Assembly (NCBI GenBank): GCA_902558375.1
Contig: CACEDQ010000004.1
Coordinates: 1 to 64,000, forward strand
Direction: 5' to 3'
DNA length: 64,000 bases
DNA from: an uncultured SAR86 cluster bacterium
GTDB lineage: Bacteria > Pseudomonadota > Gammaproteobacteria > Magnimaribacterales > D2472
A program made the translations under genes and the position numbers. Shown one piece after another: positions 1 to 64,000 of this stretch (the first letter of the stretch is position 1; the number at the start of each line of letters is the position of its first letter). Under the pieces are notes generated by a model. The model was not told the DNA's origin. It saw only the letters and a list, made by a program, of their open reading frames with translations, and searched no databases.

Positions 1-1505
<1,505 letters not shown>

Positions 1506-1506
1506 A

Positions 1507-1929
1507 CTAATTTAATTTTAGATATTTATCTAAATTTGCATTTATAAATTTATAAGACTCAGGACTAGAAAACTTTTTTGAAAGTCTCAACGATTCGTCA
1601 ATAATCACTGGTTTATCTAACTCACCATATATCATTTCATTTAAAGCAAAGTATAAAATTGATTTATCTATTAGATCCATATTTGAATCTTTAACATTCA
1701 TAGAGTCTAAAATTTCTTTGAATTCACTTTTATTATTTTTAATTGATTCCAGCGATGAAGAAAATTTATCAAAATCAACCTTTTTATTTTTATGCTCATC
1801 TTTAAATTGATCAACAATGCCAGATATATCTTGGTTATTAAAGAAATATTGATATATAGCTTGAACTAGATACTCTCTGGTCCTAATTTGAATCTTAAAA
1901 TTAGCTAGATTTTTCATTGATAAGCTCAA
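1507..1929 (-). CDS. nusB: Transcription antitermination factor NusB
   Basis: Short helical protein with RTREYLVQAIYQYFF and a VIIDESLRLSKKFSSPESYKFINANLDKYLK C-terminus; adjacent to ribH. Confidence 0.85.
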   Translation of the reverse strand: MSLSMKNLANFKIQIRTREYLVQAIYQYFFNNQDISGIVDQFKDEHKNKKVDFDKFSSSLESIKNNKSEFKEILDSMNVKDSNMDLIDKSILYFALNEMIYGELDKPVIIDESLRLSKKFSSPESYKFINANLDKYLKLN

Positions 1930-2317
1930 TTAAGGATTGAGTATTATTTTTTGTATTGATTTTTAATCTTTTAATCAATTGGTCGGAGTTTTCAACACAT
2001 AATACATTATTAATTACTGAAATGTTTGGATAGGTTAGGGCTAAGTCTCCAATTGATCTGAAAGTCTCGTTAGTAACCAAATCATAGTGAGATGTTTCTC
2101 CTCTGACAACAATCCCTAAGAATATAACACCAGAATAGCATGATGATTTATTTTTAATTAAGTGATGTTTACCTAATGCAGCAAGCTCTATTGCACCTGG
2201 AGCACAGGCAGTTTCATATTCATGCTCACTATCTGAAATGACATTGGTTGCAATTTCAACCATCTCATTTATATATTCGCTATACCATGAGGTATGTACT
2301 ATTAAAATCTTATTCAT
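1901..2317 (-). CDS. ribH: 6,7-dimethyl-8-ribityllumazine synthase (short, divergent C-terminus)
   Basis: ACAPGAIELAALGK and FLGIVVRGETSHYDLV motifs; located between ribB and nusB. Confidence 0.9.
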   Translation of the reverse strand: MNKILIVHTSWYSEYINEMVEIATNVISDSEHEYETACAPGAIELAALGKHHLIKNKSSCYSGVIFLGIVVRGETSHYDLVTNETFRSIGDLALTYPNISVINNVLCVENSDQLIKRLKINTKNNTQSLIELINEKSS

Positions 2318-3389
2318 TCACAAAACCTGTTATTTCAATATTGAAACCTGATACAGCATTATATTTAGTAGGTGTTCCAAGTACTGTAATTTTTTTTAGA
2401 TTTAATGCTCTGCATATTTGAGAGCCAACACCAATGACTTTTCTATTTTTTTTAGGCTCAACTTCTTTATCTTCAAGCCTGTTAAGCCAATAACTTTTTG
2501 CATCTCTGTGATTAATTAATACAAACAGTCCTGCTTCCTCTTTAGAGATTCTCTCGATAGATTTTCTTATAGACCAGTTTTTACCCATTTCTTCAATTCC
2601 CAAAGTATCCTGAAGGATGCTTTGAGTTTGCACACGCACTAAAGGAGATTCTACTTTTGATAGGTCACCTTTAGTTAATGAGAAATGATATTCATCTTTA
2701 ATATTATCCTTCCAAACAATAAGCTTGAATTCTCCAAACTCATTTTTAATAGTTTTTTCATTAATGGGCTCAATAGTTGAGTCTGATGAAAGTCTAAAAT
2801 CAATTAAATCGGCTATTGTTCCAACTTTTATATCATGCTTTTCGCCAAATTTAATTAGATCATCTCTTCGTGCCATAGTGCCGTCATCATTCATAATTTC
2901 ACAAATGACACCAGCAGATTGAAAGCCAGCAAGCTTAGCAAGATCACATGCCGCTTCAGTGTGCCCGGCTCTGCTTAGAACTCCGCCTTCCATTGCTTTT
3001 AAGGGGAAAATATGACCCGGTTGGACGATATCATAAGGTTTGGAGTTTTTATCTACGACAGTTTTAATAGTATGAGCTCTGTCAGCAGCAGAAATTCCAG
3101 TTGTGATTCCTTCGGCAGCCTCGATGGAGACAGTAAAAGCTGTTTTGTTGGCAGCTTTATTCTTATTAGTCATCATTTTTAAATCAAATTTATTTATTAA
3201 ATTCTTGCTAAGGGGGAGACAAATCAAACCTTTTCCCTTTGAGGCCATAAAATTAATAATTTCTGGTGTTACCATATCAGCTGCGCAGACCAAATCTCCT
3301 TCATTTTCTCGAGACTCATCATCAAGAATAATAACCATCTTTCCTTCTTGAATATCTTTAATAATGTCTTTTATATTATCTTTTATCAC
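2310..3389 (-). CDS. ribB: 3,4-dihydroxy-2-butanone-4-phosphate synthase with degenerate GTP cyclohydrolase II-like C-terminal domain (RibBX type)
   Basis: N-terminal RibB motifs DDESRENEGDLVCAAD and AGHTEAACDLAKLAG. The C-terminal RibA-like half (VRVQTQSILQDTLG...) lacks the Cys-rich zinc site expected in GCHII (HSECLTGD..SLRCDCG). Confidence 0.9.
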   Translation of the reverse strand: MIKDNIKDIIKDIQEGKMVIILDDESRENEGDLVCAADMVTPEIINFMASKGKGLICLPLSKNLINKFDLKMMTNKNKAANKTAFTVSIEAAEGITTGISAADRAHTIKTVVDKNSKPYDIVQPGHIFPLKAMEGGVLSRAGHTEAACDLAKLAGFQSAGVICEIMNDDGTMARRDDLIKFGEKHDIKVGTIADLIDFRLSSDSTIEPINEKTIKNEFGEFKLIVWKDNIKDEYHFSLTKGDLSKVESPLVRVQTQSILQDTLGIEEMGKNWSIRKSIERISKEEAGLFVLINHRDAKSYWLNRLEDKEVEPKKNRKVIGVGSQICRALNLKKITVLGTPTKYNAVSGFNIEITGFVNE

Positions 3390-4393
3390 TTTATATATAT
3401 TTTCTTTGTATCTGATTCAATTTTATAGGACGATTCTAGTTTAAAACCCAGTTTTTCGACAGCATTATCTTCTTTGAACCAATTTACTCCATTAGGCCCA
3501 AGTTTCGAAGTTGATTCATAAACAATTAACTTATCCACATAACCTTCATTTAAAAAAGAGTTAATTAATTTTGGTCCAGCTTCAACCAGGATTGATGTGA
3601 CATCTGTATTTTTAAATCTACTCACTACCTTATCAAGGTCACGTTCTTTAATAATTTCATAATCTGCATCTTTAAAAAAAGGTGCATCAAAATTTAAATT
3701 AGTTTTAGTGCTTAACAAGATTTTTTTGGGTTGGTTGGTTAGAAAATCAACCCTGGCATTCATCATTGGGTTGTCATTCACAACTGTATTACCGCCAGTC
3801 AAAATAACATCCTTAGAAGCTCTCAATTTTTGAACGTCTTCTCGAGATTTCTTACTAGTAATCCAAGTTTGTTTACTGCCAACTATATGAGATTTGCCAT
3901 CTATAGATGATGCAATTTTTGCGGTTATAAATGGCCTACCATAAGTATTTTTAAAAAAGAAAAATTTATTTTGTTCTTTTACTAATTCTGAACACACATT
4001 GATTGTTACGCTTATACCATTTTTTTTAAGGGATTCTATGCCTTTTCCAGAAACTAGTGGGTTGGGATCCAAAGCTCCAATAACAACATTCTTGATTCCT
4101 GATTTAATTATTGCTTCAGTACATGGACCTGTCTTCCCGCTATGATTACATGGTTCAAGTGAGCATATTAAAGTTAGCTCTCCAAAGGATTCAAAGCTTT
4201 TACCAACTTTTGTTTTTGCAGAATTTATTGCATTAACTTCTGCGTGATTGCATCCAAATTTTTCATGCGCACCTTCTGAGATTATTTTGTCATCTTTGAT
4301 AATTATGCATCCAACAACTGGATTAGGCTTTGCTGTATATTTATATTGATCAGCAAGAGAGATGGCTCTCTTCATCAATTTTTCATAATTCAT
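3386..4393 (-). CDS. ribD: Bifunctional riboflavin deaminase/reductase RibD
   Basis: KPNPVVGCIIIKD, HAEVNAI and SLEPCNHSGKTGPC deaminase motifs plus a C-terminal reductase domain (KIASSIDGK). Confidence 0.95.
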   Translation of the reverse strand: MNYEKLMKRAISLADQYKYTAKPNPVVGCIIIKDDKIISEGAHEKFGCNHAEVNAINSAKTKVGKSFESFGELTLICSLEPCNHSGKTGPCTEAIIKSGIKNVVIGALDPNPLVSGKGIESLKKNGISVTINVCSELVKEQNKFFFFKNTYGRPFITAKIASSIDGKSHIVGSKQTWITSKKSREDVQKLRASKDVILTGGNTVVNDNPMMNARVDFLTNQPKKILLSTKTNLNFDAPFFKDADYEIIKERDLDKVVSRFKNTDVTSILVEAGPKLINSFLNEGYVDKLIVYESTSKLGPNGVNWFKEDNAVEKLGFKLESSYKIESDTKKIYIK

Positions 4394-4878
4394 TTCTTTG
4401 ATTTATTTTTTGAATTTCTTTTTGGTTTTTCTTTACGAAGTGAATTAATTTCTTCTGAAAAATCTTTAATATCTTGAAAATCTCTGTAAACCGAAGCAAA
4501 TCTAACATACGCAACTGTATCGACTTCTTTAAGTGCATTCATCATAATTTCACCTATTTTTATGGATGGTATTTCTCTTACTCCGCTCGTTCTAATTTCA
4601 TTCAAGATTTTCCCAAAAACTGTGTCGATATTTTCAGAAGATAGAGGTCTTTTTTCTAGTGCTCTAAGCATTCCTTTTTTTAACTTTGATCCATCAAATG
4701 GTTGTCTTTGGCCATCACTTTTGACTACTCTTGGAAGGGCTAAATCAACTGTTTCAAATGTTGTAAATCTAGCATGACATACTTCACACGACCTTCTTCT
4801 TCTAGTTTGCGAACCATCTGCAACTAGTCTTGAATCGATAACTTTTGTGTCTTCAGCCTGACAAAACGGACAATGCAT
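4390..4878 (-). CDS. nrdR: Transcriptional repressor NrdR
   Basis: MHCPFCQAEDTKVIDSRL zinc ribbon and ATP-cone domain (VVKSDGQRQPFDGSKLKKGML). Confidence 0.97.
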   Translation of the reverse strand: MHCPFCQAEDTKVIDSRLVADGSQTRRRRSCEVCHARFTTFETVDLALPRVVKSDGQRQPFDGSKLKKGMLRALEKRPLSSENIDTVFGKILNEIRTSGVREIPSIKIGEIMMNALKEVDTVAYVRFASVYRDFQDIKDFSEEINSLRKEKPKRNSKNKSKK

Positions 4879-6180
4879 CTATAAATTATAGACCGGATAT
4901 TCTCTTGTTAGCTCAATTACTTTATTTTTTATTTTTGATTTAACGCTCTCATCATCAATATTTTCAATGACATCACATATCCAATTACTTAATAATTTAA
5001 TCTCTTCAGCCTTAAAACCTCTAGTTGTTACAGCCGGAGTTCCAAGTCTTACACCTGAGGTAACAAATGGTGATCTTGGATCATTTGGAACTGCATTTTT
5101 ATTAACAGTTATATTTACATCTCCCAATGCTTTTTCTAAATCTTTTCCTGTTATATCTTTATTTTGTAAATCAACAAGAACAATATGATTTTCTGTTCCT
5201 CCAGTTACAACATCAACACCTCGAGAAATAATAACTTCACACATTGTTTTTGCATTATTTACTACATGTTGCATGTAATCCTTAAATGCTGGTTCTAAAG
5301 CCTCTTTAAAACAAACTGCTTTTGCTGCTATAACATGCATCAATGGCCCACCTTGAGATCCAGGAAATACGGCAGAATTAAGCTTTTTTTCTAGCATTTC
5401 ATTGCTTTTGGCTAAAATAATTCCAGATCTTGGTCCTCTGAGTGTTTTATGTGTTGTTGAAGTTACAACATCTGCAAAAGGAACCGGCGATGGATAATGA
5501 CCAGATGCCACTAATCCTGATATATGAGCCATATCAACTAAAAAATAAGCTCCAACTTCATCGGCAATATCTCTGAATTTTTGCCAATCAATAATTCCCG
5601 AATATGCAGAAAAACCAGCAATTATTAATTTTGGTTTATGCTCGATAGCTAAATCTTTGACTTGATTATAGTCAATCTCATTAGTATCTGGATGAAGACC
5701 ATATTGGACACTTTTATAATTTTTTCCAGAAAAGTTAACTTTTGCTCCATGCGTTAAGTGACCGCCATGATCTAAACTCATTCCAAGAATTGTATCGTTA
5801 GGCTCTAATAACGCTAAGAAGGCAGCAGCATTTGCTGAGGAGCCCGAATGAGGCTGAACATTAGCATAATCCGCTTTAAAAAGCTCTTTAGCTCTTGATA
5901 TAGCTATATCTTCTGCAATATCCACATATTCGCAACCACCATAGTACCTTTTAGATGGATATCCTTCAGCATATTTATTTGTTAATAATGAGCCTTGAGC
6001 TTCAAGTACTCTATGACTGGCATAATTTTCTGAAGCGATTAATTCTATATGATCCTCTTGCCTTATAGCTTCTTGTTCAAAAGATTGCCATAATTCTTGA
6101 TCATAATCTTTTATAGATTCCGAATTACTAAAAACAGCATCACTCTGTGAAAGATTTTTATCTTTGATGTTAGATTCCAT
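4879..6180 (-). CDS. glyA: Serine hydroxymethyltransferase
   Basis: [27 protein letters not shown] and [14 protein letters not shown] motifs. Confidence 0.97.
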
Positions 6181-6235
6181 TAAAAAAAATCCTAATGTGT
6201 TATAAATATGAAAAAGAAACGATATTTTAATCTAT

Positions 6236-6889
6236 CTAAGGCTTTTTGTGTGCAAATGGTTTAATTCTCTTAGGAAAACATGTCTTACAGATATCACACT
6301 CTAAGCCGTAACAAGCCTTAGCCTGACAAAACTCACGACCCCAAAAAATTATTTGAAGATGAAGCTTATTCCATAATGATTTATCAAATAATTTTTTAAG
6401 ATCCGCTTCAGTCTTTTGAACATTTTTACCATTAGTTAAACCCCATCTTTGAGCTAATCTATGTATATGAGTATCAACTGCAAAAGCTGGCACTCCAAAA
6501 CCTTGACTCATCACAACAGAAGCTGTTTTATGACCAACTCCTGGTAATGCTTCAAGATCTTTAAAATTATTTGGCACAACTCCATTAAACTTTTTAATCA
6601 AAATCAAAGATAGTTCCTTGATAGCCTTTGATTTTTTCGGACCTAAGCCACATGGTTTAATAATTTTATATATTTGATTTTGAGATAATTTTGACATTGC
6701 TTCAGGATCGGAGGCAATCTTAAATAGTTTAGGAGTAACCTGGTTTACTCTTTCATCAGTACATTGCGCAGACAAGAGAACAGCCACCAGCAAAGTATAA
6801 TTGTCTTTATGATCTAGAGGTATTGGGGTCTTGGGGTAAGTTTTATTAAGAATTTTTAAAACTATCTGCGCTCTTTCAGATTTTCTCAT
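6236..6889 (-). CDS. nth: Endonuclease III
   Basis: LLSAQCTDERVNQVTPKLF, LPGVGHKTASVV, VDTHIHRLAQRWGL and a C-terminal 4Fe-4S Cys cluster (CQAKACYGLECDICKTC). Confidence 0.96.
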   Translation of the reverse strand: MRKSERAQIVLKILNKTYPKTPIPLDHKDNYTLLVAVLLSAQCTDERVNQVTPKLFKIASDPEAMSKLSQNQIYKIIKPCGLGPKKSKAIKELSLILIKKFNGVVPNNFKDLEALPGVGHKTASVVMSQGFGVPAFAVDTHIHRLAQRWGLTNGKNVQKTEADLKKLFDKSLWNKLHLQIIFWGREFCQAKACYGLECDICKTCFPKRIKPFAHKKP

Positions 6890-6921
6890 GCTGACAAATG
6901 TAGCATAATATTATCTTAAAA

Positions 6922-7209
6922 ATGAATACCAAAAAAATACATAAATTTATTCTTAAACTCAAAGATAGCTTTTTAGAAGAGTCAGAAGAAAATAAAAAAA
7001 TGCTAGATATTTTTGTTAAACAAATTGAAGGCACTGCATCTGAAGATGAAATTGATTATGCCAACGAGCAATTAAATGAAATATTTAAAAGTTTAGGCTT
7101 GGGTGTATTAACAATCTTACCTTTTAGTCCTATTACTATTCCTTATGTGATAAAGAAAGCACAAGAGTTGGGCATCGACGTTATACCAAAATGGTATAAG
7201 AAGCTTTAA
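6922..7209 (+). CDS. Small protein resembling the LETM1-like domain
   Basis: 95 aa. The C-terminus LGLGVLTILPFSPITIPYVIKKAQELGIDVIPKWY resembles the LETM1 core pattern. Confidence 0.6.
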   Translation: MNTKKIHKFILKLKDSFLEESEENKKMLDIFVKQIEGTASEDEIDYANEQLNEIFKSLGLGVLTILPFSPITIPYVIKKAQELGIDVIPKWYKKL

Positions 7210-7267
7210 GTAAGTCTATCTATAGATTAGAATGAGTTTGTAAATTTTTTACCCAATCGGAGAAATT

Positions 7268-8455
7268 ATGAAAAACGTAGTTATTGTTGATAGCGTAAGA
7301 ACTGGCTTGGCAAAGTCACATAGAGGTGGCTTTAATATGACAAGACCTGATGAAATGCTAGCTCATCTAATTAATGCATTACTTGAAAGAAACCCAAATC
7401 TTAATCCAGAAGTTGTTGAAGATATCATAATGGGATGCGGCAATCCTGAGGGTGCTCAAGGTCACAATGTTGCTAGAAATGCAGCAGTATTATCAAACCT
7501 TCCAATTACTGTAGGTGGAACAACAATTAACAGGTATTGTTCTTCTGGTCTTCAATCTGTTTCCATGGCAGCAGGTCAAATTATGGCTGGTTGTTATGAC
7601 ACAGTGATAGCTGGGGGAGCAGAAACTATATCTATGATGAAAATGAACATGGATAATTTTGTTAATGAAAGGTTAGCAGAACAATCTCCTGGTATCTATT
7701 ATCCCATGGGTATGACAGCTGAAGTGGTTGCAAAAAGATACAATGTTTCAAGAGAAACTCAGGATGAATTGGCACTTGAAAGCCAAAAGAGAACAGCTGC
7801 TGCGCAAGAAGCCGGTTTATTCTTGGATGAAATTGTTCCAATGAATACAAAAATGTTACTTGTTAATAAAGAGACGGGTGATTCTAAAGAGGTTGAAGTT
7901 ACAGTTGAAAAAGATGAGTGTAATAGACCCGAAACTACTATGGAGGGTTTAAGCGGTTTAAAACCTGTTTTTGATCCTGAAAATGGAACGGTGACTGCTG
8001 GTAATTCTTCTCAATTATCTGATGGCGCCTCAATTAATTTAGTTATGTCAGAAGAAAAAGCTCTGGAACTTGGATTAAAACCCATTGCTTACTTTAGAGG
8101 CTTTACCACTATGGGATGTGAGCCAGATGAGATGGGAATAGGACCTGTTTATTCAGTTCCGAAGTTATTAAAGAACTACAACATGGCAGTTGAAGATATT
8201 GATTTATGGGAGCTTAATGAAGCTTTTGCTGTTCAAGTTGCTCATTGTAGAGATACTTTGGGTATACCTATGGATAAATTGAATGTTAACGGTGGTTCTA
8301 TATCAATTGGACATCCTTTTGGAATGACAGGTTCAAGATGTGTAGGGCATCTAACTAGAGAGCTAGTAAGAAGCGATAAGCAATTTGGGGTTGTAACAAT
8401 GTGCGTCGGTGGCGGAATGGGCGCATCTGGTTTATTTGAAAGATATCCTAGTTAA
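7268..8455 (+). CDS. Acetyl-CoA acyltransferase (thiolase)
   Basis: NRYCSSGLQSVSMA catalytic Cys motif, NVNGGSISIGHPFGMTG and VTMCVGGGMGASGLFER. Confidence 0.95.
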   Translation: MKNVVIVDSVRTGLAKSHRGGFNMTRPDEMLAHLINALLERNPNLNPEVVEDIIMGCGNPEGAQGHNVARNAAVLSNLPITVGGTTINRYCSSGLQSVSMAAGQIMAGCYDTVIAGGAETISMMKMNMDNFVNERLAEQSPGIYYPMGMTAEVVAKRYNVSRETQDELALESQKRTAAAQEAGLFLDEIVPMNTKMLLVNKETGDSKEVEVTVEKDECNRPETTMEGLSGLKPVFDPENGTVTAGNSSQLSDGASINLVMSEEKALELGLKPIAYFRGFTTMGCEPDEMGIGPVYSVPKLLKNYNMAVEDIDLWELNEAFAVQVAHCRDTLGIPMDKLNVNGGSISIGHPFGMTGSRCVGHLTRELVRSDKQFGVVTMCVGGGMGASGLFERYPS

Positions 8456-8463
8456 GGACGTTC

Positions 8464-9340
8464 TTGAATTCTGAATTTGAGCTAATAGATTTATTCAAAA
8501 ATATTGGCTCAGAATACTACAAAGATAATGGCATAATCATCTCTCCTGGAGATGATTGTGCTGTGTTTAAATCTAACAAACCTATTGTCACATCCATAGA
8601 TGCTTCTGTTGAGGGTGTTCATTTCCCAAAAAATGCTAATCCCTCTGATATTGCTTATAGATCGATTGCGGTAGCTTTGAGTGATATTGCTGCTATGGCA
8701 TGCAGACCTCTTGCATTTAGTCTGTCAGTAACAGTGCCTCATAATGAACATGATTGGTTTGAAAGTTTTCTAGAAGGAACTAAAAAAATATCAGATGAGT
8801 ATAGAATTTCATTAATTGGGGGGGGATTTAACTTCAGGACCTCTAAATATAAATGTTGTTGTATATGGTTCACCGTTTTCTGAAAAAATTCTTACAAGAA
8901 GTGGAGCAAAGCCTGGAGATATAATTTGTATAAGTGCTCAAGTTGGCAAAGCATCAAAAGGACTAAAAGATTGGAAAAACAACATAGACTCTTCATTTAT
9001 TGATAGTTATTTAAGACCAAAAGCTAAAATTGAACTTGGTAAAGAAATCTCTTTGATTGCAAATGCATGCATTGATACTTCTGATGGCTTACTTGCAGAT
9101 TTAAAAAAGATGCTTAATGCATCTAGATGTGGAGCAGATGTTTATATAGATGATATACCCATAACTTCAGACATAAATGATTTAAATGCTGGAGATGACT
9201 ATGATTTGTGTTTTACTTTGCCAGAAGAAATGGTGTGCGATAATTTTATAAAAATTGGAATCGTAAAAGAGGGCAAGAAAATAAACCTTTGTTCTAATAA
9301 AGGTTATGATATTGATATAAAAGGGTATGAGCATTATTAA
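8464..9340 (+). pseudogene. thiL: Thiamine-monophosphate kinase ThiL, interrupted by a +1 frameshift at a G8 tract (8818-8825)
   Basis: ORFs 8464..8883 and 8816..9340 are consecutive ThiL halves. Removing one G restores LIGGDLTSGPLNINVVVYG. The span is 877 nt, i.e. 3n+1. Confidence 0.9.
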
Positions 9341-9823
9341 ATGAGCAAGTTTCCAGACCTAAAAAATCCTATTCATTTTATAGCTACACTAGGGGGTATT
9401 GGAAAAATCCCTATTGCCCCGGGCACATGGGGATCTATATTTGCATTTTTAATTTTTATATACATTTCTCATTATGTAGCTATGTTTATAGTTGTTATTT
9501 TATCAATACCATTTTCAATATGGATATGTGAAAAAGCATCAATCAATCTAATAGAAAAAGATCATAAATCTATCGTAATAGATGAATTAGTAGGTATCTG
9601 GATTGCTCTAGTTCCTGCTTTATATCTATCAACACAAACTTCAAGAACATCTTATGCAGTTTTAGCTCTTATTTTTTTTAGACTATTTGATATTTTAAAA
9701 CCTTATCCAGTGTCTTATTTTGATAAAAATTTTAAAAACGGGCTAGGAATAGTTCTTGATGACTTAATAGCCGGGATTATGGCTATTTTCCCAGCAATGG
9801 CTTTAATCTATCTAATATTTTAG
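9341..9823 (+). CDS. pgpA: Phosphatidylglycerophosphatase A
   Basis: IATLGGIGKIPIAPGTWGS, VIDELVGIWIAL and FRLFDILKPYP motifs; follows thiL. Confidence 0.94.
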   Translation: MSKFPDLKNPIHFIATLGGIGKIPIAPGTWGSIFAFLIFIYISHYVAMFIVVILSIPFSIWICEKASINLIEKDHKSIVIDELVGIWIALVPALYLSTQTSRTSYAVLALIFFRLFDILKPYPVSYFDKNFKNGLGIVLDDLIAGIMAIFPAMALIYLIF

Positions 9824-11657
9824 CAACTGAAAGACCAGCAGATTCAAGCATTTCCTCTCTTGATGAATGTTCAATAAACCTATCGGGTATTCCTAAGAGA
9901 ATTGATTTAATATCTATAGACTCAATTGAACAAAACTCCTGTACTGCACTTCCAGCACCTCCAGCAATCGATCCATCTTCTAAAGATACGAAATAGTCTG
10001 CTTTAGATAAATATTTTTTTAGTATTTCTTGGTCAAGAGGCTTAACAAATCTCATATCAATTAATGTGAAATCCATTTTTTTTGAAACTTCTACTGCTTT
10101 ATCTAATAAAGCTCCAAAATTTAAGAAAACAACATTAGACTTACTTTCTTTTACTACTTTAGCTTTACCAATTTCTACACCCTCAAGATCAGAATTAACA
10201 GATGCATTTGGACCAGTTCCTCTTGGATATCTTACAGCTGCAGGTCCTTTGTGTTTGAAGGCTGTAGTTAAGAGCAATCTTGTTTCGTTTTCATCTGAAG
10301 GGGTCATCAGGATTATATTTGGTATACATCTTAGATAAGCAATATCATAATTGCCAGAATGTGTTGGTCCGTCTTCTCCAACTAATCCAGCTCTATCAAG
10401 AGCAAAGGTAACGTCTAAATTTTGAACTGCTACATCATGAATAAATTGATCGTATGCTCTTTGAAGAAATGTTGAGTAAATTGCAACAACAGGTTTTTTA
10501 TTTTCCAAAGATAGGCCGGCTGCAAATGTAACTGAATGCTGTTCTGCTATTGCGACATCAAAATATCTGTCGGGATATTTTTTACTAAAATCAACAAGCC
10601 CAGAACCTTCACGCATAGCTGGAGTAATTGCGACCAAGCTCTCATCCTTTTCAGCCATATCTACTATCCAATCACTAAAAATATCTTGATATTTTGGCTT
10701 TGGACTTGAATCTGATTTTATGCTGTTAATTTTACCTATGGCATGAAACCCTATTCTGTCTGATTCAGCAGGGTCGAGGCCAGCACCTTTTTTTGTAATT
10801 ACATGAAGGAATTGAGGGCCCTCAAAATCTTTAAGATTACTAATCACATCTGTCATTTCTTTTATATTATGACCATCAATAGGCCCAACATAGTTAAATC
10901 CAAGTTCTTCAAATATTGTTCCAGGAGCTACCATTGCCTTCATTTGTGTCTCAACCTTTCTTGCTAGATGATAGGCTTGGGGTAATGGCTTTAATGCGCT
11001 TGCACCACTTTTCTTAATACCTTTGTAGATTTTTGATGCCCAAATTCTTGAAAAATAATTAGAAAGGCCACCAATATTTTCTGAAATGGACATATCATTA
11101 TCATTTAAAATCACAAGAATATTAGGCTTTAAATGACCGCTGTGGCTTAATGCTTCAAATGCCATGCCTGCAGTCATTGCTCCATCTCCTATTACCGCAA
11201 CATGTTTTTTATTGGAATCATTTTTTTGACCACCCATAGCCATACCTAATATTGCGCTTATAGAAGTGCTTGAGTGACCAACACCAAAAGCATCATATTC
11301 ACTTTCACTAATTGTCGGAAAAGGAGCTAATCCCTCTTTTTGACGCACTGTATGGATTCTGTCTTTTCTTCCAGTTAAGATTTTATGGGGATATGCTTGA
11401 TGCCCGACATCCCAAACCAAATTATCATATGGAGTATTGTATAAATGATGAAGAACTACAGTTAATTCAATAACACCAAGCCCGCCTCCTAGATGACCGC
11501 CGGTTTGTCCAACTGAAAATAATAAAAATTCTCTTAATTCATCAGACAAAATTTCAAGCTCACTAACAGAGAATGATCTGATGTCAGACGGTACTGAAAC
11601 TTTGTCCAGCAAAGGAGTTTTTGGTTTAGTTTCAGGAATTTTATTAAAAATTTTCAT
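9783..11657 (-). CDS. dxs: 1-deoxy-D-xylulose-5-phosphate synthase
   Basis: GGHLGGGLGVIELTVVLH, VIGDGAMTAGMAFEAL, DRAGLVGEDGPTHSG and YPRGTGP motifs. Confidence 0.97.
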   Translation of the reverse strand: MKIFNKIPETKPKTPLLDKVSVPSDIRSFSVSELEILSDELREFLLFSVGQTGGHLGGGLGVIELTVVLHHLYNTPYDNLVWDVGHQAYPHKILTGRKDRIHTVRQKEGLAPFPTISESEYDAFGVGHSSTSISAILGMAMGGQKNDSNKKHVAVIGDGAMTAGMAFEALSHSGHLKPNILVILNDNDMSISENIGGLSNYFSRIWASKIYKGIKKSGASALKPLPQAYHLARKVETQMKAMVAPGTIFEELGFNYVGPIDGHNIKEMTDVISNLKDFEGPQFLHVITKKGAGLDPAESDRIGFHAIGKINSIKSDSSPKPKYQDIFSDWIVDMAEKDESLVAITPAMREGSGLVDFSKKYPDRYFDVAIAEQHSVTFAAGLSLENKKPVVAIYSTFLQRAYDQFIHDVAVQNLDVTFALDRAGLVGEDGPTHSGNYDIAYLRCIPNIILMTPSDENETRLLLTTAFKHKGPAAVRYPRGTGPNASVNSDLEGVEIGKAKVVKESKSNVVFLNFGALLDKAVEVSKKMDFTLIDMRFVKPLDQEILKKYLSKADYFVSLEDGSIAGGAGSAVQEFCSIESIDIKSILLGIPDRFIEHSSREEMLESAGLSVAKILDRLKPLLGK

Positions 11658-12532
11658 TAATTTTCTCTGCCAATCAAATATTTAGCCATTTCAATTAATT
11701 TATCAATATTAGTTATATTTGATTGATTTAAAGAATTTAAAGCTGAATCAGTTAATTTGTTTGCTTTTAGTTTCGCTTCATCCAAACCAATAATGTCTAT
11801 GTAAGTAAGTTTATTATTTTTTGCATCAGAATTTTTATTTTTACCTAATATGCTTTCTATTTGAGTAACGTCCAAGATATCGTCTGTAATTTGAAATGCT
11901 AAACCTATTTTGGAACTAAAATCTTTTAAGGTATTTAAGGATTCTGATTCTAAACTTGATCCAACTTGACCTAGCATTACAGCACACTCAATTAATTTTC
12001 CTGTTTTTAAGTTATGAATATCATCAAGTTTCTTTATGTCTATGTTTTGATTATTTTCATTTTTAATATCTAGATATTGACCAAAGACCATTCCATTTTT
12101 ACCGCATGCTTTTGATAGAAGATTAACAGCATTTACCTTACCATCTGCGCTTAAAAAATTATCATTTACTATAATTTCATATGCTAATGCCTGGAGGGCA
12201 TCTCCTGCCAAAACGGCATTAGCTTCTCCATATTTTATATGGTTTGATGGCTGATTTCTTCTTAAATCATCATCATCCATACATGGTAGGTCATCATGAA
12301 TGAGTGAGTAGGTATGCATTAACTCAACAGCTGAAGATAATGTGATGATACTTTCTTTAGATATATTTTTATTTGTCTCTGATGAGGCAAACACTAATCC
12401 GGCTCTTATCATTTTGCTATCAGCAAGTGCAGAATAGGCCATAGCTTCTTCTATTTTATTATTATTGCTTATCGATTTAAGCATCTTATCTTTTACAAGT
12501 TCTTTTACTTGAGATAAGTATTCAGGAAGCAT
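11657..12532 (-). CDS. ispA: Farnesyl/geranyl diphosphate synthase
   Basis: Aspartate-rich motifs LIHDDLPCMDDDDLRRNQPSNH and QITDDILD; in a dxs-ispA-xseB cluster. Confidence 0.95.
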   Translation of the reverse strand: MLPEYLSQVKELVKDKMLKSISNNNKIEEAMAYSALADSKMIRAGLVFASSETNKNISKESIITLSSAVELMHTYSLIHDDLPCMDDDDLRRNQPSNHIKYGEANAVLAGDALQALAYEIIVNDNFLSADGKVNAVNLLSKACGKNGMVFGQYLDIKNENNQNIDIKKLDDIHNLKTGKLIECAVMLGQVGSSLESESLNTLKDFSSKIGLAFQITDDILDVTQIESILGKNKNSDAKNNKLTYIDIIGLDEAKLKANKLTDSALNSLNQSNITNIDKLIEMAKYLIGREN

Positions 12533-12539
12533 TAAAGTT

Positions 12540-12764
12540 TTATGAATTATCTAATTCTTGTGAAGTTCCATCATCTAATAACTCTTTAACCTTTATCTCA
12601 GCATCTTCAAGTTGCTTTTGACATTCTTTGACTAGATTAATTCCTGCTTCAAATGATTTTACAGAATCTTCTAAATTAATATTTTCATCCTCAAGTTTTT
12701 TAACTATTGATTCAAGCTCTTTTAATGAGGACTCAAAATCAATTTTTTTATTTGAACTAGACAT
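12540..12764 (-). CDS. xseB: Exodeoxyribonuclease VII small subunit
   Basis: DFESSLKELESIVKKLEDENINLEDSVKSFEAGINLVKECQKQLEDAEIKV, canonical XseB. Confidence 0.95.
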   Translation of the reverse strand: MSSSNKKIDFESSLKELESIVKKLEDENINLEDSVKSFEAGINLVKECQKQLEDAEIKVKELLDDGTSQELDNS

Positions 12765-12780
12765 ATCTTATTGTAATTTA

Positions 12781-15700
12781 TTAATTAGCTGTTTTAAAAA
12801 ACTTTTTGAAATCATTTCTTAAAGCATATGGCAGAGATAAAACAGCTGGAGTTAATATCAAAGTAATAAAAGTACTGAATGCCAAACCAAATACAATAGA
12901 TACTGCTAGATTTGACCACCAATCTACAATTGGGCTGCCAAGGGCAATATCTCTTGCAATAATGTCTAAACTAACCCCCATTGCCAAGGGCAGCAGACCA
13001 AAAATGGTTGTAAGAGATGTAAGCAGAATAGGTCTTAGTCTTTGCTTGCATGCATTGATTATATGAATTGAGTTTTCAATATGTGGAGATTCTTCTCTAA
13101 GCTTATTAAAGGTATCGATTAGTACAATATTGTTATTAACTACAATCCCAGCTAGGGTAACAATCGATAATCCTGTCATTGTTGTACTAAATGGCTTTCC
13201 TGTTATTAATAAACCCAGCAAGACGCCAACAAAAGAAATTGTTACAGATGTAAGAATTATGAATGACTGATAAAAGCTGTTAAATTGGGTTAAAAGCATA
13301 AGCAGCATTATAAATACAGCCATAATACCTGCAGCTATCATAAAATTATTTACATCTTCAGTTTCTTCTGCCATGCCAGTAAATTTGTAAGTTACTCCTT
13401 TGCTTAAATCAGCAGACTTTAGCCATAAATCAATTTCTTCAACTTTCTCTGAAACTTTAGATTCATCTATTGTTGCTGCACCAATTTGTTGTGTAAATTT
13501 ACCATCTCTTCTATTAACAGATTGTCTATTTTCTTTTGGCACCACTGATATAAAAGAACTTACAGGAACCAGGCCTTCAAGAGTTATTACGTTTAAATTT
13601 TGTATTCCGGTGATAGTTCTATCAGACTGAGGGAATCTAGCTCTGATTTCTACCTCATCTCTTGAGTCATCTGGCCTATATTCTCCAACTTTAAATCCAT
13701 TAGTTAGCATTTGAACTAATGCACCTACATCAGCAACACTCACACCTAATTGAGCTGCTTTTTGCTTATCTACTTCAACACTCCATTCAACTGATGGATA
13801 TGATTTTGATGAAGTAATATTTTTTAGACCTTTAATATTATTTCTCATATGAGCTTCAATAATATCTGCTGCGGTATTAACATCATTTTCATTATTGCCA
13901 TACAGATCTAATTCAATTGGATTATCAAAAGATGGGCCTCCTAAATCAGGAGAAATTTCTACAAATATACCTGGCATATCATTTACTGATTCACTTAAAA
14001 GCTCCATTATCTTTAATCCAGATATTTCTCTTTCTGCAGCAGGTGCCACTTCTACAAACCCACCACCAATTTTATCTGCTTCTCTATTCCACCATTCACT
14101 ACCAGCTCTTAAATAAACACTACCTAATCCTGGAACTTCTAAGAATCTTTCTTCGACTTGTTGAACAATTTCTTTTGTCTCTAATGCAGAATAATTGCCT
14201 CTAGCCTTAATAGTTACATTTGCTTCTACAGGATCAACCAGAGCAAAATAAATTGTTCCTTTTCCAAAATAGGAATAACTCATAATTATTATTAATAATA
14301 CTGAAGCAACCGCTATACAAGTTTCAATTGGATTCTTTACAAATTTTGCAATTCTTTTTCCATATAGTTCGGTTAATTTTTTAAATATAGAATCTCTACC
14401 TTCGTCTTTATTAAGTGCTGAATCCTGTTGCCCAAGATATGACCCTAGCACAGGAATCATAATCAATGAATAAATAAGAGAGCCAGCTAATACTGTAAAA
14501 ACAGTGATTGGAAGATATCGCATAAACTGACCAGTAAAGCCTGGCCACAACATAACTGGTATGAAGGCAGCCATAGTTGTTCCTGTCGAGGCTACTATTG
14601 GATAAAACATTCTTTTTGATGCCATTTTGTAACCTTCTGATCTTGAGAGACCTTCTCCAATTTTTTTATCAGCATATTCCGTAATTACAATTGCACCATC
14701 TATTAACATACCCATGCCAAGGAGCAGCCCCATCATGACAAGGAAATTTATTTCCATACCAAGAGAAAAGAAAATTAGATAAGTAAACAAAAAACAAAAA
14801 GGTATTGAAAGACCCACAAGCATTGACACTCTAAACCCCATGCTTGCTATTACGAGCACCATGATTAAAACAACTGCAGCTATAATATTTCCATTAAGTT
14901 CTTTAACCATATCAATCGAATACAAAGTATCGTCCTGAGTGATTAATATTTCTAAATTTTCTGGAAGGGTTTTTTCATAATTATTTAATATATCTTTTAT
15001 GGCATAAGAAGCATCTATAGAGTTAGCTCCATCTCTTAGTTGCACCTCTAAGGTGACTGCATCTTGACCGTTAATTCTTGCATAGGATGTAAAATCTTTA
15101 AAAGTCCTTTTAATATCTGCAATATCACCCAGGGTGACTATGGCATCTTTGGTAACTTTAATCGGAATAGAGTAAACATCTTGAGCTGTTTCAATAACGC
15201 TAGGCACTTCGATATTAAAACTACCTTTGCCAGTATCTTGTGTGCCTCCGGGTATAATTAAATTATTATTTGATACTGAATAATAAATATCACTTAAAGT
15301 AACCTCATAAGATTCCATTCTGGATTTATTTATTACTCCTTCAAGAACTTCTTCAGGTGCTCCAGAAAGGTTAGCTTGTAAGATTTCTTCAAGGCTCTCA
15401 ACTTTATCTTTTAGTTCTTTTGCGTAAAAGACTTTTTGTCTAATTGAACTATTACCAATAATGCTAATATTCATTACTGGGAAGCTCGCCTCTGAGTATT
15501 CAGATATTTGAGGGTCTTCAGCTTCTCTTGGTAGCTCATATTTAGTTTCTTCGACAGCTTGCTTGATGTCTACTAAGGCTTCGTCCATATCGTAGCCAAC
15601 TTCAAATTCAAGGAATATTCTTGCAAAACTTAAAGTGCTTCTTGAGCTAATACTTTTCACTCCAGAAACTGTCATTAATCTATTTTCGAGTGGCTTTGCT

Positions 15701-15891
15701 ATTAATCTTGAAGTATCACTAGGGGATGCTCCATCCAAATAAACCGAAACACTTATAAAGGGTAGTTGGACGTTAGGAGAAGCAGCAATAGATATTTCTT
15801 GTCTTGCATATGATCCGGCAATAATGATCATAAATGCAATCATTAAAGTTGTTTTTGCTTTTGACAAAGCAAAATCTATAATTCTTGTCAT
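12781..15891 (-). CDS. RND-family efflux transporter permease (AcrB/MexB-like)
   Basis: 1036 aa. GMLIDGAIVITEYADKK TM4 motif, TLAGIVVNNNIVLIDTFN, and typical pore/porter domains. Confidence 0.94.
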   Translation of the reverse strand: MTRIIDFALSKAKTTLMIAFMIIIAGSYARQEISIAASPNVQLPFISVSVYLDGASPSDTSRLIAKPLENRLMTVSGVKSISSRSTLSFARIFLEFEVGYDMDEALVDIKQAVEETKYELPREAEDPQISEYSEASFPVMNISIIGNSSIRQKVFYAKELKDKVESLEEILQANLSGAPEEVLEGVINKSRMESYEVTLSDIYYSVSNNNLIIPGGTQDTGKGSFNIEVPSVIETAQDVYSIPIKVTKDAIVTLGDIADIKRTFKDFTSYARINGQDAVTLEVQLRDGANSIDASYAIKDILNNYEKTLPENLEILITQDDTLYSIDMVKELNGNIIAAVVLIMVLVIASMGFRVSMLVGLSIPFCFLFTYLIFFSLGMEINFLVMMGLLLGMGMLIDGAIVITEYADKKIGEGLSRSEGYKMASKRMFYPIVASTGTTMAAFIPVMLWPGFTGQFMRYLPITVFTVLAGSLIYSLIMIPVLGSYLGQQDSALNKDEGRDSIFKKLTELYGKRIAKFVKNPIETCIAVASVLLIIIMSYSYFGKGTIYFALVDPVEANVTIKARGNYSALETKEIVQQVEERFLEVPGLGSVYLRAGSEWWNREADKIGGGFVEVAPAAEREISGLKIMELLSESVNDMPGIFVEISPDLGGPSFDNPIELDLYGNNENDVNTAADIIEAHMRNNIKGLKNITSSKSYPSVEWSVEVDKQKAAQLGVSVADVGALVQMLTNGFKVGEYRPDDSRDEVEIRARFPQSDRTITGIQNLNVITLEGLVPVSSFISVVPKENRQSVNRRDGKFTQQIGAATIDESKVSEKVEEIDLWLKSADLSKGVTYKFTGMAEETEDVNNFMIAAGIMAVFIMLLMLLTQFNSFYQSFIILTSVTISFVGVLLGLLITGKPFSTTMTGLSIVTLAGIVVNNNIVLIDTFNKLREESPHIENSIHIINACKQRLRPILLTSLTTIFGLLPLAMGVSLDIIARDIALGSPIVDWWSNLAVSIVFGLAFSTFITLILTPAVLSLPYALRNDFKKFFKTAN

Positions 15892-16758
15892 ATTTGGTTT
15901 GTAAGCACTTGTTGACCGTCTTCAACAAACCCTTGACCTTGAACAATAAGATCAAGCGAATCAGGTATATCAGTAATCCATAATCCTGATTCAGAGTCCT
16001 CTAATATTGTGACATTATGAAAAACAACAACTCCATCAATCACCGATCGAATTCCAATTTTGCCATTATCATTAAGTATTAGAATTGATGGTGAGATTTT
16101 GTGTGCTTTTACGAATTTTGTTTTTATTATCATTTCTGCAGTAATACCATCCCTTACAATTCCATTCTTATTCTGAATTTGAGATTCAACTTTAAAAGTT
16201 CTTGTTGAGGTTGAAGCACTTTTTGAAACGAATGTTAAATTACCTTCAATAACTTCACCAGTAATCAAGCTAATAAGAACTTCTTGACCTGTTTCAACTT
16301 TATTAATATTAAATTCTGGGACTTCAGCAGAAAATATAATAGGGTTAAGTTGGATGATAGTTGCACACACCTGTCCTCTCTCAAGAAAATTTCCAGGTTT
16401 TACAATCTGTTCAATGAATCCAGAAAAGGGTGCTTTAACCTCTGTTCTATTTAACTCAACAACACCTAAGCTACAAAGAATAGAATCTTTTTCTACAAAC
16501 TGTCCCTGAGTTGAACCTATTTTTACTACCTCACCTGAGGTCTTTGCTCTTACATTAACCCTAGCTTCAGATTGTGAAGTAGCCTTTAATTTAATTGTGG
16601 GTTGATAATCAACCGCATTACTTGTAGTTACACCCACAGCAAAGAGCTCATTTTTTATATTTTCTGGTTCTTTTTTATCTGTTACAAAAAAAACCAGATA
16701 CCATCCAAAGAATTATTGGTATGAGGATATATAAAGATATTCTTATATTCTTGGTCAT
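15888..16758 (-). pseudogene. RND periplasmic adaptor (membrane fusion protein) with a +1 frameshift at an A8/T8 tract (16686-16693) near the N-terminus
   Basis: The main ORF 15888..16637 is an HlyD/AcrA-like adaptor (VRAKTSGEVVKIGSTQGQFVEKDS). Upstream, an ATG at 16758 encodes a membrane anchor MTKNIRISLYILIPIILWMVSGFF; deleting one T fuses it to VTDKKEPENIKNELFAVGV. The span is 871 nt, i.e. 3n+1. Confidence 0.78.
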
Positions 16759-16819
16759 ATTTAATTATTTTATCATTTTAGTTTAGACAAAAGTGCTAAA
16801 CCAATGGTTCAGTTTAATT

Positions 16820-17467
16820 CTATACGTTGTGCTTTTTTCTGAGGCTTTCAAAAAGCTTCTTGTTCATTGGTTTATTTTCAGATCTATTTGAGTCTGGAGT
16901 TGGAATTTTAAATTCTTTACCATTTAATAAATCATCCTTAAGTTTATTAAAAATCTTTTTGAAAGAAGAAAACAATTCTCTACTATCTTTTTCATCTATG
17001 AAATTCCAACCTATTTTTTTACCTGTGAAATAAACGATTGGATGGCTCCATGAAAATTCTGTTCTTGGTGCATATGATTTTCTTGCTTCAATATATGCCT
17101 CTTCTACTGAAGGAAAACCGTTATGACTATTTATTTCCGAACAAGCCTTAAGAAAATCTGTTAGTGTTGGTAAATATGACTGAGCGCCTATTACATTTTC
17201 AGTTGCTTCTGTAATTATTTCTGGAGAAAAAGATTTCAAACTTATTGCCCAAAGTTTTTTACCCTCATTTAGCCTATCATCAGTACCAAAGACTTTATAA
17301 AATTGATAGTGATATGCCAATTCGAGCTTGAGGAATAAATTGTCAATGCACTCAATATATTTTTCTTTATTCAAAGTTAATTTCTGACGCCCAAGAGGAG
17401 TCACCTTTTCTTGCTGAAAAGTCTTTTCCATATTTTCCTGGTTCAGTATGTTTTTGATTTTCTTCAT
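16820..17467 (-). CDS. Replication protein P (phage lambda P)-like putative helicase loader
   Basis: Region KKLWAISLKSFSPEIITEATENVIGAQSYLPTLTDFLKACSE resembles the lambda P family core. It overlaps the DnaT-like gene upstream. An internal ATG at about 17431 is an alternative start. Confidence 0.6.
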   Translation of the reverse strand: MKKIKNILNQENMEKTFQQEKVTPLGRQKLTLNKEKYIECIDNLFLKLELAYHYQFYKVFGTDDRLNEGKKLWAISLKSFSPEIITEATENVIGAQSYLPTLTDFLKACSEINSHNGFPSVEEAYIEARKSYAPRTEFSWSHPIVYFTGKKIGWNFIDEKDSRELFSSFKKIFNKLKDDLLNGKEFKIPTPDSNRSENKPMNKKLFESLRKKHNV

Positions 17468-18170
17468 CTTTTAAATTTTGGTTATCTGATATATGCCTTC
17501 TTTTTACGTGTTCAATAAATTTAGAGTTCCATGTTGTGAAAGCAGAACCATTCTCTTTCCAGTATAGTATAAATTCTTTTAAATATTTTGAAGCTGATTC
17601 TTTTGAGATATTAGATAATTCTAGGATATCATAAGCATCATTACTTGGAGACCATTCGAAATCTATAGTATGAGGAAGTCCTTTATTTGAACTTTGTTCC
17701 TTTGCCCACTCTCTTCTAATGTAATCTATAAAAGAAGTATTCCAGTTATTTCGTTCTTGTCCTCTTTCTAACCAATATAATACAAATTCTTTTACTTTGC
17801 TTGAAATGAAAGTTTTTGGGATTTCAACCATATTTAGAATTTCCAAAGCTTCATTGGATGGTGACCAATTTGAATCAATTTTTAATTTTTTTGTGTTGTT
17901 AGCTTGAGCAGGCTTTAAATCGTAATTTTTTTTGTTTGTTATTTCTTGTGAATTTGAAATAAGCTTGTAATTCAATAGTTTTTTTAGACTTGTTTCAATA
18001 AGTGCATGCTCAATGAAAGGCAATTCTTGCTGTACCAAAGTTTTAAAGAGCTCAGAATCACCGGAATAGGTGATTTTATTTTGCTGGTACAGTTCAAGTA
18101 TTATTGCAGCTTCGATGCCTAGAGTTTCAGCAACATCTCTTGAAAAGGAAATTCTATCAAAGCGTTTCAA
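17367..18170 (-). CDS. DnaT-like protein with two tandem DnaT-type ssDNA-binding domains
   Basis: Internal repeat: NWSPSNEALEILNMVEIPKTFISSKVKEFVLYWLERGQERNNWNTSFIDYIRREW and EWSPSNDAYDILELSNISKESASKYLKEFILYWKENGSAFTTWNSKFIEHVKRRH. Confidence 0.7.
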   Translation of the reverse strand: MKRFDRISFSRDVAETLGIEAAIILELYQQNKITYSGDSELFKTLVQQELPFIEHALIETSLKKLLNYKLISNSQEITNKKNYDLKPAQANNTKKLKIDSNWSPSNEALEILNMVEIPKTFISSKVKEFVLYWLERGQERNNWNTSFIDYIRREWAKEQSSNKGLPHTIDFEWSPSNDAYDILELSNISKESASKYLKEFILYWKENGSAFTTWNSKFIEHVKRRHISDNQNLKDEENQKHTEPGKYGKDFSARKGDSSWASEINFE

Positions 18171-18174
18171 TAGC

Positions 18175-19224
18175 CTATGAGCTCCTTCTTTTAGTCACCG
18201 CATCGCTCAAACTTTGCAGACATGAAACTGTATCATCCCAACCTATACATGCATCAGTAATGCTCTGACCATATACAAGAGAATCAGAAATTTTTTGATT
18301 ACCCTCTATAAGATGACTTTCTATCATTACACCTTTAATGTTTTTATTGCCATCTGAGATTTGACTAGAGATATTCTCAATTACAGGCAGTTGTTGTTTA
18401 AATTGTTTTTGACTATTACCATGACTAGCATCAATCATAATTGACTCATTAACTTCAGCCTCTCTGAGCGCAATTAAAGTTTCATTAATAGAATTACTGT
18501 CATAATTTGGCTCTTTGCCACCTCTAAGAATAATGTGAGCATCATTATTACCTGCTGTTTTTAACATAGCTATGTCAGATTCTTTGGTTGCCCCAAGGAA
18601 AACATGTGAGTGATTAGCTGCTTGAATTCCATCTATAGCTGCTTTAAGACCACCGTTTGTTGCATTTTTTATACCAATAGGGCAAGAGAGTCCTGATGCT
18701 AATTCCCTATGTATCTGACTTTCAGCCGTTCTAGCGCCAATAGCTCCCCAAGAAATAATATCAGTAATATATTGGGGAGAAATGGGGTCAAGAAACTCTG
18801 TACCTGCAGGTAGATTTAAGTTAGCAAGATCTATTAAGAGTTTCCTGGCTATTTCAACACCTTTACCAATTTTAAAGCTTTCATTTAGGTCAGGATCGTT
18901 TATAAGACCTTTCCATCCAACTGTTGTTCTAGGTTTTTCAAAATAAACCCTCATAACTATTAAAAGCTCCTCTTTGAATTTAATGTTTTGTTCTATTAAT
19001 TTTTTTCCATATTCAATCGCACTCTCAGGATCGTGAATAGAACATGGACCAACAACCACCAATAAGCGATCATCCTTGTCATGCAAAATTTGGCTGATTT
19101 CCTGTCTTGTCCCATATACAAGCTTAGAAATATCATCATTTATAGGGTGCTTATTTACCAATTCATATGGAGCAGGAACTTTTTGCCTATCAATAATCCT
19201 GGTATTGTCTGTTGAATAATTCAT
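18175..19224 (-). CDS. 3-deoxy-7-phosphoheptulonate synthase (class I DAHP synthase)
   Basis: VVGPCSIHDPESAIEYG, MRVYFEKPRTTVGWKGLINDP and MIDASHGNSQK motifs. Confidence 0.96.
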   Translation of the reverse strand: MNYSTDNTRIIDRQKVPAPYELVNKHPINDDISKLVYGTRQEISQILHDKDDRLLVVVGPCSIHDPESAIEYGKKLIEQNIKFKEELLIVMRVYFEKPRTTVGWKGLINDPDLNESFKIGKGVEIARKLLIDLANLNLPAGTEFLDPISPQYITDIISWGAIGARTAESQIHRELASGLSCPIGIKNATNGGLKAAIDGIQAANHSHVFLGATKESDIAMLKTAGNNDAHIILRGGKEPNYDSNSINETLIALREAEVNESIMIDASHGNSQKQFKQQLPVIENISSQISDGNKNIKGVMIESHLIEGNQKISDSLVYGQSITDACIGWDDTVSCLQSLSDAVTKRRSS

Positions 19225-19388
19225 TTTTAATTATTTTTTCTTAATTGCGCTTTCATATTAAATGAATGAAATAAAATTAGTAGAGGTTATATGAATTTTT
19301 GTATAAGAATAATTTTTTCATAATTTCTTCCACAAAATTAAAAAAAGTTAAAAGACACAATATGTTGTATTAATAAGCTCTAAACCTT

Positions 19389-19402
19389 ACACTATGTAGT
19401 GT
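19389..19402. promoter_or_regulatory. Perfect inverted repeat ACACTA-TG-TAGTGT just upstream of scpA (operator-like, unproven)
   Basis: Bases read ACACTATGTAGTGT, immediately before the likely ATG at 19408. Confidence 0.35.
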
Positions 19403-19407
19403 TTATC

Positions 19408-20202
19408 ATGCAAAATAACACTCAAGCACAGTTAGAGTTTCCAACCGTAATGGGTCAACCATACGAGACTATTCCTGACGATCTTTTTATACCGCCAAAC
19501 GCATTAGAGCTTTGTCTAGAAACTTTTTCTGGACCAATGGATTTATTGCTATATTTAATAAAGAAAGAAAATATTAATATTCTTGATTTAGATGTATCTA
19601 AAATCACCGATCAATATATTGAATATATAGACTTGATGGATGCTTTGCAGTTTGAGCTAGCTGCTGAATATTTAGTAATGGCAGCAACATTAGCTGAAAT
19701 TAAATCAAGAATGATGCTGCCTCAAGATGTGCATGAGGAAGAGGAAGATGATCCTAAGTCCGCTCTCATAAAAAGACTTCAAGAATATCAAAGGTATAAG
19801 ACTGTTTCAGAAAAAATAGCAATTCTACCAAGAGTTGATAGAGATTTTTTTCTTGCATCGGCGTCGCTACCTAAAATCGAAGTAGAAAAAAAAGATATAC
19901 AAATTACTAAAGATGAACTTGTTGCTATTTTTCATGAAGTTAAAAATAGACCTGACTTAAAATCTAATCACCAAATAGATTTTGAAGAACTATCAACTCA
20001 AGAAAGAATACAAATTATTCTTGAGATACTTTCAAAAAGAAATGTTATTAGCTTTTCTAAAACTCTAAGAAAAACTGAAGGCAGACAGGGGGTGGTAGTG
20101 ACCTTCCTCGCATCCTTAGAACTAGCCAAAGATGGGCATCTTGAATTAATACAAAACGAAACTGAAGAGATTTTTTTAAAATCAAAAGGAGCGATAAGTT
20201 GA
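19408..20202 (+). CDS. scpA: Segregation and condensation protein A
   Basis: ETFSGPMDLLLYLIKKENINILDLDVSKITDQYIEYI, typical ScpA. Start chosen at ATG 19408 rather than GTG 19399. Confidence 0.95.
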   Translation: MQNNTQAQLEFPTVMGQPYETIPDDLFIPPNALELCLETFSGPMDLLLYLIKKENINILDLDVSKITDQYIEYIDLMDALQFELAAEYLVMAATLAEIKSRMMLPQDVHEEEEDDPKSALIKRLQEYQRYKTVSEKIAILPRVDRDFFLASASLPKIEVEKKDIQITKDELVAIFHEVKNRPDLKSNHQIDFEELSTQERIQIILEILSKRNVISFSKTLRKTEGRQGVVVTFLASLELAKDGHLELIQNETEEIFLKSKGAIS

Positions 20203-20768
20203 ACATTAAAATGATTAATACTGTTGAAGCCTTATTATTTGGCTCTGGAAGGCCCTTAAGAATATCTGAAATTAGAAGCTTGCTAGAATTTGATGGCGTT
20301 ACAGCTGAGTTATCTGAGATAAAACAGTGTCTAAATGAGTTAGAAACTAGATATATAGATTCATCTCTTGAAGTTGTTGAAATAGCTTCAGGATATAGAC
20401 TTCAAATAAGGCAAGAGTTTAGTCCTGCGTTATCACATCTTTGGAATGAACGTGCTCCAAGAATTTCAAAAGCATTAATGGAAACAATTTCAATTATTGC
20501 GTACAAGCAACCTGTAACTCGTGGCGATATTGAAGACATTAGAGGAGTGAGTGTCAGCACGCAAAGTATCAGATCTCTTCTTGAAAGGAATTGGATTAAA
20601 GTATCAGGGTTTAAAGATGCGCCTGGTAGACCAGCGTTGTACTCGACTACCAAAGAGTTTTTAGACGACTTAAATTTAAAAAGATTATCTGATTTACCCG
20701 AGTTACCTGATCCTGCAGATAATATTGTTCAGGATGATGATCATCAGACCATACCTCAAGCGGTATAA
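20199..20768 (+). CDS. scpB: Segregation and condensation protein B
   Basis: VEALLFGSGRPLRISEIRSLL, ALMETISIIAYKQPVTRGDIEDIRGVSVS and GRPALYSTTKEFLDDL. Confidence 0.96.
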   Translation: MNIKMINTVEALLFGSGRPLRISEIRSLLEFDGVTAELSEIKQCLNELETRYIDSSLEVVEIASGYRLQIRQEFSPALSHLWNERAPRISKALMETISIIAYKQPVTRGDIEDIRGVSVSTQSIRSLLERNWIKVSGFKDAPGRPALYSTTKEFLDDLNLKRLSDLPELPDPADNIVQDDDHQTIPQAV

Positions 20769-20777
20769 AAATCTTTA

Positions 20778-21503
20778 ATGACTGAAAGATTGCAAAAGTT
20801 TCTTGCCAGTGCTGGTATAGGATCGAGAAGAGGTTGTGAACAGTTAATTAAAGATGGGAAGGTTATTGTAAATGGAAAAGTTGCAGAACTTGGAACCACT
20901 GTCTCAGAAAAAGATATTGTTGAGTTTGATAGTAAAATAATTCAAGTCAAACAGAGTGAAATAAAACTTATTGCGCTAAATAAGCCTGAGGGAGTGCTCT
21001 CATCTTCTGCAAGAGAAAAAAAGATTCCTATTGTTTATGATTATTTACCAAATTCAAGAAATCAAAGAAACTGGATTTCTATCGGAAGGCTTGATATTAA
21101 TACTTCAGGATTAATGTTATTTACTAATGATGGTAATTTTGCAAATTATTGTATGCACCCATCAAATACCATAGATAGAGAATATTTAGTTCGTGCTAGA
21201 GGTGAATTTTCTCAAGATAAAAAAAAATCAATGATTGAAGGCATAACAATTGACGGTGAACTCCATCAATTTACCGATGTTGTTGAAGGAGAAAGAAATG
21301 GAAGCAATCAGTGGTTTTCAGTATGTTTAATAAGTGGAAAAAATAGAGAAGTAAGAAAATTATTTCAATCTTTAGATATGGAAGTAAGCAGATTAAAAAG
21401 AACTAGATTTGGACCAATTTTCTTACCCTCAACTTTAAAAAAAGGTAAAACTCTTGAATTGAGTGAAAAAGAAATTAACGAATTAAAGAATTATGGCAAG
21501 TGA
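20778..21503 (+). CDS. rluB: 23S rRNA pseudouridine synthase (RluB-type)
   Basis: S4 domain RLQKFLASAGIGSRRGCEQLI; GRLDINTSGLMLFTNDG catalytic motif; follows scpB. Confidence 0.92.
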   Translation: MTERLQKFLASAGIGSRRGCEQLIKDGKVIVNGKVAELGTTVSEKDIVEFDSKIIQVKQSEIKLIALNKPEGVLSSSAREKKIPIVYDYLPNSRNQRNWISIGRLDINTSGLMLFTNDGNFANYCMHPSNTIDREYLVRARGEFSQDKKKSMIEGITIDGELHQFTDVVEGERNGSNQWFSVCLISGKNREVRKLFQSLDMEVSRLKRTRFGPIFLPSTLKKGKTLELSEKEINELKNYGK

Positions 21504-22086
21504 TGTTAAATCAGAAACCGCTTATAAATCTTTATTAAAGACTTCAAAAAATAAAAAACATCATCGACTTAATAAATTCTTAAAAGAAACAGAAATAATA
21601 TCTATAGACTCTAGGCGGAATAAAAACTTATCACTAAAGTTTTTTATTATTAAGACAATCATAGGCCAGCAAGTCTCAATAGGAGCAGCTGCATCAATAT
21701 GGAAAAAAACTGAAAAGTTACTTAATCATAAAAAAAGAATTTCATCAGGAGATCTTGCTGATTGTGGTTTATCAAGACCAAAAGCCAGTTACATTAATGA
21801 GGTTTTGAGCAATCAAAATTTAGACTGTTATACAAAAAAAGATTTGAAAAAAATGAATCAGGTTGATATTTCAGATCTATTTTTAAAAATTAAAGGAATA
21901 GGACCATGGACTTTAGGAATAATTCAGATGTTTTACCTTGGACAAGAAGATATTTACTTGACTGGTGACTTGGGAATAAAAAAAGCAGGATTAAATTTTT
22001 TTAAGTCAGATAATTATGAAGCCAAAGACTACTCACCATACAGGACATATCTATGCATGTATCTATGGAAAAGTCTTAATGATTAA
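21493..22086 (+). CDS. HhH-GPD DNA glycosylase (3-methyladenine glycosylase II-like)
   Basis: IIGQQVSIGAAASIWKK, LKIKGIGPWTLGIIQMFYLG and a catalytic-type Asp in LTGDLGIKK. Confidence 0.9.
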   Translation: MASDVKSETAYKSLLKTSKNKKHHRLNKFLKETEIISIDSRRNKNLSLKFFIIKTIIGQQVSIGAAASIWKKTEKLLNHKKRISSGDLADCGLSRPKASYINEVLSNQNLDCYTKKDLKKMNQVDISDLFLKIKGIGPWTLGIIQMFYLGQEDIYLTGDLGIKKAGLNFFKSDNYEAKDYSPYRTYLCMYLWKSLND

Positions 22087-22829
22087 TTTTTAAATTCTAT
22101 GTATCTTAAATCTGATTTTGAACTTTCTTTTGATAGCATCCATAAATAATATTTCATAAGCGATGATGGCTCTTTAAGAGTTGAAGCGTTTTCTGCAGGA
22201 TAAGCAAAAGCTCTCATTGATGTTCTGGTTGCCCCTGGATCAAAATTAAATACTCTTATATTTGTTATTGGCTCAAGTTCATCATTTAAAATCTCTGCTA
22301 AAGATTTCACAGCAGTCTTAGAGATTGCATATGCTCCCCAAAATGCTCTACCTTTTCTTACAACTCCAGAGGAGGTAAATATTACTCTTGGATTTTTAGA
22401 ATCAGCCATTAAAGGAGTGAGATATTTTGTTAACAAATATGTACTAGTTAAGTTTGTATTTATAACTTTGTTCCAGGTCTTTAAATCAAAATCATGAATT
22501 GATGACATTTTTCCAATTATTGCTGCATTATGAATAATGCCATCTAATATATTTACATTCTCAGAGATAATATTTGCAATGTTCTGTGATTTATTTTCAT
22601 CTAAATCATTCAAATCGCATTGAATAATTAGGGGAGAGGTTTCTGTTGTATCTATAATTTCATCATAGACCTTATCCAAAGCCTTTTCATCGCGGCCATG
22701 TAGAATAATATTTGCCCCATAGGAGCTTAATGTTACTGCTAATTCTTTACCTATTCCTTTAGATGCACCTGTGACTAAAATATTTTTATTGTTGAGAAAA
22801 TTTTTTTCAAATGTATTTTTTATTTTCAT
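22083..22829 (-). CDS. YciK-like short-chain dehydrogenase/reductase
   Basis: ILVTGASKGIGKELA, NAA and YAISKTAVKSLAEIL motifs; adjacent to mupP-ubiG as in pseudomonads. Confidence 0.9.
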   Translation of the reverse strand: MKIKNTFEKNFLNNKNILVTGASKGIGKELAVTLSSYGANIILHGRDEKALDKVYDEIIDTTETSPLIIQCDLNDLDENKSQNIANIISENVNILDGIIHNAAIIGKMSSIHDFDLKTWNKVINTNLTSTYLLTKYLTPLMADSKNPRVIFTSSGVVRKGRAFWGAYAISKTAVKSLAEILNDELEPITNIRVFNFDPGATRTSMRAFAYPAENASTLKEPSSLMKYYLWMLSKESSKSDLRYIEFKN

Positions 22830-23491
22830 AACAATTTTAGAGCGTTGATTATTTCATCTGCCTTGTTAACTATTATTGATTCTGGATATATCTCATCTTT
22901 ATCTAAACTATAGCCGTAAAGACAACCAATAGTTTTTGTTCCTGCATTTTTACCAGCGATTAGATCGTTTGGGTGATCTCCAACATAAACGCTTTCTTTA
23001 GGATCAACTCCTATTTTTTTACATGCTAAAAGTATACCTTCTGGACTGGGCTTACTATTTTGAAGATGATCTGGACATACAAGTGCCTTGCAATTTTTAA
23101 GCTCATCGAAATAATTAATAAGAGGTTCAGCATAATCAAAAGGTTTATTAGTTACTATCCCATAAGGAATGCTATTTTCATCTAATTGATTTAATAGTGA
23201 TGATATACCGGCAAATAGCTTTGATTTATTAGTTAGGTTATTTTTATATTCTATAAGAAACTCATTCCTGTATTCATTAAAGTCTGGATGATCTCTTGTG
23301 ATCTCAAATCCAATTTCAGTAAATTTTACAGAACCTTCTGAAACAAAAGATCTTATATGATCGAAATCTAAAGTAGCTCTTCCATGTCTTTTTAAAATAT
23401 TATTTAGAGATAGAACAAAATCAGGAGCAGTATCAATAACCGTTCCATCAAGATCAAATAAAACTAATTTTGGACTAAGGCTTTTTTGCAT
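22826..23491 (-). CDS. mupP: HAD phosphatase, likely N-acetylmuramic acid 6-phosphate phosphatase MupP (Gph-like)
   Basis: FDLDGTVIDTAPDF, YGIVTNKPFDYAEP, CPDHLQNSKPSPEGILLACK and YVGDHPNDL, plus ubiG-mupP-yciK synteny. Confidence 0.75.
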   Translation of the reverse strand: MQKSLSPKLVLFDLDGTVIDTAPDFVLSLNNILKRHGRATLDFDHIRSFVSEGSVKFTEIGFEITRDHPDFNEYRNEFLIEYKNNLTNKSKLFAGISSLLNQLDENSIPYGIVTNKPFDYAEPLINYFDELKNCKALVCPDHLQNSKPSPEGILLACKKIGVDPKESVYVGDHPNDLIAGKNAGTKTIGCLYGYSLDKDEIYPESIIVNKADEIINALKLL

Positions 23492-24167
23492 ACATTAAGT
23501 AATTAACACCTAAATCATTATTAATATTAGCTTTATGAGTTATCGGATTGTAAAACATTCCTTTGGTTTCAACTAACTCTGCAGAACTCTCTCTAATATA
23601 TGATCCTAGTGATGAAGGTTTTATGAATTTATCAAATTCATGAGTGCCTTTAGGTAATATGTTGAATATATATTCAGCTCCAACTATTGCAGTAATCCAG
23701 GATCTAGGATTTTTATTTATGGTAGATAAAAATAGATCTCCATTTGGTTTTAAAAGGTCAATACACGTTTTTACCAATAATTTAGGATCAGGAACATGCT
23801 CTAAAACCTCAAGGCATGTTACAACATCATATTTTTCTGTGCTTTTCTGAATTAAATCTTCAGCCGTGCTTTCTTGGTAGTCTATTGATTTATTATTTTT
23901 TTTTGCATGATGTTTTGCAATTTCAATACCAGGACCAGCAGCATCAATACCTGTAACGATTGCCCCTTTATCATGTAAAGCTTCTGCCAATATACCTCCA
24001 CCACAGCCCACATCTAGTAATGTTTTACCTTCTAATTCAACTTTTGATGATATGTATTCAGCTCTGAGCGGGTTGATTACATGAAGAGGTTTAAAGTCTC
24101 CAGATGTATCCCACCATTTCTCTGCAAGATCTGCGAATTTTTGAACTTCTTGTTGGTCTATGTTCAT
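23475..24167 (-). CDS. ubiG: Bifunctional 3-demethylubiquinol O-methyltransferase/2-polyprenyl-6-hydroxyphenol methylase
   Basis: KFADLAEKWWDTSGDFKPLHVINPLRAEYI and LLDVGCGGGILAEALHDKGA. Confidence 0.96.
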   Translation of the reverse strand: MNIDQQEVQKFADLAEKWWDTSGDFKPLHVINPLRAEYISSKVELEGKTLLDVGCGGGILAEALHDKGAIVTGIDAAGPGIEIAKHHAKKNNKSIDYQESTAEDLIQKSTEKYDVVTCLEVLEHVPDPKLLVKTCIDLLKPNGDLFLSTINKNPRSWITAIVGAEYIFNILPKGTHEFDKFIKPSSLGSYIRESSAELVETKGMFYNPITHKANINNDLGVNYLMYAKKP

Positions 24168-24345
24168 GAGAGAATTTTACCCTTAATAGAACTATTTAGA
24201 CATAGGGCAATAAATTAAATATGTGTAGTAAAACTACAATTTGAAAAGTGCTTTAATCATTTAAAATTCGGTATATTTTAATTAAATTGACTTTTTATTT
24301 TTATTACGTTTTACTTCACTACATACAAAGTTTAAAAAAATAATA

Positions 24346-25464
24346 GTGATTATTTCAGCATTAAAATCTAATGACCCAAAAGATCACAGGTCACCAATCC
24401 ATCCAGATACCATAAGTGCTTTAACAAGCCTAAAAGTTGAAATAAATTTCGAACGTGGCATTGGAGAGGGTATTAATTCAGACGATAGCGTTTTCGAAAA
24501 CCTAGGCCTCAAAAGTTCTTCAAGGTCCGAGTGTCTTGAAAAATCAGACTTGTTAATTTCCAATCAACCAATTTCAGCAGAAGAAATATCATCTATGAAA
24601 AAAGGCTCAACATTAATAGGAATGGTCAGTCCATTTTCTAATCAAGAGCTAATAAATGCTTGTGCAGCAAATAACATTAATTTAGTTAGCATGGAATTTA
24701 TTCCAAGAATTACCAGAGCTCAGAAAATGGACGTACTCAGCTCTCAAGCTAATCTTGCAGGTTATGCTGCAGTCATTGAATCAGCTAAACATTTATCCAC
24801 TGCTCTTCCAATGATGATGACCGCTGCTGGTACTTTAAAGCCCGCAAGAGTTTTTGTAATTGGTGTTGGAGTTGCTGGCCTACAAGCTATTGCAACAGCA
24901 AAAAGGCTTGGCGCTAGAGTAGACGCTTTTGATACAAGGGATGTTGTAGAAGAACAGGTCCAATCTTTAGGAGCTAAATTTGTAAAAATTGATCTTGGAG
25001 AAACAGGTCAGACAGATCAAGGCTATGCAAAAGAGTTAACACCAGAACAGGTTCAAAAACAAAAAGATCTACAAGCTGATGTTTGTGCTAGGTCTGACAT
25101 TGTTATTACAACCGCACAATTATTCGGAAGACCGGCACCAAAATTGATCGATACTGCTACTATAGAAAAAATGAAACCTGGTAGTGTAATTTTTGATATG
25201 GCTGTTGAATCCGGTGGTAATGTTGAGGGGTCTTTAGCCGATGAAGTAGTAATTAAAAATGGTGTAAAAATTATTGGTATTTCCAATTTAGCATCTTCGG
25301 TTTCAAATCACGCATCTCTAGCACTATCAAATAATTTTAACCATTGGATTACAGATTTTTTTAACAATGAAGATAGCTCAATCAACTTTGATTTCGATGA
25401 CGAGATCATAAAAAACAGTGTCATTGTATTTAATAGTAAAATTTTAAATGAGAGGTTCCAGTAA
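24346..25464 (+). CDS. NAD(P) transhydrogenase subunit alpha, part 1
   Basis: VFVIGVGVAGLQAIATAKRLGARVDAFDTRDVVEEQVQSLGAKF; upstream of the pntAb- and pntB-type genes. Confidence 0.95.
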   Translation: MIISALKSNDPKDHRSPIHPDTISALTSLKVEINFERGIGEGINSDDSVFENLGLKSSSRSECLEKSDLLISNQPISAEEISSMKKGSTLIGMVSPFSNQELINACAANNINLVSMEFIPRITRAQKMDVLSSQANLAGYAAVIESAKHLSTALPMMMTAAGTLKPARVFVIGVGVAGLQAIATAKRLGARVDAFDTRDVVEEQVQSLGAKFVKIDLGETGQTDQGYAKELTPEQVQKQKDLQADVCARSDIVITTAQLFGRPAPKLIDTATIEKMKPGSVIFDMAVESGGNVEGSLADEVVIKNGVKIIGISNLASSVSNHASLALSNNFNHWITDFFNNEDSSINFDFDDEIIKNSVIVFNSKILNERFQ

Positions 25465-25465
25465 C

Positions 25466-25738
25466 ATGGAAATATATACTTTATTAGGTTTCGTTCTTAT
25501 CCTTTCTATTTATTTAGGTTTAGAGCTAATATCAAAAGTGCCAAGTACTCTTCACACTCCTTTAATGTCAGGAGCAAACGCTATTTCAGGTATTGCATTG
25601 GTGGGAGCTTTGGTTTTGTCAACAGATTCAAATCTTCAAAGCGCAATAGCTTTTTTAGCCGTCCTTTTCGCTTCAATTAATGTATTTGGTGGATATCTTG
25701 TTACTAATAGAATGCTGAAAATGTTTAAGAAGAAATAG
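25466..25738 (+). CDS. NAD(P) transhydrogenase subunit alpha, part 2 (membrane)
   Basis: ELISKVPSTLHTPLMSGANAISGIALVGAL; likely ATG at 25466 inside ORF 25448..25738. Confidence 0.94.
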   Translation: MEIYTLLGFVLILSIYLGLELISKVPSTLHTPLMSGANAISGIALVGALVLSTDSNLQSAIAFLAVLFASINVFGGYLVTNRMLKMFKKK

Positions 25739-25740
25739 TC

Positions 25741-27120
25741 ATGAGTATTTTTGAAGACATAACTGCAATACAAAATATCATTTATATCGTTGCTTCTATT
25801 CTTTTTATATCAGGTATTAAAATGCTTGGTAAAGAAGATACAGCTGTAAAAGGTAATTTCTTGTCAGCTTTTGCAATGTTTATTGCTGTTTTAGCAACTA
25901 TTATCTTTATAGTTGATCCAGTTATATTACTTGGTGGTATTTTACTTGGCGCTATTATTGGTTCAACAATAGCCTTAAAAGTGAAGATGACTTCTATACC
26001 TGAAATGGTAGCTTTATTTAATGGCTTTGGTGGATTGGCAACATTTTTAATTGCATGGTCTGAATATAATTCAATTCCAGATAATTATTTCCAGTATTTA
26101 TTGGTCATGGTCACAATATATATTGGAGGCGTTACCTTTACAGGGAGCTTGATAGCTTACGGAAAGTTGTCTGAAAAATTAAAAGTAGCTAAAACTTCTA
26201 TTGTTACAAAAATTTTTACTACTATTTTTTATGGATCAATATTATTTTTAATTTTTAGTATCTTGCTGCCATTTTTGCCTGCATTAGGTTTTAATTTCTT
26301 TACAGTGCTACTAGCGATTACTCTTCTTGGTGGTATAGGTTTCGTTTTGCCTATTGGAGGCGGCGATATGCCAGTAGTTATATCTCTGTTAAATTCATTT
26401 TCAGGAATTGCTGCTGCATTTGCCGGCCTTCTTTTATTAAATAATGTTTTAATTGTTGCTGGGTCACTTGTCGGTGCAAGTGGACTTATTCTTACAGTGA
26501 TAATGGCAAAAGCAATGAATAGATCTATCAATAATATTTTATTCGTTGGTTACGCTAGTGCATCTAAAGGCTCATCTTCAGAGGAGCAGGGTGAAGTAAG
26601 CCCAATTAATGTTGCTGATGCATTTTTAATTTTAGAAAGCGCAAGCTCAGTATTAATTATTCCTGGTTACGGCATGGCTGTTGCTCAAGCTCAGCATGTA
26701 GTTAGAGAGCTGGGTGAGTTACTTGAAGAAAATGGTACAGAAGTAAAATATGGCATACATCCTGTCGCAGGTAGAATGCCAGGCCATATGAATGTCTTAT
26801 TAGCAGAAGCAAATGTTCCTTATGATGTTTTAGCTGAACCTGATGATGTTAATCCAATTATGGACTCAGTCGATGTAGCTGTAGTTATTGGTGCCAATGA
26901 TGTTGTTAACCCCTCTGCCACTGAGGAGCCAGGTAGCCCAATATATGGAATGCCAATCATTGAAGTACATAACGCAAAGACAGTTTTTGTTCTAAAAAGA
27001 TCAATGTCTTCAGGCTTTGCAGGTGTTCAAAATCCATTATTTTTTAAACAAAATACTAGAATGTTATTCGGTGATGCAAAAGAGTCAATTGGTGGCTTAG
27101 TTTCCGAATTTAAAGACTAA
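25741..27120 (+). CDS. pntB: NAD(P) transhydrogenase subunit beta
   Basis: VIPGYGMAVAQAQHVVRELGELLEENGTEVKYGIHPVAGRMPGHMNVLLAEANVPYD. Confidence 0.97.
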   Translation: MSIFEDITAIQNIIYIVASILFISGIKMLGKEDTAVKGNFLSAFAMFIAVLATIIFIVDPVILLGGILLGAIIGSTIALKVKMTSIPEMVALFNGFGGLATFLIAWSEYNSIPDNYFQYLLVMVTIYIGGVTFTGSLIAYGKLSEKLKVAKTSIVTKIFTTIFYGSILFLIFSILLPFLPALGFNFFTVLLAITLLGGIGFVLPIGGGDMPVVISLLNSFSGIAAAFAGLLLLNNVLIVAGSLVGASGLILTVIMAKAMNRSINNILFVGYASASKGSSSEEQGEVSPINVADAFLILESASSVLIIPGYGMAVAQAQHVVRELGELLEENGTEVKYGIHPVAGRMPGHMNVLLAEANVPYDVLAEPDDVNPIMDSVDVAVVIGANDVVNPSATEEPGSPIYGMPIIEVHNAKTVFVLKRSMSSGFAGVQNPLFFKQNTRMLFGDAKESIGGLVSEFKD

Positions 27121-27147
27121 TTACTACATAAAATATGCTAAAATATA

Positions 27148-27170
27148 CCCTAAATTAGGGACCTTTTTTT
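27148..27170 (+). terminator. Candidate intrinsic terminator after pntB
   Basis: CCCTAAATTAGGG inverted repeat followed closely by a seven-T run, in the pntB-gyrA gap. Confidence 0.4.
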
Positions 27171-27190
27171 ACATCAAAAATACATAGCAT

Positions 27191-29737
27191 ATGAGTGACT
27201 TCGCAAAAGAAATAATTTCAGTAAATATTGAGGATGAGCTTAAGCAATCTTATCTAAGTTATGCTCTTAGCGTTATCCATGGAAGAGCTCTCCCAGATAT
27301 AAGAGATGGTCTCAAACCAGTCCACAGACGTATTTTATATGCGATGTATGACCTTAAAAACTCATATAACAAACCTTATAAAAAATCAGCAAGAGTAGTT
27401 GGTGATGTTATTGGTAAATATCATCCTCATGGAGATAGCGCTGTATATGACGCAATGGTAAGAATGGCACAAGATTTTTCAATGAGATATCCAATTGTTG
27501 AGGGCCAGGGGAATTTTGGTTCTATAGATGGTGATCCGCCTGCTGCAATGAGATATACAGAAGTAAGGATGGCGAAGATCACTGATCAGATGTATGGAGA
27601 TATTGAAAAAGAAACAGTCTCGTATTCACCAAACTATGATGGCAGTGAATTCATTCCAGATGTTTTACCTACAAAAATTCCAAATCTTTTAGTAAATGGT
27701 TCATCTGGTATCGCTGTGGGTATGGCTACAAATATTCCACCGCATAATCTTACTGAAGTTCTTAATGCAAGCGTTAACTTAATCAATGATCCTAAACTTT
27801 CGATTGATGATCTTATTAAAGACATCTCTGGTCCGGATTTTCCAACAGGTGGAACAATTGATGGAAAGGCAGGCATATATGAAGCCTACAAGACTGGAAG
27901 AGGTATTATTCACATCAGATCTAATACTTCCATTGAAGAAGATGAGAAATCAGGCAAACAATCGCTCATAGTCAACGAAATTCCCTTTATGGTAAATAAA
28001 GCTAAGATGCTTGAAAAAATTGCTGAATTAGTCAAAGAGAAAAAGATAGAAGGAATTACAGAAATAAGAGATGAGTCTGATAAGGATGGGTTGCGAGTCG
28101 TCATTGAAGTAAGAAAAGGAGATTCTGTAGAGGTTTTAGAAAATAATCTTTTTGCACAAACTCAATTAGAACAATCATTTGGTATCAATTTTACCGTTTT
28201 AGTTGATGGACAGCCAAAGGAAGTAAATCTAAAAGAAATGCTCGAAGCTTTTATCAAGCATCGTAAGGACATCATAACTAAACGTACAAAATACGATTTA
28301 AAAAAGGCTAAGGATAGAGGCCACATTGTTGAAGGGCTTATGGTCGCTATAGCTAATATCGATGAAGTTATAACAATCATTAAGAAGTCAAAAGATCCAA
28401 AATTAGCTGCTGATGCTCTGTGTAAAAAAGTTTGGAAAGCGGGACCGGTTGAGGCTATTCTTAAAAAAGTTGGTAAAGATGCATGCAAACCAAAAGGCTT
28501 AAGCAAAGATCTTGGTATAAATGGCAAAAAATATAAACTTTCTCCTGATCAAGCAAAAGCAATTTTAGAACTAAGATTGGGAAGACTAACTGGTTTAGAG
28601 CAAGATAATTTAAGTAATGAGTTTTCTGACATAGTTGCAAAAATTATAGTTCTTCAAAAGATATTAGATGACAAAGAGACTCTAAAGAATTTGATGATAG
28701 AAGAGCTTGAAGAGGTAAAAACTAATTTTGGAGATGAAAGAAGAACTTTAATTAATGATACAAGAAGAGGGATAACTAACGAGGATCTTATACCTGAGGA
28801 AATGAGAGTTTTAACTGTATCAAGAAGTGGATATGCAAAAACTCAGCCTCTCGACGAATATAGAGAGCAAAGAAGAGGAGGACAAGGTAAGGCTGCAGCT
28901 GCTGTAAAAGAAGAGGATTTAATTCAGAATCTTTATGTGCTTAGCAGTCATATGCAAATTTTATGCTTTACAACTAAAGGTAAAGTTTTTTGGTTAAAAG
29001 TTTATGAAATTCCTGTGGCCTCTAGAACATCAAAAGGAAGACCTTTAGTAAACATGTTAAATCTTGATGATGATGAATCGGTAAGTGATATTCTTCCGGT
29101 AACTGAGTTTTCAGATGATCAGTTTATTTTCATGGCTACTAGAAATGGTACTACTAAAAAGACAAACCTAAGTTTGTTTTCCAAGAAATATAAATCAGGT
29201 ATTAAAGCAATAAATTTAGACGAAGATGACAAGCTTGTTGGTACAGCAATTACTTCAGGAGATAATGAAATTCTATTAGCATCATCATCAGGAAAATTAA
29301 TTAGATTTAATGAGTCACATGTTAGACCAATGGGCAGAACCGCAAGAGGCGTCAGAGGTATTAGGCTTAAAAAAGATGAAAAACTAATTTCTCTGATGAT
29401 AGCTGATCCAGAAAAAACTATATTGTGTGTTTCAGAAAATGGATATGGTAAAAAAACTGCTTTGGATGATTTTCCTTCACACAATAGAGGCGGGCAAGGA
29501 GTTATTTCAATGAAAACCAGTGAAAGAAATGGATCAATGGTTTCGGCGGCATTGGTAGAAGATGAAGATGGAATAATGTTAATTAGCGACAAAGGAACCA
29601 TGATTAGAACAAGTGTTGCACAAGTACCTACATTAAGCAGAAATACACAAGGTGTTAAAGTTATTACTCCTAAGGAAGGAGAAAAACTCATCGAATGTGT
29701 GACAATTCCAAACGAAGATAACGAAGAGGACGAATAA
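27191..29737 (+). CDS. gyrA: DNA gyrase subunit A
   Basis: [51 protein letters not shown] and GQGV beta-propeller repeats. Confidence 0.98.
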
Positions 29738-30810
29738 TGCGCAAGTGGAATTTCTGCGCTGGACCGGCTGTCATATCTGAACAGGTACTGTCTGAAGTAA
29801 AAGATGAGCTACTAGAATGGGGTGACTCAGGCATGTCTATTATGGAAATGAGTCATAGATCAAAAATTTATGACGGTGTTGCTGTAGACGCAAAACAAGA
29901 TTTCATAGATATCTTAAATATTCCATCATCACATGAAGTTCTTTTTCTTCAGGGAGGAGCAACGCATCAATTTTCCATGGTTCCATTAAATTTTGCTCAT
30001 AATAATAATGCTGATTATGTTTTATCAGGCTCGTGGTCTAAAAAAGCAATTGCAGAAGCATCTAAATTAATTAATGTAAACACTATTGCCTCTTCAGAAA
30101 ATCATGGCTTTTCATATGCCCCATCTGAAGAGGATTGGAAATATTCAGAGGACTCTGCATATGTTCATTATTGCCCTAATGAAACCATTCAAGGAGTTGC
30201 AATACATAAAGCCCCAGATATAAACAATCACTTAATTGCTGACATGTCATCAGTTATATTAAGTGAGCCTCTAGATGTATCTAAATTTTCATTAATTTAT
30301 GCAGGAGCTCAAAAAAATATTGGACCAGCAGGCTTGACTATGGTCATTATTAAAAAGGACTTAATGGAACTAGAAAATGAAAATTTGCCGAATATATTAA
30401 GATACTCCAAACACTCAGAATCTGATTCTATGTTAAATACGCCACCAACCTTTGCATGGTATATGGCAGGAAAAGTTTTCAAATGGATAAAGCAGTCAGG
30501 CGGTTTAGAGTTTTTCAAAGAACAAAATCATTTAAAAGCATCAACTCTTTATAATTACATAGACAACTCAGATTTTTATTCAAATCCAGTTAAGATTGAA
30601 AATAGGTCTATTATGAACGTTCCTTTTATACTTGCTGATAATGATCTAGATAGCGTATTCTTGAAAGAATCTGAAGATAATGGATTATTAAACCTCAAAG
30701 GCCATAGATCTGTTGGCGGAATGAGAGCAAGTATATATAATGCAATGCCTTTGGAGGGAATTAACGAGCTTGTAGACTTTATGAAAGTCTTTGAAGCTAA
30801 ATATGGCTAA
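29737..30810 (+). CDS. serC: Phosphoserine aminotransferase
   Basis: NFCAGPAVISEQVL, LFLQGGATHQFSMVPLN, YAGAQKNIGPAGLTMVII and GGMRASIYNAMP. Confidence 0.97.
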   Translation: MRKWNFCAGPAVISEQVLSEVKDELLEWGDSGMSIMEMSHRSKIYDGVAVDAKQDFIDILNIPSSHEVLFLQGGATHQFSMVPLNFAHNNNADYVLSGSWSKKAIAEASKLINVNTIASSENHGFSYAPSEEDWKYSEDSAYVHYCPNETIQGVAIHKAPDINNHLIADMSSVILSEPLDVSKFSLIYAGAQKNIGPAGLTMVIIKKDLMELENENLPNILRYSKHSESDSMLNTPPTFAWYMAGKVFKWIKQSGGLEFFKEQNHLKASTLYNYIDNSDFYSNPVKIENRSIMNVPFILADNDLDSVFLKESEDNGLLNLKGHRSVGGMRASIYNAMPLEGINELVDFMKVFEAKYG

Positions 30811-30816
30811 CTAAAA

Positions 30817-31905
30817 ATGTCTAAGGAAAATTTAAAATCTTTAAGGTCAAAAATAGATAAAATCGATAAAGACCTTTTAAAACTTATACAAAAAAGAGCA
30901 GCTCTTGCAGTTAGCATAGGAAAAATTAAATCAAAAATTAGCCCCAACACCTCTTTTTACAAACCAGATAGAGAAGCTACTATTCTTAGGAACATACTTA
31001 AAGCAAATGAAAAAGGGGCCCTTTCTAATGAGAAAGTGAGAACTATCTATAAAGAACTTATTTCAGGATGTCTCTCATTAGAAGAGGCTTTAAGAATTTC
31101 CTATTTGGGTCCTGAGGGAACTCATTCAGAAGCTGCAGTTCATGGTCACTTTGGATCTTTAGTTTCCAGAATCCCATCACCAACTATTGATGATGTTTTC
31201 CATCAAGTTTTAAAAGGGGAAGCGGATATAGGTGTTGTGCCTGTAGAGAATTCTTCTGAAGGAGTGATTAATACAACATTAAATTGTTTAGCAGACAATG
31301 ATTCTCTATCTATAATCGGAGAAATATATCTAGATATCAATCATCAGCTAGCATCTGGTAATAAATTTGATATTAAAGATGCTTTTGCAATCGCATCTCA
31401 CCCTCAAGCCTTAGGTCAATGTAACAAATGGATAGAAAAAAATATTGGTTCAATCAAACGGTTAGAAATGCCAAGCTCTGCAGTTGCTGCTAAATACGCA
31501 AAAGAAAACAAGAATATTTTATGTATAGTCAATTCTCTTGCTGTTGAAAAATATAAGCTAAGATTGCAGAAAAAAGATATTCAAGATTATTCAGATAACA
31601 AAACTAGATTTCTAGTTATTGGTCAAAATGATTTAGCTTCAACTGGAAAAGATAAAACTTCATTTTTAATTCAGACCACGAATACCCCAGGAGCTTTAAT
31701 AAATATTCTTAGACCTTTTGAAAAAAGAAAAATTAATTTAAGTAAGATTGAAACACGACCATCGAGAGGAAATATTAATTCTCATGATTTTTTCATTGAC
31801 TGTGAAGGTCATCAAAATGATCAAAAGCTTAGACTGGCAATAAAAGAAGTTAAAACAACCGGTTCTTTGGTACGAATATTAGGATCGTATCCACAACATG
31901 TATGA
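30817..31905 (+). CDS. pheA: Chorismate mutase/prephenate dehydratase
   Basis: N-terminal AroQ domain; YLGPEGTHSEAAV, PVENSSEGVINTTL and an ACT domain (LINILRPFEKRKINLSKIETRPSR). Confidence 0.96.
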   Translation: MSKENLKSLRSKIDKIDKDLLKLIQKRAALAVSIGKIKSKISPNTSFYKPDREATILRNILKANEKGALSNEKVRTIYKELISGCLSLEEALRISYLGPEGTHSEAAVHGHFGSLVSRIPSPTIDDVFHQVLKGEADIGVVPVENSSEGVINTTLNCLADNDSLSIIGEIYLDINHQLASGNKFDIKDAFAIASHPQALGQCNKWIEKNIGSIKRLEMPSSAVAAKYAKENKNILCIVNSLAVEKYKLRLQKKDIQDYSDNKTRFLVIGQNDLASTGKDKTSFLIQTTNTPGALINILRPFEKRKINLSKIETRPSRGNINSHDFFIDCEGHQNDQKLRLAIKEVKTTGSLVRILGSYPQHV

Positions 31906-32993
31906 GTAAACTTTTAAATTATCTCAATGAAGGAATATCTGATCTTCACCCTTACGAGCCTGGCCGCTCGATAGATGAGGTCGTTGCAGAATATAAGCCT
32001 GATAAAGTTGTAAAACTAGCCAGTAATGAAAATCCACTAGGCCCATCTCCAAAAGCTATTGAAACACTAGCTTTGAGTAATGATTTACATTTATATCCTG
32101 ATGGTGATTCTAAAAAACTTAAATCTTTAATTGCAGATCATGAATCAGTTGGCACTGAAAATATTATTGTTGGTAACGGATCTAATGAAATATTAGAACT
32201 TGCAGCAAGAGCATTTCTTAATAAAGACGTAAGCGCAGTTATGTCTAAGCATGCTTTTGCAGTATATAAGATAGTAACCAAAGCATGCGGATCAGAAATA
32301 ATTGAAGTCCCAGCAAAAGACTGGAAGCATGATCTAGATGAATTTCCTTCAGTTACTAAAGAAAATACTAGAGTATGTTTTATTGCTAATCCAAACAATC
32401 CAACAGGTACATATAACTCACATTCAGAATTTGAATCATTAATGGAAAAGATATCCCCTTCAATTTTAGTAATTCTTGATTTAGCATATTTTGAATACGT
32501 CAAGGCTGATGACTATATAAAAATTAATGAACTGCTAGATAAATATCAAAATTTATTAATTACAAAAACATTCTCAAAAATACAAGGTCTCGCAAGCTTG
32601 AGAATTGGTTATGGTCTTGCATGTCAGGATTTGATTGGTGTTTTAAATAAAATTAGACAACCTTTTAATTCTAATGCTATTGCTCAGGAGGCAGCATGCA
32701 ATGCTATTTTGGATAAAGAACATATTACAAAAAGCATTGAGTTAAATTATTCTCAGCGAGAATTTTTATTTAAAGAACTTACCAGTTTAGGAATGGAGTG
32801 CATTCCATCGCAAGGAAATTTTATCTCTTTTAAAGGTAATTTTAATGCTCAAGAGTTATTTACTGAGTTGATGAAGCAAGGAGTAATTGTAAGACCTGTA
32901 GCATTATATGATATGCCTGAATACATCCGTGTAACAGTTGGAACAGAAGATGAAAACTTATATTTCCTAAAAAAATTAAGGGAGCTTATTTGA
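31902..32993 (+). CDS. hisC: Histidinol-phosphate aminotransferase
   Basis: KLASNENPLGPSPKA, FIANPNNPTGTY and TKTFSKIQGLASLRIGYG. Confidence 0.95.
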   Translation: MSKLLNYLNEGISDLHPYEPGRSIDEVVAEYKPDKVVKLASNENPLGPSPKAIETLALSNDLHLYPDGDSKKLKSLIADHESVGTENIIVGNGSNEILELAARAFLNKDVSAVMSKHAFAVYKIVTKACGSEIIEVPAKDWKHDLDEFPSVTKENTRVCFIANPNNPTGTYNSHSEFESLMEKISPSILVILDLAYFEYVKADDYIKINELLDKYQNLLITKTFSKIQGLASLRIGYGLACQDLIGVLNKIRQPFNSNAIAQEAACNAILDKEHITKSIELNYSQREFLFKELTSLGMECIPSQGNFISFKGNFNAQELFTELMKQGVIVRPVALYDMPEYIRVTVGTEDENLYFLKKLRELI

Positions 32994-33865
32994 TGAGTAG
33001 CCCAGCTAAGGAAATATTAGTAATTGGCCTAGGCCTAATAGGTTCCTCTCTTGCAAAGGCCGCAAAAAATAAAGGATTAGTCGTTCACGGCTTCGATGAA
33101 GATAAAAATAGCCTTGAGGAGGCATTGAATAAAAACATCATAGATAACTCATTTGAATCTTTAAAAGATATAAATGATAAAAGTTTAGTAGGAAAGATAG
33201 ATATATTAATAGTTGCTGTTTCTCCTAGAGCAACCCAGTTTGTGATTTCTGAATTAAAGAATTTATGGAACACAGAAATAACAATAACTGAAACATCGAG
33301 TGTTAAAAATCAACTTAACTTTGATTCACCCAATAACATAATCTTCTCTCATCCCATAGCAGGTTCAGATAAGTCTGGTATTGGCGGTATAGATGAAGAA
33401 CTATTTCTCAATAAAAAGACAATCATTTGTAATCCATATAATGTAAATGAAGCACATTTGACCAAGATAAAAAATTTCTGGCAGCATGCGCTTTCAATGA
33501 GAGTAAGCGAAATGTCTGTTAAAGAACATGATCTTTTATTTGCTATGACAAGCCACTTGCCTCATTTGATTTCATATGCACTTATTGATTCTATTAGATT
33601 GGCTGAAAAAGACGTAGGTGACAATGCAGGTGGAGGACTGAAAGAATTTATAAGGCTGAGCGGATCAAACCCTGAAATGTGGAAAGATATATTTGAGCTT
33701 AATGAAAAAAATATTATTAGATCATTAGCCAGCTTTCAATTATCAATCAATAATTTATTAGAATTAATAACAAAAATTAAAGAGATACCAAGCTCATTCT
33801 CCCATTCAGATATTCTTAAAAACGAACTAGAAGAAATCAAAAAATATAAAGAAGATACGTTTTGA
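32990..33865 (+). CDS. tyrA: Prephenate/arogenate dehydrogenase
   Basis: VIGLGLIGSSLAKAAKNKGL, SHPIAGSDKSGI and TSHLPHLISYAL; between hisC and aroA. Confidence 0.93.
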   Translation: MMSSPAKEILVIGLGLIGSSLAKAAKNKGLVVHGFDEDKNSLEEALNKNIIDNSFESLKDINDKSLVGKIDILIVAVSPRATQFVISELKNLWNTEITITETSSVKNQLNFDSPNNIIFSHPIAGSDKSGIGGIDEELFLNKKTIICNPYNVNEAHLTKIKNFWQHALSMRVSEMSVKEHDLLFAMTSHLPHLISYALIDSIRLAEKDVGDNAGGGLKEFIRLSGSNPEMWKDIFELNEKNIIRSLASFQLSINNLLELITKIKEIPSSFSHSDILKNELEEIKKYKEDTF

Positions 33866-35172
33866 ATTTAGTTGCACAATATACTCCTTCAATTTCAGGC
33901 GAAGTTTTGTGTCCAGGTGATAAATCTATTTCCCAAAGAGCGGTAATAATAGGTTCCCTTCTAAATGAAGATATTGAAATTAGTGGCTTCTTAAATGGAG
34001 AAGATCCAATATCTACAGCAAATGCTTTAAATGCAATAGGCTCTAGTATCAAAATTAATAGCACATCAGTTTCAATAAAAAAAAGAGATATCCCATTCAA
34101 AGATCCTTCTGTGAATGTTGATCTTGGAAATTCAGGCACTGGCATGAGATTAATGATGGGTTTAATTTCAAGTCTTGGCATTAAAGCAACTCTTGTTGGA
34201 GATGAATCATTAACAAAGCGCCCGATGTTAAGGGTTGCCAATCCCCTAAATGATATGGGTGCAACAGTAACTTGTAATGAGGGTAAACCGCCTGTAAAAA
34301 TCTTGGATGGATTAATTAAAGATAATTTTTCTTACGAGATGCCTATAGCAAGTGCGCAAGTTAAATCTAGTATTATTCTTGCAGCTCTAGCTGCAAATAA
34401 AAAAGTAACTGTTATCGAAAAACACCCAACCAGAGATCATACAGAAAGAATGATAAGTTACTTTAATGGAGATATTCACACTGAATCACATCTCTTGGGT
34501 AATAAAATTACACTCATGCCTTCAAAATTAATTCCAACAAAAACATATGAAGTTGCTGGTGACTTTTCATCAGCATCATTTTTAATAGTTGCTGGTTTAA
34601 TTGCAAAAGAATCAAATTTACTGATAAAAAATGTCGGACTTAATCCAACAAGATGCGGCTTAATAAGTGTCTTAAGGTCGATGGGGGCAAAAATAGAAAT
34701 AAAAAATGAACGTCTTATATCCAATGAAGAGGTTGGGGATATTCATGTTGTCTCATCAGAGTTGCATGGTATTGCTATAAGTGGAGATATTATTCCAAAT
34801 ATAATTGATGAAATTCCAATTTTAAGTATTGCTGCATCTTTTGCTAAAGGAGAAACATTAATTACTGAGGCAGAAGAGCTAAGAGTAAAGGAATCTGATA
34901 GGCTTCAAGCAATATCAGATGGATTACAAAAAATAAATATACATCACGAGTTATTCCATGATGGAATCAAAATTATTGGTTCGTCTGAAGATATATCTGT
35001 AATGGCTGAAATTAACTCTCATGGTGATCATAGAATTGCAATGAGTTTTCTTATTGCTAGCTTAAGATCTAAAAAGGGAATCTATGTTGAAGACTGTAAA
35101 AATATCTTAACTTCGTTTCCTAATTTTATTGAAGTAATGAGCTCACTAGGTGTTGCAATAAATGAAAGATAA
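33862..35172 (+). CDS. aroA: 3-phosphoshikimate 1-carboxyvinyltransferase
   Basis: PGDKSISQRAVIIGSL, LGNSGTGMRLMMGL, RVKESDRL and HGDHRIAMS. Confidence 0.97.
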   Translation: MNLVAQYTPSISGEVLCPGDKSISQRAVIIGSLLNEDIEISGFLNGEDPISTANALNAIGSSIKINSTSVSIKKRDIPFKDPSVNVDLGNSGTGMRLMMGLISSLGIKATLVGDESLTKRPMLRVANPLNDMGATVTCNEGKPPVKILDGLIKDNFSYEMPIASAQVKSSIILAALAANKKVTVIEKHPTRDHTERMISYFNGDIHTESHLLGNKITLMPSKLIPTKTYEVAGDFSSASFLIVAGLIAKESNLLIKNVGLNPTRCGLISVLRSMGAKIEIKNERLISNEEVGDIHVVSSELHGIAISGDIIPNIIDEIPILSIAASFAKGETLITEAEELRVKESDRLQAISDGLQKINIHHELFHDGIKIIGSSEDISVMAEINSHGDHRIAMSFLIASLRSKKGIYVEDCKNILTSFPNFIEVMSSLGVAINER

Positions 35173-35821
35173 TATCGTTACCATTGATGGGCCCTCGGCT
35201 TCAGGAAAAGGCACTCTTGCAAGAAATATTTCAAAATATTTAGGTTTTGAAATCCTCGACAGTGGTTTGTTATATAGAGTTTATGCTTATTTATATAACT
35301 GTGGGGTTGAACATTCGCAAATAACAAAAACTATCAATCAGGATATAACTTTTATGTCTGATGATAATGGAATCGTTGTTTTAAAAGAAAAAAATAATAT
35401 TACTGATGAATTAAGAAAAGAATCTACAGCTAAAGCTGCTTCTAAAATTAGTGCAATCCCTGAGACTAGAGAAAATTTACTATTACTTCAACGAGGCTTT
35501 TATACTCCAAAAGGTCTTGTAGCTGATGGGAGAGATATGGGCACAGTTGTATTTCCTAATGCGAAGCTAAAAATTTTTTTAAATGCCTCACCTGAAATAA
35601 GAGCAAAAAGAAGGCAATTAGAGTTGCAGAATCGAGGTCAAGAAGTTAATATGCTCGCTCTGATTGAGGACATTAAGCAAAGAGACTTAAAGGACAAAAC
35701 TAGAAAGTTATCACCTTTAATTCCAGCAGAAGATTCGATAGTAATTGATTCATCTGAAATGACCCCAGCAGAAGTACTGAGTTTTACTAAAAAGCTCACA
35801 AAAAAGGAATTTAATAAATGA
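35162..35821 (+). CDS. cmk: Cytidylate kinase
   Basis: VTIDGPSASGKGTLARNISKYLGFEILDSGLLYR and VADGRDMGTVVFPNAKLKIFLNAS. Confidence 0.96.
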   Translation: MKDNIVTIDGPSASGKGTLARNISKYLGFEILDSGLLYRVYAYLYNCGVEHSQITKTINQDITFMSDDNGIVVLKEKNNITDELRKESTAKAASKISAIPETRENLLLLQRGFYTPKGLVADGRDMGTVVFPNAKLKIFLNASPEIRAKRRQLELQNRGQEVNMLALIEDIKQRDLKDKTRKLSPLIPAEDSIVIDSSEMTPAEVLSFTKKLTKKEFNK

Positions 35822-37125
35822 CAGAATCATTTGCCGCTTTACTTGATGAGAATTTAAGCACTTTAGATATGCAGCCTGGATCAATAGTATCTGGAGTTGT
35901 ATTGGATGTAGATAATGACTGGGTGACAGTTCACGTTGGTTTAAAATCAGAAGGGGTCGTACCTCTTGATGAATTCAGAAATAACGAGGGAGAAGTCAAT
36001 ATATCTGTAGGTGACGAGGTTGAGGTTGCTTTAGAAGCTGTTGAAGATGGATACGGAGAAACAAGAATTTCACGCGAAAAAGCAAGAAAAATAACAACTT
36101 GGAAAATGCTTGAAGAAGCACTTGAAACAGGGGAGTTTGTTACAGGTAAAATTCACAATAGGGTGAAGGGTGGTTTTGCAGTAGAGGTAGAGGTTGTAAA
36201 AGCATTTTTGCCTGGATCACTTGTCGATGTTAGACCGGTAAAAGAAGCACCGGATATTGAGAATACTGTTCAAGAATTTAAAGTAATAAAACTTGACTAT
36301 AAAAGAAACAATGTAGTTCTATCTAGAAAAGCAGTCTTAGAGAAAAACAACTCTGCTGTGAAAGTTGAGTTATTAAAGAATCTTGAAGAGGGCCAAATAG
36401 TTAAGGGTGTTGTAAAAAATATTACTGACTATGGTGCTTTTATAGATTTAGGCGGTTTAGATGGCTTGCTTCATATTACAGATATATCATGGTCCAGAGT
36501 TACGAATCCTTCAGAATTCCTTACCCTTGGTGACGAAATAGATGTAAAAATTCTCAGTTTTGATAAAGAAAAGCTGAGGGTCTCTCTTGGATTAAAACAA
36601 ATCCAAAACGACCCTTGGGAAAATGTTGAGAGCAACTACGCAGTCGGTGGTGTTTATGAAGCAGCTGTTTCAAATATTACTGATTATGGATGTTTTGCAC
36701 AATTAGAAGAAGGCATAGAAGGTTTAATTCACCTTTCTGAACTTGACTGGACAAGTAAAAATATCCATCCTTCAAAAGTTGTAGAAATGGATCAAAAGAT
36801 TAAAGTTATGATACTAGAAATAGATCATGATAAAAGAAGAATTTCTCTTGGTTTAAAACAGACCAAAGCAAATCCTTGGACAGAATTTGCAAACAAATAT
36901 GGTATCGGGGATAAGGTTGATGGACAAATAAAATCCATTACTGATTTTGGTATATTTGTTGGCCTTGATGGCGATATCGATGGATTAATCCACTTATCTG
37001 ATATTTCTGATGATGAGGACCCAAAAGCAGCACTAGAGCAATACAAGAAAGGTGATAAACTTGATTGTATAGTATTTGCTGTTGATGCAGAAAGGGAAAG
37101 AATATCTTTAAAGTTGAGTGAGTAA
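35818..37125 (+). CDS. rpsA: Ribosomal protein S1, five S1 domains
   Basis: Five S1/OB repeats (e.g. GVVKNITDYGAFIDLGGLDGLLHITDISW); the ORF ends at VDAERERISLKLSE. Confidence 0.96.
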   Translation: MTESFAALLDENLSTLDMQPGSIVSGVVLDVDNDWVTVHVGLKSEGVVPLDEFRNNEGEVNISVGDEVEVALEAVEDGYGETRISREKARKITTWKMLEEALETGEFVTGKIHNRVKGGFAVEVEVVKAFLPGSLVDVRPVKEAPDIENTVQEFKVIKLDYKRNNVVLSRKAVLEKNNSAVKVELLKNLEEGQIVKGVVKNITDYGAFIDLGGLDGLLHITDISWSRVTNPSEFLTLGDEIDVKILSFDKEKLRVSLGLKQIQNDPWENVESNYAVGGVYEAAVSNITDYGCFAQLEEGIEGLIHLSELDWTSKNIHPSKVVEMDQKIKVMILEIDHDKRRISLGLKQTKANPWTEFANKYGIGDKVDGQIKSITDFGIFVGLDGDIDGLIHLSDISDDEDPKAALEQYKKGDKLDCIVFAVDAERERISLKLSE

Positions 37126-37411
37126 CAAGAAACAACAGACTTTCAATCGTTCAGATATTGAGCTAGTTTTAAGTCAAGAGTTTCCAGATCTTAATAAATC
37201 ACAAATTTCATTGGCGATTGATTCTATATTAGAATCAATTGTTGATGCTGTTGCACTGGATGAAAAGGTTGAAATAAGAGGGTTTGGTACCTTTTCAAAG
37301 AAATATATAAGACCCAGAAAATTCATTAATCCTAAAACTAAAGAAGTATCATATTTAGGTGAGACTGCAACAATGCATTTCAAGCCATCAAAATCATTGA
37401 TAGAAAAGTAA
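37118..37411 (+). CDS. ihfB: Integration host factor subunit beta
   Basis: HU/IHF fold with KVEIRGFGTFSKKYIRPRKFINPKTKE; follows rpsA. Confidence 0.94.
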   Translation: MSNKKQQTFNRSDIELVLSQEFPDLNKSQISLAIDSILESIVDAVALDEKVEIRGFGTFSKKYIRPRKFINPKTKEVSYLGETATMHFKPSKSLIEK

Positions 37412-37434
37412 CTTAAGTTTAACATTTACAAACT

Positions 37435-38106
37435 ATGTCAAAACCAATCATCGTAGCGGTTGATGAGACTCAACTAAGCTCTTTCAAGCAAACTGTAGAT
37501 TCTCTTGATAGTAACTTATGTATGATAAAAGTAGGAAGTGTAAGTTTTAATGCTATAGGGCATGAAGCTATAACATATGTTGCCTCTAAGGGGTTTGAAA
37601 TTTTTTTAGATCTCAAATTACATGACATACCTAATACTGTAAAAAAATCTATCGAGGGGTTAATTTCGTTACCAATAGGCATGATGACCATTCACACTTC
37701 TGGTGGTTTAGAAATGATGAAAGCTGCTAAGAGTGTTGTTGAGGGCACCGATATTAAGATTTTTGGTGTCACAGCTTTAACTAGTTTATCAGATGATGAT
37801 ACTAGCACTATCTTTAAAAGAACTGCATCTAATCAGGTTAGAGCAATGTTAGATTTAGCTCAAGAAGCAAAAATAGACGGAGTTGTATGTTCACCTCATG
37901 AACTTGACTTGGTTGTCGCAAGAAAGTCATTGCTGTCTATAACTCCAGGAATCAGACTTGCTGAATCTTCAGATGATCAAAGTAGAGTGATGACTCCAAA
38001 AGATGCTATTTCAAAAGGTGCTGACTATATTGTGATTGGAAGACCCATCACTAATGCACCGAACATCAATAAAGCTCTTCAAGAAATTCATAATTCAATA
38101 TGCTAG
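37435..38106 (+). CDS. pyrF: Orotidine 5'-phosphate decarboxylase
   Basis: IKVGSVSF, FLDLKLHDIPNTVKKS and ITPGIRL...YIVIGRPIT. Confidence 0.96.
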   Translation: MSKPIIVAVDETQLSSFKQTVDSLDSNLCMIKVGSVSFNAIGHEAITYVASKGFEIFLDLKLHDIPNTVKKSIEGLISLPIGMMTIHTSGGLEMMKAAKSVVEGTDIKIFGVTALTSLSDDDTSTIFKRTASNQVRAMLDLAQEAKIDGVVCSPHELDLVVARKSLLSITPGIRLAESSDDQSRVMTPKDAISKGADYIVIGRPITNAPNINKALQEIHNSIC

Positions 38107-39518
38107 ATATGAGTATATTAAATAAAATTATAGATGAGACTTCTCAATGCAAAGATGAGATTTATAAGCATTTATACTCAAACAATAATTTAGAATATAA
38201 ATCTTCATTAGGTGGATTTAATAGTAAACTTTTTTCTCTCTTTAAATCTCACTATGATGATTTAAAGGTTTCCGAATCAATCCAATCTTTATTTAAAGGT
38301 GATATTGTTAACGAAACTGAAAATCAAGCAGCATTTCATCATGTTTATAGAGATATATATGCTTCCTCATCAAATAATTTTGCTTCTGCAGAATTAATAG
38401 ATTCTTGTCGTTTAAATATTGAAAAGTGCATAAGACTTCAACAGGACTTAATTAAAAAAGGTATTAAAAACATTGTTACTATTGGTATTGGTGGATCTTT
38501 TGAAGGACCTAAATTATTAATTGAAACACTTACCAGCGAAAAGGATAGAAACTTTAAGCATATTTTCTTAACTGGACCAGATAAAGTTGAATTTAATGAA
38601 ACAGTTAAACCATTGAATCAAAAGGATACTTTTTTTATTGTTTCATCTAAGTCATTTAGTACTGATGAAACTCTACAAAGTATAGCTTTATCTAAATCAT
38701 GGTTGGAAACAAAATGTAAATTTGAAGATCACTTTATAGCCATTACCTCCCAGCCAGATAAAGCTCAAAACTTTGGCTTTAAAGAAAACATAATTGAATT
38801 TCCAAATGAAATTGGAGGAAGGTACTCAATCTGGTCTCCAATATCACTTCCGGCAATATTAGAACTTGAAGAAAATTTTAAAGAGTTTTTAGCAGGAGGG
38901 CATGAAGCAGACAATCTTCTGCTTAACGATGATGATTATAATGACTTTATAAAAGTATTATCTTTTAGCGATATTTGGCATAACAATTTTGATAATAAAC
39001 ATACAAGAGTTCTTCTCTTGTATAGCTGGAAAATGAGATTTTTTTCTGATTATGCTCAGCAACTTGAAATGGAATCTATTGGAAAGCATGCAAATCCTAA
39101 CTCAATATTTAAAAATACTGGGCAGGTTATTTTTGGGGGTTTCGGTTCTACAGCCCAACATAGTTATTTTCAATTACTTCATCAAGGCACAGCTTCTGCA
39201 TGTGCAGATATTTTTACAATTGAATCAAATAAGGATTCAAATAAATTGTTATATGCTCAATCCCAGGCACAATCTAATCTTTTAGCAAATGGACCTAATA
39301 AAGACCTAAAATCATTTGAACAAGTAAATGGTAATATTCCTACAAACTTATTCTCACTCAAAGAACTAAACCCAAAAACCCTGGGCTTCTTAATTGCAAC
39401 TTGGGAGCACAGGACATATGTAACTGCAAAAATGCTACAAATTAATCCTTTTGACCAATATGGTGTTAGTGCAGGAAAAATATTTGCTAAAAAGTATTTA
39501 AATGAACATGGCGGTTGA
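38100..39518 (+). CDS. pgi: Glucose-6-phosphate isomerase (divergent, short)
   Basis: IGIGGSFEGPKLLIE, GGRYSIWSPISLPA, QQLEMESIGKHAN, GSTAQHSYFQLLHQGT and FDQYGVSAGK. Confidence 0.93.
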   Translation: MLDMSILNKIIDETSQCKDEIYKHLYSNNNLEYKSSLGGFNSKLFSLFKSHYDDLKVSESIQSLFKGDIVNETENQAAFHHVYRDIYASSSNNFASAELIDSCRLNIEKCIRLQQDLIKKGIKNIVTIGIGGSFEGPKLLIETLTSEKDRNFKHIFLTGPDKVEFNETVKPLNQKDTFFIVSSKSFSTDETLQSIALSKSWLETKCKFEDHFIAITSQPDKAQNFGFKENIIEFPNEIGGRYSIWSPISLPAILELEENFKEFLAGGHEADNLLLNDDDYNDFIKVLSFSDIWHNNFDNKHTRVLLLYSWKMRFFSDYAQQLEMESIGKHANPNSIFKNTGQVIFGGFGSTAQHSYFQLLHQGTASACADIFTIESNKDSNKLLYAQSQAQSNLLANGPNKDLKSFEQVNGNIPTNLFSLKELNPKTLGFLIATWEHRTYVTAKMLQINPFDQYGVSAGKIFAKKYLNEHGG

Positions 39519-41292
39519 TCTTAAAAAGGTTCCATCAACACCTGGCGTATATAAATTTTTCAGTAAAACTGAAATCATTTATATTGGAAAAGCTAAAAAT
39601 TTAAAAAAAAGAGTCTCAAGCTATTTTGGCACTTCTTTTAAAGACAGAAAAACTTCACAAATAAAATTTTTAACAGATAAGATTGAAACTTTTACTACTA
39701 AAAATGAGGTCGAGGCGCTACTCCTAGAACAAACATTAATCAAAGAGAACAAACCAAAGTTTAATATCCTTCTTAGAGATGATAAAACATACCCTTACAT
39801 ATATTTTTCTTTAGATCATCATTACCCTGGCATTTATTTAAAAAGAACAAAAAAAGCAGTTAATTCAAATTATTATGGTCCCTTTGTGAGCTCGGGCGCT
39901 GTCAAAAAATCCATTAAGGAAATTCAAAAAATTTTTAAACTTAGAAACTGCAATGATTCTACTTTTTCAAATAGATCTAGACCTTGTATAGAGTTTCAAA
40001 TGAAGAGATGTTCTGCACCATGTGTAGAAAATATAGGAAAATTTGATTACTTTGAAGACGTAGAATCTGCAAAATCATATTTATCTTCATCTGATTCACA
40101 AACTATAGGGCGTCTAAAGAATGATATTCAAAAAGCATCTAGTGAGTTAGATTTTGAAAAAGCGGCAGATATAAGGGATAGGTTAAAAAGAATTGAGCTT
40201 ATTCGCGAAGAACAGTCTGTAGTTACTCTTGCGAAAGATATAGATTTATTTTCTGTACATTCAGAAAATAACTATATAGGCATCTCAATAATAGTAGTTA
40301 GAAAGGGAAAAATTAGAGGAACAAAAACCCATCTTGTAAAAAAAGCTTTTTTTGAATCTATTGATTCAGTATATCAAATGGCAGTTATTAACTTTTATGA
40401 TTCTCAGCTAGATATTCCAAAAAAAGTTTTATGCACACACCTACTTGAAAGCAAAGAACTGATTTGCAAGGTGCTAAAAAAGAAGTTTAACGTAAATGTA
40501 CAAATTATTCATAGTCCAAGCAAATCCATTCGACCTATTTATAACTTATGTAAGCTAAATGCAAAACAAATAATTGAAAATCATTTAAGCAAGTCAGATA
40601 AATATAATTTTGCATTAGATGACTTAAAAAATCATGTTGGATATAAAAAGGATATAAAAAAAATTGAAGCATATGATGTAAGTCATATTTCTGGAAATCA
40701 TGCTGTAGCATCATGTATTGTCTTTACAAATCAGGGACCCAGCAAGACAGAATATAGAACATTCAATATACCAAGAGAGTTATCAGGAAATGATACTGGT
40801 TCTTTAAAGCATGTAATTCAAAGAAGAATAAAATATTATGAAGATAAAGAAATGAAACCTGATTTAATTCTAATTGATGGAGGGAGAAATCAACTAAATT
40901 TTTCACAGTCTGTAATTCAAAATTCAAAATATAAAAATGATATTAAGGTTATTTCAATCGTAAAGGGCGTAAATAGAATAAGAGCAACAGAAACGGTGTT
41001 ATCAAAAGATGGAATAATTGAATTTAATAGGGAGTCTAAAGGTTTTTTATTATTACAAGAAATCAGAGATGAATCTCATAGATTTTCAATTAATGCTCAA
41101 AGAAGAAAGAAGAATGCAAAAAATAGGAAATCTGAGTTAGATAAAATTGAGGGAATTGGTGAGGTTTTAAAAAATAGACTTTTGCTAAATTTTAAAAGTT
41201 TAAAAAATATTAAATCAGCAAATATAGAAGATTTAATGACTGTAAAAGGTATTAATGCCAAAATAGCTCAATTAATTAAAGAAAAGCTCTAA
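39502..41292 (+). CDS. uvrC: Excinuclease ABC subunit C
   Basis: GIY-YIG domain (PGVYKFFSKTEIIYIGKAKNLKKRVSSYF), DLILIDGGRNQLNFSQSV, DESHRFSINAQRRKK and C-terminal HhH. Confidence 0.97.
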   Translation: MNMAVDLKKVPSTPGVYKFFSKTEIIYIGKAKNLKKRVSSYFGTSFKDRKTSQIKFLTDKIETFTTKNEVEALLLEQTLIKENKPKFNILLRDDKTYPYIYFSLDHHYPGIYLKRTKKAVNSNYYGPFVSSGAVKKSIKEIQKIFKLRNCNDSTFSNRSRPCIEFQMKRCSAPCVENIGKFDYFEDVESAKSYLSSSDSQTIGRLKNDIQKASSELDFEKAADIRDRLKRIELIREEQSVVTLAKDIDLFSVHSENNYIGISIIVVRKGKIRGTKTHLVKKAFFESIDSVYQMAVINFYDSQLDIPKKVLCTHLLESKELICKVLKKKFNVNVQIIHSPSKSIRPIYNLCKLNAKQIIENHLSKSDKYNFALDDLKNHVGYKKDIKKIEAYDVSHISGNHAVASCIVFTNQGPSKTEYRTFNIPRELSGNDTGSLKHVIQRRIKYYEDKEMKPDLILIDGGRNQLNFSQSVIQNSKYKNDIKVISIVKGVNRIRATETVLSKDGIIEFNRESKGFLLLQEIRDESHRFSINAQRRKKNAKNRKSELDKIEGIGEVLKNRLLLNFKSLKNIKSANIEDLMTVKGINAKIAQLIKEKL

Positions 41293-41295
41293 TTT

Positions 41296-41844
41296 GTGAC
41301 GACCATAATAAATATATTAACATTATCAAGGATTCTGTTAGCAGCTATAATTTTTGTACTTTTAATGTCACCTGAAGGATACTTTATGGCATTAATACTA
41401 TTTATTTTAGCTGGGGTTACTGATTATTTTGATGGTTATTTGGCCCGAAAACATAATGCAGTATCTCAACTTGGTGAAATATTAGATCCTATTGCAGATA
41501 AAATCCTCATTCTTTTTGTTTTATTTGGATTGGCAATAAACCTATCAAGTTACTTGATTGGTTTCATTGGATCGATAGTCATAACTAGAGAGATTTGGGT
41601 AGGGGCTCTAAGAGATTTAAATGCAAGGAATGGAAAAAGCGATGCAACTAAAGTCACATTTTTAGCAAAAATAAAAACTACAGTTCAATTGTTAACCCTT
41701 TCAATATATTTATTTGGATTAGCAATAAACAATATGTTAGTAATCGTCATAGCGGACATTCTATTATTCATCTCACTTTTTATCACTTTATATACTGGCT
41801 TTTTCTATACTTTAAACACTTTTAAAAAAAATGAAGATTCTTAA
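41296..41844 (+). CDS. pgsA: CDP-diacylglycerol-glycerol-3-phosphate 3-phosphatidyltransferase
   Basis: DYFDGYLARKHNAVSQLGEILDPIADK, the CDP-alcohol phosphotransferase signature; follows uvrC. Confidence 0.96.
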   Translation: MTTIINILTLSRILLAAIIFVLLMSPEGYFMALILFILAGVTDYFDGYLARKHNAVSQLGEILDPIADKILILFVLFGLAINLSSYLIGFIGSIVITREIWVGALRDLNARNGKSDATKVTFLAKIKTTVQLLTLSIYLFGLAINNMLVIVIADILLFISLFITLYTGFFYTLNTFKKNEDS

Positions 41845-43075
41845 CAAGGAAGATTATAAAATTTGTATAGTTGGTTTGGGTTATGTTGGTCTACCCCTGG
41901 CTGCAAGATTTTCACTGAAAGGATTTGATGTAACTGGTTTTGATATTAAAGAAGAAAGGATTGACCAGCTAAAAAATAAAATTGATATCAATGATGATAT
42001 TTCTGATAAAAATTTAGATATATTAGTTAATAATTCAAAATTAACTTCAAATATTAATGAAATTAAAGATAACAACATATATATAATCACTGTCCCAACA
42101 CCGATAAATGAGGACAAAACTCCAGATCTTAATCCGCTTATTGCTTCCAGTGAGCTAGTAGGAAGCATAATAAAGAAAGGCTCAATAGTTATATATGAAT
42201 CTACCGTTTATCCAGGAGTAACTGATGAAATATGCACTCCAATTCTAGAACAAAAATCTGGCTTAATTTTTAATAAAGAATTTTCAACTGGGTACAGTCC
42301 CGAAAGAATAGTTCCTGGTGATAAAGTTAATACAATTGAGAATATAAAAAAAATTGTTTCAGCATCAAACAGAGAAACTTTGAAAATTATATCTTTTCTA
42401 TATTCCTCAATTATAGATGCCGGAATTCATGAAGCATCATCAATTAAGGTAGCTGAAGCAGCAAAAGTAACTGAAAATATTCAGCGAGATGTCAATATTG
42501 CATTAATAAATGAAATGCATCAATTATATACATCACTTAATATTTCTACTCTAGATGTTATTGAAGCAGCTTCAACAAAATGGAACTTCATGAAACTAAC
42601 TCCAGGTTTAGTAGGAGGCCATTGTATTGGCATCGATCCATATTATTTAATGCATAAATCTGAAGTATCTGGATATGTTCCTAACATTATGAGATCTGCA
42701 AGAAAGATTAATGATGAAATGGGTATCTGGGTTATAGACAATTTTTTGAAATATGCTGCTAAAAATTCTATTAATCTAAAGACAACTGAAATAACAATAA
42801 TGGGCTATACGTTTAAAGAGGACTGTTCTGATATTAGAAATACGAAAGTGCATGACTTAGCTGTTTCAATTAAGAATGCTGGATTTAATATTAGAATATG
42901 GGATCCATATTTAGATGATAAAACTATTGAAAATTTAACAAATGTAAATATTAAATCTTTAAGAGAAGCTCCTAAAAATGTTGATTTAGCATTTGTTTGT
43001 GTAAATCATAAAGAGATACTAGAATTTTTAAAGTCTTATAAGGGCTTTGTTTATGATTTTAGAAGATTAAATTGA
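41831..43075 (+). CDS. Nucleotide-sugar 6-dehydrogenase (TviB/WbpO-like, probably UDP-HexNAc)
   Basis: CIVGLGYVGLPLAARFSLKGFDVTGFDI, AKVTENIQRDVNIALINE and GLVGGHCIGIDPYYL. Confidence 0.9.
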   Translation: MKILNKEDYKICIVGLGYVGLPLAARFSLKGFDVTGFDIKEERIDQLKNKIDINDDISDKNLDILVNNSKLTSNINEIKDNNIYIITVPTPINEDKTPDLNPLIASSELVGSIIKKGSIVIYESTVYPGVTDEICTPILEQKSGLIFNKEFSTGYSPERIVPGDKVNTIENIKKIVSASNRETLKIISFLYSSIIDAGIHEASSIKVAEAAKVTENIQRDVNIALINEMHQLYTSLNISTLDVIEAASTKWNFMKLTPGLVGGHCIGIDPYYLMHKSEVSGYVPNIMRSARKINDEMGIWVIDNFLKYAAKNSINLKTTEITIMGYTFKEDCSDIRNTKVHDLAVSIKNAGFNIRIWDPYLDDKTIENLTNVNIKSLREAPKNVDLAFVCVNHKEILEFLKSYKGFVYDFRRLN

Positions 43076-43848
43076 GTTTTATGAAAATAGTAGTAGTTAG
43101 TGGGGGCTTTGATCCAATACATTCCGGCCATATAGAATATCTCAAGAGTGCAAAGGCTTACGGCGATAAATTGATAGTAGCATTAAATAGCGATAGCTGG
43201 CTTGAAAAAAAGAAAGGTAAGCCATTCATGGCTTTTAGAGAAAGAAAATCAATATTAGAAGCAATTAAATACGTCAATGAAGTTATTGGTTTTGAAGATG
43301 ATAGAAAGGGTTCATGCATCAATGCGCTCCAAAAAATAAAAAACTTATACCCAGATGATAAGATTTTTTTTGCTAACGGCGGAGATAGAAATGTTGACAA
43401 TATTCCTGAAATGTCTGTCTCAGGAATTGAATTTCTTTTCAGTGTTGGTGGAGATGATAAAAAAAACTCATCGTCATGGATACTTAATAATTGGCAATAT
43501 TATTTTGAAGAAAGACAATGGGGTTCATTCTTTAATTTATTTCAAACAAAGAATATTAAAGTTAAGGAATTAATTGTAGAACCAGGGAAATCTATGAGTT
43601 TTCAAAGACATTCAAAAAGAAATGAAATATGGCTGGTGAGCGAAGGTTCGTGTGAAGTAAATTCATCAAAGGAAAAGTTACCGGAAAATTTAGAAAAAGT
43701 TACACTATGTAAATTTGATCATTTTCTAGTTCCATTGGGACAATGGCATCAAATTGTAAATCATACAAAAAATCAAACCCACATCATTGAAATACAATTT
43801 GGAGATGAATGTATTGAAGAAGATATTGAAAGAATATTAATTAAATAA
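43072..43848 (+). CDS. Cytidylyltransferase-like nucleotidyltransferase fused to a ManC-C-terminal-like cupin domain
   Basis: N-terminus GGFDPIHSGHIEYLKSAKAYGDKLIVALNSDSWL (HxGH). C-terminus IKVKELIVEPGKSMSFQRHSKRNEIWLVSEGSCEV...PLGQWHQIVN resembles the type II PMI cupin. Confidence 0.83.
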   Translation: MSFMKIVVVSGGFDPIHSGHIEYLKSAKAYGDKLIVALNSDSWLEKKKGKPFMAFRERKSILEAIKYVNEVIGFEDDRKGSCINALQKIKNLYPDDKIFFANGGDRNVDNIPEMSVSGIEFLFSVGGDDKKNSSSWILNNWQYYFEERQWGSFFNLFQTKNIKVKELIVEPGKSMSFQRHSKRNEIWLVSEGSCEVNSSKEKLPENLEKVTLCKFDHFLVPLGQWHQIVNHTKNQTHIIEIQFGDECIEEDIERILIK

Positions 43849-43849
43849 T

Positions 43850-43880
43850 TTGTCTGTATATTTCTTTGAATCTGTATACA
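43850..43880 (+). promoter_or_regulatory. Weak candidate promoter for tRNA-Cys
   Basis: TTGTCT at 43850 and TATACA at 43875, about 19 nt apart, just upstream of the tRNA. Confidence 0.3.
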
Positions 43881-43898
43881 ATAGCATCAATTATTTTT

Positions 43899-43972
43899 GG
43901 CTGGATGGCAGAGTGGTTATGCAGCGGCCTGCAAAGCCGTTTACGCCGGTTCGATTCCGGCTTCAGCCTCCA
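43899..43972 (+). tRNA. tRNA-Cys (GCA)
   Basis: GGCTGGA...TTCAGCC acceptor stem, GGTTCGATTCC T-arm, anticodon loop CTGCAAA, encoded CCA. Confidence 0.95.
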
Positions 43973-44027
43973 ATATATTTTTTTTGTTGGTAACCAAGTA
44001 TAATAACGAAATGGAGACTTTGTATTA

Positions 44028-44114
44028 GCCCGAGTGGTGGAATTGGTAGACACAAGGGACTTAAAATCCCTCGATAGAAATATCGTGCCGGTTCAAGTCC
44101 GGCCTCGGGTACCA
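44028..44114 (+). tRNA. tRNA-Leu (UAA), with long variable arm
   Basis: GCCCGAG...CTCGGGT acceptor stem, anticodon loop CTTAAAA, extended variable arm, GGTTCAAGTCC T-arm, encoded CCA. Confidence 0.95.
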
Positions 44115-44122
44115 GCTGCAAA

Positions 44123-45058
44123 ATGAATATAGAAGAAAATAAAAAAATTCATGATGATAAATATCTTGATGACTTTGAAGTGTTTGAAGTCATCAAGTTT
44201 ATTTTTACAAAAAAGTTTCTCATATCTATCATTACTGTAGTATTTTCTATATCTTCTATACTTTATGCCTTAAACATACAAAATACTTATTTATCGCAAA
44301 CTCTTTTAGTCCCATCAGATGATAGCAACTCAATTAGTTCTCAAATAGGCTCTTTAAGTCCTTTAGCTGGGTTTGCTGGCATTAATTTGGCTCAAGGCAA
44401 CGCATCAAAATCAACGGAGGCAATTGAAAAAATACAGTCTTTAGAGTTTTTTACTAATTCATTTCTTCCATATATCAAGCTTGAAAATTTAATGGCTGTT
44501 GAGTCATGGGATATAGTTTCAAATAAACTAGTTTATAAGAAAGAGATTTTTGATGTTAAAAATTCTACGTGGATAAGAAAGGCAACTTTCCCCCAAACAC
44601 AAATACCATCCGACCAAGAAGCTTTCAAAATTTACAAAAAAATACTTTCTATAAACGAAAATAAAAGAACATCTTTTGTATCGTTATCAATTGAACATCA
44701 ATCACCTTACATAGCAAAAAAATGGGTAAGTATTATCGTCAATAATATTAATACTACTATGCAAGAAATAGATAAAAAAGAGGCATCAAATAACATTGAT
44801 TTTCTCTATGAGACTATTTCACAGGTTGAGATAGCTGAAGTAAAAGAGGCAATCTCCGAGATTTTAGAATCTCAAATGAAGTCATTAATGCTTACTTCTG
44901 CAAGCGATAACTATGTTTTTAAAACAGTATATAGCGCTTTCGTTCCAGAAGAAAAATTTGCACCTAATAGATCATTGATTGTTATTATAGGAACATTTTT
45001 TGGCCTCATATTTGCGGTTATGCTTGTTGTAATAATATTCTTTAAAAAACATAGATAA
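44123..45058 (+). CDS. Wzz-type chain-length determinant protein
   Basis: N-terminal TM after a DDFEVFEVIKFIFTKKF segment, a C-terminal APNRSLIVIIGTFFGLIFAVMLVVI TM, and an intervening coiled-coil region. Confidence 0.87.
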   Translation: MNIEENKKIHDDKYLDDFEVFEVIKFIFTKKFLISIITVVFSISSILYALNIQNTYLSQTLLVPSDDSNSISSQIGSLSPLAGFAGINLAQGNASKSTEAIEKIQSLEFFTNSFLPYIKLENLMAVESWDIVSNKLVYKKEIFDVKNSTWIRKATFPQTQIPSDQEAFKIYKKILSINENKRTSFVSLSIEHQSPYIAKKWVSIIVNNINTTMQEIDKKEASNNIDFLYETISQVEIAEVKEAISEILESQMKSLMLTSASDNYVFKTVYSAFVPEEKFAPNRSLIVIIGTFFGLIFAVMLVVIIFFKKHR

Positions 45059-45138
45059 CCAACAAATGATTTCTAAAAATATAGACTCCTCTCTTTTATA
45101 CATTAGCTTTAACATTACTATTCATAGAAATTATTAGA

Positions 45139-46305
45139 ATGAAAATTGCTGTAGTTGGCTCAGGATATGTTGGAATGTCCCTATCAGTATTATTGGCACA
45201 ATATAATCAGGTTGTTGTTTATGATATAGATGAAGATAGAGTCAAACTAATAAACAAAAAAAAATCAACAATTTTCGATAAGGACATTGATTATTTTCTT
45301 GCCAAGAAAAATTTAAAACTATCTGCAACATTAGATAAATTCAATGCTTATGAGGATGCAGAATTTATTATCATTGCAGCTCCAACTAATTTTAGCCAAG
45401 AAGACAATTATTTTGATACTTCAACCATCGATTATATTATTGAAGATATAAGAAACATCAACAAAGAGGCTACTATTATAATTAAATCGACAGTGCCTAT
45501 TGGATATACACTGACGATGCAAAAAAAATTTGATACCGACAAGATTTTGTTTTCTCCTGAATTTCTTAGAGAAGGAAAGGCACTAGAAGATAATTTAAAT
45601 CCCTCAAGGATTATTATTGGAACTACAAAAGATATCGGAATAACTTTTGCAAATCTCTTAAAAGATGCTGCAACAAAAAAAAATATAGAAATATTATATA
45701 TGGGTTCAACAGAAGCTGAGGCCGTAAAGCTATTTTCTAATTCTTATTTAGCAATGAGAGTCTCTTTTTTTAATGAGTTAGATTCTTTTGCGATGAATAA
45801 AAAATTAAAAACAGAAGATATAATAAATGGAGTATGCTTAGACTCAAGAATTGGAGAGGGTTATAACAATCCGTCATTTGGCTATGGAGGTTATTGTCTT
45901 CCAAAAGATACCAAACAACTTTTATCTAATTTTAATACTATTCCACAGTCATTGATAGGCTCAATTATAACCTCCAATAGTATTCGAAAAGACTTTATTA
46001 CTAATGAAATAATCAAAAAAAAACCAAAGGTTGTTGGAATATATCGATTAATAATGAAAAGTGAAAGCGATAACCAAAGATCTTCAGCCATTCAAGGTAT
46101 TATAAAAAGACTGAGTTTAATGAAAATAGACATAATCATTTATGAGCCAAATATAAAGCTTGATTTATTTGATGGGCATAAAATTTATAAAAATTTTGAA
46201 GATTTTAAAAATATGTCAGATTTAATTGTATGCAATCGAAAAGATAAGCAAATCAAGGACGTTAAAGATAAAATTTTTACCAGAGATTTTTTTAGAAGAG
46301 ATTAG
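45139..46305 (+). CDS. ugd: UDP-glucose 6-dehydrogenase
   Basis: MKIAVVGSGYVGMSLSVLLAQYNQVVVYDI, SPEFLREGKALEDNLNPSRIIIG, GYGGYCLPKDTKQL and TRDFFRRD. Confidence 0.94.
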   Translation: MKIAVVGSGYVGMSLSVLLAQYNQVVVYDIDEDRVKLINKKKSTIFDKDIDYFLAKKNLKLSATLDKFNAYEDAEFIIIAAPTNFSQEDNYFDTSTIDYIIEDIRNINKEATIIIKSTVPIGYTLTMQKKFDTDKILFSPEFLREGKALEDNLNPSRIIIGTTKDIGITFANLLKDAATKKNIEILYMGSTEAEAVKLFSNSYLAMRVSFFNELDSFAMNKKLKTEDIINGVCLDSRIGEGYNNPSFGYGGYCLPKDTKQLLSNFNTIPQSLIGSIITSNSIRKDFITNEIIKKKPKVVGIYRLIMKSESDNQRSSAIQGIIKRLSLMKIDIIIYEPNIKLDLFDGHKIYKNFEDFKNMSDLIVCNRKDKQIKDVKDKIFTRDFFRRD

Positions 46306-46311
46306 TAAATA

Positions 46312-47307
46312 ATGAAAATACTTGTAACAGGAGCTGCTGGCTTTATAGGTTATCACCTCAGCACTAAACTAATTGAAATGGGACAAACAGTTATAGGTCT
46401 TGATAATTTAAATGACTATTATGACCCAAGCTTAAAACAATCTAGATTAAAAGAAATAGAAAATAATATACATTCATCTAACTTTACTTTTATTAAAGAA
46501 GATATATCTAACAATGAAAATATAATAAATATTTTTCACACAGAGCAGTTTGATATTGTTATTAATCTTGCTGCGCAAGCTGGCGTGAGATATTCTTTAC
46601 AAAACCCATATGCATATGTCGATTCTAACTTATCAGGCTTTATAAATATTCTTGAAGGTTGTCGTCATAACAATGTTAAGCACTTAATTTTTGCAAGTTC
46701 TAGTTCAGTTTATGGTATGAATGTAAAACAACCTTTTAGTGTTTCTGATAGAACAGATTATCCAATATCCCTATATGCTGCAACAAAGAAATCAAATGAA
46801 ATGATGGCTTTTTCATATAGTCATTTATTTAAAATACCTACCACTGGTTTAAGATTTTTTACAGTTTATGGTCCTTATGGGCGACCAGATATGGCTTACT
46901 ATAAATTTACAAAAAATATTCTTGAAGGAAAGGAAATAAATCTCTATAACAATGGAGAAATGAAAAGAGATTTTACTTATATAGATGATATTATAAACGG
47001 AATTGTTAATATTTTAGATCAAACCCCGGCTCCTCAAGACAATAAACACTCCTTAGCAAAACCACCATACAGACTATATAATATAGGCAATAATAGGCCT
47101 GTTACATTAGAAAATTTTATAAAGGCTATTGAATCATCTTTAGGTATAAAGGCGAAGAGAAAATTAATGCCGATGCAAGATGGAGATGTTCTATCTACAT
47201 ATGCAGATATTGAAGATATGATAGATGATTACAATTTCTATCCTTCAATTTCAATAGATGAAGGAATTAATAATTTCGTTAGGTGGTACAAGTCATTCAT
47301 CGAATAA
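46312..47307 (+). CDS. UDP-glucuronate 4-epimerase-like NAD-dependent epimerase
   Basis: VTGAAGFIGYHLSTKLIEMGQTVIGLDNLNDYYDPSLKQSRL, AAQAGVRYSLQNPYAYVDSNLSGF and RFFTVYGPYGRPDMAYYKFTK. Confidence 0.93.
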   Translation: MKILVTGAAGFIGYHLSTKLIEMGQTVIGLDNLNDYYDPSLKQSRLKEIENNIHSSNFTFIKEDISNNENIINIFHTEQFDIVINLAAQAGVRYSLQNPYAYVDSNLSGFINILEGCRHNNVKHLIFASSSSVYGMNVKQPFSVSDRTDYPISLYAATKKSNEMMAFSYSHLFKIPTTGLRFFTVYGPYGRPDMAYYKFTKNILEGKEINLYNNGEMKRDFTYIDDIINGIVNILDQTPAPQDNKHSLAKPPYRLYNIGNNRPVTLENFIKAIESSLGIKAKRKLMPMQDGDVLSTYADIEDMIDDYNFYPSISIDEGINNFVRWYKSFIE

Positions 47308-47335
47308 AATTAAATATACACGGAGTAAGAGAATA

Positions 47336-48460
47336 ATGAATAAAGTACCTTTTTTTGATTATCCTGGGATCTACAATAGATTCAAAGATGAGTTTGATGC
47401 TATATTTCAAGACGTATGTTCTCGCGGAGCATTTATTCTACAGAATGATCTTGAAAAATTTGAACTAGATTTAGCTAAATTTTTAAATGTAAAACATGCC
47501 TTAGGAGTAGCTGACGGTACTAATGCAATGTATATCGGTTTAATGGCATTAGGTGTTGGCAGAGGAGATGAGGTTATTATTTCTTCTCACACATACGTTG
47601 CAACAGCGAATGCTGTTGAGATGGTTGGAGCAAAACCAGTTTTTGCAGATATTGATAATAATAATTTGCTTTGTCCTGAGTCCATAAAATTAAAAATAAC
47701 AGATAAAACTAAAGTTATTATGCCTACACAACTTAATGGCAGATGTGCAAATATGGATGAAATTCGTTCAATTTGTAAAGAGCATAATCTCTTGCTTGCT
47801 GAAGACAGTGCTCAAGGTCTTGGGGCTAAATATGGAAACGAATTTGCTGGAACTTTTGGTTCATTTGGAACATTGAGTTTCTATCCTGCAAAATTAATTG
47901 GTTGCTTTGGAGACGGAGGAGCAATCATGACTAATGATTCAATGTTAGCAGATAAACTAATTTCTATTCGCGATCATGGGCGAGATAAAAACGGGATGGT
48001 TTCAATGTGGGGTACTAATTCTAGATTAGATAATTTGCAAGCTGCTTTTCTTTCTCTAAGATTAAAACATTTTGAAGAAGATATATTAAGAAGGAGAGAA
48101 ATAGCTCAAATGTATAATGATGGACTTAAACATCTTGATGAGCTTTCGCTTCCAGAATCTCCAAGTGATAATAGTTTGAATTTTGATGTTTTTCAAAACT
48201 ATGAATTTGCAGCAAAAGATAGAGATGAACTCCGTTTATATTTAAGTGAAAAAGATATAGGTACTTTAATTCAGTGGGGAGGGCATCCAGTTCATCATTT
48301 CGAAGGATTGGGTTATGGTAAAGATAAATTTAAAGACCTTCCTAATACAGATGCTTTCTTTGAAAAATGTTTAATGCTGCCAATTAATATGAGTATGACC
48401 AATGAAGACACTTGTTATGTAATTGACTCAATATGTAATTTTTATCAAAAGGAAAAATAA
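47336..48460 (+). CDS. DegT/DnrJ/EryC1-family sugar aminotransferase
   Basis: VADGTNAMYIGLMALGVGRGDEVIISSHTYVATANAV, EDSAQGLGAKY and FYPAKLIGCFGDGGA. ATG at 47336 with nearby GGAG. Confidence 0.93.
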   Translation: MNKVPFFDYPGIYNRFKDEFDAIFQDVCSRGAFILQNDLEKFELDLAKFLNVKHALGVADGTNAMYIGLMALGVGRGDEVIISSHTYVATANAVEMVGAKPVFADIDNNNLLCPESIKLKITDKTKVIMPTQLNGRCANMDEIRSICKEHNLLLAEDSAQGLGAKYGNEFAGTFGSFGTLSFYPAKLIGCFGDGGAIMTNDSMLADKLISIRDHGRDKNGMVSMWGTNSRLDNLQAAFLSLRLKHFEEDILRRREIAQMYNDGLKHLDELSLPESPSDNSLNFDVFQNYEFAAKDRDELRLYLSEKDIGTLIQWGGHPVHHFEGLGYGKDKFKDLPNTDAFFEKCLMLPINMSMTNEDTCYVIDSICNFYQKEK

Positions 48461-48463
48461 TAA

Positions 48464-49327
48464 ATGCCAACCGCAAAAAATTATAATCATGGAACCATGT
48501 TATTGGCTGCATACATTAGAAATCACATTATAGATATGACACATTTAGGTGGAAGCTCTCATGTGGGATCTGGATTATCAATTGCTGACATACTAGCTGT
48601 TCTTTATGGCGATATTATGACTATAGACCCTCAAAATCCTAAATTAGAAAATAGAGATAGATTTATTTTATCTAAAGGTCATGCAGGTGCAGCAGTTTAT
48701 GCGGTCCTTGCAGAAGTTGGGTTTTTTAAACCAGAAAAATTAAAAGATCATTATCAGAATGGTTCTGTTTTATCAGGACATGTTTCTCATAAAGGCGTGC
48801 CGGGAGTTGAGCTTTCTACTGGTTCGCTTGGCCATGGTTTAGGTGTTGCTGCTGGGATGGCAAAGTCTGCCAAGCTCCGTAAAAAAAATCATAAAATATA
48901 TGCATTATTATCTGACGGCGAATGTGATGAAGGCTCAAATTGGGAGGCAATACTATTTGCATCACATCATAAGCTTGATAATCTGGTAGCTATAATTGAT
49001 TATAATAAAATTCAATCATTGGATACTACTGAGAATACTCTTGCATTAGAGCCATTCGCAAAAAAATTTGAGTCATTTGGGTGGAATGTGATTGAAGTTG
49101 ATGGCCACAATCACACAGAACTTAAAACTGCTTTTAATGAAGCAAATATCCATAGTAATTCACCAACCGTTGTAATATCTCATACTACAAAAGGTAAAGG
49201 AGTTTCGTTTATGGAAGATTCTGTTCTTTGGCATTACCGTTCTCCTCAAAATGAGGAATATCAAAATGCTAAAAAAGAATTATTAAATAATATTAGCAGA
49301 TTAAAAGAGGTAACATCTGATGCGTGA
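48464..49327 (+). CDS. Transketolase, N-terminal (TPP-binding) subunit
   Basis: GGSSHVGSGLSIADILAVLYGDIM, FILSKGHAGAAVYAVLAE, GSLGHGLGVAAGMA and LLSDGECDEGSNWEA. Confidence 0.94.
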   Translation: MPTAKNYNHGTMLLAAYIRNHIIDMTHLGGSSHVGSGLSIADILAVLYGDIMTIDPQNPKLENRDRFILSKGHAGAAVYAVLAEVGFFKPEKLKDHYQNGSVLSGHVSHKGVPGVELSTGSLGHGLGVAAGMAKSAKLRKKNHKIYALLSDGECDEGSNWEAILFASHHKLDNLVAIIDYNKIQSLDTTENTLALEPFAKKFESFGWNVIEVDGHNHTELKTAFNEANIHSNSPTVVISHTTKGKGVSFMEDSVLWHYRSPQNEEYQNAKKELLNNISRLKEVTSDA

Positions 49328-50255
49328 TGCTTTTATTAGTGAATTAACAAATCTTGCTAAAGATGATCCTAATATAATACTCTTAACAGGCGATTTAGGT
49401 TTTGGCGTTTTAACAGATTTTGCTCAAAAATTTCCTAATCAATTTATTAATGTTGGCGTGGCTGAGCAAAATATGACGGCAATAGCAACTGGGCTGGCCT
49501 TGGAAGGATTTAAGGTATATACCTACTCGATTGCAAATTTTACAACTCTGAGATGTCTTGAGCAAATCAGGAATGATGTTTGCTATCATGATGCTGATGT
49601 AACCATGGTCTCTGTTGGAGCAGGTTTTTCCTATGGTCAGCTTGGAGTTTCTCATTTTGCTACAGAAGATTTAGCAATCTTAAGAGCTCTTCCAAATATG
49701 ATGGTTATAGCTCCCTCAGACCCTTGGGAAGCAAAAATACTCACTAGAAAAATGGCAGAAAAATCAGGCCCTAAGTATTTAAGAATTGATAAAGGGTCTG
49801 CAGGCTGTGAAAAAGTTCCCTTTAATGATATTCACTTGGGAAAAGGAAGAATTATAAGAAAAGGCCTTGATGTTACTTTAATATCTATTGGTGCTATTCT
49901 ATCTGAAGTATTGATAGCTGCAGATAGATTAAGTGCTGATGGTATCAATGCTAGAGTAATAAGCATAAGTTCTCTTAAGCCATTAGATGAAAAAATCATC
50001 TTTGATGCTTGCAATGAAACCCCTGGTATAGTTTGTGTTGAAGAGCATACTAAAATTGGAGGTTTATCTGGAGCAGTATCTGAAATATGTTTATCTAACG
50101 GAATAATACCAGGTTTTTTTAAAAAAATTGGACTAAATGATGAGTATCCTTCAGTTGTTGGCGATCAAGACTTTTTAAGAGGTGTCTACAGCATGAGTTC
50201 AAAAAACATTTATTTTGAGACTATGGAAGCTCTAAAAAATTTAGAAAATAATTAA
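49320..50255 (+). CDS. Transketolase, C-terminal subunit
   Basis: LTGDLGFGVLTDFAQKFPNQFINVGVAEQNMTAIATGLALEGFKVYTYSIANF; overlaps the N-subunit gene by 8 nt. Confidence 0.94.
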   Translation: MRDAFISELTNLAKDDPNIILLTGDLGFGVLTDFAQKFPNQFINVGVAEQNMTAIATGLALEGFKVYTYSIANFTTLRCLEQIRNDVCYHDADVTMVSVGAGFSYGQLGVSHFATEDLAILRALPNMMVIAPSDPWEAKILTRKMAEKSGPKYLRIDKGSAGCEKVPFNDIHLGKGRIIRKGLDVTLISIGAILSEVLIAADRLSADGINARVISISSLKPLDEKIIFDACNETPGIVCVEEHTKIGGLSGAVSEICLSNGIIPGFFKKIGLNDEYPSVVGDQDFLRGVYSMSSKNIYFETMEALKNLENN

Positions 50256-50260
50256 TTTAA

Positions 50261-51553
50261 GTGAAACTTTTTTCTAACTTGCAAGAAAAACTCCAAGAAA
50301 ACACATTCATTAATAACATGAAGCTTTTTGTTGGAGGGAAGTTATTAATGGCAATAGCAACATTGATAGTCGGTATTGTCACAGCTAGACTTCTTACTCC
50401 AGAAGACAGAGGTCTTTATGCTTTGTTTTTTACCATAGTCGGATTAATTGTAACTATACTTCATGTGGGCATTTCACCTGCAAATATATACTATGCGAAT
50501 ATAAAAAAAGTTGATCTAAAAATCCTTACAGGAAATACATTTGTTTATTTGCTAGTCTGTATGATTCTTTTAGGTTTATTTTTTATTTTTTTTTCATATA
50601 CCAAAAATCAAAATGTTTTTAGTAATAGTAACAACATAATTATATTATTTTTTTTATGGATTGCAGTGCTATATTCTTTGACAGAAGTATCCATTTCAGG
50701 ATTTTTATTAGCCAAAAATTATTATAACTTTTTAAATAAAAGCTTAGTTATACAATCTATTTTATTAATTATTTCATCTTTTTTAATAATACCAGCTAAA
50801 TCAAATCTTGACCTTTCAATTGGAATAAGGGTCGGATTAATAATGCTTTTTATAATGTGGTTTATTAAAAATTTTCTTACTTTATTTAATTTTAATAAAT
50901 TTTTATTTTCGTTCGATATTTTAAAGGATCAAATATACTTTGGGTCTAAAAACTGGCTGCAAAATATTATTGGTTTCTTAAATGTTAGAAGCTACATACT
51001 TATTTTAGGTTTTATTTCAAGCCCTGATGTCGTTGGTTATTTTTCAATAGCTTGGATTTTTGTTGAGCTTATCAGGTTTTTACCTGACACAATATCTACT
51101 ATGTTACTTCCAGAACTTACTAATCAGGATTCAAAAAATCAACAAGTAAGATTTACGCTCAGACTTTTGAAGATTTTATTTTGCACTGTTTTAATAATTA
51201 CAGTTATTGGTTATTTTGTACTTGATTACTTAATATATTTTATATTTGGAATGGCTTATGCTGACTCAAGTAGTATTGCAAAACTTCTTACAATAGGAGC
51301 TGCTATTGGTGTGATTTATCAAGTACTCACCAGATATTACACAAGTCAATCTCAGCAGTTTTATTCAATAGTATCAGGTTCCATAGGTTTAGTTGTTGGC
51401 TTAACATCAAGTTTTATTCTAGTGCCTCTTTACGGTGGTGAGGGTGCAGCATTTGCTTATATTTTTAGTTCAATAATTACAGCGATATTTGCATTTTATT
51501 TCTTCTTTAGGTCAACAAAAACATCAACTAAGCCAGTTTTTACTGTAGAATAA
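50261..51553 (+). CDS. Wzx-like polysaccharide flippase/oligosaccharide transporter
   Basis: Polytopic protein with N-terminal GGKLLMAIATLIVGIVTARLLTPEDRGLYALFFTIVGL, typical of the PST/Wzx family. Confidence 0.87.
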   Translation: MKLFSNLQEKLQENTFINNMKLFVGGKLLMAIATLIVGIVTARLLTPEDRGLYALFFTIVGLIVTILHVGISPANIYYANIKKVDLKILTGNTFVYLLVCMILLGLFFIFFSYTKNQNVFSNSNNIIILFFLWIAVLYSLTEVSISGFLLAKNYYNFLNKSLVIQSILLIISSFLIIPAKSNLDLSIGIRVGLIMLFIMWFIKNFLTLFNFNKFLFSFDILKDQIYFGSKNWLQNIIGFLNVRSYILILGFISSPDVVGYFSIAWIFVELIRFLPDTISTMLLPELTNQDSKNQQVRFTLRLLKILFCTVLIITVIGYFVLDYLIYFIFGMAYADSSSIAKLLTIGAAIGVIYQVLTRYYTSQSQQFYSIVSGSIGLVVGLTSSFILVPLYGGEGAAFAYIFSSIITAIFAFYFFFRSTKTSTKPVFTVE

Positions 51554-51589
51554 AAGTCTTTTTATAATACACAAAATTGTGAGTATTCA

Positions 51590-52762
51590 ATGAATATCGT
51601 TCATTCATATCTATTTTTTTCAATAAGATTTGCGGGCGGCACATCTGATTTAATGTTTAAAATTGCAAAAGCTCAGGAAAAGCAGGGCCTTAATCCCGTA
51701 ATTTATAGTGGAGATTACCAGTTTGATTATGATTTAGCAGAGAAATTACCGAATACAAAATTTAAAATTACAAAATCTTGTTTTGATGCAGCAGGTTTTT
51801 CAATAATGCCAAATTTGAAGTCTGAAATAGAATCTGATAAGAATAATATAGATATTATTCATATGCATGTTTATAGAACATTCCAGAACTACATAATGTA
51901 TAAATTCTGTCTCAGAAATAATATTCCATACATTATGGATGCTCATGGAGCTGTCCCTTATGCAACAAAAAAAGTTTTTCTAAAAAAAATATATGACTGG
52001 TTTATTGGTCGAAAAATTCTAAAGAATGCAGCATATCTAATTGCCGAAACTGAAGTGGGTGTAAAAGAATACTTGGATGTTGATCCGTCAATTAATATGG
52101 ACAAAATTAAAGTCATATCACCTCCTTTTGATACTGATGAATTTGAGAACATTCCTCAAAAAAATAATTTTAGAAATGAATATGATATTAATAACGAAAT
52201 TAAGATTGTTATGTTTTTAGGCCGTGTTCATCATATAAAAGGTAATGATTTCTTAATTGAAGCGTTTGCGGATTTATGTAAATCAAGAGATGACTGTTTA
52301 TTAGCTATTGTTGGATCAGATGATGGTCATATGGATGAATGTAAAAAACTTGCTAAAGATTTTGGAATAGAAGATAAAGTTTTGTTTACAGGTTTTATAG
52401 CCGGTAATGATAAAAATTCAGCTCTTGTTGATGCAGACATTGTTGTTCAAATGTCAAGACAAGAACAAGGTGCATGGGCACCCTTTGAAGCAGTTTTATG
52501 CGAAACACCAATTATCGTTAGCGAACACACTGGTGCTGGTGAAGATGTAAAAAGAGTCAAAGCTGGCAGAACAGTTCCTTTTGGTGATGTAAAAAGCCTT
52601 TCTAATTGTATTGAGGATATTTTCAATAACTATGAAGATGCATTGGACATAACAAAAAAAGCTCGAGATTTTATCTTAAATAAGATGTCAATGAATGCAA
52701 GGTCCCATGAATATTCTGATTTATACAAAAAAGCGATAGAGATCAAGAAAAAGAATACTTAA
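51590..52762 (+). CDS. GT4-like glycosyltransferase
   Basis: MFLGRVHHIKGNDFLIEAFADLCK and GAWAPFEAVLCETPIIVSEHTGAGE. Confidence 0.9.
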   Translation: MNIVHSYLFFSIRFAGGTSDLMFKIAKAQEKQGLNPVIYSGDYQFDYDLAEKLPNTKFKITKSCFDAAGFSIMPNLKSEIESDKNNIDIIHMHVYRTFQNYIMYKFCLRNNIPYIMDAHGAVPYATKKVFLKKIYDWFIGRKILKNAAYLIAETEVGVKEYLDVDPSINMDKIKVISPPFDTDEFENIPQKNNFRNEYDINNEIKIVMFLGRVHHIKGNDFLIEAFADLCKSRDDCLLAIVGSDDGHMDECKKLAKDFGIEDKVLFTGFIAGNDKNSALVDADIVVQMSRQEQGAWAPFEAVLCETPIIVSEHTGAGEDVKRVKAGRTVPFGDVKSLSNCIEDIFNNYEDALDITKKARDFILNKMSMNARSHEYSDLYKKAIEIKKKNT

Positions 52763-52768
52763 CATCTT

Positions 52769-53980
52769 ATGTCACTTGATACTTCTAGATTATCATTAAT
52801 TCTTCTGCCAGATGGACCTGTTGCTCATGATGGAACTTGTTATAGGTATTCAAAAGGAGAAAGACTATACCTTGATAATTTAGCAAAAGATTTTAAAAAA
52901 ATATATATAGCAAGTTTTGTTATAAGAGAAGGCGAAGAATTTTATGAATCATTAATTCATTCAAAATTCCAATCAAATAACATTGAAATAGTTGAGTTAC
53001 CAAAATTTTCTACCGACAAGCCCAGTATATTTATGAAGCTTATGCAATTTGTATTAGTTTTTAAGAAGATATTGCTTTTATCAAGAAAAGTTGATGCTGG
53101 TTATTTATTTTTACCAAGCTATCCAGCTGCTACTGCATGGTTATCATTAATTTTATGGAGAAAACCATACTTTATTTATGGTGCTGATGATTGGGTACAA
53201 GCATCTGATAGCATGTTTAAATGGAATAGAAAAAAACATTTTATTTTTTATAAATTTTATAAAAATTTTAATATTTATATTGAAAAATTCATTGTTAGAT
53301 ATGCACTTTTTGGTGTTGCAGCGGGCGGACAATTAATAGAGAAATACAAGAACTACAAATGTCCAACATACCCCACTAGTCCCCGCATGACATTATCCAG
53401 CAATGATATTTTTGAAAGAGAAGATACATGCATAAATGAACAAATTACATTGATTAATGTAGGCAGCTTAATTAATGATAAGGCACAAGATATGCTTATT
53501 AAGTCGTTTGCTGAAGTCTGCAATATCTATAAAGATATAAGGTTAAAGATAGTTGGCGAAGGGCCTCTTCGAAGTCAATTAGTGTCACTAACAAGAGATC
53601 TTGATATTGAAGAGAATGTAATATTTTGTGGATATATCGAAGATGAAAAATTATTATATAAACAACTTTCTTCATCAGATATTTTTGTATTATCAAGCGT
53701 TACTGAGGGGTTTCCAAGGGTTCTATATGAAGCAATGTGCATGAGGTTGCCGATTGTAACTACAAATGTTGGCGGAATCTCATATCTTTTAAAGGACATG
53801 GAAAATGCCTTAATTGTTGAATCACAAGATATTGATGCAATGACAAAAGCAATTATTACAATGATTGAGAATAGCAACCTCAGAAGAGATATAATAAAAT
53901 CTGCAAATCAAACGATTGATACTGTATTTAAGAGAATGGATGGGAGTCAAATATCTAAGCTGCTATTAAAATACTGGTAA
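52769..53980 (+). CDS. GT4-like glycosyltransferase
   Basis: VGSLINDKAQDMLIKSFAEV, GEGPLRSQL and SSVTEGFPRVLYEAMCMRLPIVTTNVGGI. Confidence 0.91.
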   Translation: MSLDTSRLSLILLPDGPVAHDGTCYRYSKGERLYLDNLAKDFKKIYIASFVIREGEEFYESLIHSKFQSNNIEIVELPKFSTDKPSIFMKLMQFVLVFKKILLLSRKVDAGYLFLPSYPAATAWLSLILWRKPYFIYGADDWVQASDSMFKWNRKKHFIFYKFYKNFNIYIEKFIVRYALFGVAAGGQLIEKYKNYKCPTYPTSPRMTLSSNDIFEREDTCINEQITLINVGSLINDKAQDMLIKSFAEVCNIYKDIRLKIVGEGPLRSQLVSLTRDLDIEENVIFCGYIEDEKLLYKQLSSSDIFVLSSVTEGFPRVLYEAMCMRLPIVTTNVGGISYLLKDMENALIVESQDIDAMTKAIITMIENSNLRRDIIKSANQTIDTVFKRMDGSQISKLLLKYW

Positions 53981-54018
53981 GACTTGTTTGACCTAAATAG
54001 CTTAAAATTTGAAATTAT

Positions 54019-54750
54019 ATGATAGAAGATGTTGAATTAAGTATTATAGTTCCTTGCTTAAATGAGGAAGATAATATAACTGAGGCTTTAGATTTACTTA
54101 AGAAAAATCTAAGTGACACTACATATGAAGTCATTATTGTGGATGATCAAAGCGCAGACATGACATTTGATAAATCAATTGAGTGGGTGACAAATAACAA
54201 TGTTAAAAATTATAAAGTTTTAAGAAGGCCCTTGGAAAGAAGAGGGTATGGCGCAGTAATAAAATTTGGTCTTGCATATGCAAAGGGTAAATACGTAACC
54301 TTTTATTCTGCAGATATGGTTGATCCGATCCACTTGCTTCCAAATATGTTAGAGCTTGTCAGAAAAAATGATCTTGTCCAGGTTTCAAGGTACCAAAATC
54401 CAGCTAATGCTAAAGATATTCCATTTAAATATAAATTTTTTCAATTTTTCTTTAGAAGATTTGTGAGGATATCACTTGGAAAAAGTGTAGCTGACAGTAC
54501 TTATGCTTTTAAGATCTTTAACAGAAGAAAAATATTATCTCTTGGTCTTTCATCAAACAGATTTAGCATAAGTCCTGAGATTTTCTTTAAAGGTTTTTTG
54601 GCAGGGTATAAGATTGCATTTGTTGAAGGTGCTCAAACACATAGAGAACATGGAGTATCAAAATTTATTTTCCATAAAGAAGGAGTCGGCTTTATTTGGT
54701 GCCTAATCAGAGCATTTTTGCACAGAAAGAGAATATCATACTGGTTCTAA
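54019..54750 (+). CDS. GT2-family glycosyltransferase
   Basis: LSIIVPCLNEEDNITEALDLL, VIIVDDQSADMTFD, GYGAVIKFGLAYAKGKYVTFYSADMVDP. Confidence 0.92.
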   Translation: MIEDVELSIIVPCLNEEDNITEALDLLKKNLSDTTYEVIIVDDQSADMTFDKSIEWVTNNNVKNYKVLRRPLERRGYGAVIKFGLAYAKGKYVTFYSADMVDPIHLLPNMLELVRKNDLVQVSRYQNPANAKDIPFKYKFFQFFFRRFVRISLGKSVADSTYAFKIFNRRKILSLGLSSNRFSISPEIFFKGFLAGYKIAFVEGAQTHREHGVSKFIFHKEGVGFIWCLIRAFLHRKRISYWF

Positions 54751-54751
54751 C

Positions 54752-55651
54752 ATGAAGAGCTACCTAAAGATATTGATTGCATTGACTGCAATTTCGCTTC
54801 TTTTTTATTTCAACATAGTATCCATTGATGCTTTAGAAATTTTTGTAAAAAACCTAAATATTTTCTATTTAATACAGTTGGTAGCATTAACTTTTTTATT
54901 GGTGATTGGAACATATTACAGATGGTTTTTATGTAGCTATTTTTTAGGTATAACCATACCCAAGAAAGGTTTTATAAATATAAGTTCAGAAGCATATACT
55001 TTAGGGCAGATTGTCCCAGGTCAATTAGGTATTGATGGCTGGAGAATATTAAGATTAAAAGATACAGACAATAGTAGATATAAGAGTAAGTTAATCACAG
55101 CTACAATAATTGAGAAAGTTATTTCCATACTTTCACAGCTTGCCTTATTTTTCTTGTTTCTATTATTCTTTTTAGAATTAAAAATTAGTATTATCAAATT
55201 AGTTATGCTTTTTTTATGCATAATTTTTTCTGTAATTACAGTTTTATTTTTAATCAAGTACACCCTCAATAAAAAACTCAATATTCAAATACAAAAAAAG
55301 GACTTTAACTTATTTATAAAGATATCTTGTCTTGCATTAAGCTTAAATTTAGTGGCTTGCACTCTAATTTATTTGATAACAAATATTATCTTGGAAAATC
55401 ATAATATTAATTTTTTAAATACTTCCATAGCAATGTTAATATCAAATATTAGTGCTGCGATACCAATAACACCAAATGGTATTGGCCTTTCAGAATTCTT
55501 GTATTCAAAAACTATTTCTGTTATCGCTAGTAATGATAAATCAGCTATGTATGGAACTTCGTATTTGATATACAGAATCTTAAATATTTTTGGACATTTT
55601 TTTATGTATTTAATTAGCACCATTAATTTTAAAAATTTTAGGCAGCACTAA
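54752..55651 (+). CDS. LPG synthase TM / UPF0104-like integral membrane protein
   Basis: Polytopic protein with VPGQLGIDGWRILRLKD, ATIIEKVISI and ITPNGIGLSEFLYSK. Confidence 0.75.
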   Translation: MKSYLKILIALTAISLLFYFNIVSIDALEIFVKNLNIFYLIQLVALTFLLVIGTYYRWFLCSYFLGITIPKKGFINISSEAYTLGQIVPGQLGIDGWRILRLKDTDNSRYKSKLITATIIEKVISILSQLALFFLFLLFFLELKISIIKLVMLFLCIIFSVITVLFLIKYTLNKKLNIQIQKKDFNLFIKISCLALSLNLVACTLIYLITNIILENHNINFLNTSIAMLISNISAAIPITPNGIGLSEFLYSKTISVIASNDKSAMYGTSYLIYRILNIFGHFFMYLISTINFKNFRQH

Positions 55652-55652
55652 A

Positions 55653-57140
55653 TTGACTAGTAGACATATTAATTTAGCATTCATAATATTACTTATCATC
55701 CATATTGGTGCATTAATATTTTTTATTAACAATAGTTATACTGACGGATGGAATCTACGGCAGGCTCAAACAGCCATGATGGCAAGAAATATTGCATTCG
55801 ATGGATTTAACTTCTTACCTACCAGACTTGATTTTTTTGCTCCATACTCAGGAGAAGTAATACTAGAATTTCCATTAATTCATAGTATGACAGCTATTTT
55901 ATATTCATATTTTGGAGAAGAAGAAACATATGGAAGGCTGCTTAATATGTTTTTTCATAGCTTAAATATACTTATAGTATATAAAACACTTCAAATACTG
56001 TTTTCAAATTTCACAACAAAAATTTTCACATTAATTTATTGTTTTACTCCAATAATATTTTATTCTGCTCATGCTTTTATCCCAGAGACAAGCATGTTAT
56101 TTTTTTATTTAATGGCTTTTTATTTGTTTTTGCTATCAGATTTAAAAGATTTAAAAATAAATATACCTTATAGGTTGACACTATCCATACTACCTCTTAT
56201 TAAACCCATTGGAGGTGTAATATATTTCCCAATTTTGTTTAATGCTATTTATAAGGGTAAAAAAGCGTTCATGAAAGAAGCTTTTGCTCTTGGCTTGTGC
56301 TCCATTCCTTTTATTTCTTGGGTATTTTTTGCATCAGTCATTAATAGTGATTTCCATAATACTGGTGGTGATTGGGCTAATTGGTCTGATATTCTATTAG
56401 GAAGGGGAGGAGTTTTTGGAAATTGGGTTAATATAGAGTTTTATAAGAATGTTCTCACAAGTTTAATTTTTCTTAATGCAACACCTCTAATAATTTTATT
56501 TTGTATCTTTGTATTAAGTATGAGGATCAATTTCCCAATGAAGAAGTTTATAAACATATGGGCAATTTCAAATATAGTTATTTTAATGTTATTTGCTGGA
56601 GCTAATAGAGGTCATCCATATTATCAAATATATTTTGTTCCAATATTTTTAGTCTATGCAGCCGCATATTTCGATCATTTTATAAAAAATAATAATGCAT
56701 TTAAAATAAGGAACCTTGTATCAATATTATTACTTACACATCTTTCTATTTCTTTAACAGTTTATATGTACGGTGCTAATGAGAACTCAAGAATTAGCAA
56801 CTTAGATGAATTTATTGAAGTTGCTAATCAAGGTATAGACATTGAAACAAAAAGCCCAGAAAGTTTTGTAATAATACAGACTGAAAATCTTACTTCTGGC
56901 GTATATGATTTCTATTTAAATCAATATACTCAACAGTTCTCTTTGAAGCATCATGACAATCCAATATCTCATCTTTCTAATCAAATAGATAATGGAGCAA
57001 GGTATATATTTATTATTAATACATCTTATGGAAAAAGTATTGATATAAGCATGAATGATAAAGAATACTGGAACTGGCTTAACAATAACTCAAGCATACT
57101 CTATAAATCAGAGTCTATAATTTTATTTGAGCTAAATTGA
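55653..57140 (+). CDS. ArnT/PMT-like polytopic glycosyltransferase
   Basis: N-terminal TM followed by SYTDGWNLRQAQTAMMARNIAFDGFNFL; many TM segments; soluble C-terminus. Confidence 0.72.
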   Translation: MTSRHINLAFIILLIIHIGALIFFINNSYTDGWNLRQAQTAMMARNIAFDGFNFLPTRLDFFAPYSGEVILEFPLIHSMTAILYSYFGEEETYGRLLNMFFHSLNILIVYKTLQILFSNFTTKIFTLIYCFTPIIFYSAHAFIPETSMLFFYLMAFYLFLLSDLKDLKINIPYRLTLSILPLIKPIGGVIYFPILFNAIYKGKKAFMKEAFALGLCSIPFISWVFFASVINSDFHNTGGDWANWSDILLGRGGVFGNWVNIEFYKNVLTSLIFLNATPLIILFCIFVLSMRINFPMKKFINIWAISNIVILMLFAGANRGHPYYQIYFVPIFLVYAAAYFDHFIKNNNAFKIRNLVSILLLTHLSISLTVYMYGANENSRISNLDEFIEVANQGIDIETKSPESFVIIQTENLTSGVYDFYLNQYTQQFSLKHHDNPISHLSNQIDNGARYIFIINTSYGKSIDISMNDKEYWNWLNNNSSILYKSESIILFELN

Positions 57141-58285
57141 CAAAGCTACTTCTATATACCTTTGCATTTCTTATACCATTAGGCGGTATCTTGAGTAATG
57201 TTTTAGGTTTCAAAACTGCGCCATTAATTCTTTTATTACTTTTATTTCTCAGACTAATTTTTACGAAAAAAATAATTTTTTCAAAATCTATTTTTATAGT
57301 TTTTACATGCTTTATTCTTATTTTGCTAATCCATTTTTTTAGAGAGATGACTACTATAATTTTAGCAGGCAGTTTTATATATTATTTAATAATTGGATTA
57401 GTTTTTGCATCATATACTGATAATGAAACTTTAGATTCATTTTATGTGGGTTATATACATGGCGTATTATTAGTTTCAGTATTATTTATAAGCTCTTTGT
57501 TTAATGGAGGTATTTCAAATTCGATTGTTGATTGGCAATTTGGAATACCTGTTAATATATCAGGCATGGGCAACCCAAATGGCTGGTCTCCATTTTTAAT
57601 CTTAGCTATTGCGGCTAATGACTATATCCGACATAAAAAAAGATTCAACCTAAATTCATCCAATATTCATCATCTTTTCACTCTTATTTTTTTGACATCA
57701 TTGGTTTTCACATTTTCAAGAGCAGCTATTGTAAGTGTGATAATTTATTATTTTATTATTTACAGAAGAATTATTTTTTATAAGCCAATTTTTTTAGGAT
57801 CATTCATAGCTATCTTTCTATCATTTTTTTTAGTATTAGATTCCTTTGAGATTACTTCTGGAGAGACTGGAACAGTAGCATCAAATAAAGAAGGTTCTAT
57901 AGATATCAGAACCGATGTTCTTAAAGCCGTTACAACTTTACCATGGGATAATGTTTTCATTGGAAACGGTTATGGTACAAGCCAAGCTTTAATTGAGGAA
58001 AGAATTGGGTATCCAGTATCATTACACAATGTATATTTAGCGACCTTAGTTGAACTTGGTTTAGTACAATTCTTTTTATTACTTATGATTTGTATTTATC
58101 CATTTATTTTCGTTTTTAATTTTAGAAAAAAATTAAAAGTTAAAATGATATTTTATGAATATATTTTAGCAGGCATCTTTGCTTCACTGGTTTATTGGCT
58201 TTTTCATGAAAGTCATATAAATACCGCTTTTTGGGCTATTTATTTTTGTTTTATTCAACAAGTTAATTTAATAAAACATGATTAA
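57137..58285 (+). CDS. O-antigen ligase/polymerase-like membrane protein (WaaL/Wzy)
   Basis: Polytopic protein with FTFSRAAIVSVIIYY and a C-terminal GNGYGTSQALIEERIGYPVSLHNVYLATLVELGLVQFFLLL loop. Confidence 0.82.
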   Translation: MTKLLLYTFAFLIPLGGILSNVLGFKTAPLILLLLLFLRLIFTKKIIFSKSIFIVFTCFILILLIHFFREMTTIILAGSFIYYLIIGLVFASYTDNETLDSFYVGYIHGVLLVSVLFISSLFNGGISNSIVDWQFGIPVNISGMGNPNGWSPFLILAIAANDYIRHKKRFNLNSSNIHHLFTLIFLTSLVFTFSRAAIVSVIIYYFIIYRRIIFYKPIFLGSFIAIFLSFFLVLDSFEITSGETGTVASNKEGSIDIRTDVLKAVTTLPWDNVFIGNGYGTSQALIEERIGYPVSLHNVYLATLVELGLVQFFLLLMICIYPFIFVFNFRKKLKVKMIFYEYILAGIFASLVYWLFHESHINTAFWAIYFCFIQQVNLIKHD

Positions 58286-58303
58286 TTTAGGGTCTTAAAA
58301 ATT

Positions 58304-59395
58304 ATGAAAATGTATATTCCATTCATCCCAGTATCACTTCATCAAAACAAAAATACTTTAATAAAAAAACACATTAATAATCAAATGTATTTTGAATCAG
58401 GTCGCCAGGCAATGATGTTTGCATTGAAAGCAATAGATTTTAGCAAAGATGAGCATGTACTTATGCCACCATCCCTATGCGATGCCGCTATAGCACCATT
58501 TAATCAAAATAAAATAAATATAAATTTTTATGAAATTGATAAGAATATGATGATTAGTTGTAAGAATATTATAAAAAGAGTTACCCCTAACACAAAAGCA
58601 ATATATGTTATTCACTATTTTGGAATAAAAAATAATCTAGAGATGCTTAAAAAATTCTGTGATGAGCAAGATATTATCCTAATTGAGGATTGTGCACTTC
58701 TAGGATACTCTCATGATCAGACAATATATGGTGATATCTCTATATATAGCTTATGGAAGTTTCATGCCATTTGCGATGGAGCAATTTTGAGACTTAATAA
58801 TAATATAAGACCACCTAAACTTTCCTATAACAAACTATGGAATATTAGAAAAGTTATTAGTAATTACAAAATTAAAATTAAGAAATGTGTAATGAATGGC
58901 ATCATACCAATTGGCATTCTTAATTTTATAAGAAGTGGCCATGAAGAAAAAGAAATCGAATATCATGATCTCACATATGAAAAAAAAATTCTTATATGTA
59001 AACCATCTTTAAAATCTATTTTGAAATTTCATAGTGAAAATTTAGACGAAATTAAGAATATTAGAAGACAAAATTTTTTATTTCTGACAGAGTTTTGCAA
59101 AAAAAATAAAATAAAAACTCTTTTTAACGATCTAGGTCCTCAAGATATACCTTATTGTTTTCCTTTGATAGTAAAAGATCCATATGAGCTTAAAAGCTCT
59201 CTTCTTAAGGCAGGAATTGAGACAGAAATATCTATTAATCCTCCCAAGCCTTATAATTCAAGGCATATAAATTTAGATAATTTATCAAAAACTTGCTTGA
59301 GCATACCAGTCCATCAAAATATTGATATTAAAATGCTTAGATATATTACTAAACAACTACTAATAAACATTCATGATTCAAACAAGAGGGTTTAA
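58304..59395 (+). CDS. DegT/DnrJ-like PLP-fold protein (divergent)
   Basis: YFESGRQAMMFALKAI, IYVIHYFG, LIEDCALLGYS and GDISIYSLWKFHAICDGAIL (candidate PLP Lys). Confidence 0.72.
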   Translation: MKMYIPFIPVSLHQNKNTLIKKHINNQMYFESGRQAMMFALKAIDFSKDEHVLMPPSLCDAAIAPFNQNKININFYEIDKNMMISCKNIIKRVTPNTKAIYVIHYFGIKNNLEMLKKFCDEQDIILIEDCALLGYSHDQTIYGDISIYSLWKFHAICDGAILRLNNNIRPPKLSYNKLWNIRKVISNYKIKIKKCVMNGIIPIGILNFIRSGHEEKEIEYHDLTYEKKILICKPSLKSILKFHSENLDEIKNIRRQNFLFLTEFCKKNKIKTLFNDLGPQDIPYCFPLIVKDPYELKSSLLKAGIETEISINPPKPYNSRHINLDNLSKTCLSIPVHQNIDIKMLRYITKQLLINIHDSNKRV

Positions 59396-60508
59396 ATGAG
59401 AGCAAATGTTATATCCTCCTTAGATGATTTAGAAAATTATAAAAATGAATGGGCTAAATTATATTCTACTTTTAAGGGAGGAAATCCTTTTCTTTCATGG
59501 GAATGGAATAACCTTTGGATAAAAAATAATATTAATGATGAAAATATAAGAATTGTTATTATTTATAGTCAAGATATGGTTGTAGCAATAGCACCCTTTC
59601 TATTAAAAAATAAAATTATTTCATTTTTAGCTGATCCCTTTTTTGCAGATTATTCTGATATTCTTCTTAATGGAGACACAGAAAGAATTATTGATAAAAT
59701 TTTTGAATCAATAACCCAGTTAAATGGATGGAAATCAATTGACTTGAGTTCTATTCCTGGAACATCTACAAATTTTCAAAGTATTGTTAAGGCCGCCGAT
59801 AAGTATATTCCTTATACAGAAAGTGAATGCATGAATATCAATCCATTTATAGATACTGATGGAAGATTTAGTCATTACTTTAAGTCAAGAAAAAAAAGCA
59901 TTAGATCTGAAATGGTAAGGACTAGAAATATATTAAATGATAACTATAAATCATGGGAATTTATCTCGGCTGAAAGCATGCATAAAAAATTAGATATATA
60001 CTCAGCGCTTGTAAGTTTTCATTTAGATAGGCAGTTTGATAAAGTTGGAACATCTATATTCCATTCAAAGGAAAATATAGATTTCTTTAAAGATCTTATT
60101 TGTAATGAATCTATAGAATGGAAGCTTGATTTATCAGCAATTAAAGTAAATGGTGAATATGTTTCTGCTTCTATTTCAATAATTGACAAAGGTATTTATT
60201 ATTACTGGATTCCATCTTTTGATAAAACCTTTCCAAAAGGCTCAATTGGCAACTTTCATTTAATGTTAATTTTAGAAAAATGTTTTGAATCTGAAATCAA
60301 AAGGTTTGATTTTATGGGGGGCGATGAGAATTATAAAATGAAGTGGACAGACACTTCTTATAAAAATTACAAAATCTTAGGGTTTAAGGCATTCTATTTA
60401 AAATTCTTCAATAATGTAAAAAAGAATATTATGAATTATTTAAAACGTTACAAAAATAACAGAATCCTTAAACCTTTATGGGTTAAAATCTCTAAAAATT
60501 TTCGATGA
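59396..60508 (+). CDS. GNAT/FemAB-like (CelD-type) acyltransferase
   Basis: GGNPFLSWEWNNLWI, SRKKSIRSEMVRTRN and KRFDFMGGDENYKMKWT. Confidence 0.8.
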   Translation: MRANVISSLDDLENYKNEWAKLYSTFKGGNPFLSWEWNNLWIKNNINDENIRIVIIYSQDMVVAIAPFLLKNKIISFLADPFFADYSDILLNGDTERIIDKIFESITQLNGWKSIDLSSIPGTSTNFQSIVKAADKYIPYTESECMNINPFIDTDGRFSHYFKSRKKSIRSEMVRTRNILNDNYKSWEFISAESMHKKLDIYSALVSFHLDRQFDKVGTSIFHSKENIDFFKDLICNESIEWKLDLSAIKVNGEYVSASISIIDKGIYYYWIPSFDKTFPKGSIGNFHLMLILEKCFESEIKRFDFMGGDENYKMKWTDTSYKNYKILGFKAFYLKFFNNVKKNIMNYLKRYKNNRILKPLWVKISKNFR

Positions 60509-60520
60509 CGAAACAACATT

Positions 60521-61366
60521 GTGATGAAAAGATTACTTAAGAATAAATTTAAAACACTTCTTGCCAAACTCTATGGCTTGTTCAGATTTAGGGCAAAGAA
60601 AGATATCAAAATTCCAATTTTGTGTTATCACAGCGTTGGGCCTAGTAAGAATTATGAAGGCGATTCTACTAGTGCAAGAATGTTTGAGGAGCATTTAAAA
60701 TTTCTTAACAAGAACAATACAATAATATCACTTGATAAAGCAGTTGATATTATATCTGGTAAAGTTTCTTCTGACATAAAAAATCCTGTTGTTATTACTT
60801 TTGATGATGGATATATGGATAATTATGAAATTGCTTTCCCTTTATTAAAAAAATATAAAGCACATGCCACAATATTTGTTGTGACCTCATTTATAGATGG
60901 AAAAATTTCATTAATAGATGATAAAGATTTTGGTCCCTTAACTTGGAATGAGGTTATAGAAATGGACAAAAGCAATTTTGTTTCAATAGGCGCACACACC
61001 GACACACATAAGATTCTCTCGACTTTGGATAAAACTGACACCATTAAGGAAATCGAATGTTCTAAAAACAAACTGGAAGAAAAATTAAATAGAGAGGTAA
61101 ATTTATTTGCTTATCCAAATGGTCAAAAAAAAGATATATCAGATTTTTCTAAAGAATTTGTTAAAAAGATAGGCTTTAACTCTGCTTGCTCAACCTCATG
61201 GTCAACTATTCATAATAAGCATCAAATTTTTCAACTTGGAAGAGTGATGATGTCAGGAGATGATTCTGTGAAGCATCTAAAGTTAAAAACTCAAGGAAAT
61301 TATGATTATATTTTTTGGATTCAAGAATTTAGTTGGAAATTATCTAGTGTATTTAAAAAGAGCTAA
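60521..61366 (+). CDS. Polysaccharide deacetylase (NodB-like, CE4)
   Basis: ILCYHSVGP, VVITFDDGYMDNYEIAFPLLKKYKAHATIFVVTSFI, IGAHTDTHKIL and FAYPNGQ. Confidence 0.93.
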   Translation: MMKRLLKNKFKTLLAKLYGLFRFRAKKDIKIPILCYHSVGPSKNYEGDSTSARMFEEHLKFLNKNNTIISLDKAVDIISGKVSSDIKNPVVITFDDGYMDNYEIAFPLLKKYKAHATIFVVTSFIDGKISLIDDKDFGPLTWNEVIEMDKSNFVSIGAHTDTHKILSTLDKTDTIKEIECSKNKLEEKLNREVNLFAYPNGQKKDISDFSKEFVKKIGFNSACSTSWSTIHNKHQIFQLGRVMMSGDDSVKHLKLKTQGNYDYIFWIQEFSWKLSSVFKKS

Positions 61367-61372
61367 TAACTA

Positions 61373-62164
61373 ATGGAAAAATTTTTGTCTAACAAGTTAC
61401 ATCAAGACACGGAAATGCCTGGAGAATTATATGATCAGACAACTCAAGAAATTATTCATGATAGATATTATTTTGCTGGTGAATTATCAAAAAACAAAAA
61501 TATCTTAGAAATTGGACCAGGATCTGGTGTTGGCATTAGATATATTCTTAATCTAGCATCAAATTACACTGCTATAGAATACTCTAATGAGAATATAAAA
61601 ATTTTAAAGAAAAAAAAATTAAAAGATGTTGAGATACATCATGGTGATGCTCATAACTTACCATTTCAAAATAAGTTTGAGCTTATCATAGCCTTAGCAA
61701 TGGTGTATTACTTGAAGTTAGATAAGTTTTTAAAAGAAGCTAATCGATGCTTAGATGATGAAGGTAAATTATTTTTTTGTACAAGCAACAAAGATGTTCC
61801 TGGTTTTTGTGAGGCTCCATTTACAACCCAATATTATTCAGTTCCTGAACTTAAAGATGAATTACAGAAAGCAGGTTTTGTAGCAGAATTTTATGGAGCA
61901 TTCCCAGCATATAATAAAAGTTTATTTATTTATAAGTTTAAGGCTGCTATTAAAGATAAAGTAAAATCAGTTTTTTTTACCACAAATCTAGGAAAAAAAA
62001 TATGGAGCAATATTAGAAAAAAATCACTTGGACAATTACATCAACTACCATATGAGATAACAGAAGAAAACATACCTAAATCCAAGCGTATATTACTAGA
62101 CTCCTCCAAAAAAGATTTTAATCATAAAGTCATATATGTTGTTGCAACAAAAAATCCAATATGA
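61373..62164 (+). CDS. SAM-dependent methyltransferase
   Basis: NILEIGPGSGVGIRYILNLASNYTAIEYSNENI, HHGDAHNLPFQNKFELIIALAMVYYL. Confidence 0.88.
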   Translation: MEKFLSNKLHQDTEMPGELYDQTTQEIIHDRYYFAGELSKNKNILEIGPGSGVGIRYILNLASNYTAIEYSNENIKILKKKKLKDVEIHHGDAHNLPFQNKFELIIALAMVYYLKLDKFLKEANRCLDDEGKLFFCTSNKDVPGFCEAPFTTQYYSVPELKDELQKAGFVAEFYGAFPAYNKSLFIYKFKAAIKDKVKSVFFTTNLGKKIWSNIRKKSLGQLHQLPYEITEENIPKSKRILLDSSKKDFNHKVIYVVATKNPI

Positions 62165-62886
62165 TAATTGAAATTACCGGTCCATCGGGTGTTGGTAAAT
62201 CTACTATGATCTCTAGCTTATTAAAAGAATTATCTAAAGTAGGTTTTGAGACTGGAGCAATTGCATCATCAAAAGACAATAATTCTAAACGCATTCCTGG
62301 TTTTATAAGTAATATTGAAAAGCATAATATTAAGACTGATATCTTTACCTTTCCTTGGTTTATTTTATTTATTCTTACAAATTTAAGGTTCTCTATGTTT
62401 TCAATTTACATGATTTTTAAACAAAAAATTTCAATTAAGGAAAAAATTTCTACTATGAGGAGTTTTATAAGAAAATCTGGAATTCGGTGCTTTTTAAGTA
62501 GAAAAGTGTTCAAAAAAACCATAGTCATGGTTGATGAGGGTTTGGTTCATAGCGCACATAATTTTTTATGCTCACCTTCTTTTTGTGCAAATAAAAAAGA
62601 AATTGAATTCTTCATCAATCATTGCCCAAAGCCTGATTTGATTATCCTTTTAATTAAATCCAAACATGAATTAATTAAGCAATTAACTAAAAGAGGTGAT
62701 TTTTCTCCAAGAGTAAAATCAAGAACTGATCTAAATAATTTTATAAACAATTCTCATAATTTATTTTCAATCATTAGTAAAATTTTAAGCTCAAATGATG
62801 ATGGAATAACTATTAATTTAGATAATAAGACTTTTGAGGAATGTGAAAATAAAGCTTTAGATCAAATCAAAAAATTAGGTCTCTGA
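62161..62886 (+). CDS. P-loop NTPase, thymidylate-kinase-like
   Basis: Walker A EITGPSGVGKSTMISSLLKEL; DEGLVHSAHNF; DLIILLIKSKHELIKQLTKRGD. Confidence 0.78.
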   Translation: MIIEITGPSGVGKSTMISSLLKELSKVGFETGAIASSKDNNSKRIPGFISNIEKHNIKTDIFTFPWFILFILTNLRFSMFSIYMIFKQKISIKEKISTMRSFIRKSGIRCFLSRKVFKKTIVMVDEGLVHSAHNFLCSPSFCANKKEIEFFINHCPKPDLIILLIKSKHELIKQLTKRGDFSPRVKSRTDLNNFINNSHNLFSIISKILSSNDDGITINLDNKTFEECENKALDQIKKLGL

Positions 62887-62954
62887 AAAGATATACATAT
62901 ATTTTTACTATGGATATGATTACCATATATGTTTTTAAATACACATAATTTGAA

Positions 62955-64000
62955 ATGAATGATTTTATATTAGACTTTTTTCAACATCTGAATTCAAAAG
63001 ATATTAAATATTGTCATTTCAAAAGCAATAATAATCTTATCCCCGCTGTAAATGGTGTTGATGATCTGGATTTGCTTGTTGGGTCTTGTTCCATTGATAG
63101 TTTTAATGAGGCATTATCCTATTATGGGTTTAGAATGGCACATGATAGGGGAGTTGTATCAACGCCATATGTATATCATTATTTTGGGGTTGATCCTAAA
63201 TCAGGTTTGTTAGTTCATTTGCATGTGTATTTCAAAATAGTGACAGGCGGCTCGATTTTAAAAAATCATTGGATAAGAGTTGAAAAAATGTTTTTAGAAA
63301 ATCGTTTTATGGATGAGAAAACAAATGTATATATACCATGTGCAGAGGCAGACTGCATTCTTTTTGTAATAAGAAAGCTTATAGAGCAACCATCCCCAGT
63401 AGAAAATTTTTTATTTCATCGAGATTTGAAAAATATATCAGCTGAGCTTACTTGGCTAATAAGCAGATTAAATAGAGAACAAATGTTTGATATGGTTCGT
63501 GAGTGGTTGCCAGAGTTAGATCTTAATTTATTTCAAAAATCTCTTGATGCATTGGAAAACAATACATCAATTTTTTACAAAATTAAACTAGGTATTATGG
63601 TAAGAAAATCATTTAAGCATACTGTCCAAAAACCTATAGTTGCTGAATACGTTCGTTCTTATCAATTTGTTTATGCATACATTAAGGGTAAATTAAAGGT
63701 TAAGAGAAAAAATAGATACATTCTTCCTGGTGGTTTATTAGTTGCTTTTGTTGGTTCAGAAGCAAGTGGAAAATCTACTTTATCAAAGGATGTTTTTAAT
63801 TGGTTAGAAGAAAGATTTGATGTTGTCCACATTCATTTAGGTAAGCCAAAAAAAAATTGGAGAACTAAACCAATATGGCTACTTATAAGTGTATATTCAT
63901 ACCTTAAAAAATTTATAAGATTTAAATCTCATCAAACGCAAGCATCAAAAGAATCAATAGCATTAAACTTGCCTAATCCTGTAGTATCTTGGCTTGATTC
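62955..64000 (+). CDS. Nucleotidyltransferase-like N-terminus plus P-loop (thymidylate kinase-like) C-terminus, 3' truncated by window edge
   Basis: Open from ATG 62955 (absent from the ORF track because there is no stop). KYCHFKSNNNLIPAVNGVDDLDLLVGS ... VHLHVY ... LLVAFVGSEASGKSTLSKDVFNWLEERFDVVHIHLGKP. Confidence 0.75.
   Translation, partial: MNDFILDFFQHLNSKDIKYCHFKSNNNLIPAVNGVDDLDLLVGSCSIDSFNEALSYYGFRMAHDRGVVSTPYVYHYFGVDPKSGLLVHLHVYFKIVTGGSILKNHWIRVEKMFLENRFMDEKTNVYIPCAEADCILFVIRKLIEQPSPVENFLFHRDLKNISAELTWLISRLNREQMFDMVREWLPELDLNLFQKSLDALENNTSIFYKIKLGIMVRKSFKHTVQKPIVAEYVRSYQFVYAYIKGKLKVKRKNRYILPGGLLVAFVGSEASGKSTLSKDVFNWLEERFDVVHIHLGKPKKNWRTKPIWLLISVYSYLKKFIRFKSHQTQASKESIALNLPNPVVSWLD

What the first reader, a model, noticed from the sequence alone, without database searches (positions are those of the whole stretch)
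16820..18170. Chromosomal pair of a tandem-DnaT-domain protein and a lambda P-like protein: candidate domesticated phage-type helicase loader/primosome
Seen: one protein carries two copies of a W-SPSN-(x)n-EF(I/V)LYW-(x)n-W-N-S/T-FI-(D/E)-(Y/H)-(I/V)-(K/R)-R repeat, resembling the DnaT C-terminal ssDNA-binding domain. The next gene overlaps it by 65-101 nt and resembles phage lambda P. Established: DnaT is a primosomal protein, and lambda P loads DnaB. No integrase, capsid or other phage genes are nearby, and the flanks are core genes (RND pump, DAHP synthase). Inference: the pair may be the host's own replication-restart or helicase-loading system.
Basis: partly seen in the sequence, partly recalled or inferred. 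Interest (0 to 1): 0.65.

Follow-up and report, generated by a model that had tools for sequence, protein, structure and literature searches.

The report
Domesticated phage helicase loader with DnaT partner
A small-genome bacterium appears to load its chromosome's replication helicase with a pair of genes taken from phages long ago; the pair is a known but little-studied type, and relatives show it shrinking to a DnaT protein that keeps only the loader's end piece.

Summary
ORF 17367-18170(-) has two DnaT ssDNA-binding domains (Pfam E 9e-40). ORF 16820-17467(-), overlapping it by 101 nt, is a lambda P-type helicase loader (Pfam 2e-7, PHROG 1.5e-12; its AlphaFold model best matches lambda P bound to DnaB). 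The pair is chromosomal, under purifying selection, syntenic (DAHP synthase - DnaT - P - RND adaptor) and order-wide: DnaT in 71 of 76 genomes, P in 56 of 76. DciA is absent from all 76 (311 of 370 sampled gammaproteobacteria have it); no DnaC-like gene was found.

What looks new: two families lost the P gene independently (joint clade rejected, p-AU 0.003), and in both the DnaT protein now ends in a P-like C-terminal helix. Two other lineages lost P's middle but kept this tail, probably the DnaB-docking helix. Two genera lack a detectable PriA yet keep the pair, suggesting oriC loading rather than restart alone. No function was tested.

The parts
17367..18170 (-). Tandem-DnaT-domain protein (267 aa, TTG start), DopC-type partner
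   Evidence: PF17948 x2, E 9.1e-40; orthologues in 71 of 76 genomes of the order
17685..17879 (-). DnaT domain 1
   Evidence: 77.5 bits, E 5.7e-22
17487..17666 (-). DnaT domain 2
   Evidence: 65.7 bits, E 3.0e-18
17379..17402 (-). Conserved C-terminal DSSWASEI motif of the DnaT protein, function unknown
   Evidence: W260 invariant in A2 and A5; Cellvibrionales end L.DRSWA and Mu-like phage tandem-DnaT proteins end near D(S/R)SWA
16820..17467 (-). Lambda P-type helicase loader (215 aa), DopE type
   Evidence: PF06992 31.2 bits; PHROG 109 1.5e-12; AF2 model best matches lambda P in 9oa1, prob 1.00
17126..17368 (-). P N-terminal helical domain (residues 34-114)
   Evidence: pLDDT mostly 88-98; matches SPP1 G39P 1no1 by fold (prob 0.92) and by profile over residues 64-125 (E 0.0014)
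16925..17110 (-). P middle domain (residues 120-181, ..FSWSHPIVYFTGKKIGW..), expected to contact the DnaB C-terminal domain
   Evidence: Conserved in chromosomal P; lost in genus g6, MEX2-MAG4, f2 and f4
16823..16891 (-). P C-terminal helix/tail (residues 193-215, KPMNKKLFESLRKKHNV), proposed DnaB-docking helix
   Evidence: Helix 193-212 in the model; resembles the lambda P C-terminus RPLNRAQALAKIAEIKAKFGL; found on DnaT proteins of P-less families
17367..17467 (-). 101-nt overlap of the two genes
   Evidence: similar overlaps in relatives
18175..19224 (-). DAHP synthase, conserved upstream neighbour
15888..16637 (-). RND membrane-fusion (adaptor) protein, conserved downstream neighbour

Best explanation
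The pair is the organism's own replicative-helicase loading system, of the DopC/DopE type: a lambda P-like loader domesticated from phages in place of DciA, working with a tandem-DnaT partner. Proposed mechanism: the DnaT domains hold ssDNA exposed at oriC (and perhaps at stalled forks); P binds DnaB, with its middle domain in the cleft between DnaB C-terminal domains and its C-terminal helix on the linker-helix/docking-helix site, opens the ring, and is brought to the ssDNA by its translationally coupled DnaT partner. Shown here: family membership, synteny, order-wide retention, absence of DciA and of a detected DnaC, purifying selection, structural match to lambda P and DnaT. Inferred: DnaB binding, ring opening, ssDNA binding, DnaT-P contact, essentiality.
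For: Pfam/PHROG hits. P model best PDB matches are lambda P in the DnaB complex 9oa1 (prob 1.00); DnaT model best matches are E. coli and Salmonella DnaT ssDNA-binding domains 4ou6 and 6aeq (prob 0.84-0.96). DnaT in 71/76 and 39/40 high-quality genomes of the order, P in 56/76 with all P-less clades being families f2 and f4. DciA 0/76 versus 311/370 across the class. The one high-quality genome without DnaT (G033) shows no match to the neighbouring DAHP synthase, ScpA/B or RND adaptor either, so an assembly gap is likelier than a specific loss. Same pair in 77/80 Cellvibrionales-type loci, an order lacking dciA and dnaC/I (PMC5109545). Chromosomal P except the unplaced long branch CV_G127 forms one clade, 96/96. 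dN/dS 0.08-0.16 for P and 0.16-0.22 for DnaT in most pairs. PriA undetected in f3 genera g10 and g18, which keep the pair.
Against: No functional data. Families f2 and f4 live without the P body, so the full P is not indispensable. The DnaT-domain fold match is weak by E-value (0.38-0.68). DnaC was judged absent from a generic AAA+ family search, and the genomes are draft, so a divergent loader could be missed. One within-genus-level comparison gave DnaT dN/dS 0.48, with synonymous sites near saturation.
Confidence: 0.85

Rival explanations
1. Replication-restart module: as in E. coli, DnaT works with PriA to reload DnaB at stalled forks, and another, unrecognised loader serves oriC.
For: DnaT is the E. 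coli restart protein (established). PriA is present over its cut-off in 36 of 41 genomes, including the window's own. Tandem-DnaT proteins occur in Mu-like phages; Mu is known to use host restart proteins.
Against: PriA was not detected above its cut-off in the four high-quality genomes of genera g10 and g18 (G026 is one contig, 97% complete), which keep DnaT-P. No other loader was found; DciA is absent from all 76 genomes. The roles are not exclusive.
Confidence: 0.1
2. Anti-phage or phage-derived decoy: P sequesters DnaB or competes with incoming phage loaders, and the pair is a retained prophage remnant or defence gene.
For: Free lambda P is toxic by sequestering DnaB (PMC4926192 abstract).
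Against: Order-wide vertical pattern with fixed synteny, tight complementarity with DciA, and no other phage genes nearby. Defence genes are typically patchy.
Confidence: 0.03
3. The C-terminal tail shared by P and the f2/f4 DnaT proteins is a degradation signal or chance basic helix rather than a DnaB-docking helix.
For: The tail is short (about 13-20 residues) and rich in K, L and I, as many C-termini of AT-rich genomes are: 1 of 984 ORF C-termini of G033 scored above 9, the lowest f4 score.
Against: All 10 sampled P-less DnaT proteins score 9.0-19.5, against 3.1 or less for 80 Cellvibrionales DnaT proteins and below 0 for 11 P-bearing f1/f3 ones. The tail resembles the lambda P C-terminus, placed tentatively next to the DnaB linker helix in cryo-EM (PMC6391071). 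Acquired twice independently.
Confidence: 0.25

Closest known systems
DopC/DopE of Cellvibrionales (Brezellec et al. 2017, doi 10.1093/gbe/evx111; paper not held here)
   Same: Chromosomal lambda P-like loader paired with a partner gene in gammaproteobacteria that lack DciA and DnaC/I. The Cellvibrionales loci found here have the same overlapping DnaT-P architecture, and P forms one clade.
   Different: Different order; two instead of three DnaT domains in the window's family; conserved link to DAHP synthase not seen in the 80 named loci; repeated loss of the P body with retention of the tail. The 2017 abstract, as I recall it, derives DopC from lambda O; the Cellvibrionales DnaT partner shows no detectable similarity to an O profile (hhalign prob 1.3). 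I could not check which gene the authors call DopC.
Phage lambda P (PF06992)
   Same: Three-part layout, C-terminal helix, best structural match
   Different: Partner is a tandem-DnaT protein instead of O; 215 aa; chromosomal and conserved
E. coli DnaT (PF17948)
   Same: DnaT ssDNA-binding domain fold
   Different: Two or three domains per protein with a different N-terminus, paired with P instead of DnaC
Stenotrophomonas phage Suso 'DnaD-like primosome initiator' (L227:1992-2858)
   Same: N-terminal region plus DnaT domain align with the chromosomal partner (hhalign prob 99.2, E 1.5e-19); ends in a P-like tail (PLSPDENRKRFAEAFALLK, by eye)
   Different: One DnaT domain; no P gene next to it; phage-borne
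SPP1 G39P (1no1)
   Same: Fold of the P N-terminal domain (prob 0.92)
   Different: Firmicute phage loader; no P middle domain

Membership tests
DopC/DopE-type loader pair | Chromosomal lambda P homologue conserved across a clade | tested here: met
   56/76 genomes, fixed synteny
DopC/DopE-type loader pair | Host lacks DciA | tested here: met
   0/76; class control 311/370
DopC/DopE-type loader pair | Host lacks DnaC/DnaI | tested here: met
   PF01695 hits in 41 genomes look like DnaA, Lon/ClpX and other AAA+ frames by length and profile range; none is a DnaC-like gene
DopC/DopE-type loader pair | Same clade and partner as the Cellvibrionales pair | tested here: met
   P clade 96/96 (G127 unplaced); partner homologous and overlapping
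DopC/DopE-type loader pair | Partner derived from lambda O (as recalled from the 2017 abstract) | tested here: not met
   hhalign of partner profile A5 against an O profile: prob 1.3; against phage Suso protein: prob 99.2. The paper could not be read, so its DopC definition is unchecked; filing rests on the other features
DopC/DopE-type loader pair | Loads DnaB at oriC | not testable with these tools
   No assay; not shown in the literature available here either
Phage_lambda_P (PF06992) | Score above the curated cut-off | tested here: met
   31.2 bits against 26
Phage_lambda_P (PF06992) | Lambda P fold | tested here: met
   Foldseek 9oa1, E 2.4e-4, prob 1.00
DnaT (PF17948) | DnaT domain above cut-off | tested here: met
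   134.7 bits against 25
DnaT (PF17948) | ssDNA binding | not testable with these tools
   Only fold similarity to DnaT-ssDNA structure 4ou6
Prophage replication genes | Other phage genes or boundary nearby | tested here: not met
   Core-gene neighbours conserved across families

The most novel reading that the evidence does not exclude
In families f2 and f4 of this order a single protein, DnaT domains plus a transplanted lambda P C-terminal helix, is the whole helicase loader: an ssDNA-binding module tethered to a DnaB-docking peptide, without the P body, DciA or a AAA+ loader. It evolved at least twice within the order, and phage Suso may carry a comparable design.
Probability: 0.5. Interest if true: 0.75.

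Novelty: new variant of a known kind. Interest (0 to 1): 0.55.

Why it matters
It extends a poorly known third class of bacterial helicase loader from Cellvibrionales to a whole order of small-genome, apparently marine gammaproteobacteria. It also offers a natural deletion series that points to the smallest part of a loader that must be kept: a C-terminal helix fused to ssDNA-binding domains. This makes a long-open question, what a helicase loader minimally needs, directly testable with short peptides and purified DnaB.

Tried and rejected
Prophage remnant: rejected by conserved core synteny. Hidden DciA or DnaC: searched, none found. A single ancestral P loss in f2 and f4: rejected (p-AU 0.003; chosen after seeing the tree). 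G033 as a true DnaT loss: not supported, since neighbouring genes were not found either. PF06992 alone as a survey tool: insensitive in six-frame scans (it missed the window's own P), so the order was surveyed with lineage profiles. SwissProt-like naming by NCBIfam gave nothing. phmmer of P alone against PDB gave nothing. Brezellec 2017 could not be read. Tandem-DnaT relatives of the window protein in the phage record collection: none by tblastn.

Full report
What is there. The minus strand of the window carries, in one direction, DAHP synthase (18175-19224), a 267-aa protein with two DnaT domains (17367-18170, TTG start immediately after the DAHP synthase stop), a 215-aa lambda P-type protein (16820-17467) overlapping it by 101 nt, and an RND adaptor and pump. 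Pfam gives DnaT E 9.1e-40 and Phage_lambda_P 31.2 bits against a cut-off of 26; PHROG 109, 'P-like helicase loader', gives 1.5e-12.

Organism. The window is part of a 1.0-Mb, 72%-complete assembly. The order has four sampled families with genomes of 0.9-1.8 Mb.

Structure. The P model (mean pLDDT 83.6) has an N-terminal helical domain, a middle domain and a C-terminal helix. Its best PDB matches are lambda P in the E. coli DnaB-lambda P complex 9oa1 (E 2.4e-4 and 3.8e-4, prob 1.00); SPP1 G39P (1no1) matches the N-domain with prob 0.92. The DnaT2 model has two confident domains; its best matches are DnaT ssDNA-binding domains 4ou6 and 6aeq, probability 0.84-0.96 but E about 0.4-0.7.

Conservation. 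With lineage profiles, DnaT is found in 71 of 76 genomes at least 85% complete (the window's own, at 72%, counted among them) and in 39 of 40 of high quality; P in 56 of 76. The single high-quality exception, G033, shows no match to the neighbouring DAHP synthase, ScpA/ScpB or RND adaptor of related genomes either, so an assembly gap is the simplest reading (one million of 1,003,251 bases read). The order DAHP synthase - DnaT - P - RND adaptor is kept in families f1 and f3. dN/dS against f1 relatives is 0.08-0.16 for P and 0.16-0.22 for DnaT in most pairs, with one DnaT value of 0.48; synonymous sites are near saturation in all but the closest pair, where the values are 0.11 and 0.16.

Other loaders. 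DciA (PF05258) is found in none of the 76 genomes, whereas 311 of 370 genomes sampled across the class have it. PF01695, which covers DnaC, hits only frames whose length and profile range fit DnaA, Lon/ClpX and other AAA+ proteins. These assignments are by frame length and position, not by a further search.

Relation to known systems. A scan with the DnaT protein returned 80 named loci, most of them Cellvibrionales and relatives (Porticoccus, Cellvibrio, Simiduia, Teredinibacter, SAR92, Pseudohongiella and others). In 77 of 80 a P gene follows. Cellvibrionales were reported to lack both dciA and dnaC/I (PMC5109545), and a 2017 paper described domestication of lambda genes as a third helicase matchmaker (title from reference lists); a 2026 paper names a DopE family of loaders (PMC13326638). 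The names DopC and DopE, and their derivation from lambda O and P, I recall from the 2017 abstract; the paper is not held. In the P tree all SAR86-like and Cellvibrionales P proteins form one clade with support 96/96 apart from phage P; a single divergent row, G127, is unplaced on a long branch. So this is a member of a known kind of system, in an order for which I found no report in the library.

Origin of the partner. The DnaT partner profile aligns with the phage Suso 'DnaD-like primosome initiator' over its N-terminal and DnaT regions (prob 99.2, E 1.5e-19), and not with a profile of lambda O-type proteins (prob 1.3; that profile is small and diverse). Mu-like phage contigs carry stand-alone tandem-DnaT proteins with the same D(S/R)SWA motif. 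A prophage in G322 carries an overlapping DnaT-P pair in a genome that keeps DciA. Phage versions of the parts therefore exist; the ancestor of the whole pair was not identified.

A natural deletion series. In families f2 and f4 there is no P gene at the locus and none found genome-wide (including one-contig genomes G028 and G030). Yet the DnaT proteins of all ten sampled P-less genomes end in a P-like tail, such as KSKLEELKKKHLI (f2) or ANLREKYKI (f4). A position matrix from eleven f1/f3 P tails scores these ends 9.0-19.5. P-bearing f1/f3 DnaT proteins score below 0, 80 Cellvibrionales DnaT proteins at most 3.1, and the best unrelated C-terminus among the fetched loci 4.7. In the AT-rich genome G033, one of 984 ORF ends exceeds 9 (12.7), so the weaker f4 scores are suggestive one by one and persuasive as a set; in f4 the residues R.KY.I are invariant while whole proteins are 39-44% identical to the first row. 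A DAHP synthase + adaptor tree puts f4 with f1 and f2 with f3 and rejects f2+f4 as one clade (p-AU 0.0029; the adaptor was missing for several rows, and the group was chosen after an earlier tree). Two independent events are the better reading. In genus g6 (three genomes) and in MEX2-MAG4 outside the order (one genome), P has lost its middle domain but keeps the N-domain and tail.

Mechanism. Lambda P places a helical domain in the cleft between DnaB C-terminal domains and a further helix against the DnaB linker helix, tentatively the C-terminal one (PMC6391071). The linker-helix/docking-helix site is shared by DnaC, DciA and lambda P (PMC9912922). The lambda P C-terminus (RPLNRAQALAKIAEIKAKFGL) resembles the tails seen here. 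I therefore propose that the tail docks on DnaB, and that the DnaT domains bring the complex to ssDNA. Docking, ssDNA binding and loading are inferred.

oriC or restart. PriA is present over its cut-off in 36 of 41 genomes including the window's own, but not detected in the four high-quality genomes of genera g10 and g18, which keep the pair (G006 also lacked a hit). A purely PriA-dependent restart role cannot explain retention there. An oriC role is the simplest reading; both roles may coexist.

Verdict. Real, chromosomal, conserved, and most likely the host's helicase loader. The kind is known; the extension to this order and the transfer of the tail to DnaT are the new parts.

Noticed in passing
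window 16650-16740 (-): The RND adaptor ORF (249 aa, GTG) is shorter than in relatives (about 289 aa); the missing N-terminus is readable upstream in another frame across a run of T (by eye), suggesting a one-base frameshift or sequencing error.
   Followed up: partly
L141:5992-6504, L142:5881-6525, L143:5992-6501: Mu-like phage contigs carry stand-alone tandem-DnaT proteins ending near D(S/R)SWA, next to GemA/Mor-like genes, with no P gene seen.
   Followed up: partly
L227:1992-2858 (Stenotrophomonas phage Suso): Annotated 'DnaD-like primosome initiator' has a DnaT domain and a C-terminal end resembling the P tail (PLSPDENRKRFAEAFALLK), with no P gene beside it.
   Followed up: partly
L013, L086, L087 (genus g6); L131/L147 (MEX2-MAG4): P proteins of 147-169 aa lack the middle domain but keep the N-domain and tail.
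   Followed up: partly
G026, G041, G049, G050 (family f3, genera g10 and g18): No PriA above the cut-off although the genomes are 90-97% complete.
   Followed up: no
G033:C1: A one-contig, 93%-complete genome shows no match to the DAHP synthase - DnaT - RND adaptor region or to nearby ScpA/ScpB.
   Followed up: partly
L140:5458-7210 (genome G279, family f91): A lambda P homologue ending SLANSHLSKLKAQFTKA follows a gene with only a weak winged-helix hit; similar P hits occur in two other genomes of that genus.
   Followed up: no
L088, L089, L076-L080 (families f3, f2): DnaT proteins there have a third, more N-terminal DnaT-like segment, as in Cellvibrionales; f1 and f4 have two.
   Followed up: partly
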